Of a stretch of DNA of 64,000 nt, positions 1 to 64,000 are shown piece by piece. A program made the position numbers and the translations under genes. The number at the start of each line of letters is the position of its first letter. Within the stretch, counting starts at the first letter, position 1. The stretch lies in assembly GCA_030539055.1 (NCBI GenBank), contig JAUNSV010000003.1:1-64000 (forward strand), written 5' to 3'. The notes beneath the pieces are model-generated. The model was not told the origin of the DNA, searched no databases, and was given only the letters and a program-made list of their open reading frames with translations. Source of the DNA: Eubacteriales bacterium (lineage in GTDB: Bacteria; Bacillota; Clostridia; Lachnospirales; Lachnospiraceae).

Positions 1-736
1 GTTTTTAATTCAACTTAGTATCACATTAATTTTTATTATATTTTCAGTAGCTAAACTAACAAGCTTTATTTTGATTATTCCTATGTTCTTTATTTATATT
101 TTATTAGATAAAAGAAATCCTTTTGAAAAAATCAAACTTCTTTTTATACTAGGAGTATGCTTATTGGGATTGTTTGTATTATTAAATATGATTAGAAGTA
201 ATTTTACTCTTAGTATATTAGATAATATTTTATATTTAAGACATTATTTGTGTTCTGGTATGATTGTTTTTGTGGAATGGGTGGAGCAGGGATTTGAACA
301 TACAAATGGTATATATACTTTTAGGTTCCCTTTGGTTGTGCTAAATAAATTATTCCATACAAATTTTGATACATTGTGGATATCTGATGACTATATTAAA
401 AATGTGAATATAGATTGGGATTTGGGTAATGTCTGGACATTTTATCATGGTTTTGTACAAGATTTTGGTTTATGGTTTGGATTATTTATGAGTGCTTTTA
501 TAGGATCGATACATGGGCTTTTATATAATTTAACATACAAATATAAAAATCTATTCTTTTTAGTATTATATACTCAACTAATGTTTCCATTATTAACCCA
601 ATTTTTTTCAGAGCATTATTTTTCACATATAAGTTTGTATGTACAAGTTATTATTATACTATTTCTTTTTACTAACACAAAATTATTATATATAAATAAT
701 GAAGTATTATCAAATGATCAATCAAAAAGTAAATAG
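1..736 (+). CDS. Wzy-like oligosaccharide repeat-unit polymerase (3' part)
   Basis: The frame is open from the first bases of the window and stops with TAG at 734-736, so this is the C-terminal part of a longer gene that starts outside. The roughly 244 visible residues are very hydrophobic, with several predicted membrane helices and a larger loop containing an aromatic stretch near WDLGNVWTFYHGFVQDFG. That layout (late helices, a periplasm-side loop with F/Y/W-rich motif, then more helices) fits O-antigen or capsule polymerases of the Wzy class, which join lipid-linked repeat units in the membrane. The glycosyltransferases that follow support this. Wzy proteins are poorly conserved, so the call rests on topology and context. 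It could be another polytopic polysaccharide membrane protein. Confidence 0.6.
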   Translation, partial: FLIQLSITLIFIIFSVAKLTSFILIIPMFFIYILLDKRNPFEKIKLLFILGVCLLGLFVLLNMIRSNFTLSILDNILYLRHYLCSGMIVFVEWVEQGFEHTNGIYTFRFPLVVLNKLFHTNFDTLWISDDYIKNVNIDWDLGNVWTFYHGFVQDFGLWFGLFMSAFIGSIHGLLYNLTYKYKNLFFLVLYTQLMFPLLTQFFSEHYFSHISLYVQVIIILFLFTNTKLLYINNEVLSNDQSKSK

Positions 737-807
737 TATTTATGCTCTTTAAATATAAATAGTTTTATAGTAAGTGAAAAATAATATTATTTTGAAAAGG
801 AAAAAAT

Positions 808-1704
808 TTGATTTCTATAGCACTTGCCACATATAATGGTGAAAAATATATAAAAAAACAATTATTATCTATTATTAATCAATCGATTAAACCACAAGAG
901 ATTGTAATTTGTGATGATTTGTCCACAGATGATACTATTAAAATAATAAATGAAATTAAAAATAAATATAAAAATATTTCATTTAATATTATTGTAAATA
1001 ATGAAAAACTTGGATTTTGTGATAATTTTCTTAAAGCAATTTTTTTATGTAAGGGAGATTATATTTTCTTATCAGACCAAGATGATGTATTTCATAAAAA
1101 CAAAATAGAGTTAATGTATAATGAATTAATTAATAATAATAAAATTAAATTATTATACTCAAATAATTATTTTATAGATAAAAATGATAAAATAATATTA
1201 AAAAATTTAAGTAAAAGTGAAAACACTTTATATTATTATGAAAATAATGAAACAATCAAAAAGGAAGAATTAAAAAAAGCATATAATCTTAAAAAATTTA
1301 CAGACATAAATTTTTTTATCAAATATAATACAAATAATTTAATAAATATTAATTTTAAGAGATTTTTAAAATCGGTTGCATTTTCTGGCAACACTTTTGC
1401 TTTTAAAAGAGAGTTGTTAAATGATATTTTATTACTAAAAGAAAAAAATATTAAATTTAATTATCACGATTTATTATTATCATATTTAGCACAAAGAAAA
1501 AATGGATTATATTTTTATAATAAAAAAATAACATATTATAGAATGCACGGAGATAACACAATAGGAGTAAACGAAGTGAATGATAAAAAGAAAGTTGATA
1601 GAGTAATGTGGCTTCAAAATATTATAAATATTCAAAAAGAATTATTATTGTATGAACAAAATATAGATAAAATAAATAGGGGGGGGGGTGCATACAAACA
1701 TTAA
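808..1704 (+). CDS. Family 2 glycosyltransferase, probably phase-variable, truncated form
   Basis: 298 residues as read. The N-terminal GT-A fold is clear: ISIALATYNGEKYI at the start, the nucleotide-binding acid in VICDDLSTDDT, and the DXD-like FLSDQDD near residue 92. It resembles rhamnosyltransferase-like GT2 enzymes that add sugars to capsule or O-antigen repeat units at the inner face of the membrane. The start is TTG at 808 with AAGGA about 7 bases upstream, and the first codons match the family start. The protein ends just after a run of ten G at 1679-1688. With nine G the frame would continue for 55 codons to TAA at 1853-1855, giving 348 residues and a lysine-rich helical tail usual for the family. 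The form shown is therefore probably an off or altered state, unless the tract length is a sequencing error. Confidence 0.85.
   Translation: MISIALATYNGEKYIKKQLLSIINQSIKPQEIVICDDLSTDDTIKIINEIKNKYKNISFNIIVNNEKLGFCDNFLKAIFLCKGDYIFLSDQDDVFHKNKIELMYNELINNNKIKLLYSNNYFIDKNDKIILKNLSKSENTLYYYENNETIKKEELKKAYNLKKFTDINFFIKYNTNNLININFKRFLKSVAFSGNTFAFKRELLNDILLLKEKNIKFNYHDLLLSYLAQRKNGLYFYNKKITYYRMHGDNTIGVNEVNDKKKVDRVMWLQNIINIQKELLLYEQNIDKINRGGGAYKH
1679..1688 (+). repeat. Poly-G tract (10 G) in glycosyltransferase coding region
   Basis: Ten consecutive G in a region that is otherwise about four-fifths A+T, with no comparable G or C run elsewhere in the window. Located inside the glycosyltransferase frame so that a change of one base alters the C-terminus. 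Tracts of this size are known contingency loci in several bacteria. Whether this one varies in the population cannot be seen here. Confidence 0.95.
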
Positions 1705-1855
1705 ATATATGAATAGCTTGATTAATTTTAATAAATATAGATTAAAACAATTAAAAGAAAAAAATATTATCAAATCACTATTCAATATATTTAAGATAAA
1801 ATATTATACAAGCTTTAAATCATTTTTAGGAGATTTGATATATACTTTAAAATAA
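1688..1855 (+). other. Alternative 3' coding tail of the glycosyltransferase (opened by -1 G)
   Basis: Reading from the last G of the tract (GTG CAT ACA...) the frame is open for 55 codons and ends with TAA at 1853-1855. It encodes a basic, helical segment (begins VHTNIKYMNSLINFN) typical of the C-terminal end of family 2 transferases. In the sequence as given it is out of frame with the upstream gene. Its intact coding character is the main argument that the short version is not the only product. Confidence 0.7.
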
Positions 1856-1882
1856 TTCATATATTTATAGTTTGATAATTTT

Positions 1883-2905
1883 ATGGAAAAATTACTTACT
1901 ATAAGCGTAGCAGCATATAATGTTGAGAAGTACATTGGTAGAGCATTAGATAGTTATATTAATACTTGCGTTTTAGATTATTTAGATATAATAGTAGTAA
2001 ATGATGGATCAGATGATAATACAAAAAAAATAGTGGAAGAGTATGAAAGAAAATACCCAAACTCAATACGACTTATTAATCAAGAGAATAATGGGCATGG
2101 CTCTACAATTAATAAAAGTATACAATTAGCAAAAGGTTTATATTATAAAATAGTAGATAGCGATGACACAATTGATAAAATAGGATTAGAAAAATTAATT
2201 AGTTTTATAAAAAATAATAGAAATATTGATATAATTATTAATCCATTTAATTATTATGATTTTAAAACTAACAATTTAATAAGTATTAAATACCCATTTG
2301 TAGATATAAAGAGTGTTATATTTAATAAAGAACAAAAATTTGATGAATTAAATATTAATGATATTAATATTCACTCCATAACTACAAGAACTGACATATT
2401 AAAACAAAAAAAAGAGAAAATTGATGAGAATTGCTTCTATGTAGATGTGGAATATGTTATTTTTCAATTAAAATATATAAAAAATTGTATTAGTTTTGAT
2501 TATCCTATTTATAATTATTATATTGGAGATACAAATCAATCTATAAATATTGAGAATTTAATAAAAAGAAGAGAAATGCATAAAAAAGTATTATTTAGGC
2601 TTGTTAATTATTATAATGAAAATTTTAATGATTTTAGCGAAAAAACTAAAGACATAATAAAAAATAGAATAGGATATTTTATGTATCATCAATACAAAAT
2701 ATATTTAAGTATGGGAAAACCTAAGGAAGAATTAATTAAATTCGATGAAGAGCTAAAATTTAAAAATATTGACTTATATCGTGGGAATGATTCAATTGTT
2801 ATGAAAATTATTAGACTTAATAGATTAAGTGGTTATAAATTTATAAATTTATTTATGAAAATTTTTAAAATTTATGAAGAAAGTGTAATTAGAAATAATA
2901 ATTAA
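1883..2905 (+). CDS. Family 2 glycosyltransferase
   Basis: 340 residues. GT-A fold: LTISVAAYNVEKYI at the start, DIIVVNDGSDDNTKKI for nucleotide-sugar binding, and YYKIVDSDDTID as the metal-binding acid motif near residue 93. It probably adds one sugar of the capsule or cell-wall polysaccharide unit at the cytoplasmic membrane. No clear Shine-Dalgarno site precedes the ATG at 1883. The stop of the long (nine-G) form of the upstream glycosyltransferase is only 27 bases away, so translation here might be coupled to that frame. The acceptor and donor sugars cannot be told from sequence. Confidence 0.88.
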   Translation: MEKLLTISVAAYNVEKYIGRALDSYINTCVLDYLDIIVVNDGSDDNTKKIVEEYERKYPNSIRLINQENNGHGSTINKSIQLAKGLYYKIVDSDDTIDKIGLEKLISFIKNNRNIDIIINPFNYYDFKTNNLISIKYPFVDIKSVIFNKEQKFDELNINDINIHSITTRTDILKQKKEKIDENCFYVDVEYVIFQLKYIKNCISFDYPIYNYYIGDTNQSINIENLIKRREMHKKVLFRLVNYYNENFNDFSEKTKDIIKNRIGYFMYHQYKIYLSMGKPKEELIKFDEELKFKNIDLYRGNDSIVMKIIRLNRLSGYKFINLFMKIFKIYEESVIRNNN

Positions 2906-2989
2906 AGAATGTAGAGATAATAATTTTTGTAATGCTTTATTTTGATAATATGGTAAAAAATTATTTATTTTTATGCGTGGAGGGATAGT

Positions 2990-3796
2990 TTGGTAGTTGT
3001 TTCGCTTAATGAGTGGATTTTATGGTTTTTTATTTATGCTTTTATAGGTTGGGTTTTTGAGTCAATTTATTGTTCAATAAGAGAGAATACTCTCATAAAT
3101 AGAGGTTTTCTTCGCTTACCTTTTTTACCATTATATGGTTTTGGTGCAATTGTTATGTTTAGAGCAGCTCTTTTTAAACATACAATTGTTGGAGAATTTT
3201 TTGCTACTATGATAGCAGCTACCTTGCTTGAGTTTTTTACAGGCATGATTATGGAAGATATTTTTAAAGTAAAATATTGGGATTATTCAAATCAAAAAAT
3301 TAATTATAAAGGTTATATTTGTTTATCATCATCTGTTCTTTGGGGCTTTTTTGGAGTTTTATTAGTTCATTTTATTCATCCATTTTTTTTAAATATTATA
3401 TCTATGATACCCTCTTATTTGTTGACTACTATAGATTTTTTTCTTATAATAATTACATTTTATGATTCTTATATTTCTGTTAAAGTTGCTTTGGATTTGA
3501 AAAACATAATAGAAGTGCAAAATTATGCTTTGAGTGAAATGAGTAAAATTAAAGTACAAGCAGATACACTAGGAGACAAATTAAAACGAAGACTAGATAC
3601 AACTTTGACTTTTTATAAGGAAGATATAATAAAAACAAAAAATCAATATGAAAAAATATTTCCAAAAAATGTATACAGTATGATTTTAAGAAATCCTACT
3701 ATGTCATCATTAAAAAACAATGAAATATTTAATACAAAAAAAGTAATTACAAAATTAATGAAAGAATTTAAAAATAAATTTAATAAAGAAAAATAA
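2990..3796 (+). CDS. Membrane protein of the putative ABC-transporter type IV permease family (PF06541-like)
   Basis: 268 residues. Five or six hydrophobic helices fill the first 165 residues, beginning FIYAFIGWVFESIYCSI, followed by a charged, probably helical cytoplasmic tail. This start motif and the RGFLRLPFLPLYGFGA segment are those of a Firmicute membrane family often labelled putative ABC transporter permease, although no ATPase gene is adjacent and transport has not been shown for the family. TTG start at 2990 with GGAGGG 5 bases upstream. It sits between glycosyltransferases and an oppositely oriented gene, so its link to polysaccharide export is only positional. Confidence 0.75.
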   Translation: MVVVSLNEWILWFFIYAFIGWVFESIYCSIRENTLINRGFLRLPFLPLYGFGAIVMFRAALFKHTIVGEFFATMIAATLLEFFTGMIMEDIFKVKYWDYSNQKINYKGYICLSSSVLWGFFGVLLVHFIHPFFLNIISMIPSYLLTTIDFFLIIITFYDSYISVKVALDLKNIIEVQNYALSEMSKIKVQADTLGDKLKRRLDTTLTFYKEDIIKTKNQYEKIFPKNVYSMILRNPTMSSLKNNEIFNTKKVITKLMKEFKNKFNKEK

Positions 3797-3807
3797 TTTT
3801 TTACTTT

Positions 3808-4482
3808 TTAATTTGTATAATAACGCTCTCTGTACTCTTGCATAGATTTAGCAAATATTTCTGCATTACTTGGTGGTGTATAAGTGATAGCATTAGCACC
3901 TGCTTCTATAGTTTGCATAATGGTATCATCACTTGGACCGCCTGTTGCAATAATAGGTATTTTTTTATTAAATGATTTGACATATTTAATAACTTCTGGA
4001 GTGTTATATGAAGCAGCTATATTTAAAATATCTGCACCTGCTTCTATTCTTTCTTTTATATCTTGTTTTATAGATACAATTGTGGCTAGGACAGGAAGTT
4101 CAACACGCTTTTTGATTTCACTTATTATTTCTGGCTTAATAGGAGCATTGACTATTACACCAAAAGCACCCTGATGCTCTGCATACTCTGCAAGCCTTAC
4201 TGCTCTTATTCCTTTTGTTAAACCACCACCAACGCCTACAAAAACTGGTACATCGGATACACTAATAAGAGCTTGTGCTACTAGTGGTTGTGGAGTAAAA
4301 GGATATACGCATAGAACAGCATCTGTATTAATATTTTTTATGATAGCAACATCTGTAGAGAAAACCAATGATTTTATTCTTTTACCAAAAATGTTAATAC
4401 CTGTGCATTTGTATACAGCCTCGGGGACACTCAAAGAATGGCCTCGTAAGATACCATTATATGTTGGAATTTTTGATTTCAT
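3808..4482 (-). CDS. TIM-barrel protein of the HisA/HisF/ThiE-like fold, function unknown
   Basis: 224 residues. The chain alternates short strands and helices and ends with the phosphate-binding half of a beta/alpha barrel: IPIIATGGPSDDTIMQTIEAG and NAITYTPPS. Earlier it has the glycine-rich VFVGVGGGLTKGIR. Homologues in Clostridia are commonly labelled only hydrolase, without biochemical proof. AGGAGGT lies 6 bases before the ATG. It runs against the surrounding capsule genes, with only 11 bases to the end of the upstream gene, so it is a separate transcription unit. A phosphorylated sugar or nucleotide-like ligand is likely from the phosphate-binding loops, but the reaction is unknown. Confidence 0.75.
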   Translation of the reverse strand: MKSKIPTYNGILRGHSLSVPEAVYKCTGINIFGKRIKSLVFSTDVAIIKNINTDAVLCVYPFTPQPLVAQALISVSDVPVFVGVGGGLTKGIRAVRLAEYAEHQGAFGVIVNAPIKPEIISEIKKRVELPVLATIVSIKQDIKERIEAGADILNIAASYNTPEVIKYVKSFNKKIPIIATGGPSDDTIMQTIEAGANAITYTPPSNAEIFAKSMQEYRERYYTN

Positions 4483-4541
4483 ATTTTACCTCCTGTATTT
4501 TTGATTTCAAAAAATTATAAAATAATTTAAAAAGGAATAAA

Positions 4542-5585
4542 ATGAGTAATAGATTAACAAATATCGATTTATTAAAAATAATAGCATCATTTATGGTAGT
4601 TTTATTACATATTAATTTGATGTTTATTTTTAATTATAAAGCGAATGATTATGAGGGAATACTTCTTTGGATTTTAGAATTCATAGCACTCCCTAGTGTA
4701 AATATTTTTGCACTTGTATCTGGGTATGTTTTTTATGATAAAAAATTTAAATGGGAAAGATTAATAGAAATATGGATTATTGCTTTTATTTATAATTTTA
4801 TATTTGTATTAATAAGTGAACAAAAAAATTTTTCAAGTTTAGATATACATTTTATAATTAAATTATTTACTCCAATTATAACACAAAATTTTTGGTATGT
4901 AAGCTCTTATTTTTCACTTATGTTTTTTATTCCTATATTAAACTTAGGTATTCAAAATGAAGATAAAAAGACTTTTTTAATTTTTGCTGTTTTATCTTTA
5001 GTATTTTTTTCTATAATATCTTATTATAATAAAGACATTTTTAATATGGCGAACGGATCTTCTTTAATATGGCTTATGATTATGTACATAATAGGTGCTG
5101 GTATACATAAGTTTAATATAGAAAAAGAAATACAAAAAAAATGGCTAATATTATTATATATACTTAGTTTAATATTTATGGAAATTTATTTTTTATTATC
5201 ACACATGAGAATCAATAATTACAATTTGGATTTTTTTTCTGATGCAAAATATTTAGCACACAATAACCCAATAATTTTTTCTTCTTCTATTTTAATACTG
5301 CTTATTTTTGCAAAAATAAAAATAAATAATCATTTTATAATTAAAATCATTTCATTTTTATCACCATTAACACTTGGCATATATATGATACACACTTCTA
5401 TAGTTTTGATATTACAAAAGGTTTTCAATATAAATATTCAAATTATTTTACAAAATTCGAATCCAATAAAATTATTCATTATTATAATACTATTTTCTAT
5501 ATTTATATATTTGATTAGTGCAATTTTAGATAATATAAGAAAAGTTATTTTTGATGAAGTAAAAAAAAGAATTATAAAAAAATAA
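4542..5585 (+). CDS. Membrane acyltransferase family 3 (polysaccharide O-acyltransferase)
   Basis: 347 residues with about ten hydrophobic helices. It begins NIDLLKIIASFMVVLLHIN, the signature first helix of the acyltransferase-3 family with the conserved His near residue 23. Members move acetyl or other acyl groups across the membrane onto sugars of capsule, LPS or wall polymers. AAGGA precedes the ATG by about 8 bases. It is divergent from the barrel gene and lies just upstream of the capEFG promoter, which fits a role in decorating the locus polysaccharide. The acceptor sugar cannot be deduced. Confidence 0.85.
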   Translation: MSNRLTNIDLLKIIASFMVVLLHINLMFIFNYKANDYEGILLWILEFIALPSVNIFALVSGYVFYDKKFKWERLIEIWIIAFIYNFIFVLISEQKNFSSLDIHFIIKLFTPIITQNFWYVSSYFSLMFFIPILNLGIQNEDKKTFLIFAVLSLVFFSIISYYNKDIFNMANGSSLIWLMIMYIIGAGIHKFNIEKEIQKKWLILLYILSLIFMEIYFLLSHMRINNYNLDFFSDAKYLAHNNPIIFSSSILILLIFAKIKINNHFIIKIISFLSPLTLGIYMIHTSIVLILQKVFNINIQIILQNSNPIKLFIIIILFSIFIYLISAILDNIRKVIFDEVKKRIIKK

Positions 5586-5603
5586 AGATAGCATTATTAA
5601 ATA

Positions 5604-5631
5604 TTGATAATAAAATAAAATATGTTATAAT
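5604..5631 (+). promoter_or_regulatory. Promoter of the capEFG operon
   Basis: TTGATA at 5604-5609, 16-base spacer, TATAAT at 5626-5631 with TGT directly before it (extended -10). It lies 26 bases upstream of the capE start, and GGGAG at 5644-5648 serves as ribosome binding site. Confidence 0.7.
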
Positions 5632-5657
5632 ATAAAAAAACAAGTGGGAGACTAAAA

Positions 5658-6698
5658 ATGGATTTATTCAATGAAAAAGTGCTTCTTATTACAGGAGGCA
5701 CAGGGTCATTTGGTAATGTAGTATTAAATAAATTTATAAATACGAATATAAAAGAAATAAGAATTTTTTCAAGAGATGAAAAAAAGCAAGATGATATGAG
5801 ACATGAGTATCAAGCTAAATACAATAAAGCATCTGAAAAAATCAAATTTTTTATAGGTGATGTGAGAGATGAAAGCTCTTTAAAAAATGCATTATATGGT
5901 GTGGACTATATTTTTCATGCTGCAGCTTTGAAGCAAGTTCCATCTTGTGAATTTTTTCCTATAGAAGCTGTAAAAACAAATGTGTTTGGCACAGAAAATA
6001 TGCTTAATGAGGCTATAAGTGCTGGAGTAAAAAATATTGTTTGTCTTTCTACAGATAAAGCTGCTTACCCTGTAAATGCTATGGGAACATCAAAAGCAAT
6101 GATGGAAAAAGTAATAGTAGCAAAATCTAGAACAGTAAAAGAGGATAAGACAAAAATATGTTGCACTCGCTATGGGAATGTAATGTGTTCGAGAGGATCT
6201 GTTATCCCTCTTTGGATAGACCAAATAAAAAATAATTTGCCTATTACTATTACTGAAAAAAACATGACTAGATTCATAATGTCTTTGGAAGAAGCTGTAG
6301 ACTTAGTACTTTTTGCTTTTACAAATGGAATATCTGGCGATATATTAGTTCAAAAAGCACCTGCTTGTACCATAGAAACATTGGCAAGGGCTGTGTGTGA
6401 ATTATTTCATGCAAAAGACAGTATCAAAGTTATAGGAATACGACATGGAGAGAAAATGTATGAAACTCTTCTAACAAACGAAGAGTGTGCAAACGCTATA
6501 GATTTAGGCACTTATTACAGAGTTCCATGTGATAAAAGAGATTTAAATTATGATAAATATATTAAAGAGGGAAATACAAAAAGAAGTACATTAAGTGAAT
6601 TTAATTCAAATAACACTAATATGCTAAATATTGAAGAAGTAAAACATAAATTGCTTAAATTAACATTTATTCAAGAAGAATTACAAAAGGTAAAATAA
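5658..6698 (+). CDS. capE: UDP-GlcNAc 4,6-dehydratase/5-epimerase, CapE/FnlA type
   Basis: 346 residues, an extended short-chain dehydrogenase. The Rossmann motif TGGTGSFGN is at residues 13-21, then FHAAALKQVP, and the family segment LSTDKAAYPVNAMGTSKAMM. CapE begins UDP-N-acetyl-L-fucosamine synthesis by oxidising C4, removing water at C5-C6 and inverting C5 of UDP-GlcNAc in the cytoplasm. The length fits (about 340). Note that the position of the usual YxxxK carries Met (MGTSK), as is typical of the CapE/FlaA1 class. It is followed directly, with no gap, by capF and then capG. This exact trio is the main reason for choosing CapE over a PglF or PseB role. Confidence 0.9.
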   Translation: MDLFNEKVLLITGGTGSFGNVVLNKFINTNIKEIRIFSRDEKKQDDMRHEYQAKYNKASEKIKFFIGDVRDESSLKNALYGVDYIFHAAALKQVPSCEFFPIEAVKTNVFGTENMLNEAISAGVKNIVCLSTDKAAYPVNAMGTSKAMMEKVIVAKSRTVKEDKTKICCTRYGNVMCSRGSVIPLWIDQIKNNLPITITEKNMTRFIMSLEEAVDLVLFAFTNGISGDILVQKAPACTIETLARAVCELFHAKDSIKVIGIRHGEKMYETLLTNEECANAIDLGTYYRVPCDKRDLNYDKYIKEGNTKRSTLSEFNSNNTNMLNIEEVKHKLLKLTFIQEELQKVK

Positions 6699-7898
6699 AT
6701 GAATATTTTAATAACTGGAGCTAGTGGTTTTGTAGGTAAAAACTTATCATTAGCTCTTTTAGAAATTAAAAAGCATAATGACAGAACGCACCCATCTTTA
6801 TTAGAAAAGATAGACAATATTTTTTTATATAATAAAAATTCTACAAATGAAGAATTAGAAGAATATTGTAAATCTTGTGATTTTGTTTTTCATTTGGCTG
6901 GAGTAAATAGACCAAAAAATGATGAAGAATTTAATGAGGGCAATGTAGATTTTACAAATAAATTATTATCTATTTTAAAAAAGTATAAAAACAATTGCCC
7001 AATAATGCTTTCATCATCAATACAAGCTAAATTAGATGGTGTACATTCTGAATATGGGAAATCCAAACTCAAAGCAGAAGAATCATTATTATCATATGAA
7101 AAAGAAACAAAAGCAAATATTTATATTTATCGTTTTCACAATATATTTGGTAAATGGTGCAAACCAAATTATAATTCTTGCATAGCAACTTGGTGCTATA
7201 ATATTGCTAGAGATTTGCAAGTAGAAGTAAGCGCTAGAAATAATAAAATATCATTAATATATATAGATGATGTAATAGAAGAAATGATAAATTTATTAGA
7301 AAAAAACGTGGATAAGAATAATAATGTATATGAAAAAAGCCATATATATTATATATCAAAAGTATATGAAAAAACACTTGGAGAAATTATAGATTTAATA
7401 TATATATATGCAAACCAAGCAAAAAATTTGTTTTTGCCAAAAATACCTATAGGTTCATTTGAAACAAAATTATATTCTACATATTTATCATATTTACCAA
7501 AAGAAAAAATAAGAGTACCACTACTTATGAAAGAGAATGAAAAAGGTTCTTTTACAGAATTGATGAAAACAAATGACCACGGTCAATTTTCTGTAAATGT
7601 ATCACTACCAAATATGAAAAAGGGCGAACACTTTCATAATTCAAAATGGGAATATTTTATAGTAGTAAGTGGAAGAGCATTGATTAAAGAAAGAAAAATG
7701 GGGCTAGATGAAAATGGCAAAAAATATCCAATAATAGAATTTGAAGTATCATCAGATAAAATAGAAGCAATTCATATGTTACCAGGGTATTCTCACGCTA
7801 TAATAAATTTATCAAACACAGAAAAATTAGTAACTATAATGTGGAGCAATGAAGTATTTAATCCGATGAAGCCAGATACATTTAATGAGGATGTATAA
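6699..7898 (+). CDS. capF: UDP-2-acetamido-2,6-dideoxy-hexulose reductase, CapF/FnlB type
   Basis: 399 residues in two parts. Residues 1 to about 270 form a short-chain reductase with the NADPH motif TGASGFVGKNL. Residues from about 275 are a cupin with MKKGEHFHNSKWEYFIVVSG, whose histidines bind zinc in CapF of Staphylococcus. The enzyme epimerises C3 and reduces C4 of the CapE product. The ATG follows the capE stop after one base, and AAAAGG inside the capE end is the likely ribosome binding site. Slightly longer than the staphylococcal protein (about 369), mostly in the middle of the reductase domain. Confidence 0.92.
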   Translation: MNILITGASGFVGKNLSLALLEIKKHNDRTHPSLLEKIDNIFLYNKNSTNEELEEYCKSCDFVFHLAGVNRPKNDEEFNEGNVDFTNKLLSILKKYKNNCPIMLSSSIQAKLDGVHSEYGKSKLKAEESLLSYEKETKANIYIYRFHNIFGKWCKPNYNSCIATWCYNIARDLQVEVSARNNKISLIYIDDVIEEMINLLEKNVDKNNNVYEKSHIYYISKVYEKTLGEIIDLIYIYANQAKNLFLPKIPIGSFETKLYSTYLSYLPKEKIRVPLLMKENEKGSFTELMKTNDHGQFSVNVSLPNMKKGEHFHNSKWEYFIVVSGRALIKERKMGLDENGKKYPIIEFEVSSDKIEAIHMLPGYSHAIINLSNTEKLVTIMWSNEVFNPMKPDTFNEDV

Positions 7899-7919
7899 AA
7901 ATAAAGGAGAAAATGATTT

Positions 7920-9077
7920 ATGTCATTTCAAAATAATGGTAAATTAAAATTATTAATTATAGTAGGCACTCGACCAGAAATTATTAGACTTAGTGAAATA
8001 ATAAAAAAATGCAAAAAATATTTTGATACAATACTGGCACATACAGGTCAAAATTATGATTATAATCTTAATCAAATATTTTTTGAAGATTTAAATTTAG
8101 AGAATCCAGATGTTTATATGGAAGCAGCAAGCGATAGCCTTGGAGACACTATAGGAAATATAATAAAAAAATCTTATGAGCTAATGCTTGACATCAAACC
8201 AGATGCTCTCCTTGTACTAGGAGATACAAATTCATGCCTTTCTACTATAGCAGCAAAAAGATTACACATACCAATATTTCATATGGAAGCAGGAAACAGA
8301 TGCAAGGATGAATGCTTGCCAGAGGAAACAAATAGAAGAATAGTTGATATTATATCAGATGTAAATATGGCTTATTCAGAGCATGCAAGAAAATATTTAC
8401 ATGAATGTGGTTTACCAAAGGAGAGAGTGTATGTAGTTGGGTCTCCTATGGCAGAGGTTTTAAATAATAATTTTGAGAGTATTATTAATTCAAAAATATT
8501 AACTCAATTAAAATTAACAAAAAAGAAATACATTTTACTTTCTGCTCACAGAGAAGAAAATATAGATAAAGATGAAAATTTTCACTCTTTATTTAATGCT
8601 ATTAATTCTTTATCAAAAAAATATGATATGCCTGTTTTATATTCGTGTCATCCTCGTTCAAGAAAAAAATTAGAAGAAATGAATTTCAAATTAGATGATA
8701 GAGTTATTATGCATGTACCTCTTTCATTCTCAGATTATAATAATCTTCAAATGAATTCATTTTGTACTGTATCTGATTCTGGAACCTTGCCAGAGGAGAG
8801 TAGTTTTTTCTTAAGTAAAAAATTACCTTTTTCGGCTGTTTGTATTAGAACATCTACAGAGAGACCAGAAGCACTGGATAAAGGAGTTTTTGCTTTAGCT
8901 GGAATAGATGAAAATAGTTTATTAAATGCTATACACCTTACTACTTCTTTATATAATGACAAATGCTTTGGTTCTGTGGTACCAGATTATATTGATGAGA
9001 ATGTTTCTACAAGAGTAATTAATATTATTCAAAGCTATACCAATATAGTAAATAGAGTTGTTTGGAAAAAATATTAA
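7920..9077 (+). CDS. capG: UDP-N-acetyl-L-fucosamine synthase, non-hydrolysing C2 epimerase (CapG/FnlC; WecB-like)
   Basis: 385 residues, the usual length. It belongs to the WecB fold: LIIVGTRPEIIRLS at the start, HMEAGNRC, a catalytic-region segment PEETNRRIVDIISD, LLSAHREEN, and DSGTLPEESSFF. After CapE and CapF, CapG inverts C2 to give UDP-L-FucNAc, the donor for capsule and O-antigen glycosyltransferases. On its own the family also includes UDP-GlcNAc 2-epimerase (UDP-ManNAc formation), so the CapG call depends on the operon. Confidence 0.9.
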   Translation: MSFQNNGKLKLLIIVGTRPEIIRLSEIIKKCKKYFDTILAHTGQNYDYNLNQIFFEDLNLENPDVYMEAASDSLGDTIGNIIKKSYELMLDIKPDALLVLGDTNSCLSTIAAKRLHIPIFHMEAGNRCKDECLPEETNRRIVDIISDVNMAYSEHARKYLHECGLPKERVYVVGSPMAEVLNNNFESIINSKILTQLKLTKKKYILLSAHREENIDKDENFHSLFNAINSLSKKYDMPVLYSCHPRSRKKLEEMNFKLDDRVIMHVPLSFSDYNNLQMNSFCTVSDSGTLPEESSFFLSKKLPFSAVCIRTSTERPEALDKGVFALAGIDENSLLNAIHLTTSLYNDKCFGSVVPDYIDENVSTRVINIIQSYTNIVNRVVWKKY

Positions 9078-9090
9078 TAAAAAGGATAAT

Positions 9091-10380
9091 ATGAAAAAAT
9101 ATATTGAATTATCGAAAGAAGAATTGATAAAAGAAAAAAATAAATTAGAAAAGGAATTTGAAAATGTACGCACTAAGGGGCTTTCTTTTGATATGTCAAG
9201 AGGAAAACCTTGCAAAGAACAACTTGATTTATCGATGGGAATGATGGATATTTTAAATTCTAAGTCTGATTTGAGATGTGAACAAGGTATAGATTGCAGA
9301 AATTATGGTATTGTAGATGGTATTATAGAAGCAAAAAGATTTATGGGCTTATTTATGGAGAATGAAACTAAAAATATAATTATTTATGGTGCTTCTTCAT
9401 TAAATATTATGTTTGATACAATAGCTCATTGTATGATAAAAGGTGTATTAGGTGAAACTCCTTGGTGCAAAATTCCAAAAGTAAAATTTTTGTGTCCTGT
9501 ACCTGGTTATGATAGGCATTTTGCAATTTGCGAATATTTTGGTATAGAAATGATAAATATTCCATTATATGAAAATGGGCCAGATATGGATATGATAAGA
9601 AATTATGTAGAAAATGATGACAGCATAAAAGGTATTTGGTGTGTACCTAAATATTCTAATCCTCTTGGATATAGTTATTGTGATGATACAGTAAGACAAT
9701 TTGCACTTTTGAAACCTAAAGCAAAAGATTTTAGGATTTTTTGGGATAATGCATATTGTATGCATCATCTTTATCCAAACAAAAAGGATCAAGACTATTT
9801 GATAGAAATAGTAGCAGAGTGTGAGAGAGTTGGATCTCCCGATATGGTATACAAATTTGCATCAACATCAAAAATGACTTTTCCAGGTGCAGGGCTTGCT
9901 GCTATAGCTACATCTGAAAATAATATAAAAGACTTAGAAGAGCAACTTCGTATACAAATTATTGGGCATGACAAATTAAATCAACTTCGGCATGTATCAT
10001 TTTTTAAAGATATAGATCATATAATAGCACATATGATGAAGCACGCAAATATTTTAAGACCAAAATTTGAATTAGTTTTTGATACACTAGAAAAAGAATT
10101 ATCCTCTTTGGGGATAGCTTCTTGGACAAAACCTAAGGGTGGATATTTTATTTCATTTAATAGTATGAATGGGACAGCAAAAGAAATTATTAAATGCTGT
10201 GCAGAAGCTGGTTTAAAAATTACACCAGCGGGAGCTACTTATCCTTATCACAAAGATCCTAACGATTCCAATATAAGAATAGCTCCATCATTTCCAGAAT
10301 TGTATGATTTAAAAGAAGCATTATTAATATTTTGCTTAGTAGTAAAATTGGTATCGATAAAAAAGATTATGGAAAAATAG
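9091..10380 (+). CDS. PLP-dependent aspartate aminotransferase-like enzyme (PF12897 type)
   Basis: 429 residues from the ATG at 9091, which has AAAGG 6 bases upstream. A TTG at 9058 would overlap capG by 20 bases and has no such site, so the later start is preferred. It begins KELIKEKNKLEKEF-like helices, then LSFDMSRGKPCKEQLDLS, a pattern of this aminotransferase subgroup. The PLP-binding lysine lies in FASTSKMTFPG at residue 261. The C-terminal NIRIAPSFP has the substrate-carboxylate-binding Arg. Related enzymes transaminate aspartate in amino acid metabolism. It probably belongs to general metabolism, not the capsule pathway, although it is on the same strand 13 bases after capG. Confidence 0.85.
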   Translation: MKKYIELSKEELIKEKNKLEKEFENVRTKGLSFDMSRGKPCKEQLDLSMGMMDILNSKSDLRCEQGIDCRNYGIVDGIIEAKRFMGLFMENETKNIIIYGASSLNIMFDTIAHCMIKGVLGETPWCKIPKVKFLCPVPGYDRHFAICEYFGIEMINIPLYENGPDMDMIRNYVENDDSIKGIWCVPKYSNPLGYSYCDDTVRQFALLKPKAKDFRIFWDNAYCMHHLYPNKKDQDYLIEIVAECERVGSPDMVYKFASTSKMTFPGAGLAAIATSENNIKDLEEQLRIQIIGHDKLNQLRHVSFFKDIDHIIAHMMKHANILRPKFELVFDTLEKELSSLGIASWTKPKGGYFISFNSMNGTAKEIIKCCAEAGLKITPAGATYPYHKDPNDSNIRIAPSFPELYDLKEALLIFCLVVKLVSIKKIMEK

Positions 10381-11268
10381 TTATTTATTTGCTAATTTCA
10401 AAAAATCAATAACTGCTTTTGGTTTATTGGATTTGTTATATGCAAATCCAATTTTTCTTTTTTCCATTTGATTTTTTAATTTTATTTCTATTAATTCGCC
10501 TTTATCAAGTTCTTCTTGAACAAACTCTCTTATGACAGAGCCTATGCCTACGCTTGCTTTGGCAAATTCTATTATCAAATCCATAGATGAAGCTTCTAAA
10601 ATTTGAGTAGGAAAAATATTATTTTTTGAAAAATAATTATCTACAATAGTTCTTGTATCATGATATTTATCTAAAAGCATAATATTGCCATTTGTAAAAT
10701 AATCACTTGAATAATTGAATACATGATTATAATAATCAAAATAATCCCTTGAGCATACAAAGCAATCGTGCAAAGTGTATACTTGCAAAAATTCAATATT
10801 TTTTGGTAGTATTTCTTGTTTATTAACGAGAGCTAAGTCAATAGATTTATTCTCTAATTTTTCATAAGATTTTGATGTAGGCATTGTGTTTACAGAAAGG
10901 CGCATATTAGGATAAAGCTTAGTATACTCAGAAATATAAGAAATAAGCAAGTGGGAACACATTGTTTGCGTAGAAGAAATTCTTAAATGACCAAAAGCTA
11001 TAGAAGAAAAAGTTGATAATTTTTTTTCTGCATCATCTATTTGATTAAAAGCAGCTTGTATGTGTTCAAACAGAAGCTTACCCTCATTGGTTAAATCAAC
11101 ACCTTTTACAGACCTAGTGAATAATTTTACTCCTAAATCTTTTTCTAAAATATTAATTGATTTTGATACAGCTGGTTGGGAAATAAATAAAATTTTTGAT
11201 GCGTGTGATAAATTTTCATATTTTGCTACTTCATAAAAAACTTTATAATTATTTAAATGTTGAATCAT
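10381..11268 (-). CDS. LysR-family transcriptional regulator
   Basis: 295 residues, the family length. Residues 1-60 form the winged helix-turn-helix: NLSHASKILFISQPAVSKSINILEKDLGVKLF, ending in the LTNEGKLLF wing (split here only for quotation). The rest is the two-lobed effector-binding domain. It ends exactly where the aminotransferase gene ends (convergent), and its GGAGG-led start faces the divergent DUF554 gene 86 bases away, as is common for a LysR regulator and its target. The ligand is unknown. Confidence 0.92.
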   Translation of the reverse strand: MIQHLNNYKVFYEVAKYENLSHASKILFISQPAVSKSINILEKDLGVKLFTRSVKGVDLTNEGKLLFEHIQAAFNQIDDAEKKLSTFSSIAFGHLRISSTQTMCSHLLISYISEYTKLYPNMRLSVNTMPTSKSYEKLENKSIDLALVNKQEILPKNIEFLQVYTLHDCFVCSRDYFDYYNHVFNYSSDYFTNGNIMLLDKYHDTRTIVDNYFSKNNIFPTQILEASSMDLIIEFAKASVGIGSVIREFVQEELDKGELIEIKLKNQMEKRKIGFAYNKSNKPKAVIDFLKLANK

Positions 11269-11317
11269 TCGTATTTTCCTCCATAAAAAGATTATACTAT
11301 ATATATAAAAAAAAGTC

Positions 11318-11346
11318 TTGTTAAAAATAAAATAATTGATTATAAT
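11318..11346 (+). promoter_or_regulatory. Promoter of the DUF554 gene, start point at or near the ATG
   Basis: TTGTTA at 11318-11323, 17-base spacer, TATAAT at 11341-11346. A usual start point 6-8 bases downstream falls at about 11352-11354, while the ATG is at 11355, and an in-frame TGA at 11349 rules out an earlier start. The message would have almost no 5' leader and no ribosome binding site. Confidence 0.6.
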
Positions 11347-11354
11347 AATGACCT

Positions 11355-12098
11355 ATGTATAAATATTTTGGAACAATAGTAAATTCAGTTGCTATTATTA
11401 TAGCAAGTTTGATTGGTACAGTATCTACCAAATTTCATATTACAAAAAAGGATGACAGAGAACCTTTATCTAGTGCAATCTTAGTAACACTTGGCTTATG
11501 TACTATTCTTGCAAGTGTATCTGGTTTAGTTGGTTTAGAGGATGGTGTTCAATCATTGAAATGCGTTATATCTCTTACTCTTGGATATGTGATTGGTTAT
11601 TTACTTGATATAGATGGTAAAATATTTAGAGTATCTTCTTATTTTAAAAATAAATTTTCAAAATCAAATTCAAAAGAATCAGATTATTCTTTATATGGTT
11701 TTATAAATGCTACTTTAATATTTTGTATTGGTTCATTTGTAATTTTGGGGCCTCTTCAAGCATCACAAAATACTGGAGATAATTTAGTAATTGAACATCA
11801 TATTTTATTATTAATGAAATCATTATTTGATTTTACTACATCACTATTTATGTCTATGAATTATGGGATTTCTATTCTTTTTTCATCTATTCCAGTTTTA
11901 CTTATTCAAGGTGCTATTACTATTTTAGCAACAAGCATTTCTCCTTTTATTGTTTCTCACAATGCTATGCCTGTAATCAATTGCGTTGGATCTGTAGTTT
12001 TACTTACAATAGCTTTTAATTTTATATTTAAAACAAAAATTAAAACTGCAGATTTTATACCTTGTATATTATTATCAGTTATAATATGTGCTTTTTAA
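11355..12098 (+). CDS. DUF554 membrane protein (YdfK-like)
   Basis: 247 residues, mostly hydrophobic with about seven helices. It begins GTIVNSVAIIIASLIGT and later has TLGYVIGYLLDIDGKI and FCIGSFVILGPLQ, the conserved DUF554 pattern. The family lacks a proven function. YdfK of Bacillus is a predicted integral membrane protein. Divergent from the LysR gene and possibly under its control. The start codon has no Shine-Dalgarno site and is preceded by a promoter only 8 bases away. Confidence 0.88.
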   Translation: MYKYFGTIVNSVAIIIASLIGTVSTKFHITKKDDREPLSSAILVTLGLCTILASVSGLVGLEDGVQSLKCVISLTLGYVIGYLLDIDGKIFRVSSYFKNKFSKSNSKESDYSLYGFINATLIFCIGSFVILGPLQASQNTGDNLVIEHHILLLMKSLFDFTTSLFMSMNYGISILFSSIPVLLIQGAITILATSISPFIVSHNAMPVINCVGSVVLLTIAFNFIFKTKIKTADFIPCILLSVIICAF

Positions 12099-12134
12099 AT
12101 AATTTATTCTGTCAAGCATTATAAAAATTTACTC

Positions 12135-12163
12135 TTGACAACTTTTTTTTATTATGATATATT
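12135..12163 (+). promoter_or_regulatory. Promoter of the S10-spc-alpha operon
   Basis: TTGACA at 12135-12140, exactly 17 bases, then TATATT at 12158-12163 preceded by TGA (extended -10). This is the best promoter match before the ribosomal genes and predicts a start near 12170, giving a leader of about 240 bases. Confidence 0.8.
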
Positions 12164-12169
12164 GTTAAG

Positions 12170-12412
12170 GCTGTGACAAGATAGCGTAGATGTGTAAGGT
12201 TGCTATAGAACTAAAATCATAAGGTTTTATGGGTTTTTACACGGAGCGAAAGTCAAAGTAAATTGGCGACAAGTCACTGTACATCAAGAATTAGGGCATT
12301 AAAGTAGTTTTATTTTTTTCACTAAACTTTGATACACCCGATACCGTGTACAGTCACCGCTTTATCAAAAGAAAAAATCTTTTGAGTAAACAAAAAGGAG
12401 GCGACTTTTTTT
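12170..12412 (+). promoter_or_regulatory. Structured 5' leader of the ribosomal operon
   Basis: About 240 untranslated bases between the promoter and rpsJ, less AT-biased than nearby spacers. Complementary segments include GTGTAA 12192-12197 with TTACAC 12237-12242; ATAGC 12181-12185 with GCTAT 12202-12206; TCAAAGT 12253-12259 with ACTTTGA 12326-12332; and ACTGTACA 12276-12283 with TGTACAGT 12347-12354. The last two pairings cross, so they are either alternatives or a pseudoknot. In Firmicutes and Proteobacteria such leaders can bind a ribosomal protein for feedback control. Which protein would bind here is unknown. AGGAGG at 12396-12401 is the rpsJ ribosome binding site. Confidence 0.55.
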
Positions 12413-12730
12413 ATGGCAAAGAAACAAATAGTAAGAGTTGTGCTTAAAGCTTATGACCACGAGTTGGTAGATAGTTGTGCACAAAGAATTGTTGAGAAAT
12501 GCAAATCTATAGGGCAACCTGTGTCTGGTCCTATACCACTTCCTACTAAGAAAGAGATTACTACTATTCTTAGAGCAGTGCATAAGGACAAAGATTCAAG
12601 AGAGCAATTCGAAAGAAGGACACACAAAAGATTAGTAGACATAGTAAATCCTGCAAAAAAAACAATTGAAACATTGCAAGGGATGGATATGCCTGCAGGC
12701 GTATATTTAGTTATGAAAGAATTAAAATAA
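12413..12730 (+). CDS. rpsJ: 30S ribosomal protein S10
   Basis: 105 residues, normal length. S10 is recognised by [16 protein letters not shown] at the start, GPIPLPTKK and the loop around RTHKRLVDI. It sits in the 30S head and, with NusB, takes part in antitermination. First gene of the operon; the next gene starts 51 bases later, the longest early gap in the cluster. Confidence 0.98.
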
Positions 12731-12781
12731 TATTTCTTATGAGTGAGAAGCCTATCACTCCTATGAGAAGAAAGGTAAAAT

Positions 12782-13411
12782 ATGAAGAAAGCTATTTTAG
12801 CAAAAAAATTAGGTATGACACAAGTGTGGGATGAAAACGGTGTTATCATACCAGTAACTGTTCTCGAAGCTGGCCCTTGCTTAGTTACGCAAGTAAAAAC
12901 AATCGAAAATGACGGTTACAAAGCACTTCAAGTTGGTTTTGAAGATATTAAAGAATCGAAAGTGAATAAACCACAAGAAGGACATTTTAAGAAGGCGGGT
13001 GCAAGCCCAAAAAGATATTTGAGAGAATTTCGTTTGGAGAATGCAGAGGAGTATCAATTAAACCAAGAAATAAAAGCAGACATATTTCAAGTTGGTGACA
13101 AAATAGATGCTCAAGCAATTAGTAAGGGAAAAGGTTTTCAAGGAGCTATAAAAAGACTTGGACAATCAAGAGGACCTATGAAGCATGGTTCAAAATTCCA
13201 TAGACATCAAGGTTCAAATGGTGCTGCAACTACACCAGGTAGAGTGTTCAAAGGTAAGGGAATGCCAGGACATATGGGAAATGTAAAAGTAACAACTCAA
13301 AATTTGGAAGTAGTTAGAGTGGACGCAGAAAAGAACTTACTTCTAATAAAAGGCAATGTACCTGGACCAAAAAAATCACTTATAATAATAAAAGAGTCTG
13401 TGAAGGCTTGA
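12782..13411 (+). CDS. rplC: 50S ribosomal protein L3
   Basis: 209 residues, usual size. It starts [17 protein letters not shown] and carries the conserved loop [14 protein letters not shown] that reaches the peptidyl transferase region of 23S rRNA. AAGG about 8 bases before the ATG. Second gene of the S10 section, between rpsJ and rplD, as in other Firmicutes. Confidence 0.98.
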
Positions 13412-13427
13412 GAGGGGAGGAGACAAA

Positions 13428-14048
13428 ATGGCTAATGTAAAAGTTTATGACTTAAGTGGCAAAGAAGTTGGGAATATGGACATAGCAGATTCAATTTTTG
13501 GTGTGAAAGTAAATGAGAATCTCCTTCATAAAGCAGTTACAGCTCAACTTACAAATAAACGACAAGGAACAAAAAAACAAAAAACAAGAGCTGAGGTTAG
13601 AGGCGGCGGAAGAAAACCTTGGAAGCAAAAAGGAACAGGTCATGCAAGACAAGGCTCTATAAGAGCCGTACAATGGAAAGGCGGTGGAATAGCGTTCGCT
13701 GCTGTACCAAAAGAGTATGAAGTTCAATTAAACAAAAAAGAGAGAAGACTTGCATTAAAATCTGCACTCACAAATGCTGTAAACAATAATCAACTGATAG
13801 TAATAGATGAAAAAAAATTAGATGAAATTAAAACAAAAAAAATGCAAGAAGCATTAAATAATTTAAAAGTTGAATCTGGTATTATTGTTCTCAATGAATA
13901 CAATGAAAATGTGATTTTTTCTGCAAGAAATATTGAAGATATTGAAACAAAAGCAGTAAATGAATTAAATGTATACGATATCTTAAAATATAAAAATATG
14001 CTAGTTGATAAAAGAGCTATAAAAATGATTGAGGAGGTGTATGCATAA
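13428..14048 (+). CDS. rplD: 50S ribosomal protein L4
   Basis: 206 residues. The long rRNA-binding loop is present: GTKKQKTRAEVRGGGRKPW followed by KQKGTGHARQGSIR. L4 lines the exit tunnel and in some bacteria represses its own operon through the leader, so it is a candidate ligand for the structured leader upstream. GGGGAGGAG precedes the ATG. Its stop overlaps the rplW start by one base (TAATG). Confidence 0.98.
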   Translation: MANVKVYDLSGKEVGNMDIADSIFGVKVNENLLHKAVTAQLTNKRQGTKKQKTRAEVRGGGRKPWKQKGTGHARQGSIRAVQWKGGGIAFAAVPKEYEVQLNKKERRLALKSALTNAVNNNQLIVIDEKKLDEIKTKKMQEALNNLKVESGIIVLNEYNENVIFSARNIEDIETKAVNELNVYDILKYKNMLVDKRAIKMIEEVYA

Positions 14049-14347
14049 TGGCAAATATTCAATATTATGATATTATCTTAAGACCTATTGTAACTGAGAG
14101 TAGTATGAATGATATGTCAAATAAAAAATATACTTTCTTAGTTCATCCAGAAGCAAATAAGATTCAAATAAAAGAAGCAGTAGAAAAAATGTTTCCTGGA
14201 ACAAAAGTAGCTAGAGTAAATACTATGAACATTGATGGCAAGAAAAAAAGAAGAGGAACAATTGTAGGTAAGACAGCTAAAAAGAAAAAAGCAATGGTAA
14301 CACTTACAAAAGATTCTAAGGACATAGAAGTATATAGTAAATTATAA
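14048..14347 (+). CDS. rplW: 50S ribosomal protein L23
   Basis: 99 residues. IILRPIVTESSM at the start and the basic internal loop GKKKRRGTIVGKTAKKKKA define L23, which sits at the tunnel exit and docks trigger factor and SRP. Start and upstream stop overlap, suggesting coupled translation with L4. Confidence 0.98.
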   Translation: MANIQYYDIILRPIVTESSMNDMSNKKYTFLVHPEANKIQIKEAVEKMFPGTKVARVNTMNIDGKKKRRGTIVGKTAKKKKAMVTLTKDSKDIEVYSKL

Positions 14348-14394
14348 AAATATGTAGAGTAAACTACGACAATAAACATTAAGGAGAAAATACA

Positions 14395-15240
14395 ATGGGT
14401 ATAAAAAAATATACCGCTTATACACCTTCAAGAAGAAATATGACAGGCCTAGATTTTCAAGCGATAACAAAAAAGACTCCTGAAAAATCACTTCTTGAAA
14501 AGAAAAAGAAAAATGCTGGAAGAAATAACCAAGGCAAAATTACAGTAAGACATCAAGGTGGAGGGAATAAGCAAAAATATAGAATTATAGATTTTAAAAG
14601 AAATGAAAGAGATGGAATGGAAGCAGAAGTAATTGGTATAGAGTATGATCCAAATAGGACTGCAAATATTGCTCTCATTCAATACACAGATGGAGTAAAA
14701 AATTACATATTAGCACCACAAGGGCTTACAAATGGTATGAAAGTAATGTCTGGGAATACAGCAGAAGCAAAAGTTGGCAATTGCTTACCTTTAGACAATA
14801 TACCAGTTGGTACAGAAATACATGCAATCGAATTACTTCCTGGTAAGGGTGCACAAATGGTTCGTTCAGCTGGTAATTCTGCTCAATTAGTAGCTAAAGA
14901 GGGAAAGTTTGCAATTCTTAGACTTCCATCAGCAGAGATGAGAATGGTGCCAATCATATGTAGAGCAACAATAGGAATAGTTGGAAACGGAGAGCATTCA
15001 TTAGTAAAACTAGGTAAGGCTGGAAGAAAAAGAAATATGGGTATTAGACCTACAGTAAGAGGATCTGTTATGAACCCAAATGACCACCCTCATGGTGGTG
15101 GAGAGGGTAAGTGTGGAATAGGAAGACCTGGTCCATCTACACCTTGGGGTAAACCAGCACTAGGACTTAAAACAAGAAATTCTAAGAAGTCATCAAATAA
15201 ATTAATTATTAGAAGAAAAAATGGTAGAGCAATAAAATAA
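14395..15240 (+). CDS. rplB: 50S ribosomal protein L2
   Basis: 281 residues, normal. The conserved C-terminal region [20 protein letters not shown] contains the histidine important for peptidyl transferase function. The N-terminal half has the basic stretch [24 protein letters not shown] 8 bases before the ATG at 14395. It is a primary 23S rRNA binder needed for subunit joining. Confidence 0.98.
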
Positions 15241-15257
15241 AAGGAGGATAGAAAATA

Positions 15258-15593
15258 ATGGCTCGTTCACTAAAAAAAGGTCCATTTGCAGATGCACATT
15301 TATTAAAAAAAGTGGAAGCTTTGAATGCATCAGGTCAAAAGCAAGTAATCAAAACCTGGTCAAGACGTTCAACTATCTTCCCTCAAATGGTTTCTTTAAC
15401 AATTGCAGTTCACGATGGTCGTAAGCATGTTCCAGTATATATCACAGAGGATATGGTAGGACACAAGTTAGGAGAGTTCGTTCAAACAAGAACTTTTAGA
15501 GGTCATTCAAAAGATGAAAAAAGAGCAGGAGTAGCATCAAGTGGTTCTGCACCTGCGCAAGCCCCAGCAGCTCCAGCGGCTGCAAAGTCATAA
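15258..15593 (+). CDS. rpsS: 30S ribosomal protein S19 with Ala/Pro-rich C-terminal extension
   Basis: 111 residues against the usual 92-93. The core [17 protein letters not shown] to [19 protein letters not shown] is standard. The extra tail, about 18 residues ([21 protein letters not shown] region), is rich in Ala and Pro and likely unstructured. The stop codon and downstream AAGGAAGGAGGAAG ribosome site are in proper position, so the tail is not a frameshift artefact. S19 lies in the 30S head near the A-site finger, where a flexible tail could extend to the subunit interface or solvent. Confidence 0.97.
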
Positions 15594-15610
15594 GGAAGGA
15601 GGAAGCTTAA

Positions 15611-16003
15611 ATGTCAAAAGGACATAGATCTCAAATTAAAAGAGAGAGAAATGAAAAACAAGTTGATAAAAGACCAAGTGCTAAATTATCTAATGCGAGA
15701 GTATCGACTCAAAAAGCTTGCTTCGTTCTAGATGCTATAAGAGGCAAGGATGTAAATCAAGCTTTAGGACTACTTACATATAATAATAGATATGCATCAG
15801 CACTTATAAAAAAATTGGTTTTATCAGCAATTGCAAATGCAAAAAATAACAATGAAATGGAAGAAGAGAAATTATATGTTGCAGAATGTTTTGCATCAAA
15901 TGCACCAACTATGAAGAGAATTCATCCAAGAGCACAGGGAAGAGCGTATCGTATTTTAAAAAGAAATTCGCATATCACTGTTATCTTAGATGAAAGACAA
16001 TAA
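15611..16003 (+). CDS. rplV: 50S ribosomal protein L22
   Basis: 130 residues. L22 features: AKLSNARVSTQKACFVLDAI near the start, and the tunnel hairpin ending in PRAQGRAYRILKRNSHITV. Length is slightly above the usual 110-117 because of a polar N-terminal extension of about 20 residues. GGAAGGAGG lies upstream of the ATG. Confidence 0.98.
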   Translation: MSKGHRSQIKRERNEKQVDKRPSAKLSNARVSTQKACFVLDAIRGKDVNQALGLLTYNNRYASALIKKLVLSAIANAKNNNEMEEEKLYVAECFASNAPTMKRIHPRAQGRAYRILKRNSHITVILDERQ

Positions 16004-16018
16004 AGGAGATTTAATAAT

Positions 16019-16687
16019 ATGGGACAAAAAGTTAATCCGCATGGACTTCGAGTTGGTATAATAAAAGGTTGGGAATCAAATTGGTTTGCAGAAAAAAATT
16101 ATTCTGATTACTTAGTAGAAGATTATAAAATTAGAAGAAAATTAAAGAAAAAACTTTATCAATCTGGTATTTCTAAAATAGAAATAGAAAGAACATCTGG
16201 CAAATTAAATATCGTTCTTTATACTGCAAAACCTGGTATTGTTATAGGAAAAGGTGGAGCAGAAATTGAAAAATTAAAAAAAGAGATATACAAATTTATC
16301 AATAAAAAAGAGAATGAAATAAAAGTAGACATTAATATTAAAGAAATTAAAAGACCAGATAAAGAAGCTCAACTTGTAGCAGAAAATATTGCAAGTCAAT
16401 TGGAAAACAGAGTATCTTTTAGAAGAGCTATGAAACAAGCTATGAGTAGAACAATGAAAGCTGGAGCCTTGGGAATAAAAGCAGCAGTTGGTGGTAGACT
16501 CCAAGGAGCTGATATTGCAAGAACAGAGTATTATAGTGAAGGTACTATTCCACTTCAAACTTTAAGAGCAGATATAGATTATGGATTTGCTGAAGCAGAT
16601 ACAACATTCGGCAAACTAGGAGTTAAAGTTTGGATTTATAAGGGAGAAGTTCTTCCACAAAAGAAGAAAAAGGAAGGAGCTGTGTAA
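16019..16687 (+). CDS. rpsC: 30S ribosomal protein S3
   Basis: 222 residues. It starts [19 protein letters not shown], has the KH-domain loop [18 protein letters not shown], and ends with a basic tail. S3 is part of the mRNA entry channel helicase. AAGGAG 9 bases before the ATG. Tightly packed with rplP. Confidence 0.98.
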
Positions 16688-16691
16688 ACTT

Positions 16692-17120
16692 ATGTTAATG
16701 CCAAATAGGACTAAATATAGAAAACAACAAAGACGCTCTATGGCTGGAGTTGCTACTCGTGGTAATAAGATTACCGGAGGAGAATATGGGTTAGTAGCTC
16801 TAGAACCTTGTTGGATGAAATCGAATCAAATAGAAGCAGCCCGTGTCGCTCTTACAAGATATATAAAGCGTGGCGGACAAGTATGGGTAAAAGTATTTCC
16901 AGATAAACCTGTTTCAAAAAAGCCTATAGGAGTGCGTATGGGTTCTGGAAAAGGTTCTGTAGAGTTTTGGGTAGCAGTTATTAAGCCAGGTAGAGTACTT
17001 TTTGAAATAGGAGGTATTCCTGAGGATCAATCAAGAGAAGCACTTCGACTTGCAATGCACAAATTACCTTTGAAGTGCAAGATTGTATCAAAGGCTGAGT
17101 TGGAAGGAGGTAGCAAATGA
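16692..17120 (+). CDS. rplP: 50S ribosomal protein L16
   Basis: 142 residues. It begins [17 protein letters not shown] and includes [20 protein letters not shown]16 helps shape the A-site tRNA region. The ATG at 16692, 4 bases after the rpsC stop, is preferred over the one at 16698 because the family keeps the first two residues. Its TGA overlaps the rpmC start. Confidence 0.98.
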
Positions 17121-17320
17121 AGAGCAACAAATTTACAGAAGAAATGAATTTAAAAACAATAGATCAATTGAAAGTAGAGCTTGTAAATGCAAAAAAGGAA
17201 TTATTCGATTTAAGATTTAAAAATGCTACTAACCAACTAGATAACACATCAAAAATCACTAAAGCTAGAAAGAATATAGCAAGAATACAAACAGTAATGA
17301 CAATGAAAGAAAATGCGTGA
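17117..17320 (+). CDS. rpmC: 50S ribosomal protein L29
   Basis: 67 residues, a helical hairpin with the family signature [23 protein letters not shown] overlaps the rplP stop by 4 bases, with GGAAGGAGG upstream. Located at the tunnel exit near L23. Confidence 0.98.
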
Positions 17321-17337
17321 GAGAGGAGATAGTTAAG

Positions 17338-17598
17338 ATGGAAGAGACAAGAAATCTAAGAAAGACAAGAACTGGAAAAGTCGTTTCAGATAAAATGGAT
17401 AAAACCATCGTGGTTTCTATCGAAGATCACGTAAAACATCCACTTATTGGGAAGATAATAAAAAGAACAGTCAAATTGTATGCAGAAGATTCAAATAATG
17501 AAGCACATATAGGCGACAAAGTAGAAGTAATGGAAACAAGACCTTTATCAAAAACAAAAAGATGGAGACTTGTGCAAATTATAGAGAAAGCAAAATAA
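17338..17598 (+). CDS. rpsQ: 30S ribosomal protein S17
   Basis: 86 residues from the ATG at 17338. A GTG at 17317 in the same frame would add 7 residues but overlaps rpmC and would contain the ribosome site GAGGAG (17323-17328). The later start matches the normal length of 84-87. OB-fold motifs [19 protein letters not shown] and [18 protein letters not shown] are clear. Primary 16S rRNA binder. Confidence 0.97.
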
Positions 17599-17625
17599 TA
17601 ATACGAAAGGAAAGGTAAAGAAGAA

Positions 17626-17994
17626 ATGGTACAGCAAGAAACAAGACTTAGAGTCGCTGACAATACTGGTGCAAGAGAACTCCTTTGCATTCGTGTTATG
17701 GGAGGTTCTCTAAGAAGATATGCAAGAGTAGGCGATACAATAGTAGCCTCAGTAAAAGATGCCATACCCGGTGGCACAGTAAAAAAAGGTGAAGTAGTAA
17801 AAGCTGTAGTAGTAAGAACAGTAAAATCTATAAGAAGAAAAGATGGTTCTTATGTAAAATTCGATGAGAATGCAGCAGTTATTATAAAGGATGATTTGAC
17901 ACCAAGAGGAACACGTATATTTGGACCAGTTGCAAGAGAATTAAGAGATAGAGGGTATATGAAGATTGTATCTCTTGCACCTGAAGTATTATAA
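17626..17994 (+). CDS. rplN: 50S ribosomal protein L14
   Basis: 122 residues, exact usual length. It begins [19 protein letters not shown] and ends [20 protein letters not shown]. It forms intersubunit bridge B8 and is the binding site of the silencing factor RsfS. First gene of the spc section. Confidence 0.98.
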
Positions 17995-18007
17995 GGGGGC
18001 TTGGTAA

Positions 18008-18319
18008 ATGAATAAAATAAAAAAAGATGATACAGTAAGAGTAATTACTGGTAAAGACAAAGGAAAGGATGGCAAAGTAATATCTGTTGATATGAAAAAC
18101 CATAAAATATTGGTTCAAGGTGTAAACACAGTAAAAAAACATCAAAAAGCTGGCAAGACTCCTGGAGCAAAAGAGTCTGGAATTATTACTAAGGAAATGC
18201 CACTTGATATATCAAATGTAATGTTGGTAGTAGATGGCAAAGTAACAAAAGTAGGATTCAAAATTGAGAATGACAAAAAAGTGCGTATAGCAAAAAAAAC
18301 AAAGAAAGAAATAAGATAA
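18008..18319 (+). CDS. rplX: 50S ribosomal protein L24
   Basis: 103 residues. The KOW motif is at KDDTVRVITGKDKGKDGKVI, followed by VQGVNTVKKHQK and the proline-rich loop TPGAKESGIITKEMPLDISN. An early 50S assembly initiator. AAGGGGG precedes the start. Confidence 0.98.
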   Translation: MNKIKKDDTVRVITGKDKGKDGKVISVDMKNHKILVQGVNTVKKHQKAGKTPGAKESGIITKEMPLDISNVMLVVDGKVTKVGFKIENDKKVRIAKKTKKEIR

Positions 18320-18336
18320 GGAAGGAGGAATAAAAC

Positions 18337-18882
18337 TTGTCAAGATATAAAGATTTATATTCAAAAGAAATAAAAGCCCAAATGAAAAAGAAGTTTTCAT
18401 ATGCTAACGATCATGAAGTACCAAAATTGGAGAAAATCGTTATCAATATGGGAGTAGGAGAAGCCAAGGATAATTCCAAACTTCTTGATAATGCTGTTCG
18501 TGATTTAGAACAAATAACAGGTCAACATGCAGTAACCACAAAAGCAAAAAAAGCTATAGCTAATTTTAAAATAAGACAAGGAATGCCAATAGGTTGCAAA
18601 GTTACATTGAGGGGCGAAAAAATGTATGAGTTTGCAGATAGATTGATAAACCTTGCACTCCCTAGAGTTAGAGATTTTAGAGGAGTATCAGCTAATGCAT
18701 TTGATGGTAGAGGTAATTATTCGCTAGGAATAAGAGAACAAATTATTTTTCCAGAAATAGACTTCGATAAAATAGATAAGACTAGAGGAATGGATATAAT
18801 ATTCGTTACTACAGCCAAAACTGATGAAGAGGCAAAGGAGTTACTTACTCTTTTCAATATGCCTTTCCAAAAGGTATCATAA
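18337..18882 (+). CDS. rplE: 50S ribosomal protein L5
   Basis: 181 residues. TTG start at 18337 with GGAAGGAGG upstream; the first residues [12 protein letters not shown] match the family. Conserved [20 protein letters not shown] and [12 protein letters not shown] contact 5S rRNA and P-site tRNA. Confidence 0.98.
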
Positions 18883-18897
18883 GAGTAGGAGGAAAAG

Positions 18898-19083
18898 ATG
18901 GCAAAATTATCTAAAAAATTGCAACAAAAGAGACCAGCAAAATTTTCAACCCAAGAATATACACGCTGCAAGATATGTGGACGCCCTCACGCCGTATTAA
19001 AAAAGTATGGTGTATGCCGTTTATGTTTTAGAGAGTTAGCTTATGCAGGTCAAATTCCTGGAGTAAGAAAAGCAAGTTGGTAA
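18898..19083 (+). CDS. rpsN: 30S ribosomal protein S14, zinc-binding type
   Basis: 61 residues, the short C+ form. The zinc ribbon is [20 protein letters not shown] with two CxxC pairs. This is the type found in most Firmicutes. Zinc-free paralogues sometimes occur elsewhere under zinc starvation control, but none is seen here. Confidence 0.98.
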
Positions 19084-19113
19084 AAAATATAATTAGAAAG
19101 GATATCCATAATT

Positions 19114-19515
19114 ATGAGTATGAGTGATCCAATCGCAGATATGCTTACGAGGATACGTAATGCAAACACTGCAAAATTTGACACAGTAGATATTCCTTCT
19201 TCTAAAATGAAAGTTTCTATAGCAGAAATTTTAAGAGATGAAGGATATATAAAAGGATTTGAATTAGTAGACAGAGGAAATTTTAAAGATATTCAAATAT
19301 CATTAAAATATGGCAAAAATAAAAATGAAAAAATTATTCAAGGCATAAAAAAGATTTCAAAGCCAGGATTAAGAATATATGCCAATAAAGACAAAATGCC
19401 TCAAGTATTAAATGGATTAGGAATAGCAATTATTTCTACTAATGAGGGCGTTATGACAGATAAGGACGCAAGAAAAAAAGGTATAGGCGGTGAAGTACTA
19501 GCTTATGTTTGGTAA
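19114..19515 (+). CDS. rpsH: 30S ribosomal protein S8
   Basis: 133 residues. [20 protein letters not shown] at the start and [22 protein letters not shown] at the end (shown in parts) are typical. Two ATG codons (19114, 19120) are possible starts; AAAGG at 19098-19102 is better spaced for either. In E. coli S8 regulates the spc operon by binding mRNA near rplE. Confidence 0.97.
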
Positions 19516-19566
19516 ATCTGAAAAGCAAGATAAACTTGCTCAATTTAAGAGAAAGGAAAATTAAAA

Positions 19567-20106
19567 ATGTCACGAATAGGTAAGATGCCTGTGGATGTTC
19601 CAAAAGAAGTTGAAGTAAAAATCAACGAGGGAAATCATATCACAGTAAAAGGACCAAAGGGTTCTTTGGAGCGAACATTTGTAGCTGAAATGATAATTAA
19701 ACAAGAGGGAGATCAAATCATAGTTGAAAGACCAAATGATTTAAAGAAATACAGATCTCTTCATGGACTAACAAGGACTTTGATTCATAATATGATAGAG
19801 GGAGTTACTAAGGGTTATGAAAAGTCACTTGAAGTAAATGGTGTTGGTTATAGATGTGCTAAACAAGGAAAAAAATTAGTATTAAATTTGGGATATTCAC
19901 ACCCTGTAGAAATGACAGACCCAGATGGCATAGAAACTGTTGTAGCAGAAAATGTAGTAACAGTAAAAGGTATGTCTAAAGAAAAGGTTGGTCAATACGC
20001 AGCAGAGATTAGAACAAAAAGATTACCTGAACCTTACAAAGGGAAGGGAATAAAGTATAAAGACGAGCATATTAGAAGAAAAGTTGGAAAGACAGGTAAG
20101 AAATAA
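19567..20106 (+). CDS. rplF: 50S ribosomal protein L6
   Basis: 179 residues. It starts [17 protein letters not shown] and ends in the conserved [19 protein letters not shown] region. Located near the GTPase centre and stalk base. Confidence 0.98.
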
Positions 20107-20123
20107 AAAAGGAGGTATGAAAA

Positions 20124-20486
20124 ATGGTAAATAAAATAAATAAAAAAGAAATAAGACAAAAGAAACATTTAAGAGAAAGAAACCGTTTTTTTGGCACTCC
20201 AGAGAAGCCTCGTCTAACGGTTTTTAGATCGGATATGCATATGTATGCACAAGTAATAGATGATACAAAAGGTGTTACACTATGTGCTACTTCTACACTT
20301 GATAAATCACTTGGACTCAAAAAAACAAATAATAAAGAAGCTGCAAGTGCAATTGGTGAAGCAATTGCAAAAAAAGCAAAAGAATTAGGTATTACAAAAA
20401 TTGTTTTTGATAGATCAGGATATATTTATCATGGAAAAGTTGAAGCTTTGGCCGAAGCCGCAAGAAAAGCTGGCTTAGAATTTTAA
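20124..20486 (+). CDS. rplR: 50S ribosomal protein L18
   Basis: 120 residues. The N-terminus is basic, followed by [20 protein letters not shown] and the end [19 protein letters not shown]. Binds 5S rRNA with L5. AAAGGAGG lies upstream of the ATG. Confidence 0.98.
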
Positions 20487-20503
20487 AAAAGGGAGAGTAT
20501 ATA

Positions 20504-21016
20504 ATGAGAGAAAAAGTAGATACATCAAAATCAGAGTATAAAGACACCGTAGTTTCTATCAAGAGAGTATCGAAAACTGTAAAAGGTGGTCGTACAATGC
20601 GTTTTTCTGCCCTTGTTGTAGTCGGAGATGGAGATGGACATATTGGAGTAGGACATGGTAAATCAACAGAAATTCCAGAGGCTATAAGAAAAGGAAAAGA
20701 AATGGCTACTAGAAATTTGGTAGAGATTCCAAGAGACAAGCATAATTCAGTACCACATGATTATATTGGTGAGTGGGGTTCTTCACATGTAATATTAAAA
20801 AGAAGCCCAGAGGGAACAGGTGTAATAGCAGGTGGGCCTGTGAGATCTGTTATGGAAATGGCAGGGATTACAAATATAAGAACAAAATCAATTGGTTCAA
20901 GAAATAAAGCAAATGTTGTTTTAGCTACAATTGAGGGATTAAAAAAGATGAAATCACCTAAAGAATTTGCCACTCTTCGCAATAAAGAAGTAGAGCATAT
21001 TTTAGGTATAGACTAA
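20504..21016 (+). CDS. rpsE: 30S ribosomal protein S5
   Basis: 170 residues. It shows [20 protein letters not shown], the double-stranded RNA-binding fold, and [19 protein letters not shown]. Sits at the mRNA entry and affects decoding accuracy. Confidence 0.98.
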
Positions 21017-21029
21017 GGAGGAAAATACA

Positions 21030-21212
21030 ATGGCAAAAATGTTAAAAATTACCTTAACAAAATCTCCTATAGCTTGTATACCTAAGCAAAGGGCAACAGT
21101 AAAAGCTTTGGGATTAAGAAAAATGCATCAAAGTGTAGAGCATCCAGACAATAAAGCAACTCGCGGTATGATATTTAAAGTAAACCACTTATTGACAGTG
21201 GAAGAAATATAA
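21030..21212 (+). CDS. rpmD: 50S ribosomal protein L30
   Basis: 60 residues. [20 protein letters not shown] and [20 protein letters not shown] identify the bacterial L30. AAGGAGG precedes the ATG at good distance. Confidence 0.97.
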
Positions 21213-21227
21213 GGAGGTTATATAAAA

Positions 21228-21668
21228 ATGGATTTATCAACATTAAAACCGGCTTTAGGTTCAAAGTTCTCATCTAACTTCCGTAAAGGCCGTGGGCATG
21301 GATCTGGTAATGGAAAAACAGCTGGTAAAGGACATAAGGGTCAAAAAGCGAGATCAGGTGCTCCTCGTCCAGGCTTTGAGGGTGGTCAAATGCCTCTTTA
21401 TAGAAGACTTCCAAAAAGAGGATTCTTCAATAGAAATGGTAAAGAAATAATAGCAATTAATGTATCAAGACTTGAATGTTTTAATGATGGAGATGTAGTA
21501 GATGTAAAAACTCTTCTCGACAAAAGAGTAATATCAAAATCTTCAGATGGAGTTAAGATACTTGGGCAAGGCGAACTTACAAAAAAATTGAATGTTAAAG
21601 TAAATGCATTCTCAGAAAGTGCTAAGGAAAAAATAGAAAGCTTAGGCGGCACCTGTGAGGTAGTCTAA
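21228..21668 (+). CDS. rplO: 50S ribosomal protein L15
   Basis: 146 residues. Glycine-rich basic N-terminus ([20 protein letters not shown]) and [18 protein letters not shown]. Its TAA overlaps the secY ATG by one base, linking the last spc ribosomal gene to the translocon gene. Confidence 0.98.
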
Positions 21669-22987
21669 TGTGGAATATGTTTTTGAACGCATTTAAAGTT
21701 AAAGAGATTAGAAAGAAAATATTATTTACACTTTTTATGCTTGTTGTAATACGTTTTGGATCAGACCTTCCTGTACCAGGAGTAAAAACAGACTTTTTCA
21801 AAAATCTTTTTGACTCATTTGCTGCACAAGATGCAGTTGGCTGGTTAAATTCAATGACAGGTGGTTCTTTTGAGCAAATGTCTGTATTTGCATTAAGTAT
21901 TACACCATATATAACATCTTCAATTATAATGGAGCTTCTTACTATAGCAATACCAGCACTAGAAGATCTACAAAAAGAGGGAGATGAGGGAAGAAAAAAA
22001 ATTGCAGAGTATACAAGATATGTTACAGTAGCACTCGCTCTTATAGAATCTACAGCAATGGCTGTAGGCTTTGGAGGTCAAGGTCTTCTTCTTGAGTATA
22101 ATGCAATATCAGTTGTTATAGCAATAGTAAGTATGACAGCAGGTTCAGCTTTTCTTATGTGGACAGGTGAGTGCATTACAGAAAAAGGTGTAGGGAATGG
22201 TATAAGCGTAGTTCTTCTTTTTAATATTATTTCTACTATACCATCGGACTTTAATGTATTATATGAAAAATTTATTAAAGGACAAAGAGCTGCATTTGGA
22301 ATTACTTATGCAATAATAATTGTTGCTGTAATACTAGCTATTATAGCTTTCTCTGTATTACTTCAAGATGCAAAAAGAGAGATACCAGTTCAATATGCAT
22401 CAAAAGTGTCTGGCAACAGTAGAGTAGGAGCACAAGGATCCATTATTCCATTAAAAGTGAATACAGCAGGTGTTATACCAGTTATTTTTGCTTCATCAAT
22501 AATGTCGCTACCTGTTATTATTTCTCAATTTTTGGATATTGATATGTCTTCTTTAGCAGGAGCAATAATAAATGTATTGAATTCTGGAACTTGGTTTAAT
22601 AGCTCTTACCCTATATACTCTATAGGAGTAGTGATATATGCAATATTGGTAATATTTTTTGCATACTTTTACACATCTATTACATTTAACCCAAATGAAG
22701 TTGCAAATAATATAAAAAAGCAAGGTGGTTTTATACCTGGGCTTAGACCTGGAAAAGAAACATCAACTTATCTTGAACATATTTTGAATTATATTATATT
22801 TATAGGAGCAGTAGGCTTGACAATAGTAGCACTAGTACCTGTTGCTGTGTCTGGAATATTCAATATATCAAGAATATCTTTTGCTGGTACTTCATTACTG
22901 ATTGTAGTTGGTGTAATATTGGAAACATTAGAATCAATCAAATCACAATTGGTAGTTAGAAATTACAAAGGTTTTTTGAGCGAATAA
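21668..22987 (+). CDS. secY: Preprotein translocase subunit SecY
   Basis: 439 residues with ten membrane helices. It begins FLNAFKVKEIRKKILFTLFM and shows GSDLPVPGVKT, the plug region after helix 1, ALSITPYITSSIIMELL, and the cytoplasmic loop FNPNEVANNIKKQGGFIPGL that contacts SecA and the ribosome. Forms the channel of the Sec pathway. Conventional position after rplO and before adk. Confidence 0.98.
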   Translation: MWNMFLNAFKVKEIRKKILFTLFMLVVIRFGSDLPVPGVKTDFFKNLFDSFAAQDAVGWLNSMTGGSFEQMSVFALSITPYITSSIIMELLTIAIPALEDLQKEGDEGRKKIAEYTRYVTVALALIESTAMAVGFGGQGLLLEYNAISVVIAIVSMTAGSAFLMWTGECITEKGVGNGISVVLLFNIISTIPSDFNVLYEKFIKGQRAAFGITYAIIIVAVILAIIAFSVLLQDAKREIPVQYASKVSGNSRVGAQGSIIPLKVNTAGVIPVIFASSIMSLPVIISQFLDIDMSSLAGAIINVLNSGTWFNSSYPIYSIGVVIYAILVIFFAYFYTSITFNPNEVANNIKKQGGFIPGLRPGKETSTYLEHILNYIIFIGAVGLTIVALVPVAVSGIFNISRISFAGTSLLIVVGVILETLESIKSQLVVRNYKGFLSE

Positions 22988-23011
22988 ATATTAATTCATG
23001 AAAGGGCTAAT

Positions 23012-23656
23012 ATGAATATTGTAATGCTTGGAGCTCCTGGAGCTGGAAAAGGAACTGTTGCAAAAAAATTACAAGAGGAATACAAAATTCCACATATTTC
23101 AACAGGAGATATTTTTAGAGAAAATATTAAAAACGGCACAGAGCTTGGTTTAAAAGCAAAATCATTTATGGATAAAGGTGAATTAGTACCAGATGAAATT
23201 ACTATTAATATGCTTCTTGATAGAATAGAAAAAGATGATGCAAAAGAAGGATTTATATTAGATGGTTTTCCTCGTACAATCAATCAAGCAGAGGCTCTAA
23301 AAATAAAATTAAATGAAAAAAACACAAAAGTGGAATATGCAATTTTGCTTGATACTAAAGATGAAGACATTATAAAAAGATTATCTGGAAGAAGGGTATG
23401 TGAAAATTGTGGTAAGCCTTATCATATAGAAACATTGAAACCAAAAACAGATGGCATATGTGATGATTGTAATAATAAATTAATACAAAGAAAAGATGAT
23501 ACAATAGAAGTAATAAAAGACAGATTGAATGTATATCATAAGCAAACTCAACCACTTGTCGATTATTATCAAAATGAAAAAGTACTTCATACAATTGATG
23601 GATTTCAATCACTAGATGCAGAAATTATTGAAATAAAGAAGATTTTAAATAAATGA
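23012..23656 (+). CDS. adk: Adenylate kinase, zinc-binding long form
   Basis: 214 residues. P-loop GAPGAGKGT at residues 7-15, then the AMP-binding STGDIFRENI and DGFPRTINQA. The LID domain carries two CxxC pairs (CENC and CDDC), as in Gram-positive enzymes that bind structural zinc. Converts ATP + AMP to 2 ADP in the cytoplasm. Its stop overlaps the map start by 4 bases. Confidence 0.98.
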   Translation: MNIVMLGAPGAGKGTVAKKLQEEYKIPHISTGDIFRENIKNGTELGLKAKSFMDKGELVPDEITINMLLDRIEKDDAKEGFILDGFPRTINQAEALKIKLNEKNTKVEYAILLDTKDEDIIKRLSGRRVCENCGKPYHIETLKPKTDGICDDCNNKLIQRKDDTIEVIKDRLNVYHKQTQPLVDYYQNEKVLHTIDGFQSLDAEIIEIKKILNK

Positions 23657-24402
23657 TAATAGTAAAAAATGATAATGAAATAGAATGTATGCGAGAAGCC
23701 GGAAAAATCTTAGCATATGTTCATGAAGAAATGGCATCAATTATAAGAGTTGGAATATCTACTTATGAAATCAGCGAATATGGATTTAAGATAATAAAGA
23801 AAAAAGGTTGTACAGCATCATTTTATAAACTATATGATTTTCCAGAACCATTTTGTATATCATTAAATGATGTAGTAGTTCATGGCATACCAGATAGGCA
23901 TACATTTTTAAAAGATGGAGATATTATCTCAATAGATGGTGGTGTTTGTTTTAAAGGATATCAATCGGATGCAGCAAGAACTCACATTGTGGGAAATGTA
24001 AGTAACGAGATAAAAGATTTAGTAGATAGAACAAAAAAATCCTTTTATGAGGGAATAAAATATGCAAGAGATGGAAACCATTTACATGATATATCAAATG
24101 CAATAGCTAATTATATAGAACCTTTTGGATATGGAATTGTAACAGAGCTTGTGGGACATGGAATAGGAAAAAAAGTGCATGAGGATCCAGAAATTCCAAA
24201 TTTCAAACAAAATACAAGAGGTCCCAAATTACTAAGAGGAATGACTCTAGCAATAGAACCAATGATTAACTTAGGTGTAAGCGATGTTAATTTTTCAGAA
24301 GAAGACGGATGGACAGTAAGAACTAATGATGGAAAAGTATCTGCACATTATGAAAATACTATTTTAATAACAGATAATGAACCTGAGATATTAACCATAT
24401 AA
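23653..24402 (+). CDS. map: Methionine aminopeptidase type I
   Basis: 249 residues, short type Ia form. Metal ligands are seen in ISIDGGVCFKGYQSDAARTH (two Asp), LVGHGIGKKVHEDP (His), and LAIEPMINLG (Glu), with the last Glu in SAHYENTILIT. Removes the initiator Met from new proteins after deformylation. Start overlaps adk. Confidence 0.98.
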   Translation: MIIVKNDNEIECMREAGKILAYVHEEMASIIRVGISTYEISEYGFKIIKKKGCTASFYKLYDFPEPFCISLNDVVVHGIPDRHTFLKDGDIISIDGGVCFKGYQSDAARTHIVGNVSNEIKDLVDRTKKSFYEGIKYARDGNHLHDISNAIANYIEPFGYGIVTELVGHGIGKKVHEDPEIPNFKQNTRGPKLLRGMTLAIEPMINLGVSDVNFSEEDGWTVRTNDGKVSAHYENTILITDNEPEILTI

Positions 24403-24414
24403 AGGAGGGATACA

Positions 24415-24633
24415 ATGTCTAAAACGGATGTTATAGAAATTACAGGGATAGTACTTGAAAAACTTCCCAATGCAATGTTTCAAGTTGAGTTAGAGAACGG
24501 ACATCAAGTCCTTGCTCATATCTCAGGGAAACTAAGAATGAATTATATAAAAATACTTCCTGGAGATAAAGTAACAATAGAATTATCTCCATATGATCTT
24601 TCAAAAGGTCGTATAATTTGGAGAGACAAGTGA
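24415..24633 (+). CDS. infA: Translation initiation factor IF-1
   Basis: 72 residues, exactly the family length, a single OB fold: [20 protein letters not shown] and [16 protein letters not shown]. Binds the 30S A site at initiation. AAGGAGGG lies 8 bases before the ATG. Confidence 0.98.
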
Positions 24634-24646
24634 GAAAGGAGATATT

Positions 24647-24760
24647 ATGAAAGTCAGATCTTCAGTAAAACCTATCTGCGAAAAATGCAAGGTAGTAAAA
24701 AGAAAAGGGGTTGTTCATATTATTTGTGAAAATCCAAAGCACAAACAGCGTCAAGGATAA
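24647..24760 (+). CDS. rpmJ: 50S ribosomal protein L36, zinc-binding
   Basis: 37 residues ([20 protein letters not shown] at the start), too short for most gene finders. Zinc ligands Cys11, Cys14, Cys27 and His32 are all present. AAAGGAG precedes the ATG at 24647, and TAA is at 24758-24760. Normal position between infA and rpsM. Confidence 0.98.
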
Positions 24761-24781
24761 TAAAAAAAATAGGAGGAGAAT

Positions 24782-25159
24782 ATGGCACGTATTGCAGGTG
24801 TTGATTTACCAAATGCAAAAAGAGTTGAAATTGGTCTAACATCAATTTATGGAATAGGCATTCAAAAGTCAAATGAAATATTAAAAATAGCAAAAGTAAA
24901 CCCAGACACAAGAGTAAAAGATTTGACAGATGATGAAATAAAAAAGATTGCAGAAGTAATAACAACTCATGCTATGGTTGAGGGTGATCTTCGTAGAGAA
25001 GTTACTCTAAACATAAAGCGACTAAAAGAGATAGGTTGCTACAGAGGAGTTCGTCATAGAAAAGGGCTTCCAGTTCGTGGACAAAAAACCAAAACAAATG
25101 CAAGAACTTGTAAGGGTCCAAGAAAAACAGTAGCAAACAAAAAGAAAGAAACAAAGTAA
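24782..25159 (+). CDS. rpsM: 30S ribosomal protein S13
   Basis: 125 residues. [20 protein letters not shown] at the start and [20 protein letters not shown] near the end. Binds the head of 30S and contacts P-site tRNA and L5. GGAGGAG before the ATG. Confidence 0.98.
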
Positions 25160-25174
25160 TTAAACAATAAGTGA

Positions 25175-25191
25175 GTACATGTTTTATGTAC
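25175..25191 (+). other. Small perfect hairpin between rpsM and rpsK
   Basis: GTACAT at 25175-25180 and ATGTAC at 25186-25191 enclose GTTTT. No T run follows, so it is not a terminator. It lies in the 74-base gap, the widest in this part of the operon, and could be an RNA processing or translational control site. The evidence is the symmetry alone. Confidence 0.35.
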
Positions 25192-25233
25192 AGAACCAAA
25201 AAAAAATATGAAAGGAAAGTAGGTTAGTTTAAT

Positions 25234-25641
25234 ATGGCTAATAAACAAACAACAAGCGCTAATAAGAGAACTACAAAAAAGCGTGTAAAGAAAAACGTTG
25301 AACGCGGTCAAGCACATATACAATGTTCATTCAATAATACTATTGTAACATTAACTGATGAAGCTGGTAATGCTTTATCATGGTCAAGTGCTGGATCTCT
25401 CGGATTTAAAGGTTCAAAGAAATCTACTCCATATGCTGCACAACTTGCAGCTGAAACTGCCACAAAGGCGGCTTTGGTACATGGTTTAAAGTATGTGGCT
25501 GTATTTGTAAAAGGACCTGGTACAGGTAGAGAAGCAGCTATCAGAGCTTTAGATGCAAATGGATTAAAAGTTACATCAATTATGGATATAACACCAGTTC
25601 CACACAATGGATGTCGTCCACCAAAACGTAGAAGAGTATAA
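25234..25641 (+). CDS. rpsK: 30S ribosomal protein S11
   Basis: 135 residues, slightly extended at a basic N-terminus. Conserved [20 protein letters not shown] and the end [20 protein letters not shown]. Lies on the 30S platform near the E site. GAAAGGAAAG upstream. Confidence 0.98.
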
Positions 25642-25657
25642 TGGAGGTTAAATAAAG

Positions 25658-26248
25658 ATGGCAGTAGATAGAGGTCCTGTTCTTAAAAGATGCAGAGCAC
25701 TGGGTATAGAGCCTACAGTTTTAGGAATTGATAGAAAATCAAACAGACAAAAAAGACAAGGTAAAAAACTTTCAGAGTATGGATTACAGCTTCATGAAAA
25801 ACAAAAAGCAAAATTCATATATGGAGTTTTAGAAAAACCTTTTAGAAATTATTTTGCAAAAGCAGAACGCATGAAAGGTCAAACAGGTGCAAATTTGATG
25901 ATTCTTCTTGAAAGAAGAATAGACAATGTTATTTTCCGTATGGGATTAGCACGCACAAGAAGAGAAGCTCGCCAGGTTGTAGGGCATAAACATGTTCTAA
26001 TCAATGGCAAAAAAGTCAATATCCCATCATATCTTGTGAATGTTGGTGATAAAATAGAAATCACTGAAAAAGCAAAAGAAACAAAAAGATATAAAGAAAT
26101 CATTGAGGAAACATCATCAAGAATAGCTCCAAGTTGGTTAGATGTAAATCTTGAGGGAATGCAAGCTACAGTAAAAGCATTACCAACAAGAGAAGAAATA
26201 CAAATACCAGTTGATGAGATGCTTATAGTTGAGTTGTATTCTAAATAA
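25658..26248 (+). CDS. rpsD: 30S ribosomal protein S4
   Basis: 196 residues. S4 core features: KQKAKFIYGVLEKPFRNYF, NLMILLERRIDNVIFRMGLA and the S4 RNA-binding domain QVVGHKHVLINGKKVNIPSY. It lacks the zinc-binding cysteines of some S4 proteins. A primary assembly protein and often a translational repressor of the alpha operon. It sits in the usual place before rpoA. Confidence 0.97.
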   Translation: MAVDRGPVLKRCRALGIEPTVLGIDRKSNRQKRQGKKLSEYGLQLHEKQKAKFIYGVLEKPFRNYFAKAERMKGQTGANLMILLERRIDNVIFRMGLARTRREARQVVGHKHVLINGKKVNIPSYLVNVGDKIEITEKAKETKRYKEIIEETSSRIAPSWLDVNLEGMQATVKALPTREEIQIPVDEMLIVELYSK

Positions 26249-26266
26249 AGAAGATAAGGAGGCAAT

Positions 26267-27232
26267 ATGTTTAACTTTGAAAAGCCTAATATACAAATTG
26301 CTGAGCTTTCACAAGATAAAAAATTTGCGAGAATAATATGTGAACCACTAGAGCGTGGGTATGGTACTACTCTCGGTAATTCTCTTCGTAGGATTATGCT
26401 TTCTTCACTTCCTGGATATGCTGTATCACAGATAAAAATCGAGGGAGTATTGCATGAATTTTCTGTAATTGAAGGCGTAAAAGAGGATGTGACTGAGATT
26501 ATTATGAATATAAAAGATTTAGCAATTCATAATAAACAGAATACAGTTGAAGATAAATTTGCAACAATTTATAGAGATGAAGAGGGAGTTGTAAAAGCAG
26601 GAGATATAGATGTAGACCCCGACATAGATATTATCAACAAAGATAAAGTAATATGTCATTTATCTGGCAAAAATGCCAAAATAGATATGAAATTACTTAT
26701 TTCAAGTGGAAGAGGTTATGTACCATCAGAAAAAAATAAAGAAAATTTGCAAGGAATAGGATTCATTCCAATAGATTCAATTTATCAACCAGTAGAAAGA
26801 GTAAATATGATTATAGAAAACACTCGTGTAGGGAATGTAACAGACTATGACCGACTTATTCTTGAAGTAACAACTAATGGCACTATGGGTGCAGATGAAG
26901 CTATTTCTTTAGCAGCAAAAGTAATGTCAGAGCATTTATCTTTATTTGTTGATTTAAATGAAAACGTAAAAAGCGTAGATGTAATGGTAGAGAAAGAAGA
27001 AGTAAAAAATGAGCAATCATTAGAAATGAATATAGATGAATTAGAATTAAGTGTTCGCTCTTATAATTGCTTAAAGAGAGCTGGAATAAATACAGTAGAG
27101 GAATTATGCAAGAAGACGCCAGAAGAAATGATGAAAGTAAGAAATCTTGGCAAGAAATCATTGCAAGAAGTATTAATTAAATTACAAGATATGGGATTAA
27201 AGAGTGATATCCCAGAGGATTATTTCAAATAA
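26267..27232 (+). CDS. rpoA: RNA polymerase alpha subunit
   Basis: 321 residues. N-terminal dimerisation domain with [20 protein letters not shown]. The C-terminal domain, from about residue 250, with [20 protein letters not shown] and [20 protein letters not shown], contacts UP elements and activators. AAGGAGG 7 bases before the ATG. Confidence 0.98.
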
Positions 27233-27276
27233 AACTGTCAATAAGACTGAAAAGCATGATAGGAGGACAATAAATC

Positions 27277-27807
27277 ATGGCAAGAATTAGAAAATTGGGA
27301 AGAAGTTCAAATGTTAGAAAAGCAATGTTAAGATCGCTTACTACAAATATTCTTTTGTATGGTCATATAAGAACAACAGAGGAAAGAGCAAAAGAAGCAA
27401 GAAAGCAAGTTGAAAAATTGATTGCTCTAGCTATAAAAGAAAAAGACAATTATGAAGAAGTAACAATTAAAGCAAAAGTAGCAAGAAAAGATAAAGATGG
27501 CAAAAGAATAAAAGAAGAAAAAGATGGTAAACGAGTTACTGTATATGATGAAGTAGATAAAATCATAAAAAAAGACAAACCATCGAGATTACATGCGAGA
27601 AGACAAATGCTAGCTATTTTGTATCCAGCATCTACATATGAAAATGAAACGAGAAAAAAATCAAAAAAAGAAGTTGATTTAGTAGCAAAATTATTTGATG
27701 AGTATGCACAAAAATATGCTGATAGAAAAGGCGGTTACACAAGAATAATTAAAATTGGTCAAAGAAAAGGTGATCAAGCAATGGAAGTATTATTTGAATT
27801 AGTATAA
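27277..27807 (+). CDS. rplQ: 50S ribosomal protein L17 with a charged internal insertion
   Basis: 176 residues against the usual 112-130. The ends are normal: [20 protein letters not shown] at the start, and [20 protein letters not shown] near the C-terminus. The extra residues are mostly a lysine-rich segment around residues 55-102 between KLIALA and [11 protein letters not shown], with a shorter insert after ILYPAS. The same frame runs through without stops, so it is a real insertion. L17 lies near the tunnel exit, so the insertion should face solvent. Last gene of the operon before the terminator. Confidence 0.96.
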
Positions 27808-27814
27808 AAAAATC

Positions 27815-27842
27815 AACCTGGAATAGTAATTCCAGGTTTTTT
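27815..27842 (+). terminator. Intrinsic terminator of the ribosomal operon
   Basis: Perfect 10-bp stem AACCTGGAAT (27815-27824) with ATTCCAGGTT (27829-27838), loop AGTA, followed by a T run to 27842. Eight bases after the rplQ stop. Confidence 0.92.
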
Positions 27843-27857
27843 AAAAAGGAGAAAAAT

Positions 27858-28076
27858 ATGAATAATCCATTAGGAATGGCACAATTAGCAGGTTTTATGA
27901 CAAGGCATCCAAAAGCAGTATCATTTTTTCAAAAACAAATATCTAAAAAATTAGAGGATGGTACAATTATCGAAATCAAAATAAAAAGACCAAGCGATGA
28001 AAATGAAGATAGTGCAAATATAAAATTAACACAAGCAGATATTAAATTAATAGAAAATTTGAAGAATGCAAAATAA
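27858..28076 (+). CDS. Small protein of unknown function
   Basis: 72 residues, begins MNNPLGMAQLAGFMTRHPKA. No family recognised. The first 25 residues are amphipathic and could be helical; the rest is charged and ends in a helix (TQADIKLIENLKNAK). AAGGAG 7 bases before the ATG and coding-like composition make it a likely real gene. It starts 15 bases after the ribosomal operon terminator, so it needs read-through or a promoter within rplQ. Next gene is 12 bases away. Confidence 0.65.
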   Translation: MNNPLGMAQLAGFMTRHPKAVSFFQKQISKKLEDGTIIEIKIKRPSDENEDSANIKLTQADIKLIENLKNAK

Positions 28077-28088
28077 AAGGAAAAAAAT

Positions 28089-28430
28089 ATGAAAATTTTA
28101 AAAGAACAAATTCATATAAAAGATTTAGCACATTTTGAGAATAATTATTTTAAAGATATGATTAAATGCGTTGCAGATGTAAAACAAAATATTATTGCAC
28201 TCGATGCAAGTATGCACTCAGATCTTGAAAGATTTCTTCTTGAGGAGGGATGCGAAAATAAAAACTTGTGGGGATTCAATCTTTATTTTGATGGAGATAA
28301 TATAGAAGATATTATAGAGTATAATTCCCTAATAAATATACGACCATATCAAAATAATAATAGCATGGAAATAAAAGATGAAAAAATAAAAAATGATATA
28401 TTAAAGGTAGTAAAAAATTGGATAATATAA
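28089..28430 (+). CDS. DUF5674-like protein
   Basis: 113 residues. The pattern DMIKCVADVKQNIIALDASM, then a HSDLERFLLEEGC helix, the LWGFNLYFDGDNIEDIIEYN strand pair and LINIRPYQNN agrees with my memory of DUF5674, a small family without known function. AAGG 9 bases before the ATG. It overlaps the next frame by 13 bases, which suggests one transcript with translational coupling. Confidence 0.65.
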   Translation: MKILKEQIHIKDLAHFENNYFKDMIKCVADVKQNIIALDASMHSDLERFLLEEGCENKNLWGFNLYFDGDNIEDIIEYNSLINIRPYQNNNSMEIKDEKIKNDILKVVKNWII

Positions 28431-28777
28431 TATATCAACATAAAGATATAGTTCAAAATAACAATAAAAATATTATTGAAATACTAGCAAATGCAGGAGT
28501 AGAATTTTGTAGAGCATTAAAATGGAAAGAAGAAAATAATAAAAAGAGGGAAGAGAGTGCTTTTGATAGAGGTATAGAGCTACTAGATATAACAATAGAT
28601 TTTGCATGTGAAAATAAAAAAAAATACATAGGGTGCATTAAAGAGTTATGTATTTTAAAAGAAGTATTATGTGATTATTTTTTATTAGACAATAAATATG
28701 AAATAAATAAAAATTACATAATAAAATATTTTGAAGATTATGCAACCAGTAATAGGCTATACAATGAACGAATATAA
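28418..28777 (+). CDS. Hypothetical protein, mostly helical
   Basis: 119 residues from a TTG at 28418 that has AAAGG about 10 bases upstream. No domain recognised. The sequence is rich in Lys, Glu and Asn with predicted helices (IIEILANAGVEFCRALKWKE; CIKELCILKEVLCDYFLL). It overlaps the DUF5674-like gene by 13 bases and the start of the methyltransferase gene by 14, the tight packing expected of an operon. The function is unknown. Confidence 0.6.
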   Translation: MDNIIYQHKDIVQNNNKNIIEILANAGVEFCRALKWKEENNKKREESAFDRGIELLDITIDFACENKKKYIGCIKELCILKEVLCDYFLLDNKYEINKNYIIKYFEDYATSNRLYNERI

Positions 28778-30197
28778 TAAAAATACAAATATTACTTTAA
28801 AAATAGTAGATATGACAAATGATGGTCTTGGAATTGCTAAAGAAGGATTCAAGACTTTTTTTGTTAAAAATGGAATAGTGGGAGATGTAATCGATGGAAT
28901 TATTACTAAAGTAAATAAAAATATAATATATGTAAAAGCAATAAATATTATAACAAAATCACCTTATAGAATAGAGCCAAAATGTGAGTTTTGTAAACAA
29001 TGTGGTGGTTGTACCTTGCAAGAAATCGACTATGATAAAGAGCTTCAAATAAAAAAAGAAGCAGTGCAGCGTAATTTAATTAGAATAGGGAAAGTAGAGT
29101 ATAATGAAGATATAATAAAAAACAATATAGAAATTATAGGGATGGAAAACCCTTATTTTTATAGGAATAAAATGCAAATGCCTTTTTCTATAAATAAAGA
29201 GGGAAATACAATTTGTGGTTTTTATGCTAAAAGAACACATAATATTATTCAAATAAATAATTGCAATATTTGTTTTGATGAAGCAAGTATCATAATGAAT
29301 ATAATAAAAAAATGGTGTGATGAAGAAAAAATACAAGGATATGATGAAAACAAAAAAATTGGCTTACTTCGTCATGTATTAATAAGAAAAGGATTTAAAA
29401 CAGGTGAAATAGGAATATGTTTAATAATTAATGATAATACTTATCCAAAAATACTTGTATCAAAAATTTTTAATTTACTTAGAGAATTAAAAAGTTATAA
29501 TATAACTTCTTTTGATATTAATTTGAATATGAATAGAGATAATGTAATTTTATCGAAAAAAATAATTAATATAAAAGGTAATGGATATATAAACGATGAA
29601 ATGACAATTAAAAATACTAATTTAAATTTCAAAATTTCTACAAAAGCATTTTATCAAGTAAACTTCCGTCAAGCAAAAAAATTATATGAAATTATAATTG
29701 AATATATAGAAGAAATAGAAAAAAATAATAATAAAAAAATAGATGTAGCACTAGATTTATATTGTGGAATTGGTACTATTACTTTATTTATTTCAAAATA
29801 TGTAGAAAAAGTAGTAGGAGTAGAAATTGTAGAAGAAGCAATTATTGATGCAAAAGAGAATGCTAGAATTAATGGGATTAATAATGCTTTCTTTTATGCA
29901 CACGATTTAAGTTTGTGTGATTTAAATAATATTTGTACAAATAGTATAAATAAAAATGAAAAAATTGAATTAGTAATAGTAGATCCACCAAGAAAAGGTT
30001 TAGAAAAAAATGTAATAGATAATATATGTGAAATTAACACTAAAAATATTATTTATGTGTCTTGTGATAGTGCGACTCTGTCTAGAGATATAAAACTATT
30101 TTATGATAGAGGGTATATATTGCAAAAAATAAAATTGGTTGATATGTTTCCAAGGACAATGCATGTGGAGACGGTATGTTTGCTGACAAGGGTATAG
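28764..30197 (+). CDS. 23S rRNA (uracil-5-)-methyltransferase, RlmD/RlmC (RumA) family
   Basis: 477 residues from the ATG at 28764. In-frame TTG (28731) and ATG (28740) codons are possible earlier starts, but would enlarge the overlap with the upstream gene. Domains: TRAM-like OB fold (NITLKIVDMTNDGLGIAKEG), then an iron-sulphur site CEFCKQCGGC plus a later Cys in NNCNIC, then a SAM-binding domain (VALDLYCGIGTITLF). Motif VIVDPPRKGL and the catalytic Cys in VSCDSATLSRDI follow. It transfers methyl from SAM to C5 of a uridine in 23S rRNA (or to tRNA U54 in some relatives). The precise site cannot be read from sequence. Confidence 0.9.
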   Translation: MNEYNKNTNITLKIVDMTNDGLGIAKEGFKTFFVKNGIVGDVIDGIITKVNKNIIYVKAINIITKSPYRIEPKCEFCKQCGGCTLQEIDYDKELQIKKEAVQRNLIRIGKVEYNEDIIKNNIEIIGMENPYFYRNKMQMPFSINKEGNTICGFYAKRTHNIIQINNCNICFDEASIIMNIIKKWCDEEKIQGYDENKKIGLLRHVLIRKGFKTGEIGICLIINDNTYPKILVSKIFNLLRELKSYNITSFDINLNMNRDNVILSKKIINIKGNGYINDEMTIKNTNLNFKISTKAFYQVNFRQAKKLYEIIIEYIEEIEKNNNKKIDVALDLYCGIGTITLFISKYVEKVVGVEIVEEAIIDAKENARINGINNAFFYAHDLSLCDLNNICTNSINKNEKIELVIVDPPRKGLEKNVIDNICEINTKNIIYVSCDSATLSRDIKLFYDRGYILQKIKLVDMFPRTMHVETVCLLTRV

Positions 30198-30215
30198 ATT
30201 GACGGTATAAATCAT

Positions 30216-30244
30216 TTGGCAAAAGTGTTGTTTTAAGGTAAAAT
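30216..30244 (+). promoter_or_regulatory. Promoter of the restriction-modification genes
   Basis: TTGGCA at 30216-30221, 17-base spacer, TAAAAT at 30239-30244, 200 bases before the methyltransferase ATG. The leader in between contains GAGGGTG/CACCCC and two CTTAAG copies that could pair. No gene is seen in 30245-30440. Confidence 0.6.
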
Positions 30245-30440
30245 ACAAAGTGATAATTGCGAAAAAGAGGGGTAGGCGAAAGTGCCGTTTTTATGCAGAT
30301 TATCATGTTTTATCAGACTGGATTTCAGAGGTAGTGTGAAGCTGTTCTGAGAGACAGTAGCGAGGGTGAATGCTTAAGTTGTATGAGCAAACAGACCACC
30401 CCACTTAAGAGTAAAGAATATAACATATTGGAGTTGTAAG

Positions 30441-32306
30441 ATGAGATATTTAGGGAATAAAGAATCTATACTCACAGAGATAGAAGCTGTGTTATCAAAA
30501 AACAATCTGATTGATAAAAGGCTAACATTCTTTGATGCTTTTTGTGGTTCGGGCTCTGTATCAAATTATTTTAAGAAACATTATGACTTAATAATAAATG
30601 ATAATCTTAAGTGGTCCGTGATATATACAAGAGGGAGAATATGTGCTTCGCAGTGTTCCTTCAAGAAACTAGGATTTGATCCATTTGTTTTTTTTAATAC
30701 AAATCAAGAGACAGAGCGTGGGTTTATATATAAGACATATGCACCAACTGAAACAAGTCGTATGTATTTTACTCCGGAAAATGCATCGCGGATTGATTAC
30801 TTTAGAAAGACTATTCAAGAATGGTGGCAAAAAGAGAGAATTTCGCAAGATGAGTATTGTTACCTTTTGGCTTGTTTAATTGAGTCTGTATCTGATGTAT
30901 CTAATACAGCGGGTGTGTATGGAGCTTTTCTAAAAAAGTGGGACTCTAGAGCAACTAAAAAAATAATTTTTAGTAAGGTTGACTCTTTGATGTGTACACC
31001 GAAATCATTAAAAATGTATAATGGGAAAATAGAAGAAATTATAAACGAAGTTGATTGTGATATTCTTTATATGGATCCTCCTTATACCCAAAATCAATAC
31101 GGAACACAATACCATCTACTTGAAACACTAATATTGGATGATTCACCAGAAGTGAGTAAAATTACAGGTTCACGTAAAACTGCGCAGATGAGATCAGATT
31201 GGTCAAAAGAGTATAAGTCCAACATTTTGTTCGATAGTGTTTTAGCGAAAACGAAAGCCAAATACGTTATTTTGAGTTATAATAATGATGGATTTATGTC
31301 TAAGGACTTTATTGAAGCAGTTATGAAGAGATATGGAAAACCAGAAACGTATTCCTGTAAAAAGATTGCCTATAAAAAATATCAAAATTGGAAATCAAAT
31401 AATCAGGATGAACATTATGAATACTTATTCTTCGTTGAGATGAAGGAAAAGAATAAAATAGTCTACGAATCTCCATTGAATTATATAGGCAGCAAGGCTA
31501 AGATTGTGACGGATATTAAGTCATTTATTCCAGCTGATGTTGATGTTTTTTTTGATTTGTTTGGCGGTGGATTTAATGTTGGGGTTAATGCAAATGCAGA
31601 TAAAATTACTTATAATGATATTAATCATTTTGTGAAGGAAATAGTAGAAGCATTGGCAAAGTACGAGGTATATGATTTCCTTCTGTATAGCAAGAAGATA
31701 ATCAAGCAGTATGGTCTTAAGGCCGCTGATGCAGAAGCATATAATAATGCAAGAGCATTTTATAATTCATTACCCACAGAAAAGAAGGATCCACGTTTTC
31801 TATTTACACTGATTATGTATGGTTATCAGCAACAAATACGTTTTAACGGAAAACACGAATTTAATAATCCTGTTGGTATGAGATGGCTGAATGATAAAGT
31901 ACTTGAGAAAATGATAAGTTTTTCACGATATTGTAAAGAAAAACAGTGTATTTTTATGAGTGAGAATTATCTGGAACTTGAAGATAAAATCTCTGCAAAT
32001 GATTTTGTTTATCTTGATCCCCCATATCAATTGACTACAGGAGCTTATAATGATGGAAAGAGAGGATTCGATGGCTGGAATGCAGAATTAGAAAACACTT
32101 TGTTTGAATTTGCCTATCGTCTGAATAAAAAGAATATTCCATTTATGCTGTCATATGTTGCTGAGCATAAAGGAGTAGTAAATAAGAATTTATTGAATTG
32201 GGTTAAAGAAAACAAATACCATATTATTGAATTAGGAGACATATTAGGAATATCTGGGAGTCGCAGAAAGGAAGTGTTGGTGGTAAACTATGAAATTTCA
32301 AAATAA
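30441..32306 (+). CDS. Fused two-domain D12-class adenine DNA methyltransferase (FokI-like)
   Basis: 621 residues made of two complete N6-adenine methyltransferase domains. First: MRYLGNKESIL, SAM motif FDAFCGSGSVS (residues 31-41) and catalytic DPPY (212-215). Second, from about residue 340: LNYIGSKAKIVTDI, SAM motif DLFGGGFNVG (from 372) and DPPY (526-529). This arrangement is known from M.FokI and relatives, where each half methylates one strand of an asymmetric type IIS site. All key residues are present, so it is probably active. It overlaps the broken endonuclease gene by 17 bases. GC content is clearly above the flanking core genes, a sign of transfer. The recognition sequence cannot be predicted by reading. 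Confidence 0.92.
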   Translation: MRYLGNKESILTEIEAVLSKNNLIDKRLTFFDAFCGSGSVSNYFKKHYDLIINDNLKWSVIYTRGRICASQCSFKKLGFDPFVFFNTNQETERGFIYKTYAPTETSRMYFTPENASRIDYFRKTIQEWWQKERISQDEYCYLLACLIESVSDVSNTAGVYGAFLKKWDSRATKKIIFSKVDSLMCTPKSLKMYNGKIEEIINEVDCDILYMDPPYTQNQYGTQYHLLETLILDDSPEVSKITGSRKTAQMRSDWSKEYKSNILFDSVLAKTKAKYVILSYNNDGFMSKDFIEAVMKRYGKPETYSCKKIAYKKYQNWKSNNQDEHYEYLFFVEMKEKNKIVYESPLNYIGSKAKIVTDIKSFIPADVDVFFDLFGGGFNVGVNANADKITYNDINHFVKEIVEALAKYEVYDFLLYSKKIIKQYGLKAADAEAYNNARAFYNSLPTEKKDPRFLFTLIMYGYQQQIRFNGKHEFNNPVGMRWLNDKVLEKMISFSRYCKEKQCIFMSENYLELEDKISANDFVYLDPPYQLTTGAYNDGKRGFDGWNAELENTLFEFAYRLNKKNIPFMLSYVAEHKGVVNKNLLNWVKENKYHIIELGDILGISGSRRKEVLVVNYEISK

Positions 32307-33498
32307 TCCGCATTTTATAATTAAGAGAAATTTGCAAAAGTCAACTACTACAGGAATATACTTTAGTGATGCCGTTACTCCAGATGTCATGCAAGATATT
32401 TGCATTAAAGTTACAGGTCAAGGAAGATTTACATATGAGTATGTGGATAATGAATACTCAGATGACTTTTTAGAGAGTACTTATAACAAAGGAAGAATGG
32501 CCATTATGCAATACCGTGATATTGTATATTTCATTTCTTTTTCAGAACAAGAAATAGGTGGTAGAAATTCAAGCGTTCAAAGTGTTCCGACAGCGTTCAA
32601 TTTGTATTATAGCAATTCATATCCAAACAAAAGACTGTTGTATTACTTTTTAAATGTAAATGGAAATCCAGAGACAGATTATCATATTTTAATCTACCGC
32701 TTAATGCTTACAATTGGCTTCCAATTTATTAATGCAGATCAAGCATTATCACATGCAATAAGCGGATTTTCGTCCATAGATGACATTGTAAATAGTCGTA
32801 AAATAAATGCAGGTAGAAACAAAAGCAATAATTCTACATATATTACCAAAGATGGTGCAACTTAAATAGATATTTATGGAAAAACATATGGGGCAAGTAA
32901 ATATGAGACAAGTATGATTTGCTATGCTCTTGCACTTTTGAAAAAAAGGGAAGAGAAAATTACTTTGTACGAGGTACTAGAAAAAGACCTAAAGGAACTT
33001 CCTGAGTCAAGCCTCAAGGTTATTTATTCTATGGGAACTATAAAGGTAGTACCTACAGATATGAGACTTGAAATTAAGGCATATAATGAAAATGACAGTT
33101 TGAGGTCACCAAGATATATATACAATTTGGGTAATAAATTCGGAAAGAAGAGATGTGCGTTGTGTGGCTGCGAAATACCTGAACTTGTTCAAGGAGCACA
33201 CATTTGGCCTGTTGCAAATATTAAGAGAGAAGTGCGGATGTCTTTTGAAGACAAACTAAAGTGTGCGACTGACGGAGAAAATGGATTATGGCTTTGTGAG
33301 AATCATCATAAATTATTTGATACAAATATTATTACGCTTGATACTCATAATGGGAGTGTACTGTATCGCAACGATATTGACCGAAAAAATATAGATTTTC
33401 TACATAAAATAACACCACTTGAAATATTGCCCAGTGAAGTAATGACAGACAAATTTGTAGAATATCTATGGCATAGAAATCAGGCAATAGGTTTTTGA
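32290..33498 (+). pseudogene. HNH-type restriction endonuclease interrupted by an in-frame TAA
   Basis: One 402-residue frame cut at codon 192 by TAA (32863-32865). Before the stop the chain reads ...YITKDGAT, and directly after it, in the same frame, IDIYGKTYGASKYETSMICY, a motif common in type II restriction enzymes. One base change (for example GAA to TAA) explains the break. The C-terminal half holds an HNH domain with CALC (Cys289, Cys292), GAHIWP (His304) and CENHHKLFD (336-344), probably cutting DNA with a zinc-ribbon support. A fragment could restart at the ATG at 32914 and contain the whole HNH domain. The neighbour methyltransferase is intact, so the pair was a type IIS-like system that seems to have lost restriction. 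Confidence 0.85.
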
Positions 33499-33536
33499 CT
33501 ATGTTCCCCAATGATATCATAAGATGCTCATAGTGC

Positions 33537-33551
33537 ATCGCACTTTGCGAT
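33537..33551 (+). promoter_or_regulatory. Inverted repeat upstream of the relB remnant (possible operator)
   Basis: ATCGC-ACTTT-GCGAT, a perfect 5-bp palindrome with 5-base centre, 24 bases upstream of the -35 element. RelB-type antitoxins repress their own promoters through such palindromes, but binding is not shown. Confidence 0.4.
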
Positions 33552-33574
33552 ACACTATTTTATGCAAAAATGTA

Positions 33575-33603
33575 TTGCTAATGTGCTGACAAATGCATAT
33601 AAT
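33575..33603 (+). promoter_or_regulatory. Promoter of the relB-relE remnant
   Basis: TTGCTA at 33575-33580, 17 bases, TATAAT at 33598-33603. It is followed by AAAGGAGAG at 33620-33628 and ATG at 33637. Confidence 0.6.
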
Positions 33604-33636
33604 ATTATTGAGAAGTTTTGAAAGGAGAGATGTATT

Positions 33637-33945
33637 ATGGCAACGAAATCAGCAAATTTGTATGCAAGAATAGAGCCGGATATCAAAGAATAGGCAGAGA
33701 ATATTCTTTCTGCACTTGGAATTCCAGCTTCAAATGCTATTAATATGTTTTATAAACAAATTATTTTACAAAAGGGAATTCCATTTGATGTGAAAATACC
33801 ATCTGCAAAGCCTGTGAATATGAGCCAGTCATCTGTAGAGATGTTAAATGCAGAACTTGAGAAAGGATATGCGGATATTCAGGCTGGGCGTACTAAGTCT
33901 GCAAACCGAGTTTTTAATGATATTCGTAATGATTATAAAATATGA
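33637..33945 (+). pseudogene. RelB/DinJ-family antitoxin with in-frame TAG
   Basis: The frame reads MATKSANLYARIEPDIKE, then TAG at 33691-33693, then AENILSALGIPASNAINMFY and onward to a TGA at 33943-33945. Without the stop this is a complete 102-residue DinJ/RelB antitoxin: ribbon-helix-helix DNA-binding part first, toxin-binding tail (AELEKGYADIQAGRTKSANR) last. CAG to TAG would create the break. An ATG within the later part could only make a tail fragment lacking the DNA-binding strand. The end overlaps the toxin start by 4 bases, as in intact modules. Confidence 0.85.
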
Positions 33946-34235
33946 TTTTTGAAATTGAATTTTCAGAACAGGCTGAAAATGACTTGAGAAGTATCTATGA
34001 ATATATTGCATTTGAATTGCAGTCACCCGAAAATGCAGCTGGACAGTTTGGCCGTCTGGAAACGGAGATTATGAAATTGAATCATATGCCGGAACGCTTT
34101 CGTGAGTATGAGTATGAACCGTGGCATAGCAGAGGACTGCGGTTGATGCCAGTACAGACATACTGGCGGAAAAGGAGAAAGCAAAAAAAGCAAAAGCGTT
34201 TGAAAAATTTGTATCAGATACTACTAGAAAGTTAA
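33942..34235 (+). pseudogene. RelE/ParE-family toxin, C-terminal part lost by deletion
   Basis: 97 residues. Residues 1 to about 67 are a normal RelE/YafQ-like toxin start (FEIEFSEQAENDLRSIYEYI ... PWHSRGLRLMPV). After QTYW the chain becomes a lysine/arginine-rich sequence without family likeness. From about 34160 another frame reads ILAEKEKAKKAKAFEKFVSD to TAA at 34241-34243, looking like the tail of an unrelated gene. This indicates a deletion that joined the middle of the toxin gene to the end of another. The missing part normally holds the last strands and catalytic residues, so RNase activity is unlikely. Confidence 0.8.
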
Positions 34236-34259
34236 AAGGCTAAGAAGAGGTGAAATCGG

Positions 34260-35141
34260 ATGGCAGTAAAAGGACAAACAATAACTCTTTTTCTTATGGA
34301 TGAGGATGTAAGCGGTCGTATTAAATGCACTATCGCTGGGTGGACTGGCGTTGTTTACAAAATACCTCGTAAGGATTTAGATAGCTGCAAAGACCGTTCT
34401 CACCTCAAACAGAGCGGTGTGTACTTTTTGTTTGGTAACAATGACCAGACAGATGAAAAAGTTATCTATATTGGACAGGCTGGTGCAAGAAAAAATGGTG
34501 AAGGTCTTCTGAACCGCCTTCAAGAGCATAAAAGAAATCCAGAGAAAGATTACTGGACTGAGGCGGTAGCCATAACAACCACTGATGACACTTTTGGTGC
34601 CACAGAGATAAGCTACCTTGAGAATCGTTTCCGTAATCTTGCATTGGAAGCCAACCGTTACGTTGTAAAGAATGGAAATGACCCGTCACAGGGACATATT
34701 TCCGAAGAGAAGGAAAGCGAGCTGGAAAAATTCATTTCCTATGTGAAGGTAGTTCTCGGAACCTTGGGTTATAAGGCATTTGTTCCAGTGGATGAGAATA
34801 AGGAAAAACAGCAGAAGATAGAAGAGACAGGTGAGGAGGAACCACTTCTGTTTCTGAAAACGACCAAGGCATCTGCCACCGGAAGAACTACCAGTGATGG
34901 ATTTGTCGTTTTGAAAAACAGTTCATTGGCGTTAAATCCAACGAAGAGCTGTCCGAAACCAATCAAGGTGCTACGTGAGAAGTATGCAGATAGAGTTGAT
35001 TCTAAGGGAATGCTGCTGGAAGATACACTTTTCAGCAGTCCTTCAGCGGCAGCAGGATTTGTTACATATGCAAGTGCCAATGGGCTGATTATGTGGACAA
35101 ATGAGACTGGAAAAACTTTGAAGGATGTGGAGTCGGAATAA
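34260..35141 (+). CDS. GIY-YIG nuclease domain protein with C-terminal DUF4357
   Basis: 293 residues. From residue 53, SGVYFLFG and VIYIGQAG form the GIY-YIG core, followed by LLNRLQEHKR and the metal-binding Glu region EISYLENRF. The C-terminal 85 residues (SATGRTTSDGFVVLKNSSLA onward) fit DUF4357. Proteins of this type are small predicted endonucleases, often near restriction or other defence genes; their targets are unknown. AGAAGAGG before the ATG. Higher GC than the core genes and in frame with no damage, unlike its upstream neighbours. Confidence 0.88.
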   Translation: MAVKGQTITLFLMDEDVSGRIKCTIAGWTGVVYKIPRKDLDSCKDRSHLKQSGVYFLFGNNDQTDEKVIYIGQAGARKNGEGLLNRLQEHKRNPEKDYWTEAVAITTTDDTFGATEISYLENRFRNLALEANRYVVKNGNDPSQGHISEEKESELEKFISYVKVVLGTLGYKAFVPVDENKEKQQKIEETGEEEPLLFLKTTKASATGRTTSDGFVVLKNSSLALNPTKSCPKPIKVLREKYADRVDSKGMLLEDTLFSSPSAAAGFVTYASANGLIMWTNETGKTLKDVESE

Positions 35142-35302
35142 AACGGAGACTGCAAAAATGAACTCTTGCAAAAAATGCAACAGTTCGCTGTGAGTAAAAT
35201 TAGCCACAGGACAGATAATAGTATAATATAGAAAGCGTGCGCAGTGCGTTCGTTTTGAGTAAATAAGGCACTTCGCATTGCGGAGAGAGAGGAGGCTCTG
35301 AC

Positions 35303-36655
35303 ATGGCAGAAAGTCAAAATATAGAATGGAAAGAGTCGTGGCGTGACGAATATCTGAAATGGATATGTGGCTTTGCCAACGCACAAGGCGGTAAGATATA
35401 TATTGGAACACGGGATGACGGAACGGTCATTGGAGTGAAAAACTCCAAAAAATTGCTGGAAGACATTCCGAACAAAATTCAAAACAAGCTGGGCATTGTA
35501 GCGGATGTGAATTTGCTGAATGAGAATGGTCTTGATTACATTGAAATTGTAGTTAATCCGTGGTCTTTCCCAGTGAATTATGATGGCGAGTATCATTATA
35601 GAAGTGGCAGCACAAAGCAGCTGCTGCGTGGAAATGCACTAACCAATTTTCTGATGGCAAAGACTGGTTTGAAATGGGATGCAGCGACGATTTCTAATAT
35701 CGGAATCTATGACTTGGACAAGGAGAGTTTCGACATTTTTAGAAGAGAAGCACTGCGAAGTGGTCGAATGACAAAGGAAGATTTGGATATTCCAAACGCA
35801 GAATTGTTAGAGAAACTGGACTTAGTGGTGGACGGCAATTTAAAGCGTGCTGGTGCATTATGCTTTTACCGGGAACCGGAAAAAGTTATCGGTGGTTGCT
35901 ATGTGAAAATTGGAAAATTTGAAGGAAGCGAATTGCTGTATCAGGATGAGATACACGGTTCTTTGCTTATCATGGCAGACCGAGTAATTGACTTGATTTA
36001 TTTGAAGTACCTGAAAGCAGCGATTACTTACCATAAGGAAACACGAGTGGAAACTTATCCCTTTGCCCGTGATGCTGTTAGAGAGGCAGTTTTTAACGCA
36101 TTGATTCATTGCAATTGGGCAGACAATGTTCCGGTGCAGATTCGTATTGAGGATGATGCCATGTTTGTCAGCAACTGCAGTATGCTGCCGTTTGGATGGA
36201 CAGCAGAGACGCTTTTGGGTTCTCATGCATCCAAGCCGTACAATCCAGATATTGCGCGGGTGTTCTATCGTGCCGGATATATTGAAAGCTGGGGACGTGG
36301 TATCCAGAAGATTCGAGATGCCTGCAAAAATCTGGGCAGCGAAGACCCGGAGTACATCGTCCACGGCGAAGATATCATGGTGAAGTTCTCTGCGCTCCAA
36401 AGTGCCAAAGTACCAGATTCCAAAACACCAAACCGACATGATGGCGGTTTAGATGTCGGTTTGGGTGACGGTTTGGAAAAAGAAATCATAAGAATGGTTT
36501 CAGAAAATCCCAAACTAACGATGGCAGAGATTGCAGAGAAGCTGAATGTTACGAAGCGTACTATTGAGCGTATAGTTAAAGGCTTGCGTGAAAAAGGTGT
36601 TATAGAACGCAAGGGCGGCAAGCGATACGGATATTGGGAAGTTCATGAAGGTTGA
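35303..36655 (+). CDS. ATP-binding protein with AlbA_2 (Schlafen-like) DNA-binding domain and C-terminal winged helix
   Basis: 450 residues. Residues 1-110: AlbA_2 domain (NIEWKESWRDEYLKWICGFA, GGKIYIGTRDDGTVIGV). Residues about 255-350: GHKL-type ATPase-like region HATPase_c_4 (DAVREAVFNALIHCNWADNV, YIESWGRGIQKIRDA). Residues 395-450: winged helix (NPKLTMAEIAEKLNVTKRTI). Such proteins are labelled transcriptional regulators or ATP-dependent helicase-like, but few have been tested; some occur in defence islands. AGAGGAGG lies upstream. A TATAAT-like -10 is at about 35222. Coding composition is distinctly GC-richer than the core. Confidence 0.88.
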   Translation: MAESQNIEWKESWRDEYLKWICGFANAQGGKIYIGTRDDGTVIGVKNSKKLLEDIPNKIQNKLGIVADVNLLNENGLDYIEIVVNPWSFPVNYDGEYHYRSGSTKQLLRGNALTNFLMAKTGLKWDAATISNIGIYDLDKESFDIFRREALRSGRMTKEDLDIPNAELLEKLDLVVDGNLKRAGALCFYREPEKVIGGCYVKIGKFEGSELLYQDEIHGSLLIMADRVIDLIYLKYLKAAITYHKETRVETYPFARDAVREAVFNALIHCNWADNVPVQIRIEDDAMFVSNCSMLPFGWTAETLLGSHASKPYNPDIARVFYRAGYIESWGRGIQKIRDACKNLGSEDPEYIVHGEDIMVKFSALQSAKVPDSKTPNRHDGGLDVGLGDGLEKEIIRMVSENPKLTMAEIAEKLNVTKRTIERIVKGLREKGVIERKGGKRYGYWEVHEG

Positions 36656-37026
36656 GACGGTAATCTTCCGGGGTGAAGCAGTAAGCCTAATATTCGTAAT
36701 CCCCACTCAACCCTTTTGAGTGGGTAAGGTCACAACAGGCGGTATTATATAGGAAGCAGCGAGAATGTACTGTTCTCCCCTGTTTCCCAATATCGGCAGT
36801 GGATATGTTTCCGAGAGCGTAAAAATCAATAGATATGTTTCCGCAAACGGACAGGGCTAAAATGTGGAAGCCAGATAATCTGACATTCATCTGAAGCTCT
36901 CGTGCCATGTGGAGAGTGTGGTGTTGATGTCAAAGAGAGAAAAATAGGGTTTATTAAAATAAATGAGAAATATACAGTAAAGGTTTGTTTTTAGAAATCA
37001 ATGGAGAGAGACTCAGTATTTTTCAT
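36656..37026. other. Non-coding stretch of remnants inside the island
   Basis: No intact gene. It holds a hairpin CCCACTCAA (36702-36710) with TTGAGTGGG (36716-36724) lacking a T run, two copies of GATATGTTTCCG (36802-36813 and 36832-36843) 30 bases apart, and a 30-codon open piece at 36902-36994 with a CGEC zinc-ribbon-like start. The material looks like debris of former mobile or accessory genes. I could not assign the parent element. Confidence 0.5.
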
Positions 37027-37197
37027 CAGATATCAATTCAGTACAAAGTCTTGAAGTTACAACAGGAGCAGTACAAACAAGGACATAAAGTGAGAAGTCG
37101 AGATCAAAAAATGGCTGAAGAAAAGCGTATGTTTGAACTAAAACAACAAAAGAAAAAAGAAATAATTAAGGGGGCAATATGTATCATCCGAGACTGA
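37027..37197 (+). pseudogene. C-terminal fragment resembling DUF2992 (YjdF-like) protein
   Basis: The frame encodes a basic helical stretch: VLKLQQEQYKQGHKVRSRDQ followed by KMAEEKRMFELKQQKKKEI. This resembles from memory the lysine-rich end of DUF2992/YjdF proteins, whose front half is absent upstream. It overlaps the start of the C45 gene by 19 bases. A chance open frame is possible, so the assignment is tentative. Confidence 0.35.
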
Positions 37198-38186
37198 AAG
37201 GGACTCATTATGAAATGGGGTTCCACTATGGAGAAATTCTTGCAAACTCTGGTCAAAATTTCAATGAGTATATAAAATTGACAGCAGAAGAACTTGCTTT
37301 TGGAAAAGCCTCTTTTTCTATATATAAAAAGTTTATTCCCGAGATTTTAGAGGAAGTGCGTGGACTTGCCGATGGAAGCAAAACGGACTTTGAAAAAATG
37401 GCACTGTGGTTATTTTCAATGTACGGTTTTGGCAATACGAAAGGCTGTACTTGTTTTTCTTTTCACGAGAGAGATTGTATTGTGCTATGTAGAAACAGTG
37501 ATATGTTTCCCGAGATGAAGAAAACAAGTGAGAGTGCATTGTATATGGCGAATGGGAAAAACATATTTCTTGGAAATTCTACTTCTTTTGTGCAAATGGA
37601 GGATGGAATAAACGAACACGGACTTGCAATTGGCATAAATTTTTTAATGACAAAAAAATATAAACCTGGAATCAACACGGGCTTTACCACCCGTGCGATT
37701 CTTGAAAATTGTAAAACAACCGATGAAGCAATTGATCTTATCCAATCATTCCCTCTTTGTTCTACACAAAACTTTGTTCTCGCTGATAAGTTTGGAAAAC
37801 TTGCTGTCGTTGAAGCATCACCCGAACGAACATCTGTTAGAAAATCTAATGATTACGCAGTATCGGCAAATCATTTTATTGATGATTCAATGAAAAACGA
37901 ACACAGTAATCCCGAAAAAAATTGGTATTACACGAAAGATAGATATGAAACAGCGAAACAAGGGATGGAAAGAAGTGGAAAAACTTGCGAATATGCAAAA
38001 AGCCTTGCAAGCGGTAAATACGGTTTCATCTGTCAGTATGAAAAAAAGTTGAATTTCGATACACTTTGGTCATCCGTGTACGATATTTCAAACCTTACGG
38101 TTTGGAGAAGCGAAGGGAATCCATCAAAAGTGGCTTATAAAGAGGATACTCGCTTAACTTGGGGAATTAAAAAAAGAAAAGTATAA
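37179..38186 (+). CDS. C45-family Ntn-hydrolase (acyl-CoA:6-aminopenicillanic acid acyltransferase-like)
   Basis: 335 residues. It begins LKGTHYEMGFHYGEILANSG, with the family's GxxYExG-like motif. The likely autoprocessing site is GC at residues 89-90 (NTKGCTCFSF), making Cys90 the nucleophile, followed by CRNSDMFPE. Later conserved segments are GINEHGLAIGINF and NFVLADKFGKLAVVEASPER. Members hydrolyse or transfer acyl groups on amide bonds; natural substrates in gut or soil Firmicutes are mostly unknown. AAGGGGG lies 6 bases before the ATG. It lies at the right end of the accessory island. Confidence 0.85.
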   Translation: MYHPRLKGTHYEMGFHYGEILANSGQNFNEYIKLTAEELAFGKASFSIYKKFIPEILEEVRGLADGSKTDFEKMALWLFSMYGFGNTKGCTCFSFHERDCIVLCRNSDMFPEMKKTSESALYMANGKNIFLGNSTSFVQMEDGINEHGLAIGINFLMTKKYKPGINTGFTTRAILENCKTTDEAIDLIQSFPLCSTQNFVLADKFGKLAVVEASPERTSVRKSNDYAVSANHFIDDSMKNEHSNPEKNWYYTKDRYETAKQGMERSGKTCEYAKSLASGKYGFICQYEKKLNFDTLWSSVYDISNLTVWRSEGNPSKVAYKEDTRLTWGIKKRKV

Positions 38187-38218
38187 ATTGAAATATAAAA
38201 TGTGTTGTGCCACTTTTA

Positions 38219-39277
38219 TTATCTTTCATTTTCTTCGTTATTTCTTGCCACTATTCTTTTTTTGGTTTTAATATTTGGAAGAGACATCTCTAGTTTATCA
38301 AAGTCACTGAAATAATGATTATCTTGTAACACTCTATATTTTTCAAATTCACTTTCTGCAAATGATTTGGCAATAGCTTGTGTAACTTTTCCTTTATTTG
38401 TTAGGATTTCTGCATCGTTGAATTGCAAAAACGCATCTAGTTTATCTACCCAATCTTTCATTGTCATTGGGATATGTTTTCTAGCTTGTCTAGTTGCGTA
38501 GTCCAAGTACATTTCTACAATCTCATTTAATTCAGTCATTTCTTCTTTTTTTAAATAATTTTTTGCAATAGAAACATCTGTTTTTACAATCTTGCCATTA
38601 GGTGCATTTTTCCAGTTTGTTAAACCCATATGTTCTTTCTTATGATTTGCTCTCTTTACTATCAGTTTAGCTGCAGTAGCTCCATGAACAGCAAAATTCA
38701 TTTTATTTTGAACGCATGAAAAAAAGTTTTTTGTGATATCACTTTCTACATCGTAATCAGATGCAGTTGCATAAATATCAGTTATTTTTTGATAAAATCT
38801 TTGTTCGCTAGCTCTTATTTCCTGTATTTCAGAAATAAGATGCTCAAAATAGTCATCATCAAAAATCTGCCCGTTAATCAATCGATTTTTGTCCAAAATG
38901 TATCCTTGCTTTGTAAAAGTATCTAATACTCTTGTTGCCCATTGACGAAATTGCGTTGCACGCTCCGAATTAATACGGTAACCTATTGCAATAATTGCAG
39001 GTAAAGCATAGAAGTTGGTTTGATATGTTTTTCCGTCATCTGCAGTATGTGCAAAATTTGCACATACTGTATTTTCATTTAATTCACCCTCTTGAAAGAC
39101 ATTTTTTAAATGCTTGGTGACAACCGTTCTATCGGTATCAAAAAGCTGGGCGATTCCTTTTTGAGTGAGCCAAACAGAATTATCTTGCACGCGTACTTCA
39201 ATACCATCTTCTTTTGATTCAGAAGTAAATATCAAAAAATCAACTGTACTATTTCGAATTTGTATTTTATTTTTCAT
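38219..39277 (-). CDS. RhuM-family protein
   Basis: 352 residues. It starts with NSTVDFLIFTSESKEDGIEV, WLTQKGIAQLFDTDRTVVTK (helix-turn-helix-like) and the RhuM core FYALPAIIAIGYRINSERAT QFRQWA. RhuM was first named in a Salmonella pathogenicity island and is widespread on mobile elements; its molecular function is unresolved. It is convergent with the C45 gene, with only 32 bases between, and is the last gene of the accessory segment. AAAGG precedes the ATG at a long distance of about 11 bases. Confidence 0.88.
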   Translation of the reverse strand: MKNKIQIRNSTVDFLIFTSESKEDGIEVRVQDNSVWLTQKGIAQLFDTDRTVVTKHLKNVFQEGELNENTVCANFAHTADDGKTYQTNFYALPAIIAIGYRINSERATQFRQWATRVLDTFTKQGYILDKNRLINGQIFDDDYFEHLISEIQEIRASEQRFYQKITDIYATASDYDVESDITKNFFSCVQNKMNFAVHGATAAKLIVKRANHKKEHMGLTNWKNAPNGKIVKTDVSIAKNYLKKEEMTELNEIVEMYLDYATRQARKHIPMTMKDWVDKLDAFLQFNDAEILTNKGKVTQAIAKSFAESEFEKYRVLQDNHYFSDFDKLEMSLPNIKTKKRIVARNNEENER

Positions 39278-39513
39278 ATATCATATACCTTTCCCAATGC
39301 TTCATTAAACTCATTTTTAGTATACATAATCATTTTAATATTATGTTGTGATTCAACCTTATGTATTTTATTATAAAATATTTTATTAATAATTACAATA
39401 TTTATAAAATTTTGTGCAATAGGATACACAAAATACACAAAAATATCATTTTACTTTTATAAATAAAAATGATAAAATAACACATACTATGATATTTTAG
39501 GAGATGAAGCGAT

Positions 39514-40092
39514 ATGAAAAGCAACAAAATTATCTTTTGTTTAATGATTATTTTAACATTAGTATTACTAGTTTCTTGTGGTAAAAAAAAGGGAGCAAGA
39601 ATAATATATGAAGATGGAATAGCTCAAACAGGTGGCTCTATAGAATTTGGCGTACAAAAAAAGGGAAGTGCATCAAATGTAGAAGAAGCAGTGAAATTAG
39701 TTACTATATATGTACCACTTGGAGAAGGAAAGTTTAGAAAAGAATTATTTGAAGTAGATGAAATTACTCCCAAAACAGTATTTGATGGCTTAGTCCATTT
39801 TGGAGTATTAGATGAAGAAAGTATATTTCAAAGCTATAGAGAGTATAAGGATGAAAACATAGCCCCACAATTAGCTGGTCCTGGTGCAAAAGAGGGTAAA
39901 GAATTATTAGAAATGACAGGAGATTTATATATTGAGAATTTAACAGCAGGATACTTAGTAGGCCCCGATGGTAAGGATATTGCAACTAGTGTAGAAGATG
40001 GTTTTGGAGGCTTAAGTGCTTACTTGGATGCAGTTGTCAATACATATGTAGACAATTTTGGATTAGTGGATTGTGCAATCAATCCAGCATAA
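39514..40092 (+). CDS. Putative lipoprotein
   Basis: 192 residues. The signal peptide MKSNKIIFCLMIILTLVLLV ends in a lipobox LVSC with Cys22, so the mature protein should be lipid-anchored outside the membrane. The mature part (AVKLVTIYVPLGEGKFRKEL, then helices) has a strand-rich look resembling GerMN-like sensory domains, but I cannot name it. TTAGGAG is 11 bases before the ATG. The preceding 236 bases contain AT-rich promoter-like sequence and no gene. Followed by a strong hairpin and then metG. Confidence 0.8.
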   Translation: MKSNKIIFCLMIILTLVLLVSCGKKKGARIIYEDGIAQTGGSIEFGVQKKGSASNVEEAVKLVTIYVPLGEGKFRKELFEVDEITPKTVFDGLVHFGVLDEESIFQSYREYKDENIAPQLAGPGAKEGKELLEMTGDLYIENLTAGYLVGPDGKDIATSVEDGFGGLSAYLDAVVNTYVDNFGLVDCAINPA

Positions 40093-40096
40093 CAAA

Positions 40097-40126
40097 AAAC
40101 TGCATCAAAAAGATGCAGTTTTTTTA
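40097..40126 (+). terminator. Intrinsic terminator between the lipoprotein gene and metG
   Basis: AAAACTGCATC pairs with GATGCAGTTTT around AAAAA, with a T run to 40125. The metG ATG is only 13 bases later and no promoter fits between, so the hairpin may act as a partial terminator for metG unless metG is read from within the lipoprotein gene. Confidence 0.85.
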
Positions 40127-40138
40127 TAAGAGGGAAAT

Positions 40139-41746
40139 ATGGACAAAAAACAAAAATTTTATATTACTACAGCAATAGTATACACATCAGCAAAACCACA
40201 CATTGGTAATTGCTATGATGTTGTAGTATCGGATGCTTATGCAAGATTCAAAAGGTATGAGGGCTTTGATGTTTTTTTTATGACAGGAACAGATGAACAC
40301 GGTGAAAAAATAGAGAAGAAAGCGAAAGAACAAAATGTATCTTGTAAGGATTATGTAGATAATATTGCAAATGAGATAAAAACAATTTGGGATTCTTTAA
40401 ATACAAGTTACAACAAATTTATGCGTACAACAGATCAAGATCATATAGAGCAAGTCCAAAATATTTTTAAAAAACTATACGACCAAGGGGATATTTATAA
40501 AGGTACTTATGAGGGTTCATATTGTACACCTTGTGAGTCATTTTTTACAGATTCTCAACTAATAGATGGTAAATGCCCCGATTGTGGTAGAGAAGTATAT
40601 AAAATGAGTGAAGAGGCATACTTTTTCAAAATGAGTAAATATGCAAATAAGCTTATAAAACATTTTGAAGAAAATGGAGAGTTCATTTTACCTATATCAC
40701 GAAAAAATGAAATGATTAATAATTTTTTAAAGCCCGGGCTAAAAGACTTATGTGTATCTAGGTCTAGTTTTAAATGGGGTATTCCCGTTTCTTTTGATGA
40801 AAAACATGTAGTATATGTTTGGCTAGATGCACTTACAAATTATATTACAGGAATAGGTTACAATGCTAATAAAGGAAGAGATGGATCAAGTGATTTATAT
40901 AAAAAATATTGGCCTGCAGATGTGCATATTATAGGTAAAGATATTGTGAGATTTCATTCAATATATTGGCCAATTTTTTTAATGGCATTAGGAGAAGAAT
41001 TGCCAAAAAAAATATTTGGACACCCTTGGCTACTTAGTGCTCCAGACAAAGAACAAAATAGTGACGAGGGAATTAAGATGTCAAAATCAAGAGGCAATGT
41101 ACTTTATCCAGACACTTTAATTAATATATTTGGGGTAGATGGAGTTAGATTTTTCTTATTGCATGAAATGCCTTATGACAACGATGGATTAATTAGCTTG
41201 GATTTAGTTTGTGAAAAATATAATAGTGAATTAGCAAATGTACTAGGGAATCTTGTACAAAGAACAATTGCCATGGTAAATAAATACAATAATGGCATAG
41301 TAGAAAATACTAATTCATTTACAGAAGAAGAAAAAATAATCGATTTAGATTTACAAAATACAATAAAAAAATGCATAGAAAAAAACATCACATTGATGGA
41401 AGAGTATAAAGTAGCAAATTCTTTTGATGCAATTTTTGATATTTGCAAAAGAGCAAATAAATATATTGATGAAACTTTCCCTTGGATAGTTGCAAAGGAT
41501 CCAAATAAAAAAGACAGGTTAAATACAATTTTATATAATTTGGTAGAAGCTATAGTTATAGTTGCTAGTCTTTTAAATTCTTATTTACCACAAACATCAG
41601 ATACAATTTTAAACGAATTGAATATCAATATTATACCATTTATAAAAATAAAAAATTATGAATTTGGAAAAATACAAAAAGTAAAAATAAACGAGAATCC
41701 TCAAATTCTCTTTCAAAGGAAGGATATAAAAGAAATAAATGTCTAA
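40139..41746 (+). CDS. metG: Methionyl-tRNA synthetase without C-terminal tRNA-binding domain
   Basis: 535 residues. Class I signature KPHIGNCYD (HIGN in place of HIGH, as usual for many MetRS) near the N-terminus, zinc knuckle with CTPC and CPDC, and KMSKS within GIKMSKSRGN. The anticodon-binding helical domain follows and the chain ends at 535, so the EMAP-like dimerisation domain (found in proteins of about 650) is missing. Charges tRNA-Met in the cytoplasm. AGAGGG precedes the ATG. No T-box is visible upstream. Confidence 0.97.
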   Translation: MDKKQKFYITTAIVYTSAKPHIGNCYDVVVSDAYARFKRYEGFDVFFMTGTDEHGEKIEKKAKEQNVSCKDYVDNIANEIKTIWDSLNTSYNKFMRTTDQDHIEQVQNIFKKLYDQGDIYKGTYEGSYCTPCESFFTDSQLIDGKCPDCGREVYKMSEEAYFFKMSKYANKLIKHFEENGEFILPISRKNEMINNFLKPGLKDLCVSRSSFKWGIPVSFDEKHVVYVWLDALTNYITGIGYNANKGRDGSSDLYKKYWPADVHIIGKDIVRFHSIYWPIFLMALGEELPKKIFGHPWLLSAPDKEQNSDEGIKMSKSRGNVLYPDTLINIFGVDGVRFFLLHEMPYDNDGLISLDLVCEKYNSELANVLGNLVQRTIAMVNKYNNGIVENTNSFTEEEKIIDLDLQNTIKKCIEKNITLMEEYKVANSFDAIFDICKRANKYIDETFPWIVAKDPNKKDRLNTILYNLVEAIVIVASLLNSYLPQTSDTILNELNINIIPFIKIKNYEFGKIQKVKINENPQILFQRKDIKEINV

Positions 41747-42524
41747 TTATGATTCATCTCTTCAAATAAAAAAATTTAAAATCACAGCAACTAAATTAAA
41801 AATAATTGCAATCCTATCTATGCTTATAGATCACATAGGTTATATGCTTATTTATAATGGAAAATTGTATGGATATAACCCAGAAATTTTAAAAGTAATA
41901 AGAATGGAAAGTTATGTTCAAAATTATTTGATATTATATAGAGTATGTAGAGTTGCTGGGAGAATAGCATTTCCAATTTTTTGTTATTTGTTAGTTGAGG
42001 GCTTTTTACATACTTCAAATTTTTTTAAATACTTTTTAAGAATACTTATATTTGCTTTTATTTCAGAAATACCTTTCAATTTAGTATTGTCTAATGGAAT
42101 TCATTATTCAGCATATCAAAATATTCTTTTCACTTTTTGTATAGGTTTAGTTTGTATGTGGATTGCTAGTAAAATGAGAGGGGATTTCTTACTCCGTGCT
42201 ATGGTTTTTATTTTAGGTGCTATTTTATCTGTTATTATTAAAGCAGATTATTCTTATTGGGGAATAGCGCTTATTTTTGTTTTTTACATATTTAGATATG
42301 ATAAAATGTGGATGTTTGTTTTTGCATTTATTATTTGCTTTTTATCATCTTTTATAGGCAATAATTATGGAGCAGCAGTTTTAGCTCTTATTCCAATAGC
42401 ACTTTACGATGGAAAAAGAGGAGCAAAACTACCAAAATATTTCTTTTATATTTTTTACCCACTCCATTTATTTATATTATATTTAATGGTATGGATACCA
42501 TATAATTTACAAAATATTAAATAA
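41739..42524 (+). CDS. TraX-family membrane protein
   Basis: 261 residues with about eight hydrophobic helices. Characteristic LKIIAILSMLIDHIGYMLIY, VCRVAGRIAFPIFCYLLVEG and ISEIPFNLVLSNG define TraX, first described as the F-pilin acetylase but common as a chromosomal gene in Firmicutes with unknown acceptor. Start overlaps the metG end by 8 bases. It is the second gene of a metG-traX-tatD run. Confidence 0.9.
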   Translation: MSNYDSSLQIKKFKITATKLKIIAILSMLIDHIGYMLIYNGKLYGYNPEILKVIRMESYVQNYLILYRVCRVAGRIAFPIFCYLLVEGFLHTSNFFKYFLRILIFAFISEIPFNLVLSNGIHYSAYQNILFTFCIGLVCMWIASKMRGDFLLRAMVFILGAILSVIIKADYSYWGIALIFVFYIFRYDKMWMFVFAFIICFLSSFIGNNYGAAVLALIPIALYDGKRGAKLPKYFFYIFYPLHLFILYLMVWIPYNLQNIK

Positions 42525-42532
42525 GGAAAAAT

Positions 42533-43327
42533 ATGGATATTTTTGACACACATACACATTACAATGACAAAATGTATGATTATGATATAGAAGAAATAAT
42601 TAAAAAAATACGAAAAGAAAATGTAAAACATTTTGTTGTTATAGGAGCTACAATTAAAGAATCAATAGAAGCTTGTAGACTAGCAAAAAAGTATAATGAA
42701 TATTTTTCTGTAGGGGTACATCCAGATGTATTACCAGATTTTTTACCAAGTAGTAATTATGCAAATGAAATATATAAAAATATAGAACAATTAATTAAAG
42801 AAAGAGAATGTATTGCAATTGGAGAAGTAGGTTTAGATTATTATGGTGAGAATAAAGATGAAAATAATAGAAACATACAAAAAGAATGGTTTATAAAATT
42901 TATTAATATTAAAAAACAATATAATTTACCACTTATTATTCATTCAAGAGACGCTTATAATGATACATATGATATATTAGAAAAGTTCAATGGAAGAGAT
43001 AACAATACAATTATTCATTGTTACTCATACGATAAAGAATTAGCAAAAAAATTTTTAAATTTAAATTATTATTTTGGAATAGGTGGTGTAATTACTTTTA
43101 AAAATGCTAAAAAACTTAAAGAAGCTATGAGCATTATACCACTAGAAAATATAGTAACAGAAACTGATTGCCCATATTTGAGCCCAGAACCATTTAGAGG
43201 GAAGAGAAATGATTCTTCTAATATAAAATATATAATAGAAGCTATATCTCAAATAAAAGAAGTAGATAAAGAAGAAGTAGCAAAAATTTTATATAATAAT
43301 GCACTAAGAGTATATAATATAAAATAA
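42533..43327 (+). CDS. TatD-family metal-dependent DNase
   Basis: 264 residues. Metal ligands: FDTHTHYND (two His), AIGEVGLDYY (Glu), IIHSRDA and IIHCYSYD (His), TETDCPYLSPEP (Asp). It is a TIM-barrel hydrolase of the amidohydrolase superfamily; E. coli TatD has DNase activity on damaged DNA. MetG and TatD (YabD) are neighbours in many Firmicutes. AAGGAA precedes the ATG. Confidence 0.95.
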   Translation: MDIFDTHTHYNDKMYDYDIEEIIKKIRKENVKHFVVIGATIKESIEACRLAKKYNEYFSVGVHPDVLPDFLPSSNYANEIYKNIEQLIKERECIAIGEVGLDYYGENKDENNRNIQKEWFIKFINIKKQYNLPLIIHSRDAYNDTYDILEKFNGRDNNTIIHCYSYDKELAKKFLNLNYYFGIGGVITFKNAKKLKEAMSIIPLENIVTETDCPYLSPEPFRGKRNDSSNIKYIIEAISQIKEVDKEEVAKILYNNALRVYNIK

Positions 43328-43328
43328 A

Positions 43329-43358
43329 AAAGAGATGTATTACTACTTACATCTCTTT
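43329..43358. terminator. Bidirectional intrinsic terminator between tatD and pepD
   Basis: AAAGAGATGTA (43329-43339) pairs with TACATCTCTTT (43348-43358); A and T runs flank both sides. It serves the convergent tatD and pepD genes. The pepD stop (complement of 43343-43345) lies in the loop. Confidence 0.85.
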
Positions 43359-44797
43359 AATAAATTGATTAATAAATTATATGTTCTTTCTACAGATTTA
43401 ATATCCAGTTTTTCATTAATAGAATGAACATTTAATACATTTGGGCCAAAGGATATACAATCCAAATTACTGATTTTTGATATAAATATTCCACATTCTA
43501 AGCCACCATGAGTTGCTTCTATTTTAGCTTCTTTATCATATAATTCTTTGTATACATCAATTATCAATTTTCTAAAAGAAGAATTTTTATTATATTCCCA
43601 AGCAGGGTATGGACTCCTAATTTTAATTTCACCATCAAAAAGAGTTATTAATTGTTTTAATTTATTATATAATAAATCTTTTTGACTTTGAAAAGTTGAT
43701 CTAAGAGAATAAGTAAATTGAAAACTATTATTTTTAAGACTTACAATTCCTAAATTCATTGAAGTTTTTGGAATATTAAAAGTTTGGCTCATCTCAAATA
43801 CACCCTGTGGAAGAAGAGAAAGTAAAGTTATTATTTTTTTTGTAGATTCATTTGAAAAAGCTACATTTTTAGAATCTTCTATTTCTTTTATACTTATACT
43901 TACATTTGGATCAGATTCTTCATATTCATTTTTCATCATTTTTTCAATAGACAAAATTAAGTCTTTAATTTTTTTATTATCATTTTCTATAAAAAATTTG
44001 CATTCACAATTAGAAGATATAACATTATCAAATTCCCCTCCTTGAATAGATGAAAGTCTTATTGATGGAAATTCTAAAAGTATATTAGAAAGTACTCTAC
44101 CCATCAATATGTTAGCATTTATTCTGCCTTTTGTAATATCTATTCCAGAATGCCCTCCTAAAAGATTATTAATAGAAATAGAGTATAATTTTGATTTTGA
44201 GTTAATAGGAGAGGATACAAGAGAATTTATTTTACAATCGACTCTCTCTCCTCCAGCACAAGATACTGTAAAAACACCCTCAATTTCAGAATCAAGATTA
44301 ATAAGCTTTCTTCCTTTAATTTTTGATAAATCTATTTTAGATGCACCAAGCATTCCTACTTCTTCATCAACAGTAAAAATTGCTTCTAGTGGTGGATGCA
44401 AAATATCTTCATCACTAAGTATAGCTAAAATCATAGCTACAGCTATACCATCATCTCCACCAAGTGAGGTATCTTTTGCAAAAACGAAAGTATCATCATA
44501 TTGTAAAATTATAGGATCCTCTTCCATATTTATATTTGATAATGGTTTTTTTGCACATACCATATCAATATGACCTTGCAAAATGAGTGGCTCACAATTT
44601 TCATATGAGATGCTTCCATTTTTAAATATTATTACATTATTATATTCATCTTGAATATATTTTAAATTATATTCTTTTGCAAAAGAGACTAAATAATCAC
44701 TTATTTTTTTGGTATTAAAACTACCATGAGGGATAGATGATATTTTTTCAAAATATTCAAAAACTTTTTCGGGTTTTAAATTTTTTAAGACATTCAT
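43343..44797 (-). CDS. pepD: Aminoacyl-histidine dipeptidase (PepD, M20C peptidase)
   Basis: 484 residues, family length. Zinc-site segments: ILQGHIDMVCAK (His, Asp), SLGGDDGIAVA (Asp bridge), TVDEEVGMLGA (catalytic and ligand Glu), and HGGLECGIF (late ligand). Between them lies the lid/dimerisation domain with GLLGGHSGIDI-like loop (NNLLGGHSGIDI). It splits X-His and other dipeptides in the cytoplasm. AGGAG 6 bases before the ATG. Neighbouring transport genes on the same strand may or may not share a transcript. Confidence 0.95.
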   Translation of the reverse strand: MNVLKNLKPEKVFEYFEKISSIPHGSFNTKKISDYLVSFAKEYNLKYIQDEYNNVIIFKNGSISYENCEPLILQGHIDMVCAKKPLSNINMEEDPIILQYDDTFVFAKDTSLGGDDGIAVAMILAILSDEDILHPPLEAIFTVDEEVGMLGASKIDLSKIKGRKLINLDSEIEGVFTVSCAGGERVDCKINSLVSSPINSKSKLYSISINNLLGGHSGIDITKGRINANILMGRVLSNILLEFPSIRLSSIQGGEFDNVISSNCECKFFIENDNKKIKDLILSIEKMMKNEYEESDPNVSISIKEIEDSKNVAFSNESTKKIITLLSLLPQGVFEMSQTFNIPKTSMNLGIVSLKNNSFQFTYSLRSTFQSQKDLLYNKLKQLITLFDGEIKIRSPYPAWEYNKNSSFRKLIIDVYKELYDKEAKIEATHGGLECGIFISKISNLDCISFGPNVLNVHSINEKLDIKSVERTYNLLINLLKRCK

Positions 44798-44811
44798 ATT
44801 TTGCTCCTAGA

Positions 44812-45264
44812 TTATTCTGGTGGTAGTAATTCATCATTTGGTATAATTTCTTCAATCGGTTCTTCTTCTATTCTTATTATAAATTCAGACATATAATCAT
44901 TTTTATCTAATCCATTGAGTAGAGCTGGTAAGTTTATTAGGATATTATCTATATTATATGGAATTTCAATAGTATAATCTGTAGTTTCTATTGGAGCATT
45001 TTTTTCTTTTGTTATATTAAGCGAAAAATTTAACTTTTGCCCTATAACAGTTGCCATACCTCTTTCTCTTTTATTTAATTTAATAATAGGTTCTTTTGGA
45101 ATTATTACTTCTATTTTATACAAAGAATCAATTTGACCCTTTGTTAGTTCAAAAGTTTTATTATCAAAATAAATTGTATGCCCTCTGCCAATAATGCACA
45201 TCAATATTGCGATTGAAATTAACAATAATACGGTGCCAATTCTAAATAATATTTTTTTAAGCAT
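44812..45264 (-). CDS. Membrane-anchored protein of unknown function next to the DUF3798 transporter
   Basis: 150 residues. One N-terminal membrane helix (IGTVLLLISIAILMCIIG) followed by an outside domain with many strands and a proline-acid tail (EEEPIEEIIPNDELLPPE). I recall a DUF6672 family beside such operons, but cannot verify. The ATG, with AGGAGG upstream, overlaps the permease end by 8 bases, so it is co-translated with the transporter. Possibly an accessory subunit that contacts the binding protein. Confidence 0.7.
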   Translation of the reverse strand: MLKKILFRIGTVLLLISIAILMCIIGRGHTIYFDNKTFELTKGQIDSLYKIEVIIPKEPIIKLNKRERGMATVIGQKLNFSLNITKEKNAPIETTDYTIEIPYNIDNILINLPALLNGLDKNDYMSEFIIRIEEEPIEEIIPNDELLPPE

Positions 45265-46375
45265 TGTTTGTTTCTTCCTCCTTTTGAGCTAAAGATAATG
45301 CAATGCCTTGCTTTTTTTTAAGATTTCTTTTTTTGGTTTCATACATAATCAAAGCAACAGTTATAACGCCATAAGATATAAATACTCTAAAATATTCACC
45401 TATCATCGAATCACCAGTTATTTTAGTTCCAGCTTGAGGCGCTACAATAAACATCAAGTGGAAGAGAATCACTCCTAAAAAAACATTGCCTATAGAAGCT
45501 TTATTTACAGATGCACCACCAACTAGCAAAGCTGCAATACAAAACATACCTATTTGAGAATGAGAAGAGTAAGTGGAAAGATTGCCCATATTTTGTAAGT
45601 AGAGAACCATTCCAAAACCAGCAAAAATTGTAGACATTATTATAGCAATTATACGAGTTCTCTCAACTTTTATGCCTGCATCTCTTGCTACTTCCATATC
45701 TTGCCCAACTGCTCTCATATCTTGTCCTAGTTTAGTTTTTTTGAACCATAGTATGAATAAGCACAACAAAAATATTATTAAAAAAGTAAGTATTGGTATT
45801 TTTATTCCAAAAATACTTATAGATAAAAAATTGTCTATATGTTGTCTCATATTAAGTAAGCTTACAGTATTTCTTATACCATAATTTCTTGGTAATTTAA
45901 TTGATGCGTGTTTAATAGGGATTATGGAACCCATCATATATAATACAACTAGTTGATAAAGACCATTGATAAAATAGCTTATGATATAACTTGTAACCAT
46001 TTCTCTGCCTTTTGCCATATTCAATATTCTGCCACAAATATATCCTAAAAGAATTGATATAGGAATAGAAATAATCATAGCTAATATGATACCAGGAATA
46101 CCCCATATTTGCCAATCAGCTACAAGTATTAATCCTATTTCTCCTGCCATAGCACCTAGTGTCATACCAAAATTAAGTCCCATTCCAGCCATTATTGGAA
46201 TTAATAAACTAAGTATTAAAAAAGTATTTCTTCCTATTCTTGTAACAATTTCACTAATCAAATAATTAGGTGAAAAGCCAGATAGAGGAATACAAATTGC
46301 ACATATAATTATAAACATTATAGGAACAGAGTATTGTTCTAAAATATTTAATAAAGAGAATTTTGATTTTTTCAT
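45257..46375 (-). CDS. ABC transporter permease, BPD_transp_2 family (second permease)
   Basis: 372 residues, about ten helices. Family patterns: GLNFGMTLGAMAGEIGLILV, MTSYIISYFINGLY-like region, GQDMRAVGQDMEVARDAGI (the cytoplasmic coupling loop), and ALLVGGASVNKASIGNVFLG. These are RbsC/BmpA-system permeases for sugars or nucleosides. It begins 4 bases inside the end of the other permease (ATGA overlap), so the two form a heterodimeric channel. The C-terminus is basic (KKRNLKKKQGIAL). Confidence 0.92.
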   Translation of the reverse strand: MKKSKFSLLNILEQYSVPIMFIIICAICIPLSGFSPNYLISEIVTRIGRNTFLILSLLIPIMAGMGLNFGMTLGAMAGEIGLILVADWQIWGIPGIILAMIISIPISILLGYICGRILNMAKGREMVTSYIISYFINGLYQLVVLYMMGSIIPIKHASIKLPRNYGIRNTVSLLNMRQHIDNFLSISIFGIKIPILTFLIIFLLCLFILWFKKTKLGQDMRAVGQDMEVARDAGIKVERTRIIAIIMSTIFAGFGMVLYLQNMGNLSTYSSHSQIGMFCIAALLVGGASVNKASIGNVFLGVILFHLMFIVAPQAGTKITGDSMIGEYFRVFISYGVITVALIMYETKKRNLKKKQGIALSLAQKEEETNNA

Positions 46376-47439
46376 TTTGTTGCCTCCGATTTTCTTGTTA
46401 AGGCGTATAAAATCATTCCATTTGATACTATTATTCTTATTACTTCACTCATATCCATATGAATCATTGAATTCATTACTGTTGGTGTCATAGTTACTAT
46501 ACCTTGAAAAAGAAAAGTTCCAATAACAACATTTGTAATAGATGCTTTATTTACAGAAGCACCACCAATTAATATTGCACTAACAGCAGGAAGAGCCATA
46601 TTGAAAGGAGCCATATACAATTGAATAAAACCAAAACCTTGCTCATAAACCAATATTCCAATTGCTGCAAGCCATGTAGATATCATTACAGAAAGAGCTC
46701 TTGTTTTATCGATATTAATACCACTTGCTTTAGCAAAAACAGGATTAGACCCTACAGCAGTCATTGCTGTTCCAGTTTTTGTATGTAAAAAGGCCCATAT
46801 TAAAAAAGCAAGTAAAGCAAAAAATAAAAGGCTTCCTACAGGTATAGATAAATTGCCTATATTAATTTGAAAAATGTTTGCTAAAGCTTTATCAAAAAAT
46901 CCATCAAGAGAAATAGTAGTTCTAAGCCCTTTTCCTGCTAAGCCCCAAACCATAGTAGGACTTTTGAATGGAAGAAGCAACCACATCATACACATAAAAG
47001 AAACAGAAGAGAAACCTACATAAGTTGCAATCATCATTTCTCCACCCTTTATTTTGTTTAAAAGTGCACCATATCCAGCACCAAATATTAAAGCAAATGG
47101 AGTAGCAATAACTATAGCCATAACAAAGCTCATAAACCCAGTAAAGCCAGATTCTATTGATATTGTAGCACCAAGAAGTCCAGAGATTATTCCAAGTGGT
47201 AATCCAAAATTAAGCCCACATCCAGAATGGATCATAGGAACCATAGCAAGAACCAAGCAAGCATTCCAACTAAAACGATTTATAGTATTAGAAATTTGTG
47301 TAGTCAAATCTGCACCTACAAAAGGAGCTACAATAAAAAGTAGTAATAAAAATAAAGCAATAATAAGTCTAGGTAGTCCAAAATTATGAATCATACTTTT
47401 TATAGAAATTTTATTTTTATATGTATCTGTATTTTCCAT
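46372..47439 (-). CDS. ABC transporter permease, BPD_transp_2 family (first permease)
   Basis: 355 residues, about ten helices. GCGLNFGLPLGIISGLLGAT, the coupling loop MTAVGSNPVFAKASGINIDK, and VSAILIGGASVNKASITNVV match the partner permease, showing ancient duplication. AAGGAG 6 bases before the ATG, 9 bases from the ATPase stop. Substrate likely a nucleoside, sugar or other small polar compound taken from the dedicated lipoprotein. Confidence 0.92.
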   Translation of the reverse strand: MENTDTYKNKISIKSMIHNFGLPRLIIALFLLLLFIVAPFVGADLTTQISNTINRFSWNACLVLAMVPMIHSGCGLNFGLPLGIISGLLGATISIESGFTGFMSFVMAIVIATPFALIFGAGYGALLNKIKGGEMMIATYVGFSSVSFMCMMWLLLPFKSPTMVWGLAGKGLRTTISLDGFFDKALANIFQINIGNLSIPVGSLLFFALLAFLIWAFLHTKTGTAMTAVGSNPVFAKASGINIDKTRALSVMISTWLAAIGILVYEQGFGFIQLYMAPFNMALPAVSAILIGGASVNKASITNVVIGTFLFQGIVTMTPTVMNSMIHMDMSEVIRIIVSNGMILYALTRKSEATK

Positions 47440-47448
47440 GAAATCTCC

Positions 47449-49029
47449 TTATTTTGTCTTCCCTATCATAAGGAATCCGAATTCTTCTGAAGAACTTGCA
47501 CTATCTAGTATTCCAGAAATTTTGCCATCTGTTACAATAGCAATACGATCACAAGTATGTCTTAATTCTTCAAGCTCAGAAGAAATCATTACGATAGTAA
47601 CATTGTTTTCTTTATTAAATCTTTTTAATGCTTGCAAAACTAATGACTTTGCACCAACATCTATACCTCTTGTGGGTTCAGATACAAAAAGAAACCTTGG
47701 TTGAAGAGCAAAAGATTTTGCAAGACAAACTTTTTGTTGATTACCACCCGATAATTCTTTTGCTTTTTGAGATGGGCTAATACATTTTATTTGCAATTCA
47801 TTTATATAATATTTAGAAATATCTTTTATTGCTTTTTCATCTCGACATTTAATTAAACCACCAAAATATGTTTTCAAAAATTTATTTTGAATTTGCATTG
47901 CATTAAAAGCAATATTCCACTCTAAAGATTCATCCAAAAGAAGCCCTACTTCACGCCTATCTTCAGACACAAAAGCAATTTGAGAATCAAGGAATTTTCG
48001 TGGATTATTTAATGGAATAGAGTTACCATCAAATATTACTTCACCACCTGCTTCGTATAAACCCATAATACCATTTGGTATTCCGAGCTTTCCTTGCCCA
48101 GCAAGTCCACCAATACCAAGTATCTCGCCCTCTTTTATATCTAAAGTAATATCTCTTACTACTTCTCCAGGCATATCTACCCAGAGATTTTTAATTTGCA
48201 TAATATTGTTTTTGGTAGAGAGAGTATTTAATACTTTCTTTTCTACTTCTATATTTCTACCTATCATAGATTTGGTTATTTCTTCTATATTAGTATCTTT
48301 AGCATTTACATTGCTTACAATATAACCATCACGCATAACTACAACCTTATCGCACACATCCAAAATTTCTTGCAACCTATGTGTAATAAAAATTATAGCT
48401 ATACCCAATTCAGACATTTTTTTTATGGAAGATAATAGAGCTACAGATTCTTTTTCTGTCAAAACTGCTGTAGGTTCATCTAAAATTAAAAGCTTAAGAT
48501 TATCCTTACTCAATTCTCTTGCTATTTCTGTAAATTGCTTATGACCAACAGGCATTTCATTTATAGTCATATGTGAATCTAAATCAATATCCAATAAATC
48601 AATTGCATTTTGTGCTTTTGAAGTCATTTTTTTATAATTAAGAGTATTTAGTCTTTCACCAAATATCTCAGAGAATACATTTTTATTTACAGGCTCTCTG
48701 TTCAATAGAATATTTTCAATTACGCTAAAACCAGGAATTAGAGAAAACTCTTGGTGTACCATACCAACACCAGCTTTTATTGCATCAAAAGGGCTTTGAA
48801 ATTGTATTTTGTTTCCATTCAACAAAATTTCGCCCTCGTAACCGCCTGTTTCTTTAATCATACCCATACCAAAGAGTATTTTCATAAGAGTAGATTTGCC
48901 AGCACCATTTTCGCCAACTAATCCCATAATTTCACCCTTATGCAAGCTTAAATTTATATCTTGTAAAACTTGATTACCAAAAAAACTTTTTTTAACATTT
49001 TTTATTTCCAAAAGAGGAATATTTTTCAT
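47449..49029 (-). CDS. ABC transporter ATP-binding protein with two ABC domains (RbsA/YufO type)
   Basis: 526 residues, two fused nucleotide-binding domains. First: Walker A GENGAGKST, Walker B LLILDEPTAV, and a degenerate signature. Second, from about 270: degenerate Walker A (GLAGQGKLG), intact signature LSGGNQQKV and Walker B-like FLFVSEPTRG. This asymmetric design is usual in the sugar/nucleoside (CUT2 or BMP) family. It powers the two permeases. A terminator-like hairpin separates it from the upstream binding-protein gene, suggesting lower expression than that gene. Confidence 0.95.
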   Translation of the reverse strand: MKNIPLLEIKNVKKSFFGNQVLQDINLSLHKGEIMGLVGENGAGKSTLMKILFGMGMIKETGGYEGEILLNGNKIQFQSPFDAIKAGVGMVHQEFSLIPGFSVIENILLNREPVNKNVFSEIFGERLNTLNYKKMTSKAQNAIDLLDIDLDSHMTINEMPVGHKQFTEIARELSKDNLKLLILDEPTAVLTEKESVALLSSIKKMSELGIAIIFITHRLQEILDVCDKVVVMRDGYIVSNVNAKDTNIEEITKSMIGRNIEVEKKVLNTLSTKNNIMQIKNLWVDMPGEVVRDITLDIKEGEILGIGGLAGQGKLGIPNGIMGLYEAGGEVIFDGNSIPLNNPRKFLDSQIAFVSEDRREVGLLLDESLEWNIAFNAMQIQNKFLKTYFGGLIKCRDEKAIKDISKYYINELQIKCISPSQKAKELSGGNQQKVCLAKSFALQPRFLFVSEPTRGIDVGAKSLVLQALKRFNKENNVTIVMISSELEELRHTCDRIAIVTDGKISGILDSASSSEEFGFLMIGKTK

Positions 49030-49045
49030 ATTTTTCCTATTCTAT

Positions 49046-49080
49046 AAAAATAGAGGGGAAGAGTAACACCCAACCCCTCA
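49046..49080 (-). terminator. Partial terminator between binding-protein and ATPase genes
   Basis: On the minus strand GAGGGG pairs with CCCCTC (plus coordinates 49053-49058 and 49074-49079) and is followed by TATTTTTA. Placed after the abundant binding-protein gene, it fits a site that lowers transcription of the ATPase and permeases. Confidence 0.6.
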
Positions 49081-49097
49081 TTTGTATAATTGTAATT

Positions 49098-50354
49098 TTA
49101 TTTTGTAGTAAAATATTTCTCAGGTACTTCTACTTTTGTTGCTCCCATATATCTTCCAGGGTTACCCATTATATATGTATCTTGATAAACTAAAAATGTG
49201 TTTGCAGATTTAACTCCTGTTTCAGCATTAGTATAATTTGAACCATTCCATTCAGCCTTAGGAGTGAAAACTTGATAAGCTTTTGCTATATCTTCCATAC
49301 TTTCAAGTTCACTTTCGTTGTTTAATACATTTACAGCATGTTGAGCAAGACCAGCACTTTGTACATATCCATAAGAGTATGCCCATGTACCAAAACGACC
49401 AGCACCATTCTTTTCAACTACAGCACTTTCAACTTTTGCTAATATTTTTTCAAAGTCTCCAGCTTCATTTGTTAAATCAATTCCTAAAGCTCCAGGATAT
49501 CCCATAAGAGGAGATGGAAGATCAGCTTCTATAAAATATCCGCCATACTCTAATAGTTGTTTTAAAAGTGGTTCTGTGTGAGCATCATTTGTACAAAAGT
49601 AAGCAGCGTTTTTGCCATATTTGTTTACCCATTCAGGAACTTTTTCCAATATGTATGCTTGAGCACCTGCAACACCTACATCACTTGTTGGATCTGGTGC
49701 TGTTTCAAGAACAAAATTCATTCCCATTTCGTTGCAAGCTTCTCTCATAATAGCTACACGGCGAGACATTGTTTCATAAGCCATATGACGAGGGAAAGAA
49801 ATATGTACAAAAGTATCACAGCCTAATTCATGAGCTGTTTTAATGATTAAATATCCTCTTGCTACAAAGTCATTATTACAAACTAAGTCTGCAGCAGAAC
49901 CAATTTCAGGAAGATCCTCGTGAGCTTCTCCAGCAATTAAGAGAATATCAGGGCGTCTATCTTTAATTTTACGAAAAGCTTCTGTAGTACCAGGAACAGC
50001 TTGGTTTACAATAATTGCTTTCATAAGAGGGTCATCAGATAAATTAACAATTGTTTGAATTGTAGTTTCCAATTCATCTGTAAAATTATCTGGGTATATA
50101 GCTAAAGTAACTTTATCCTTTCCGAATTTTTCCATAAAGGCCTCGGCACCTCTTCTGTCATCTTCTGATTGAGAAACAGAACCAGTAACAATTCCGATGT
50201 GGAATGAATCTTTAGGAGCTTCAGTTGTTTCTGTAGAAGCTATTTCGCTTGATGCTTGAACAGCACTAGTTTCTTTTGTAGTGCTTGATCCGCTACATGC
50301 AACAAGACCAAAAATGAGTGTAGTTGCACATAGGAGACTTAATAATTTTTTCAT
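49098..50354 (-). CDS. DUF3798 substrate-binding lipoprotein
   Basis: 418 residues from the ATG at 50354, with GGAGG 5 bases upstream; a TTG at 50366 overlaps that site and is rejected. Signal peptide with lipobox LVAC, then a Ser/Thr/Glu-rich linker and a large domain: HIGIVTGSVSQSEDDRRGAE, YPDNFTDELETTIQTIVNLS, FVHISFPRHMAYETMSRRVA. The periplasmic-binding-protein I-like fold (two Rossmann lobes) and the adjacent permeases show it delivers the substrate outside the membrane. DUF3798 proteins occur in anaerobic Firmicutes and Fusobacteria; the ligand is not known to me. Confidence 0.9.
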   Translation of the reverse strand: MKKLLSLLCATTLIFGLVACSGSSTTKETSAVQASSEIASTETTEAPKDSFHIGIVTGSVSQSEDDRRGAEAFMEKFGKDKVTLAIYPDNFTDELETTIQTIVNLSDDPLMKAIIVNQAVPGTTEAFRKIKDRRPDILLIAGEAHEDLPEIGSAADLVCNNDFVARGYLIIKTAHELGCDTFVHISFPRHMAYETMSRRVAIMREACNEMGMNFVLETAPDPTSDVGVAGAQAYILEKVPEWVNKYGKNAAYFCTNDAHTEPLLKQLLEYGGYFIEADLPSPLMGYPGALGIDLTNEAGDFEKILAKVESAVVEKNGAGRFGTWAYSYGYVQSAGLAQHAVNVLNNESELESMEDIAKAYQVFTPKAEWNGSNYTNAETGVKSANTFLVYQDTYIMGNPGRYMGATKVEVPEKYFTTK

Positions 50355-50382
50355 AATTACCTCCAATTTTTAATAAAAAATA

Positions 50383-50412
50383 ATTATATCTCATTTATTA
50401 GACTATTGTCAA
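50383..50412 (-). promoter_or_regulatory. Promoter of the DUF3798 transport operon
   Basis: On the minus strand TTGACA (50412-50407), 18-base spacer and TATAAT (50388-50383): both boxes are perfect consensus. 28 bases from the start codon. Predicts strong constitutive expression unless repressed. Confidence 0.8.
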
Positions 50413-50452
50413 GGGAATACTAAAAAATGAACAAATGTAAATTATATTAAAA

Positions 50453-50479
50453 AAAGAGTCTATCTTTCACAGACTCTTT
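50453..50479 (-). terminator. Terminator after the first membrane paralogue
   Basis: AAAGAGTCT (50453-50461) with AGACTCTTT (50471-50479); A and T runs on both sides, so it works in either direction. 22 bases downstream of the stop of the gene at 50501-51004. Confidence 0.85.
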
Positions 50480-50500
50480 AAAAAAAATTACATAATAATA

Positions 50501-51004
50501 TTATTTGCTTGATAATACTTTTACCCACATAATTATAGGTATAAATACACACACTATTCCAAGAACTATTTCATTATAAGATGGGTCTAATTTTTTGAAA
50601 ACAATATTGTAAATTTTGCCTAAAATTGTAGGTATGAGAAAAACTGCGATTAATAACCCAAACGCTGGATAAATTAATATTGCAAAAATTAAAAACACCC
50701 ACCACCATACTAAATATTTTTTATTAAGGGAAAGAGAAAAAATTGAAACAGAGTCATCAAATGATAGACACCCTAAGATATGAAGTCTTAATATAGGTAC
50801 CCATGCACATCCCAAATGCTCGTAATTATAAGTTTTGAATATTTTTTTATAAGAGTAAGTATTAAATAAATAAGTTACTATAATTAATGCTATAATGGTA
50901 CAAAAAATTCCAAAAAACAATATGAAAACAAAATCCCAACCATAGTCATAACTTCCATGAACTATATCAAATAACTCGTACTTACCTCTATTATCATTAA
51001 ACAT
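50501..51004 (-). CDS. Small membrane protein, paralogue 1 of 3
   Basis: 167 residues. Helix 1 (FILFFGIFCTIIALIIVTYL), then YSYKKIFKTYNYEHLGCAWV, a conserved cytoplasm-or-surface loop HILGCLSFDDSVSIFS, KKYLVWWWVF, a second and third helix, and KIYNIVFKKLDPSYNEIVLG, IPIIMWVKVLSSK at the end. All these segments recur in the next two genes. I know no characterised relative; the plan (helix, loop with AWVP, WWW helix, YN-V-KKLDP) suggests a compact four-helix membrane protein. GAGGG precedes the ATG. Confidence 0.75.
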   Translation of the reverse strand: MFNDNRGKYELFDIVHGSYDYGWDFVFILFFGIFCTIIALIIVTYLFNTYSYKKIFKTYNYEHLGCAWVPILRLHILGCLSFDDSVSIFSLSLNKKYLVWWWVFLIFAILIYPAFGLLIAVFLIPTILGKIYNIVFKKLDPSYNEIVLGIVCVFIPIIMWVKVLSSK

Positions 51005-51086
51005 CTTTCCCTCAATTTAATAATATAATTATATTCCTATTTTTTGTAGAGCAATTATTACATTTTTAACATTAAGATATTATTTT

Positions 51087-51608
51087 TTATGATGTTTTAT
51101 TTGATAAAACCTTTACCCACATAATCATAGGTATTAAAGCACTCTTAATACCAAGTGCTACTTTATCATAAGATGGATCTAATTTTTTGAAAACAATATT
51201 GTAAATTTTTCCTAAAAATTTAGCTATAAGAAAAAGTGAGATTATACAACCAATAATTGGATGAATTAATATAGCAAAAAATATTAATACCCACCACCAT
51301 ACTACATATTCTTTTTTAATAGAAAAAGAAAAAACTGTAACAGGGTCATCAAATGTTAGAAGCCCTAATATATGAACTCTTAATATTGGTACCCATGCAT
51401 ATCCCAGATTCTTGTAATTATAAGTTTTGAATATTTTTGTATACGAGATAGTATTAAGGATATAAGCTGCAATAAGAAATGATATAAGGATAATAAGGAA
51501 AAATAAAAAAATGTAAATTAATATTTCATAATACATCTCTACTATAAGTAATGATATAAGGATAAAAAGGAAACATAAAAATAAGAAAAATAATATTCCA
51601 TAATACAT
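51087..51608 (-). CDS. Small membrane protein, paralogue 2 of 3
   Basis: 173 residues. A longer hydrophobic front (two helices in the first 55 residues) followed by YTKIFKTYNYKNLGYAWVPI, HILGLLTFDDPVTVFS, KKEYVVWWWVLI and KIYNIVFKKLDPSYDKVALG. It is the closest to paralogue 1, with which it also shares the KIYNIVFKKLDPSY string exactly. GAGGTAAAG is the ribosome site. The 78-base gap to paralogue 1 is AT-rich without other features. Confidence 0.75.
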   Translation of the reverse strand: MYYGILFFLFLCFLFILISLLIVEMYYEILIYIFLFFLIILISFLIAAYILNTISYTKIFKTYNYKNLGYAWVPILRVHILGLLTFDDPVTVFSFSIKKEYVVWWWVLIFFAILIHPIIGCIISLFLIAKFLGKIYNIVFKKLDPSYDKVALGIKSALIPMIMWVKVLSNKTS

Positions 51609-51690
51609 CTTTACCTCAATTCAACATTAAATGTAGTACATATTTAAATAAAATATACTTTTTTTGAATATCAAATAATGAGTGATTTTT

Positions 51691-52167
51691 TTATACTGTT
51701 TTGCTAGAAAATACTTTTATCCACATTACTATTGGTATAAGTGCACTTATAATGCCTAATGCTTTTCCATCATAAGCTGGATCTAATTTTTTATAAACCA
51801 TATTATAACATTTACCCAAACAAAGTAATGTTAATAATATTGCAAGAAATCCACCAACGCGTGGAATTGCACAAAGTATTATATCTACTACCCACCACCA
51901 TATAACATACTTTTTGCTATATGAATATTTTCCAAATTCAACTGGATCAGTAAAAGAAAGATTTCCTAATATGTGGAGATTCAAAAATGGTACCCATGCG
52001 TAACCAGGATGACTATAATCGTATGCTTTAAAAATTTTCATATAAGCAATTGAATTTATAATATATACTATTAAAGCACAGATAATCCAAAAAATTAACA
52101 TTCCAACTAATGCTACTCCTATCACTGCCAGAGTTTTTTCATCATAATTTTCAAAATTTAAAAACAT
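51691..52167 (-). CDS. Small membrane protein, paralogue 3 of 3
   Basis: 158 residues. YMKIFKAYDYSHPGYAWVPF, HILGNLSFTDPVEFGKYSYS, KKYVIWWWVVDII, LGKCYNMVYKKLDPAYDGKA and IPIVMWIKVFSSKTV. More divergent than the other two, so probably the older branch or the ancestor copy. Same ribosome-site style (GAGGTAAAA). Upstream is a divergent promoter region shared with the NlpC/P60 gene. Confidence 0.75.
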   Translation of the reverse strand: MFLNFENYDEKTLAVIGVALVGMLIFWIICALIVYIINSIAYMKIFKAYDYSHPGYAWVPFLNLHILGNLSFTDPVEFGKYSYSKKYVIWWWVVDIILCAIPRVGGFLAILLTLLCLGKCYNMVYKKLDPAYDGKALGIISALIPIVMWIKVFSSKTV

Positions 52168-52301
52168 TTTTACCTCTTTTCATAACATATTTTTATAATA
52201 GTCACATTATATCATAGTACAAATGCTATTTCAATATTCAATTTTTATAAGTAATTTTTTTATTACTTTTTCTTTTGATGAATTTGTAAAATACATTTAT
52301 A

Positions 52302-52330
52302 TTGATTATTTTCTTTGTATTTATTATAAT
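52302..52330 (+). promoter_or_regulatory. Promoter of the SH3-NlpC/P60 gene
   Basis: TTGATT at 52302-52307, 17 bases, TATAAT at 52325-52330. Followed by tandem ATTAATTAGGA copies, the second providing AGGAG before the ATG at 52361. Confidence 0.65.
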
Positions 52331-52360
52331 ATTAATTAGGAATTAATTAGGAGTAAAAAA

Positions 52361-54412
52361 ATGAAAAATGAAAAGCGTATTTTATTAATAGCACGAATTA
52401 TTACAATTACTATCATAGTATTTATAGTATTATTTATTTTAAAACAAAATTATTTTTTCAATAAATATAAAAATAGTACAAATTGGGATGCAACATTCAG
52501 TGAAGAAATATATAAAGGAAAAGAGGTTAACTTATTTTATTTAAATTTAAGAAATGATTCTAGTGATACAAGTGTAATTATGTATTTACAAAAAAAATCT
52601 TTATTAAATAATTACAATGTTTATTTACCAATATGTGAAACTTTAGCTGATGCTAAAGAAGCATTTGATTATTATATTCATAAATTGAATAATAAAAACA
52701 ATATATTTTTAACAAATAATGAAAATAATATTTTACTATATGACTTAATAAATCAAATACCAAAAGACAATGATTTTTATGATGATATAATAGTATCATA
52801 TATATACGATAATGAAATAATAAACGCTGCAGAGAATAGTACCACTCCTTTAAAATACGAGGATGGAAAATATGACTCTAATTGTTTTGTAAAAATTCCT
52901 TTAGAAACAAGAAATAATTTTTTACAAGAAGAATTTAAGAATATACTCCCAAAAAGAATAAAGCAATATAATATAATAAAAGAATATAAAGAAGTATCAA
53001 AAAATGAAGAGAATACAAATGATAATTCTTTAAGTGATATCGATTCATACAATGAAGTAAATTTGTATTTAAGATTAGCACCAAATGTAGATCAAAAATA
53101 TTTAAATGCACAATATTGGATAAACAAAATTCCTAATCCAGATGACATACTTATGGGTGATGGTGAAATAGAATCAAGAAATTTTAATAGAAAAGAAAAA
53201 GAAGCACATAAAGATATTAATTTTTTTAGTATAGAAAAAGATAATACAGAGAAAAAACTTACAACAGAACAATTGAAAAAATTAATGAGCTTTTTTAATT
53301 ATGATGAAAATAAATCATATTATGTGATGGGAGAAAAGAAAAATAAAGAATATTTTGATATGCTTAATTCAAAATTCAATATAGAAGAATATGAAAACAA
53401 ACACCTAAGATATGGTTTTTCTATTGCAAAAACAGATTTAAAAAATATTCCAAGTAGTGATAAAGTTTTTACTAATCCTAATAATGTTTTTACAGATGAA
53501 TTTTTGAGTACTTCAATGATACTTAATGAACCAATAATAATAATAGCAGAAGATAAAGATGGTGATTGGTATTATGTAATAACGCAATATGGTGGAGGCT
53601 GGGTAGAAAAAGAAAAAGTTGCTTTTGCAGAAAACAAAGAGGCATGGTTGTTTCTAAAAAATTATGAAAATTTTGTAGTTGTAGTAAATAACAAAGTTCA
53701 TTACAATTACACACCATATTCAGCTACACCATCATTTGTAGATTTAACTATGGGAGTAAAGCTTCCTGTACTTCAATATAGAGATGATGATTATATTAAA
53801 GAATTACAATTAAAAACAATATCCACAATGTCTAATATTGAAAGAGTACCATTTAATAATTTTAAAGTGCTAATACCTATAAGAGAAGAGGATGGTTTAT
53901 TATCATATAAAGAAATATATATGCCTTATTCTGAGGGCTTACATTTTGGTTATCTTCCATACACAAGAAAGAATGAATTGGAACTTCTTTTCAAATCACT
54001 AGGAGATAATTATGGATGGGGTGGGTCATATGATGCAAGAGATTGTTCTTCTTACATTATGGAAGCTTATAGGTGTTTTGGTCTTGAATTAGCAAGAACT
54101 ACATCCACACAAAAGCTAATGAATTTTGATACCATAGATTTAACAGATATGTCAAATGACAGAAAAAAATCAATACTTGATATTATGCCAGCTGGAGTGG
54201 AATTAATTTTTTCTGGGCATGCTATGATATATTTAGGCAAAGACAATAACGAGTATTTTGTAATAAGCCAAATGGGATCAACAAATATTTCAAACAATTT
54301 AGAATATAATGTAATACCTATTTATTCTGTATCTATTAATGATTTAAATGTACATAGACAAAATAAAAATTCTTGGCTTGATAGTATAGATACTATCCAA
54401 TTATTACAATAA
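52361..54412 (+). CDS. Cell-wall hydrolase with SH3 domains and NlpC/P60 peptidase domain
   Basis: 683 residues. A membrane helix at 8-28 (ARIITITIIVFIVLFIL) anchors it, the chain then being outside. Middle part fits the NlpC/P60 stabilising region and SH3b1 domains (VFTDEFLSTSMILNEPIIII, DGDWYYVITQYGGGWVEKEK). The C-terminal NlpC/P60 domain has YGWGGSYDARDCSSYIMEAY with catalytic Cys562 and GHAMIYLG with His620. Such enzymes cut the gamma-D-Glu-diamino acid bond of peptidoglycan stem peptides, as YkfC relatives do on freed peptides. It is longer than most by an N-terminal 200-residue part of unknown role. Confidence 0.88.
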   Translation: MKNEKRILLIARIITITIIVFIVLFILKQNYFFNKYKNSTNWDATFSEEIYKGKEVNLFYLNLRNDSSDTSVIMYLQKKSLLNNYNVYLPICETLADAKEAFDYYIHKLNNKNNIFLTNNENNILLYDLINQIPKDNDFYDDIIVSYIYDNEIINAAENSTTPLKYEDGKYDSNCFVKIPLETRNNFLQEEFKNILPKRIKQYNIIKEYKEVSKNEENTNDNSLSDIDSYNEVNLYLRLAPNVDQKYLNAQYWINKIPNPDDILMGDGEIESRNFNRKEKEAHKDINFFSIEKDNTEKKLTTEQLKKLMSFFNYDENKSYYVMGEKKNKEYFDMLNSKFNIEEYENKHLRYGFSIAKTDLKNIPSSDKVFTNPNNVFTDEFLSTSMILNEPIIIIAEDKDGDWYYVITQYGGGWVEKEKVAFAENKEAWLFLKNYENFVVVVNNKVHYNYTPYSATPSFVDLTMGVKLPVLQYRDDDYIKELQLKTISTMSNIERVPFNNFKVLIPIREEDGLLSYKEIYMPYSEGLHFGYLPYTRKNELELLFKSLGDNYGWGGSYDARDCSSYIMEAYRCFGLELARTTSTQKLMNFDTIDLTDMSNDRKKSILDIMPAGVELIFSGHAMIYLGKDNNEYFVISQMGSTNISNNLEYNVIPIYSVSINDLNVHRQNKNSWLDSIDTIQLLQ

Positions 54413-54433
54413 AAAATAATAAGGAGGTATAGT

Positions 54434-56224
54434 ATGAAAAATATTGTCGAAAATGTTTTTGAATGTGGTATATATGATAAAGAAGCGAGCATTTTTGAAA
54501 ATCAATTTCCTTTGCTACAAGGTATGTCTTTTAATTCATATGTAATTGTAGATGAAAAAATTGTAATACTTGATTGTGTAGATAAAAAATATGAAGAAAT
54601 ATGGCTAAAAAACATTGAAAACATAATAAAAGACAAAATACCAGACTACCTTATTTTACAGCATGTTGAGCCAGATCATTCTGGAGCTTTAAAAAAATTT
54701 ATTGAAAAATACAAAAGCACTATTATAGTGGGAAATGAGAAAACATTTGAAATAACAAAAAAACTTTTCGATGAAGATTTTGAGAGTAGAAGAATAGTAA
54801 TAAATGATGAAGACACATTAGATATAGGAAATAGAAAATTACATTTTTATTTTGCACCAATGGTTCATTGGCCAGAAGTATTTATGACATATGATGAAGT
54901 AGATAAAATATTTTTTTCTGCAGATGCTTTTGGCAAATTTGGATCAAATGATATATTAGAACCCTGGGATGATGAAGCAAGAAGATATTATTTTGGGATT
55001 GTTGCAAAGTATGGAGAGCAAGTTAAAGCCTTATTTGAAAAAATTAAAAATTTAAACATACAAATTATTGCCCCATTGCATGGACCAGTTTTAAAACAAA
55101 ATTTAGATCACTATTTTAACTTATATAAAATATGGAGTAATTATGAAAAAGAGGAAGATGGATTTTTGATTGTATACACTTCTGTATACAATGATACAAA
55201 AGAAATAGTATATTATATTAAAGATTTATTGGAAAAAAACTCAATTCCAAAAGTAGAAATATTCAATTTATCATTTGATGAAATTAACAAAGTAGTAAGT
55301 GAATGTTTTAAATATAAAAATATTATTTTTGCTACTACAACATATAATAATAGTATTTTCCCTTTTATGAAAGATTTATTATATAGATTAGTAGATAAAA
55401 ATTTTCAAAACAAAAATATATTTTTGATAGGTAATGGACTATGGAGTGAAAATGCTATAAGTGAAATGAAAAATATTTTGTCTTCTTGTAATAATTTAAA
55501 ATTTGTAAGTAATTTACAAATTGAAGGAGCAATGAAAGAAGAAAATAAAACGCAAATTAATACTTTTGCATATAATGCTAGTGAAGAATATATAGCTAAA
55601 GATGATTCAAAAGCAAATAAAAATGATAATAATGCGATGTATAATATTGGTTACGGGCTCTACATAGCTACATCAAATGATGGAAAAAAAGATAATGGTT
55701 TTGTATTAAATACAGCGATGCAAATAACATCCAATCCAAATCAAATGGTTATTTGCATAAATAAAAACAATTATTCATATGAAATAATAAAAGAAAATAA
55801 AAAAGTAAATATTAATATTTTAACTACAGATACACCTTTTGATTTAATAAAACAATATGGATTTCAAAGTGGAAGAGAAGTAGATAAATTTAAAAATGTA
55901 AAAATAAATAGAACATCAAATGGGTTAGTGTATTTAAATGATTATATAAATAGTGTAATAAGCTTAAATATAATATACTACAAAGATTTATCTACACATG
56001 GAATGTTTATTGGAGAAGTAGTAGAATCAAGAGTATTTAATAATTTTAAGTCGCTTACTTATGATTATTATCAAAAGAATATTAAACCAAAGCGTGCTAA
56101 TGTAAAAAAGAAAGGCTGGATATGCAAAATATGTGGGTACATATATGAGGGAGATGAACTTCCAAAGGATTTTATTTGCCCAATATGTAAACATGGAGCT
56201 ATTGATTTTGAAAGAATAGTATAA
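54434..56224 (+). CDS. Flavodiiron protein fused to flavin reductase and rubredoxin domains
   Basis: 596 residues. Residues 1-245: beta-lactamase-like diiron domain with ligands His77, Glu79, Asp81, His82 (HVEPDHSG), His145 (MVHWPE), Asp164 and His216 (PLHGPVL). Residues 246-395: flavodoxin domain (FMN loop YTSVYNDTKEI). Residues about 405-545: flavin-reductase-like domain (NGFVLNTAMQITSNPNQMVI). Residues 559-596: rubredoxin with CKIC (564, 567) and CPIC (582, 585). The protein should reduce O2 to water or NO to N2O in one polypeptide, taking electrons through rubredoxin or flavin. AAGGAGG before the ATG. All diiron ligands are present. Confidence 0.94.
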   Translation: MKNIVENVFECGIYDKEASIFENQFPLLQGMSFNSYVIVDEKIVILDCVDKKYEEIWLKNIENIIKDKIPDYLILQHVEPDHSGALKKFIEKYKSTIIVGNEKTFEITKKLFDEDFESRRIVINDEDTLDIGNRKLHFYFAPMVHWPEVFMTYDEVDKIFFSADAFGKFGSNDILEPWDDEARRYYFGIVAKYGEQVKALFEKIKNLNIQIIAPLHGPVLKQNLDHYFNLYKIWSNYEKEEDGFLIVYTSVYNDTKEIVYYIKDLLEKNSIPKVEIFNLSFDEINKVVSECFKYKNIIFATTTYNNSIFPFMKDLLYRLVDKNFQNKNIFLIGNGLWSENAISEMKNILSSCNNLKFVSNLQIEGAMKEENKTQINTFAYNASEEYIAKDDSKANKNDNNAMYNIGYGLYIATSNDGKKDNGFVLNTAMQITSNPNQMVICINKNNYSYEIIKENKKVNINILTTDTPFDLIKQYGFQSGREVDKFKNVKINRTSNGLVYLNDYINSVISLNIIYYKDLSTHGMFIGEVVESRVFNNFKSLTYDYYQKNIKPKRANVKKKGWICKICGYIYEGDELPKDFICPICKHGAIDFERIV

Positions 56225-57573
56225 TGAAAAATTTATTAATAATAACTCAATATTTTTATCCAGAAAATTTCCGTATAAATGATTTGGCACTTACTTGGAG
56301 GGAATATGGATACAATATATCAATATTAACAGGGCTTCCCAATTATCCAAAGGGTATATATTTTGATGGATATAAAAATACAAAAAAAGTAATTTTAGAA
56401 GAGTGGGAGGGAATGCAAATAATTAGATTACCAATGCTACCACGAGGAAAGAGTGCAATTGATTTATCAAAATTTTGTTTTTCATTTGTGTATGAGGGTA
56501 AAAAATGGGTAAGAAAATATATAAGTGAATACAAAAAAAATATCAAAATGAAAAATAGTTTTAATAATGAAAGCAATGATTATATCACATTTGATAATAA
56601 TACATATCCTATATTTGATTTGATTTTTACATTTGAAGTATCACCTATGACACAAGCTTTAATTGCACCATATTTATCTAAAAAAATGAATAATATAAAT
56701 AAAGAAAAAACAATAAAAACATATTTGTATGTTCAAGATTTATGGCCAGAAAATGTAGAAGAAGTTTTAAATATACATAATCCTTTAATAATTAAACCTA
56801 TAGAATTGATGGTTTCAAAAATATATAAAGAAACAAATTACATTTTTGCTACATCAAAATCTTTTGTAAAATGTATTGAAAAAAGATTATATAAAAAAGA
56901 AAAAAATGATTCAAGCAATTCAAAAGTACACTATTGGCCTCAATATGCAGAAGACTTTTATATTCCAAAAGAAAAAATGAATAAAGATGATACATTCAAA
57001 ATTTGTTTCACAGGGAATATAGGATACACACAAGGGCTTGGAGAATTACCTATAATAGCTAAATTAATAAAAGAAAAAAGTAATAATGAAAAAGATTTTT
57101 TATACAATAAAAAAATTAAATTTGTTTTGGTAGGAGATGGACGCTACAAAGAAAAATTAATTAAAGAAATAGAAGAGAATGATGTAAAAGAATTATTTGA
57201 TTTGCACGATAAAGTGGAAGCAAAAGAAATACCAAATATAATTAGCACTTGCGATATGTGCTTAGTGTCTTTCACAAATAGTGAAGTCTTAAGCAAAACT
57301 ATTCCATCAAAATTACAATCATATATGGCTTGTGGTATGCCAATAATTGCTATAGCTAGTGGAGAAACAAAAAATATTATAGAAGAAGCAAATTGTGGAT
57401 ATGTAAGCAGTGCAAAAGATTATGAAAAATTTATAGATAATATAAAAAAAGCATTAAATGATAAAGGTGAAGTCCTAGAAAAAAAAGGAAAAAATGCAAG
57501 AGAATATTTCTTATTGCATTTTTCCAAAAAGTTATTATTAGATAAAATGGAAGATTTTTTTAATAAAGAATAA
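56224..57573 (+). CDS. GT4 glycosyltransferase, WbuB-like
   Basis: 449 residues, GT-B fold. It begins LLIITQYFYPENFRINDLAL, followed by TGLPNYPKGIYFDGYKN. The donor-binding half has FTGNIGYTQGLGELP, LVGDGRYKEKLIKEI and the EX7E-like region SNSEVLSKTIPSKLQSYMAC. This start and the PNYPKG motif are those of WbuB-like transferases, some of which add L-FucNAc in E. coli O-antigens. The UDP-L-FucNAc genes lie 47 kb away in the same window, so a functional link is possible but unproven. Start overlaps the flavodiiron stop by one base, though a joint function is unlikely. Confidence 0.87.
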   Translation: MKNLLIITQYFYPENFRINDLALTWREYGYNISILTGLPNYPKGIYFDGYKNTKKVILEEWEGMQIIRLPMLPRGKSAIDLSKFCFSFVYEGKKWVRKYISEYKKNIKMKNSFNNESNDYITFDNNTYPIFDLIFTFEVSPMTQALIAPYLSKKMNNINKEKTIKTYLYVQDLWPENVEEVLNIHNPLIIKPIELMVSKIYKETNYIFATSKSFVKCIEKRLYKKEKNDSSNSKVHYWPQYAEDFYIPKEKMNKDDTFKICFTGNIGYTQGLGELPIIAKLIKEKSNNEKDFLYNKKIKFVLVGDGRYKEKLIKEIEENDVKELFDLHDKVEAKEIPNIISTCDMCLVSFTNSEVLSKTIPSKLQSYMACGMPIIAIASGETKNIIEEANCGYVSSAKDYEKFIDNIKKALNDKGEVLEKKGKNAREYFLLHFSKKLLLDKMEDFFNKE

Positions 57574-57597
57574 AAATATTAAATAAAAAAAAGTGAA

Positions 57598-57996
57598 TTA
57601 GACTGACACTATCCAAGAGAACTCATCTTCAATTTTTATTTTTACTGGCGAAAGCCCATTTGTACTATAGCTTCCAACTGGACTCATAATAATTGCAAAT
57701 ATTGCTTTTTTAATAGGAGCTACATGTATACATTCATCATTTGCAAACATAAAAGGTCTAATATATAAAGAAGTGCCTTCTTCTTTAGGAACCCAGTCTC
57801 TATCTATATCTACTAATTTTTTTAATACATCTAATATAAAATCTTCATCAAATAAGGGGAGAGTCATTCTTTTTGCAGATAAATTCATTCGCTTAAAATT
57901 TTCACTTGGTCTAAATAAATTGATTTGTTGTGGTATACGAGTACCACTATCGCAAGGATTGTGAAAATTGGAAATGATAATTGCTTTTAGGTGCAA
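57598..57996 (-). pseudogene. ilvE: Internal fragment of branched-chain amino acid aminotransferase (ilvE)
   Basis: The minus-strand frame of 132 codons matches the centre of BCAT: INLFRPSENFKRMNLSAKRM, VDIDRDWVPKEEGTSLYIRP and FAIIMSPVGSYSTNGLSPVK. Normal enzymes have about 340 residues. The first 60-70 (before NLFRP) and the whole C-terminal half with the PLP lysine are missing. No proper start or ribosome site. It is a relic trapped between the GT4 gene and the incoming ATPase gene, so the native gene was probably destroyed by the insertion or a deletion next to it. Confidence 0.85.
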
Positions 57997-58078
57997 AAAT
58001 CATTTGTGAAACATTGACTATCTTACTTTTTTGTGCTATAGTACGAATGAAAAATGCAAATAGGTGCAATAATCATTT
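57972..58078 (+). promoter_or_regulatory. Repeat-flanked promoter region of the AAA_14 gene
   Basis: TTGACT (58014-58019), 17 bases, TATAGT (58037-58042) make a promoter. It is bracketed by AGGTGCAAAAATCATTT (57989-58005) and AGGTGCAATAATCATTT (58062-58078), direct repeats with one mismatch. The first is also half of an inverted repeat: AAATGAT-AA-TTGC (57972-57984) with GCAA-AA-ATCATTT (57993-58005). This looks like paired operator sites for a repressor, possibly the product itself or an unlinked regulator. Confidence 0.5.
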
Positions 58079-58092
58079 TTAGGATGGTGGAT

Positions 58093-59394
58093 ATGAATAC
58101 AGAAATCAAGAGAGATTTATATTTGAATAAACTAATCAAATGCAAGCAGAACGGACTCATTAAGGTGATTACAGGTGTTCGCAGGTGCGGAAAATCGTAT
58201 TTATTGAACACACTGTTTTACAATCATCTGTTGTCGGATGGTGTTCCAGAAAGCCACATCATACGGTTTGCCTTTGACTCTGCCGACGATTTGATCTTGA
58301 TTGGAGAGAGTCTAATTGAACTTGAAAAAGCAGACAAAAAGGTCGACCCCGAAAAATTTATGACCTATATTCGGAGTAAAACAACAGAGAATGGTATGTA
58401 CTATCTTCTGCTCGATGAGGTGCAGCTTCTTGGATGCTTTGAATCAGTGCTAAACGGTTATCTGCGGAAAAATAATATAGATGTCTTTGTAACTGGAAGT
58501 AATGCAAAATTTCTATCCAAAGATATTATTACGGAGTTTGCTGGGAGAGGTGACGAGGTTCATATGTTTCCACTCAGTTTTTCAGAGTTTATGACAGTAT
58601 ATACCAGAGATAAATATGAAGGTCTTGTTCAGTATATGCTTTATGGCGGTATTCCGATGGTTGTGTTGTGTGATGACACATTAGATAAATCCTCTCTGCT
58701 TCACAGATTATTTGATGAAATATATATCAAGGACATCTACCGAAGACACAAAATAAAGGGGAAAGGTGAACTTGAAGACCTTCTCAATATTCTTTCTTCC
58801 TCAATTGGTTCGCTTACCAATCCTGAAAAATTGAAGAACACTTTTCGTAGTGTTAAGAACTCACGCATTACAGCAAACACAGTCCGCAAATATCTCGAAT
58901 ATCTGGAGGATTCATTCCTTGTGAAGTCAGCTCAAAGATATGATATTAAAGGAAAAAATTATATTGAAACACCGCTTAAGTATTATTTCACGGACTTAGG
59001 ACTTCGGAATGCTCGTATCAATTTTCGTCAGTTCGAGCAGACGCACACAATGGAAAATGTCATTTACAATGAGCTTGTTATGCGTGGCTTTGATATTGAT
59101 GTAGGTGTAGTTCCTGTGGTGGAAAAAAGTGAGGATAAGAAATCAGTAAGAAAACAGCTTGAGGTCGATTTTATTTGTAATAGGGATTCTAAACGCTATT
59201 ATATTCAATCAGCATATTCGCTACCGAACGATGAAAAGCGTGAGCAGGAGCTTCGAGCGTTTCGTAAAATAGGGGATTCTTTCAAAAAAATTATAATCAC
59301 AAAGGATATCACACCAATGTTTTATAACGAAGAAGGCATTCTAACGATGAGCATTTATGATTTCTTGCTTGATGCCGATAGCATTGAAAAATGA
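58093..59394 (+). CDS. ATPase with AAA_14 and DUF4143 domains
   Basis: 433 residues from the ATG at 58093 (AGGA 8 bases upstream); in-frame ATG codons at 58054 and 58084 lack a ribosome site. AAA_14 domain: Walker A TGVRRCGKSYL, Walker B YYLLLDEVQLL, and the sensor-like VFVTGSNAKFLSKDI. C-terminal DUF4143: YLEYLEDSFLVKSAQRYDIK, YFTDLGLRNARINF, a nuclease-like segment LEVDFICNRDSKRYYIQSAY. These proteins are common, mobile and of unclear role; the C-terminal part resembles PD-(D/E)xK nucleases. GC is higher than neighbours, a sign of transfer. Confidence 0.9.
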   Translation: MNTEIKRDLYLNKLIKCKQNGLIKVITGVRRCGKSYLLNTLFYNHLLSDGVPESHIIRFAFDSADDLILIGESLIELEKADKKVDPEKFMTYIRSKTTENGMYYLLLDEVQLLGCFESVLNGYLRKNNIDVFVTGSNAKFLSKDIITEFAGRGDEVHMFPLSFSEFMTVYTRDKYEGLVQYMLYGGIPMVVLCDDTLDKSSLLHRLFDEIYIKDIYRRHKIKGKGELEDLLNILSSSIGSLTNPEKLKNTFRSVKNSRITANTVRKYLEYLEDSFLVKSAQRYDIKGKNYIETPLKYYFTDLGLRNARINFRQFEQTHTMENVIYNELVMRGFDIDVGVVPVVEKSEDKKSVRKQLEVDFICNRDSKRYYIQSAYSLPNDEKREQELRAFRKIGDSFKKIIITKDITPMFYNEEGILTMSIYDFLLDADSIEK

Positions 59395-59423
59395 ACGATG
59401 AATTTGCAAAAATAATAATTCAT

Positions 59424-59452
59424 TTGACAAAATAAGATATAGTTTGTATAAT
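59424..59452 (+). promoter_or_regulatory. Promoter of tRNA-Ser
   Basis: TTGACA at 59424-59429, exactly 17 bases, TATAAT at 59447-59452. Full consensus, as expected for a tRNA gene. A hairpin ACTAAAAA/TTTTTAGT (59462-59481) lies between the start point and the tRNA and will be removed by RNase P. Confidence 0.9.
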
Positions 59453-59484
59453 ATTCAAGGCACTAAAAATTACTTTTTAGTATT

Positions 59485-59574
59485 GGAGTCATACCCAAGA
59501 GGCCGAAGGGGCGCCCCTGCTAAGGGTGTAGGTCGGATTAAACCGGCGCGAGAGTTCAAATCTCTCTGACTCCG
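59485..59574 (+). tRNA. tRNA-Ser (anticodon GCU)
   Basis: 90 bases. Acceptor stem GGAGTCA (59485-59491) with TGACTCC (59567-59573), discriminator G at 59574. D arm CCC...GGG, anticodon stem CGCCC/GGGTG around loop CTGCTAA with anticodon GCT at 59519-59521. Long variable arm GTCGG/CCGGC, as class II tRNAs have. T arm GAGAG-TTCAAAT-CTCTC. The 3' CCA is not encoded. Reads AGC and AGU codons. Confidence 0.97.
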
Positions 59575-59755
59575 TTAAATTACTCGCAAATTTAATACAT
59601 ATATTGTTAAATTGAAGAATTTTTTAAGTAGAAAAAAAAATAAGGTAGAGAGTATTCTTCACCTATTGAGTTTCTCAGTAAAAACGAATTTGATATGGCG
59701 AGGAGTATTTAATAAAACAATAATGCATAAGCAATCATTTTGGGAGGGAAAAAAA

Positions 59756-59941
59756 ATGGCTATGACAAATGAAGAGGCGTGGAATTTTGCGATTGGCCTT
59801 GTTCAAATAGATGGCATTAAGCCCTCTGATGATTTTTTGGAACTAGTTGAAAAAGAAAAAAGAGGTGAAATGACAGGTGATGATATACGCAGAGTCCTTT
59901 ATAAGAAATACAAAGTAAAAGAGGACACGAAAGATGATTGA
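59756..59941 (+). CDS. VbhA-family antitoxin (orphan)
   Basis: 61 residues from the ATG at 59756, which has GGGAGGG 7 bases upstream; the frame is open back to 59612 but that stretch has no start signal and no coding look. Pattern EEAWNFAIGLVQIDGIKPSD, DDFLELVEKEKRGEMTGDDI fits the small helical VbhA antitoxins that hold Fic toxins inactive by placing a Glu in the ATP site (inhibitory S/T-x-x-x-E/G-N type helix). It overlaps the start of a Fic gene that is cut after 20 codons, so it no longer has a local partner. Confidence 0.75.
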   Translation: MAMTNEEAWNFAIGLVQIDGIKPSDDFLELVEKEKRGEMTGDDIRRVLYKKYKVKEDTKDD

Positions 59942-59996
59942 CCCATATTGTTACGAAAATAGTGATATTAGTGCAGAATTAGATGTAAAAAATTAA
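59934..59996 (+). pseudogene. First 20 codons of a Fic/Doc toxin gene
   Basis: ATG at 59934, overlapping the antitoxin stop by 8 bases, encodes MIDPYCYENSDISAELDVKN followed by TAA. The start MIDPYCYENSDI resembles Fic proteins such as those of VbhT type (DPYxYxGTDxL). The body with the HPFREGN-like catalytic loop is absent. The TAA runs straight into a terminator, so deletion fused the first codons to the terminator region. Confidence 0.65.
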
Positions 59997-60024
59997 AGCG
60001 TTTTAACGATTGTTAGGACGCTTT
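59995..60024 (+). terminator. Intrinsic terminator after the VbhA/Fic remnant
   Basis: A 13-bp stem AAAGCGTTTTAAC with GTTAGGACGCTTT (two G-T pairs) around GATT, then T run to 60027. Probably the old terminator of the toxin-antitoxin unit or of the tRNA region. The following 60028-60124 is AT-rich with nothing recognisable. Confidence 0.85.
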
Positions 60025-60124
60025 TTTATTACAAATTATAAAAACCATAACTAAAATGCATATTTTTATTAAAAACGGAATTTAAAAAAAGAATTCACTT
60101 CAAAAATGTAATTTAAGCTTTATA

Positions 60125-60153
60125 TTGATAAAAAATAATAAATAATGTAAAAT
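60125..60153 (+). promoter_or_regulatory. Promoter of the def-fmt operon
   Basis: TTGATA at 60125-60130, 17 bases, TAAAAT at 60148-60153. AGGAGAGG at 60205-60212 gives the ribosome site of def. Confidence 0.6.
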
Positions 60154-60215
60154 ATATAGGTTAATTATAAAATATGATATTATTAAATAAATGAATATGT
60201 ATATAGGAGAGGAAA

Positions 60216-60707
60216 ATGTCACTTAGGGTTATTAGAAAAGATGGCGATGAAATTTTACGAAAAAGATCAAAAGAAGTAAAAGAATTAAATGAAAAAACAA
60301 TAGAATTAATAAAAGATATGAAAGAAACAATGAATAAAGAGGGTGGATGTGGATTAGCTTCACCTCAAGTAGGGATACTAAAAAGAATAATAATAGTAAA
60401 ACCAGATGAAGAAAAAGATGAAATTTTTACTTTTATTAATCCACAAATTACAAAAAGTTCTGAAGAAATGATAGAGTCTTTTGAGGGTTGTCTTTCTATC
60501 CCTGGTATGTCTGGCGAAGTAAGTAGACCAAAGAATATAACTGTAAAAGCATATAATGAACAAATGGTACAATTCGAACAAGAGTATGAAGATTTTTTTG
60601 CTAGAATAATATTACATGAAGTAGATCATTTAGATGGCATACTATATAAAGATAGATGCAAAAAGGGTCTAATAAAAAATGAGGATTTAGAAAAAGATGA
60701 AAAATAA
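60216..60707 (+). CDS. def: Peptide deformylase
   Basis: 163 residues. The three motifs are GLASPQVG (motif 1, Ser for the more usual Ala), EGCLSIPG (motif 2 with the metal-binding Cys) and HEVDHLDG (motif 3 with two His and the catalytic Glu). Removes the formyl group from new proteins before Map acts. First gene of the def-fmt-yugP-rsmB-rlmN set, a common Firmicute order. Ends 11 bases inside fmt. Confidence 0.97.
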   Translation: MSLRVIRKDGDEILRKRSKEVKELNEKTIELIKDMKETMNKEGGCGLASPQVGILKRIIIVKPDEEKDEIFTFINPQITKSSEEMIESFEGCLSIPGMSGEVSRPKNITVKAYNEQMVQFEQEYEDFFARIILHEVDHLDGILYKDRCKKGLIKNEDLEKDEK

Positions 60708-61665
60708 AATAATATTTTTTGGCACTCCAGATTTTTCTGTTGCAACACTAAAAGCTTTGTATGAAAATAAAAATACGGAAATATTAGCTGTAGTTACAAA
60801 AATAGATAAAAAAAGTGGTAGAGGAGAAAAAGTAACATTTTCAAAAGTAAAAGAATATGCTTTACAAAAGAATATTACTATTTTACAACCCAAAAATATA
60901 AAAGAAGATTATGAATGTATATATAAATTAAAACAATATAATGCTGATTTTTTTATTGTAGTTGCTTATGGTCAAATACTAAGTCAAACAATTTTGAAAA
61001 TACCAAAAAAAGCTTGCTTAAATGGACACGCATCCCTACTACCTAAGTATAGGGGAGCATCTCCTATACAAAGTGCCTTACTTAATGGCGATGACAAAAC
61101 AGGTGTAAGCATAATGCTTATGGAAGAAAAATTGGATGCAGGAGATATTTTAAAAAGTATTGAAGTGAGTATAGAAAAAAAAGAAACAAGTAAGTCCCTT
61201 TTTGATAAATTAGCTATATTTACTAAAGATGCTATGATAGATGTAATAGAAAATTATGATTACTATTATGAAAAAAGAATAAAGCAAGATGAAACTAAAG
61301 CTACTTTTGTATATCCTATAAAAAAAGAAGATGCTTTAATAAATTTTGATAATAATACAAATATACAAATAGAAAGGCAAATACGAGCTATGAATCCTTG
61401 GCCAGGTGCATATACATTTTTATTTGATAAAAAATCAAAAATATGGGATGCACAAATTGTATCTACAGATGAAATTAAAAAAACTTGCGAAGAAGATATA
61501 GAAGAAATAATACAAAAACAAAACAAATTAAAAGTAAATATATTTTTTACTAAAAAAAATATTTATGCTATATGTAAAGAGGGATTTCTTCAAATAAATG
61601 AATTGCAAATTGAATCCAAACAAAAAATGAAAGCAATTGATTTTATAAATGGTTATTGTAAATAA
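60697..61665 (+). CDS. fmt: Methionyl-tRNA formyltransferase
   Basis: 322 residues. It begins IIFFGTPDFSVATLKALYE; the formyl-donor site is LNGHASLLPKYRGASPIQ with the catalytic Asn and His, and MLMEEKLDAGDIL follows. The C-terminal tRNA-binding domain starts at about 205. Formylates Met-tRNAi. Overlap with def suggests coupled translation. Confidence 0.97.
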   Translation: MKNKIIFFGTPDFSVATLKALYENKNTEILAVVTKIDKKSGRGEKVTFSKVKEYALQKNITILQPKNIKEDYECIYKLKQYNADFFIVVAYGQILSQTILKIPKKACLNGHASLLPKYRGASPIQSALLNGDDKTGVSIMLMEEKLDAGDILKSIEVSIEKKETSKSLFDKLAIFTKDAMIDVIENYDYYYEKRIKQDETKATFVYPIKKEDALINFDNNTNIQIERQIRAMNPWPGAYTFLFDKKSKIWDAQIVSTDEIKKTCEEDIEEIIQKQNKLKVNIFFTKKNIYAICKEGFLQINELQIESKQKMKAIDFINGYCK

Positions 61666-61679
61666 TAAGGAGAAAAATT

Positions 61680-62366
61680 ATGATGTATTTTTATGATCCA
61701 ACATATATTTTTGTTATAGTAGGTGCATTAATTGGTACTATAGCAAGTGCTTTAATGCAACATACATATTCAAAATATGCTGAAATCTATTCTAAAAGAA
61801 ATATTAGTGCGAATGAAGTTGCAAAAGAAATTTTGCAAAAAAATGGTATTTACGATGTTAGTATAGGAACTGTAGAGGGAACTCTTACAGATCATTATGC
61901 ACCCAAAATAAAAAAATTATGCTTATCTAATTCAACATATAATTCTACATCAATAGCTGCTATTGGAGTTGCATCACATGAATGTGGGCATGCTTTGCAA
62001 GATGATAAAAGGTATGCGCCACTTGTTTTTTCTATGTATGTAACACCTATAGTATCATACGCATCTAGACTCTCATTTCCTATTATTATTGCAAGTATGT
62101 TCTTGGGACTTATGAGATTATTTAATATTGGAATAATGCTTTTTTTTATCACATTATTATATCAAATTTTAACATTACCTATAGAATTCAATGCTTCAAA
62201 AAGAGCTATAGAATCATTAGAAAATTATAATATACTAGATGAAGAAGAAATAATTGGAGCAAAAAAAGTATTAAATGCGGCAGCTATGACTTATGTGGCA
62301 GCAGCATTTTCAACTTTATTACAATTGCTTAGATTTGTTTTATTATCTAACAGAAGAAGGGATTGA
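61680..62366 (+). CDS. Membrane zinc metallopeptidase, YugP-like
   Basis: 228 residues. Helices at both ends, and the zinc site SHECGHALQDDKRY (HExxH form, with the third ligand near EFNASKRAIESLE). The family (Zn_peptidase_2) sits in the membrane of Firmicutes, with no established substrate. AAGGAG 9 bases before the ATG. Position between fmt and rsmB is conserved in many Clostridia. Confidence 0.92.
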   Translation: MMYFYDPTYIFVIVGALIGTIASALMQHTYSKYAEIYSKRNISANEVAKEILQKNGIYDVSIGTVEGTLTDHYAPKIKKLCLSNSTYNSTSIAAIGVASHECGHALQDDKRYAPLVFSMYVTPIVSYASRLSFPIIIASMFLGLMRLFNIGIMLFFITLLYQILTLPIEFNASKRAIESLENYNILDEEEIIGAKKVLNAAAMTYVAAAFSTLLQLLRFVLLSNRRRD

Positions 62367-63628
62367 TGACAAATTTAAGATATATAACATTAAATGCATT
62401 ATATAAAATTATTGTAGAAAAAAAACTTTCTCATGAAATAATAAAAGAAACATTTAATACACTAGAAAATACAGAGAAAGCTTATGCACAAAAAGTAATA
62501 AAAGGCGTTTTGGAACATATAGAAGAAATTGATAATATAATTCAAAAATATTCAAAATATAAAATAAATAAATTAAAGCCTATAGTATTATTAATTTTAA
62601 GACAAAGTATATTTGAAATGTTTTATATGGACTCAATTCCAACTTATGCTACTATTAATGAAGCAATAAAATTAGTAAAAAAATATAAACTATATGGACT
62701 AGCACCATTTGTAAATGCACTGCTTAGAAAAATAAATGATGATATTATTATATTAAAAAATGAAGATAGTTTTAAAAGCAATCAAGAGAAAAATACAAAG
62801 CATATTTATTTTAGAATTAATGATATAAAAAACAGTGAATACATAATAAATGAATTATTAAAAGAAAATATTGATATATTATATTATGATGGAGCATTGA
62901 ATTTTAATATATATAAAGTATTAGAAAGTAATAATATAAAAAAAATAATCAATTCAAAATTATTTAAAGATGGTTTTATTACAATTCAAGATGCATCAAG
63001 CATATTTATGGTAGAAAAAATTTTTAAATTTTTATGTAGTGAAAATTTAATTAATAAAGAGATAAAAATACTAGATATATGTGCAGCTCCAGGTGGTAAA
63101 AGCATAGCATTAAAGAATATATTAGATTACAAAAATATAAAATACAAATTTATTTTACGAGATAAAAATATTAAGAAAATAGAATTAATAAGAGAAAATT
63201 TATTTAGAGAAAAAATAAAAGAAGACAATAATTTTTCTCTAGAAGTAAAAAATGCACTTGATACAAAAAGTGAAAATAGTAAATTTGATTTAATTATTTG
63301 TGATGCACCTTGTTCGGGTCTTGGAGTTATTGCAAAGAAACCTGATATAATAATGCACAACAAAGAGAAAATACAAGAAATATCTTTATTACAAAAGCAA
63401 ATAATCGATAATAATATTAATAAAATAAATAATAATGGACTATTTATATATTCTACTTGTACAATAACAAAAGAAGAGAATGATGATAATGTAGAATATA
63501 TATTAAATAAATTTAAAAATATCAAATTATTGTACAAGAAACAAATAAATGTAAAAGATGAAAATAAATGTGATGGATTTTTTATTTCCATATTTAAAAA
63601 TGAAAATAAAAAACAGGAATTTAAATGA
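62366..63628 (+). CDS. rsmB: 16S rRNA (cytosine-967-C5)-methyltransferase
   Basis: 420 residues. An N-terminal NusB-like RNA-binding domain (SIFEMFYMDSIPTYATINEA) precedes the SAM-binding domain: ILDICAAPGGKSIALK, catalytic cysteines in CDAPCSGLGVIAKKPDI and YSTCTITKEEND. Starts at ATG 62366, overlapping the upstream TGA by one base, with GAAGGG a few bases earlier; TTG at 62363 is less likely. Its stop overlaps rlmN. Confidence 0.95.
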   Translation: MTNLRYITLNALYKIIVEKKLSHEIIKETFNTLENTEKAYAQKVIKGVLEHIEEIDNIIQKYSKYKINKLKPIVLLILRQSIFEMFYMDSIPTYATINEAIKLVKKYKLYGLAPFVNALLRKINDDIIILKNEDSFKSNQEKNTKHIYFRINDIKNSEYIINELLKENIDILYYDGALNFNIYKVLESNNIKKIINSKLFKDGFITIQDASSIFMVEKIFKFLCSENLINKEIKILDICAAPGGKSIALKNILDYKNIKYKFILRDKNIKKIELIRENLFREKIKEDNNFSLEVKNALDTKSENSKFDLIICDAPCSGLGVIAKKPDIIMHNKEKIQEISLLQKQIIDNNINKINNNGLFIYSTCTITKEENDDNVEYILNKFKNIKLLYKKQINVKDENKCDGFFISIFKNENKKQEFK

Positions 63629-64000
63629 ATAATATTCGGAATCTTACTTATGATGAATTAAAAGAATATATTATCTCTATTGGAGAGAAGCCATTCAGAG
63701 CTAATCAAATTTTTGATTGGATACACAAAGAAATGGTTTCTTCTTATGAGAGTATGACTAATATTTCTAATGATTTGAAAGATAAATTAAAAGAAAATTA
63801 TTCAATTTATATGCCTACAATTTATAATAAATATGAGTCAAAAATAGATGATACAAAAAAGTATTTGTTATTATTAGAGGATCAAAATATAATTGAATGC
63901 GTATTAATGAAATATAAATTTGGATTAACAATTTGCATTTCTTCTCAAGTAGGATGTAATATGTCTTGCAAATTTTGTGCTTCTTCAATAGGTGGTTCAA
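63625..64000 (+). CDS. rlmN: Dual-specificity RNA methyltransferase RlmN (5' part)
   Basis: 125 codons are visible before the window ends. It begins MNNIRNLTYDELKEYIISIG, then FRANQIFDWIHKEM, the typical RlmN N-terminal domain. The radical-SAM motif CNMSCKFCASS has three Cys for the iron-sulphur cluster. RlmN methylates A2503 of 23S rRNA and A37 of some tRNAs. The ATG overlaps the rsmB stop by 4 bases (ATGA). Confidence 0.95.
   Translation, partial: MNNIRNLTYDELKEYIISIGEKPFRANQIFDWIHKEMVSSYESMTNISNDLKDKLKENYSIYMPTIYNKYESKIDDTKKYLLLLEDQNIIECVLMKYKFGLTICISSQVGCNMSCKFCASSIGGS

Follow-up and report, generated by a model that had tools for sequence, protein, structure and literature searches.

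Can the length of a single run of guanines decide how a capsule glycosyltransferase ends? The question is raised by the left end of a 64,000-nucleotide stretch of Lachnospiraceae-like DNA (the window), which runs from the first base of contig C75 in an assembly of 1.51 Mb (83 contigs, 99% complete). Ten consecutive G residues occupy positions 1679..1688 of the plus strand, which is the coding strand of a GT2 glycosyltransferase gene, about 83% of the way from its start codon to the stop of a tail encoded in another frame. The best-studied cases of homopolymer phase variation are those of Campylobacter, Helicobacter and Neisseria. We consider it probable that this G10 tract is a contingency locus, at which slipped-strand phase variation would alter the C-terminus of the GT2 enzyme.

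A G10 tract in a polysaccharide locus

The first-pass annotation had described the tract as the only ten-G run of the window, and this is borne out by our counts. Every other G or C run in the window is shorter than six residues, the next-longest G runs have five, and the plus strand otherwise holds 32 runs of four and two of five. The G+C content falls from 29.4% over the whole window to about 21% near the tract. Across the whole assembly there are four G runs of at least seven, namely one G7, two G9 and the one G10. The three runs of at least nine in 1.51 Mb compare with 0.29, 0.11 and 0.02 expected under Markov models of order 1, 2 and 3, respectively, which were trained on the window minus the tract and applied to 1.51 Mb and both strands. 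A dinucleotide-shuffle control of the window is weaker, as the shuffled letters include the tract's own G's; here, GGGGGGG words occurred 0.62 times on average, and one shuffle in 100 contained as many as the tract's four. A chance G run is ruled out by the Markov expectation together with the lack of window runs of six to nine and of any G8 in the genome. The tract length is far above chance for this genome, as is characteristic of homopolymeric (SSR) phase-variable contingency loci.

The left end of the window is a polysaccharide locus, and a GT2 gene in such a locus belongs to the gene class typical of contingency loci. Upstream on the plus strand lies an oligosaccharide repeat-unit polymerase gene (71..736), of which only the 3' part is present (TIGR04370 positions 193-396 of 396), the contig starting together with the window. 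The next gene downstream encodes a second GT2 glycosyltransferase (1883..2905, plus strand), identified from its open reading frame and family match; it begins 27 nt after the tail stop and 178 nt after the short-form stop. A membrane acyltransferase (PF01757; 4542..5585) and three nucleotide-sugar genes matching Polysacc_synt_2, Epimerase plus Polysacc_synt_C, and Epimerase_2 (5658..9077) follow on the same strand, the latter three resembling what we take to be the UDP-L-FucNAc pathway. The locus also includes a CmpB-like membrane protein. No DNA similar to the locus was found in plasmid or phage collections, and the exact 32-base flank of the tract had no match in viral_contigs.

Further along the window, ribosomal proteins L2, S3 and L6, SecY and RpoA are encoded between 14.4 and 27.2 kb. 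A phage origin of the 13.4-27.2 kb stretch was rejected: none of the six proteins tested had a PHROG match, and the stretch is a ribosomal-protein cluster. Beyond it, a large protein with a D12-class N6-adenine DNA methyltransferase domain is encoded at 30441-32306, near PHROG-matching genes at 34260-36655; these may perhaps form a mobile island.

Two reading frames encode consecutive parts of one protein family

The gene that carries the tract (808..1704, plus strand) starts with TTG, seven bases after the end of a GAAAAGG motif, stops with TAA at 1702-1704, and encodes a short form of 298 residues. Its membership of GT2 follows from the profile match (PF00535, E 1.1e-22, 81.2 bits against a cut-off of 23.3), the GT-A fold and a conserved acidic motif, D90 Q91 D92 D93, which is invariant in A1. 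The tract begins after codon 290, and the 290-codon piece that precedes it is GT2, with chondroitin and heparosan synthases, SpsA and TarS as its sequence relatives in the PDB. One of the genome's 14 PF00535 matches carries such a tract.

The short form does stop just after the tract, as had been annotated. The distance, originally given as eight codons, is four sense codons when those situated entirely beyond the tract are counted; the figure of eight is reached by starting at the codon that holds the first G. In another frame, a tail-coding segment spans 54 codons (1691..1852, plus strand, with its stop at 1853-1855), close to the 55 that had been claimed, and its product is homologous to the helices found at the C-terminus in relatives. 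The earlier description of this segment as a plausible GT2 tail is supported by its own score. Taken alone, it scores 21.6 bits against positions 273-328, the C-terminal end, of a 330-position profile made from 54 relatives, whereas the maximum among 1000 shuffles was 7.2. The piece before the tract ends at profile position 262, and the tail piece is collinear with it and lies at the expected place; the two are therefore consecutive parts of one protein family. With such homologous pieces flanking it in different frames, the tract decides the product by its length, as at contingency loci. The profile was built from only those open reading frames of 280-360 aa, a selection that favours tailed relatives, and their number, 54, is therefore no frequency. 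A multiple alignment was uninformative for the tail, with the C-termini of relatives apparently pushed onto the piece before the tract (median 7.5 residues beyond).

In the structure model of the short form (mean pLDDT 82.7), a GT-A fold is predicted with its strands kept to residue 245, and residues 132-150 and 163-174 are poorly predicted. The best Foldseek match of the GT2 was to TarS (E 7.4e-14). Judging from this model, the GT-A fold looks complete in the short form. By alignment, the counterpart of the tail in the relative L042 spans residues 257-305, and in the model of that protein the region forms three helices behind the GT-A fold (block pLDDT 89-97). As far as the models indicate, this late tract would leave the main domain intact, as in C-terminal phase variation of the Helicobacter canadensis type.

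Poly-G tracts elsewhere in the genome and the genus

All three G runs of at least nine in the assembly lie in sugar-enzyme genes with the G on the coding strand; in two of them the frame is shifted and in one it is open. More specifically, the tract on contig C6 is a G9 in a WbcJ/CapF-like reductase gene whose frame is shifted after the tract. The first part of this gene matches positions 2-187 of 372 of NF047837, a UDP-2-acetamido-2,6-beta-L-arabino-hexul-4-ose reductase model, scoring 167 bits where the whole-protein cut-off is 500. The piece downstream of the tract is a 103-codon open segment that is collinear with 24 family relatives at a weak score (4.2 bits, reached by 6 of 1000 shuffles). 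Its comparison with the CapF-like protein of the window was not significant (21.2 bits, with shuffles up to 27.7), nor was that with a sub-segment of the same protein (18.5 bits). The genome holds two such CapF/WbcJ-like genes, 40-44% alike in their first halves, of which the copy in the window (6699-7898) is one open frame and the C6 copy (L177:908-1797) has the G9.

The third tract, a G9 on contig C77, lies inside the gene of a 297-residue GT-D glycosyltransferase (PF08759, E 1.4e-38), and the frame is open through it. The best NCBIfam match of this protein, TIGR03728, falls below that model's cut-off. Its neighbours, named by reading the open reading frames, are sugar acetyltransferase-like and aminotransferase-like genes. 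A GT-D match was found in 4 of 101 genomes of the family, the present genome included.

G runs of at least nine occur in all 13 genomes of the genus, giving 41 tracts after overlapping matches were merged. At the family level they were found in 55 of 81 genomes, including larger ones and some with a higher G+C content. We classed the genus tracts by the open frames on their G strand, requiring at least 60 codons before and at least 50 after the tract, or at least 100 after it only. Long frames were found on both sides of 13 tracts, only after 10, only before one, and on neither side of 17; not every tract therefore fits the class. Among the 13 tracts with frames on both sides, eight are shifted and five open, where random lengths would give about 4.3 open.

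Several genus tracts lie in or before genes other than those of sugar enzymes. Three hsdS genes carry a tract between their two Methylase_S specificity domains, with shifted frames at L142:2661-3769 (minus strand) and L175:2871-4152 (plus strand) and an open frame at L145:3002-4105 (minus strand). They belong to three sister species: in G012 a G9 leaves the frame shifted, in G001 a G10 leaves it open, and in G004 a G10 leaves it shifted. The hsdS genes of G012 and G001 are related, being 71% alike in their second halves and 40% alike in their first, and differ in tract length and frame. Family matches further place tracts at an N6 methylase (L162), DUF6273 proteins (L153, L154, L158), choline-binding repeat proteins (L146, L149, where the G run is near a contig end), a PAPS-reductase-like protein (L160) and a short-chain dehydrogenase (L170). 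No family match at E 0.1 was obtained for L156, L163, L165 and L167, and L141, L151, L161 and L164 gave weak ones only. That the genus has tracts in gene classes regarded as classical for contingency loci, in a near-random mix of frames, and that all three tracts of the assembly fall in sugar-enzyme genes, lends strong indirect support to phase variation.

Three genes of the sister genome G009 (L163:3760-3960 and, on the minus strand, L164:3380-3580 and L165:3342-3542) appear to be paralogues with similar signal-peptide-like starts. Their runs, G9, G9 or G10, are located about 9 to 11 bases before the ATG, which is the ribosome-binding position, and two of the genes have an upstream element in common with L166. 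These tracts are possibly a translational switch, and those at L164 and L165, which were counted among the 13 with frames on both sides, may belong to 5' leaders rather than to coding sequence. By eye, the tracts without long frames at L144, L155, L157, L159 and L176 sit in G/C-rich, repeat-like sequence within AT-rich surroundings, perhaps a small mobile repeat.

All 13 genus genomes have MutS and MutL matches, so that loss of mismatch repair is rejected as a cause of tract instability. In the present genome, mutS is split over two contig ends (L214:4739 and L215:1), and by comparison with G002 about 48 residues are unaccounted for between the pieces. In our reading, the assembly has a gap at this point and the gene itself is not broken. 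The C8 contig end at mutS resembles a short fold-back that contains a long A/T run.

Alternative explanations

An error in the tract length of one assembly, with the gene intact and no switch, is unlikely in our judgement, and could affect any single tract. The locus is known from one assembly of 83 contigs, and according to the available portion of PMC9187656, annotated G-tract lengths can depart from the real distribution. Furthermore, a contig end is found 1.4-1.7 kb away from each of the three tracts of this genome, and no more than 350 bases away from 13 of the 41 in the genus (L146, L149 (two), L151, L152, L153, L158, L159, L161, L163:85, L171, L172 and L173). The latter could stem from a mix of tract lengths, from variation between strains or from artefacts of poly-G reads. 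However, a length error would leave unexplained why a G10 is present here at all, why three runs of at least nine fall in sugar-enzyme genes, and why the hsdS junction tracts of sister species stand in different frames.

A fixed frameshift in a decaying gene, with the short form being either a pseudogene or a settled shorter enzyme, would also fit a GT-A fold that looks complete, and is more improbable still once the homologues are considered. We compared 94 homologous open reading frames, one per locus from 99 loci (L015-L113, five of which yielded none); the 80 named loci are the best 80 of 298, and the 94 include one exact duplicate (L015 within L042). The duplicate reflects identical DNA in the family member G021 and in a record named uncultured Lachnospiraceae bacterium RUG11200, and it is on this basis that we write Lachnospiraceae-like. 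Among the 94, 55 have the tail region, six are intermediate and 33 end earlier. These 33, which agree with a tailless enzyme, end before profile position 262, and 31 of them are outside the closest 40. By contrast, the tail is kept in 10 of the 10, 20 of the 20, 29 of the 30 and 36 of the 40 closest relatives. The first-pass annotation had made its proposal depend on where the homologues end, and the close ones do not end with the short form: 29 of the closest 30 reach profile position 289 of 330 or beyond. The tail segment itself, moreover, can still be recognised as coding by homology from end to end, against what a decaying gene would suggest.

The comparison with the other 12 genus genomes found no orthologue of the GT2, the best matches there having E values of about 1e-11. 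As a separate observation, one relative (L100:3001-3696, Lachnospiraceae bacterium C10) has an in-frame G8 near its 3' end, and it is the only one of the 94 homologous open reading frames with a G or C run longer than six when 60 bases before and 200 bases after each frame are included.

Slippage of the polymerase or the ribosome on the G run, yielding both protein forms from unchanged DNA, has equally little to recommend it: both products are encoded here and homopolymer runs are known slippage sites, but the spread of tract lengths and frames across the genus genes is a prediction of change at the DNA level, whereas programmed slippage would be expected to keep the length constant.

A probable C-terminal switch and its relation to known systems

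Under the preferred reading, a contingency locus acting on the GT2 C-terminus, slipped-strand mispairing during replication would add or remove G units, and the resulting tract length would set the frame downstream. In the sequenced state, the enzyme would end just past the tract, keeping the GT-A catalytic fold and missing the C-terminal helices; in the alternative state, the tail would be added. A population would then probably hold cells in which one capsule glycosyltransferase differs in its activity, in the partners it binds or in its position at the membrane, and these differences could lead to different surface sugars. We infer the slippage, its reversibility and its effect on the sugar, and likewise we infer, with the first-pass annotation, that the organism switches the decoration of its surface polysaccharide. 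As the GT-A fold looks complete in the short-form model, the original wording of on/off switching may be too simple, and C-terminal switching is the most likely reading. It is also possible that the short form lowers expression of the next glycosyltransferase gene, because the untranslated gap before that gene would be 178 nt with the short form and 27 nt with the long one.

A wider reading, which we put forward tentatively and hold to be less likely than its opposite, is that a whole genus of Lachnospiraceae-like bacteria with small genomes, in which MutS and MutL genes are retained, shares poly-G switches as a common type at three levels. These would be the C-terminus or middle of sugar enzymes, the junction between hsdS specificity domains (a phasevarion), and the ribosome-binding position of one species' paralogous secreted-protein genes. 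The switch in the window would then toggle a basic helical tail between two working enzyme forms.

Poly-G/C tracts of Campylobacter are often found in surface-sugar genes of AT-rich small genomes, and the three tracts of this genome are fewer than in Campylobacter. The tract described here is, like the contingency loci of that group, an intragenic G/C homopolymer, to judge from the available text of PMC8355987. Change of tract length is an established mechanism of phase-variable loci in the accessible parts of PMC2823697, PMC7394358 and PMC9187656. The first of these, as far as its available text goes, treats late tracts that alter only the C-terminus as a class of their own in H. canadensis, which includes the sugar epimerase/dehydratase gene rfbB. 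The window tract fits this class (PMC2823697, in the portion available), sharing a poly-G run of at least ten residues close to the 3' end of the coding region, with alternative C-termini that are here encoded in the DNA. It differs in that the alternative tail is a homologous 54-codon segment, longer than all but one in Table 2 of the available part of PMC2823697. The host here is, moreover, Lachnospiraceae-like, and the switch is deduced from one sequenced tract length.

The sister-species hsdS loci (L142, L145 and L175), rather than the window, resemble the poly-G switch of NgoAV hsdS in Neisseria gonorrhoeae as presented in the available part of PMC7394358: they have G9 or G10 between the specificity domains in both shifted and open frames, a likeness at the sequence level. 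The pilus switch of Bifidobacterium breve, in the accessible text of PMC9187656, likewise involves a gut commensal whose surface genes change frame at a G tract, for which replication slippage is argued. That system, unlike the present one, concerns pilin genes and has the support of Maximum Depth Sequencing (PMC9187656, same portion). Among the literature matches listed, as far as their available text extends, we recognised no description of poly-G phase variation in Lachnospiraceae or in this genus. This would be a known kind of switch in a new host group, as far as the literature searches show.

If the genus-wide set of candidate poly-G contingency loci in these Clostridia-type bacteria is real, clonal populations would be mixed with respect to surface sugar and, probably, DNA methylation. 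Genes with such tracts may get annotated as broken while they are merely in one phase. Such mixtures would bear on phage sensitivity, on antibody binding and on the tracking of strains in metagenomes.
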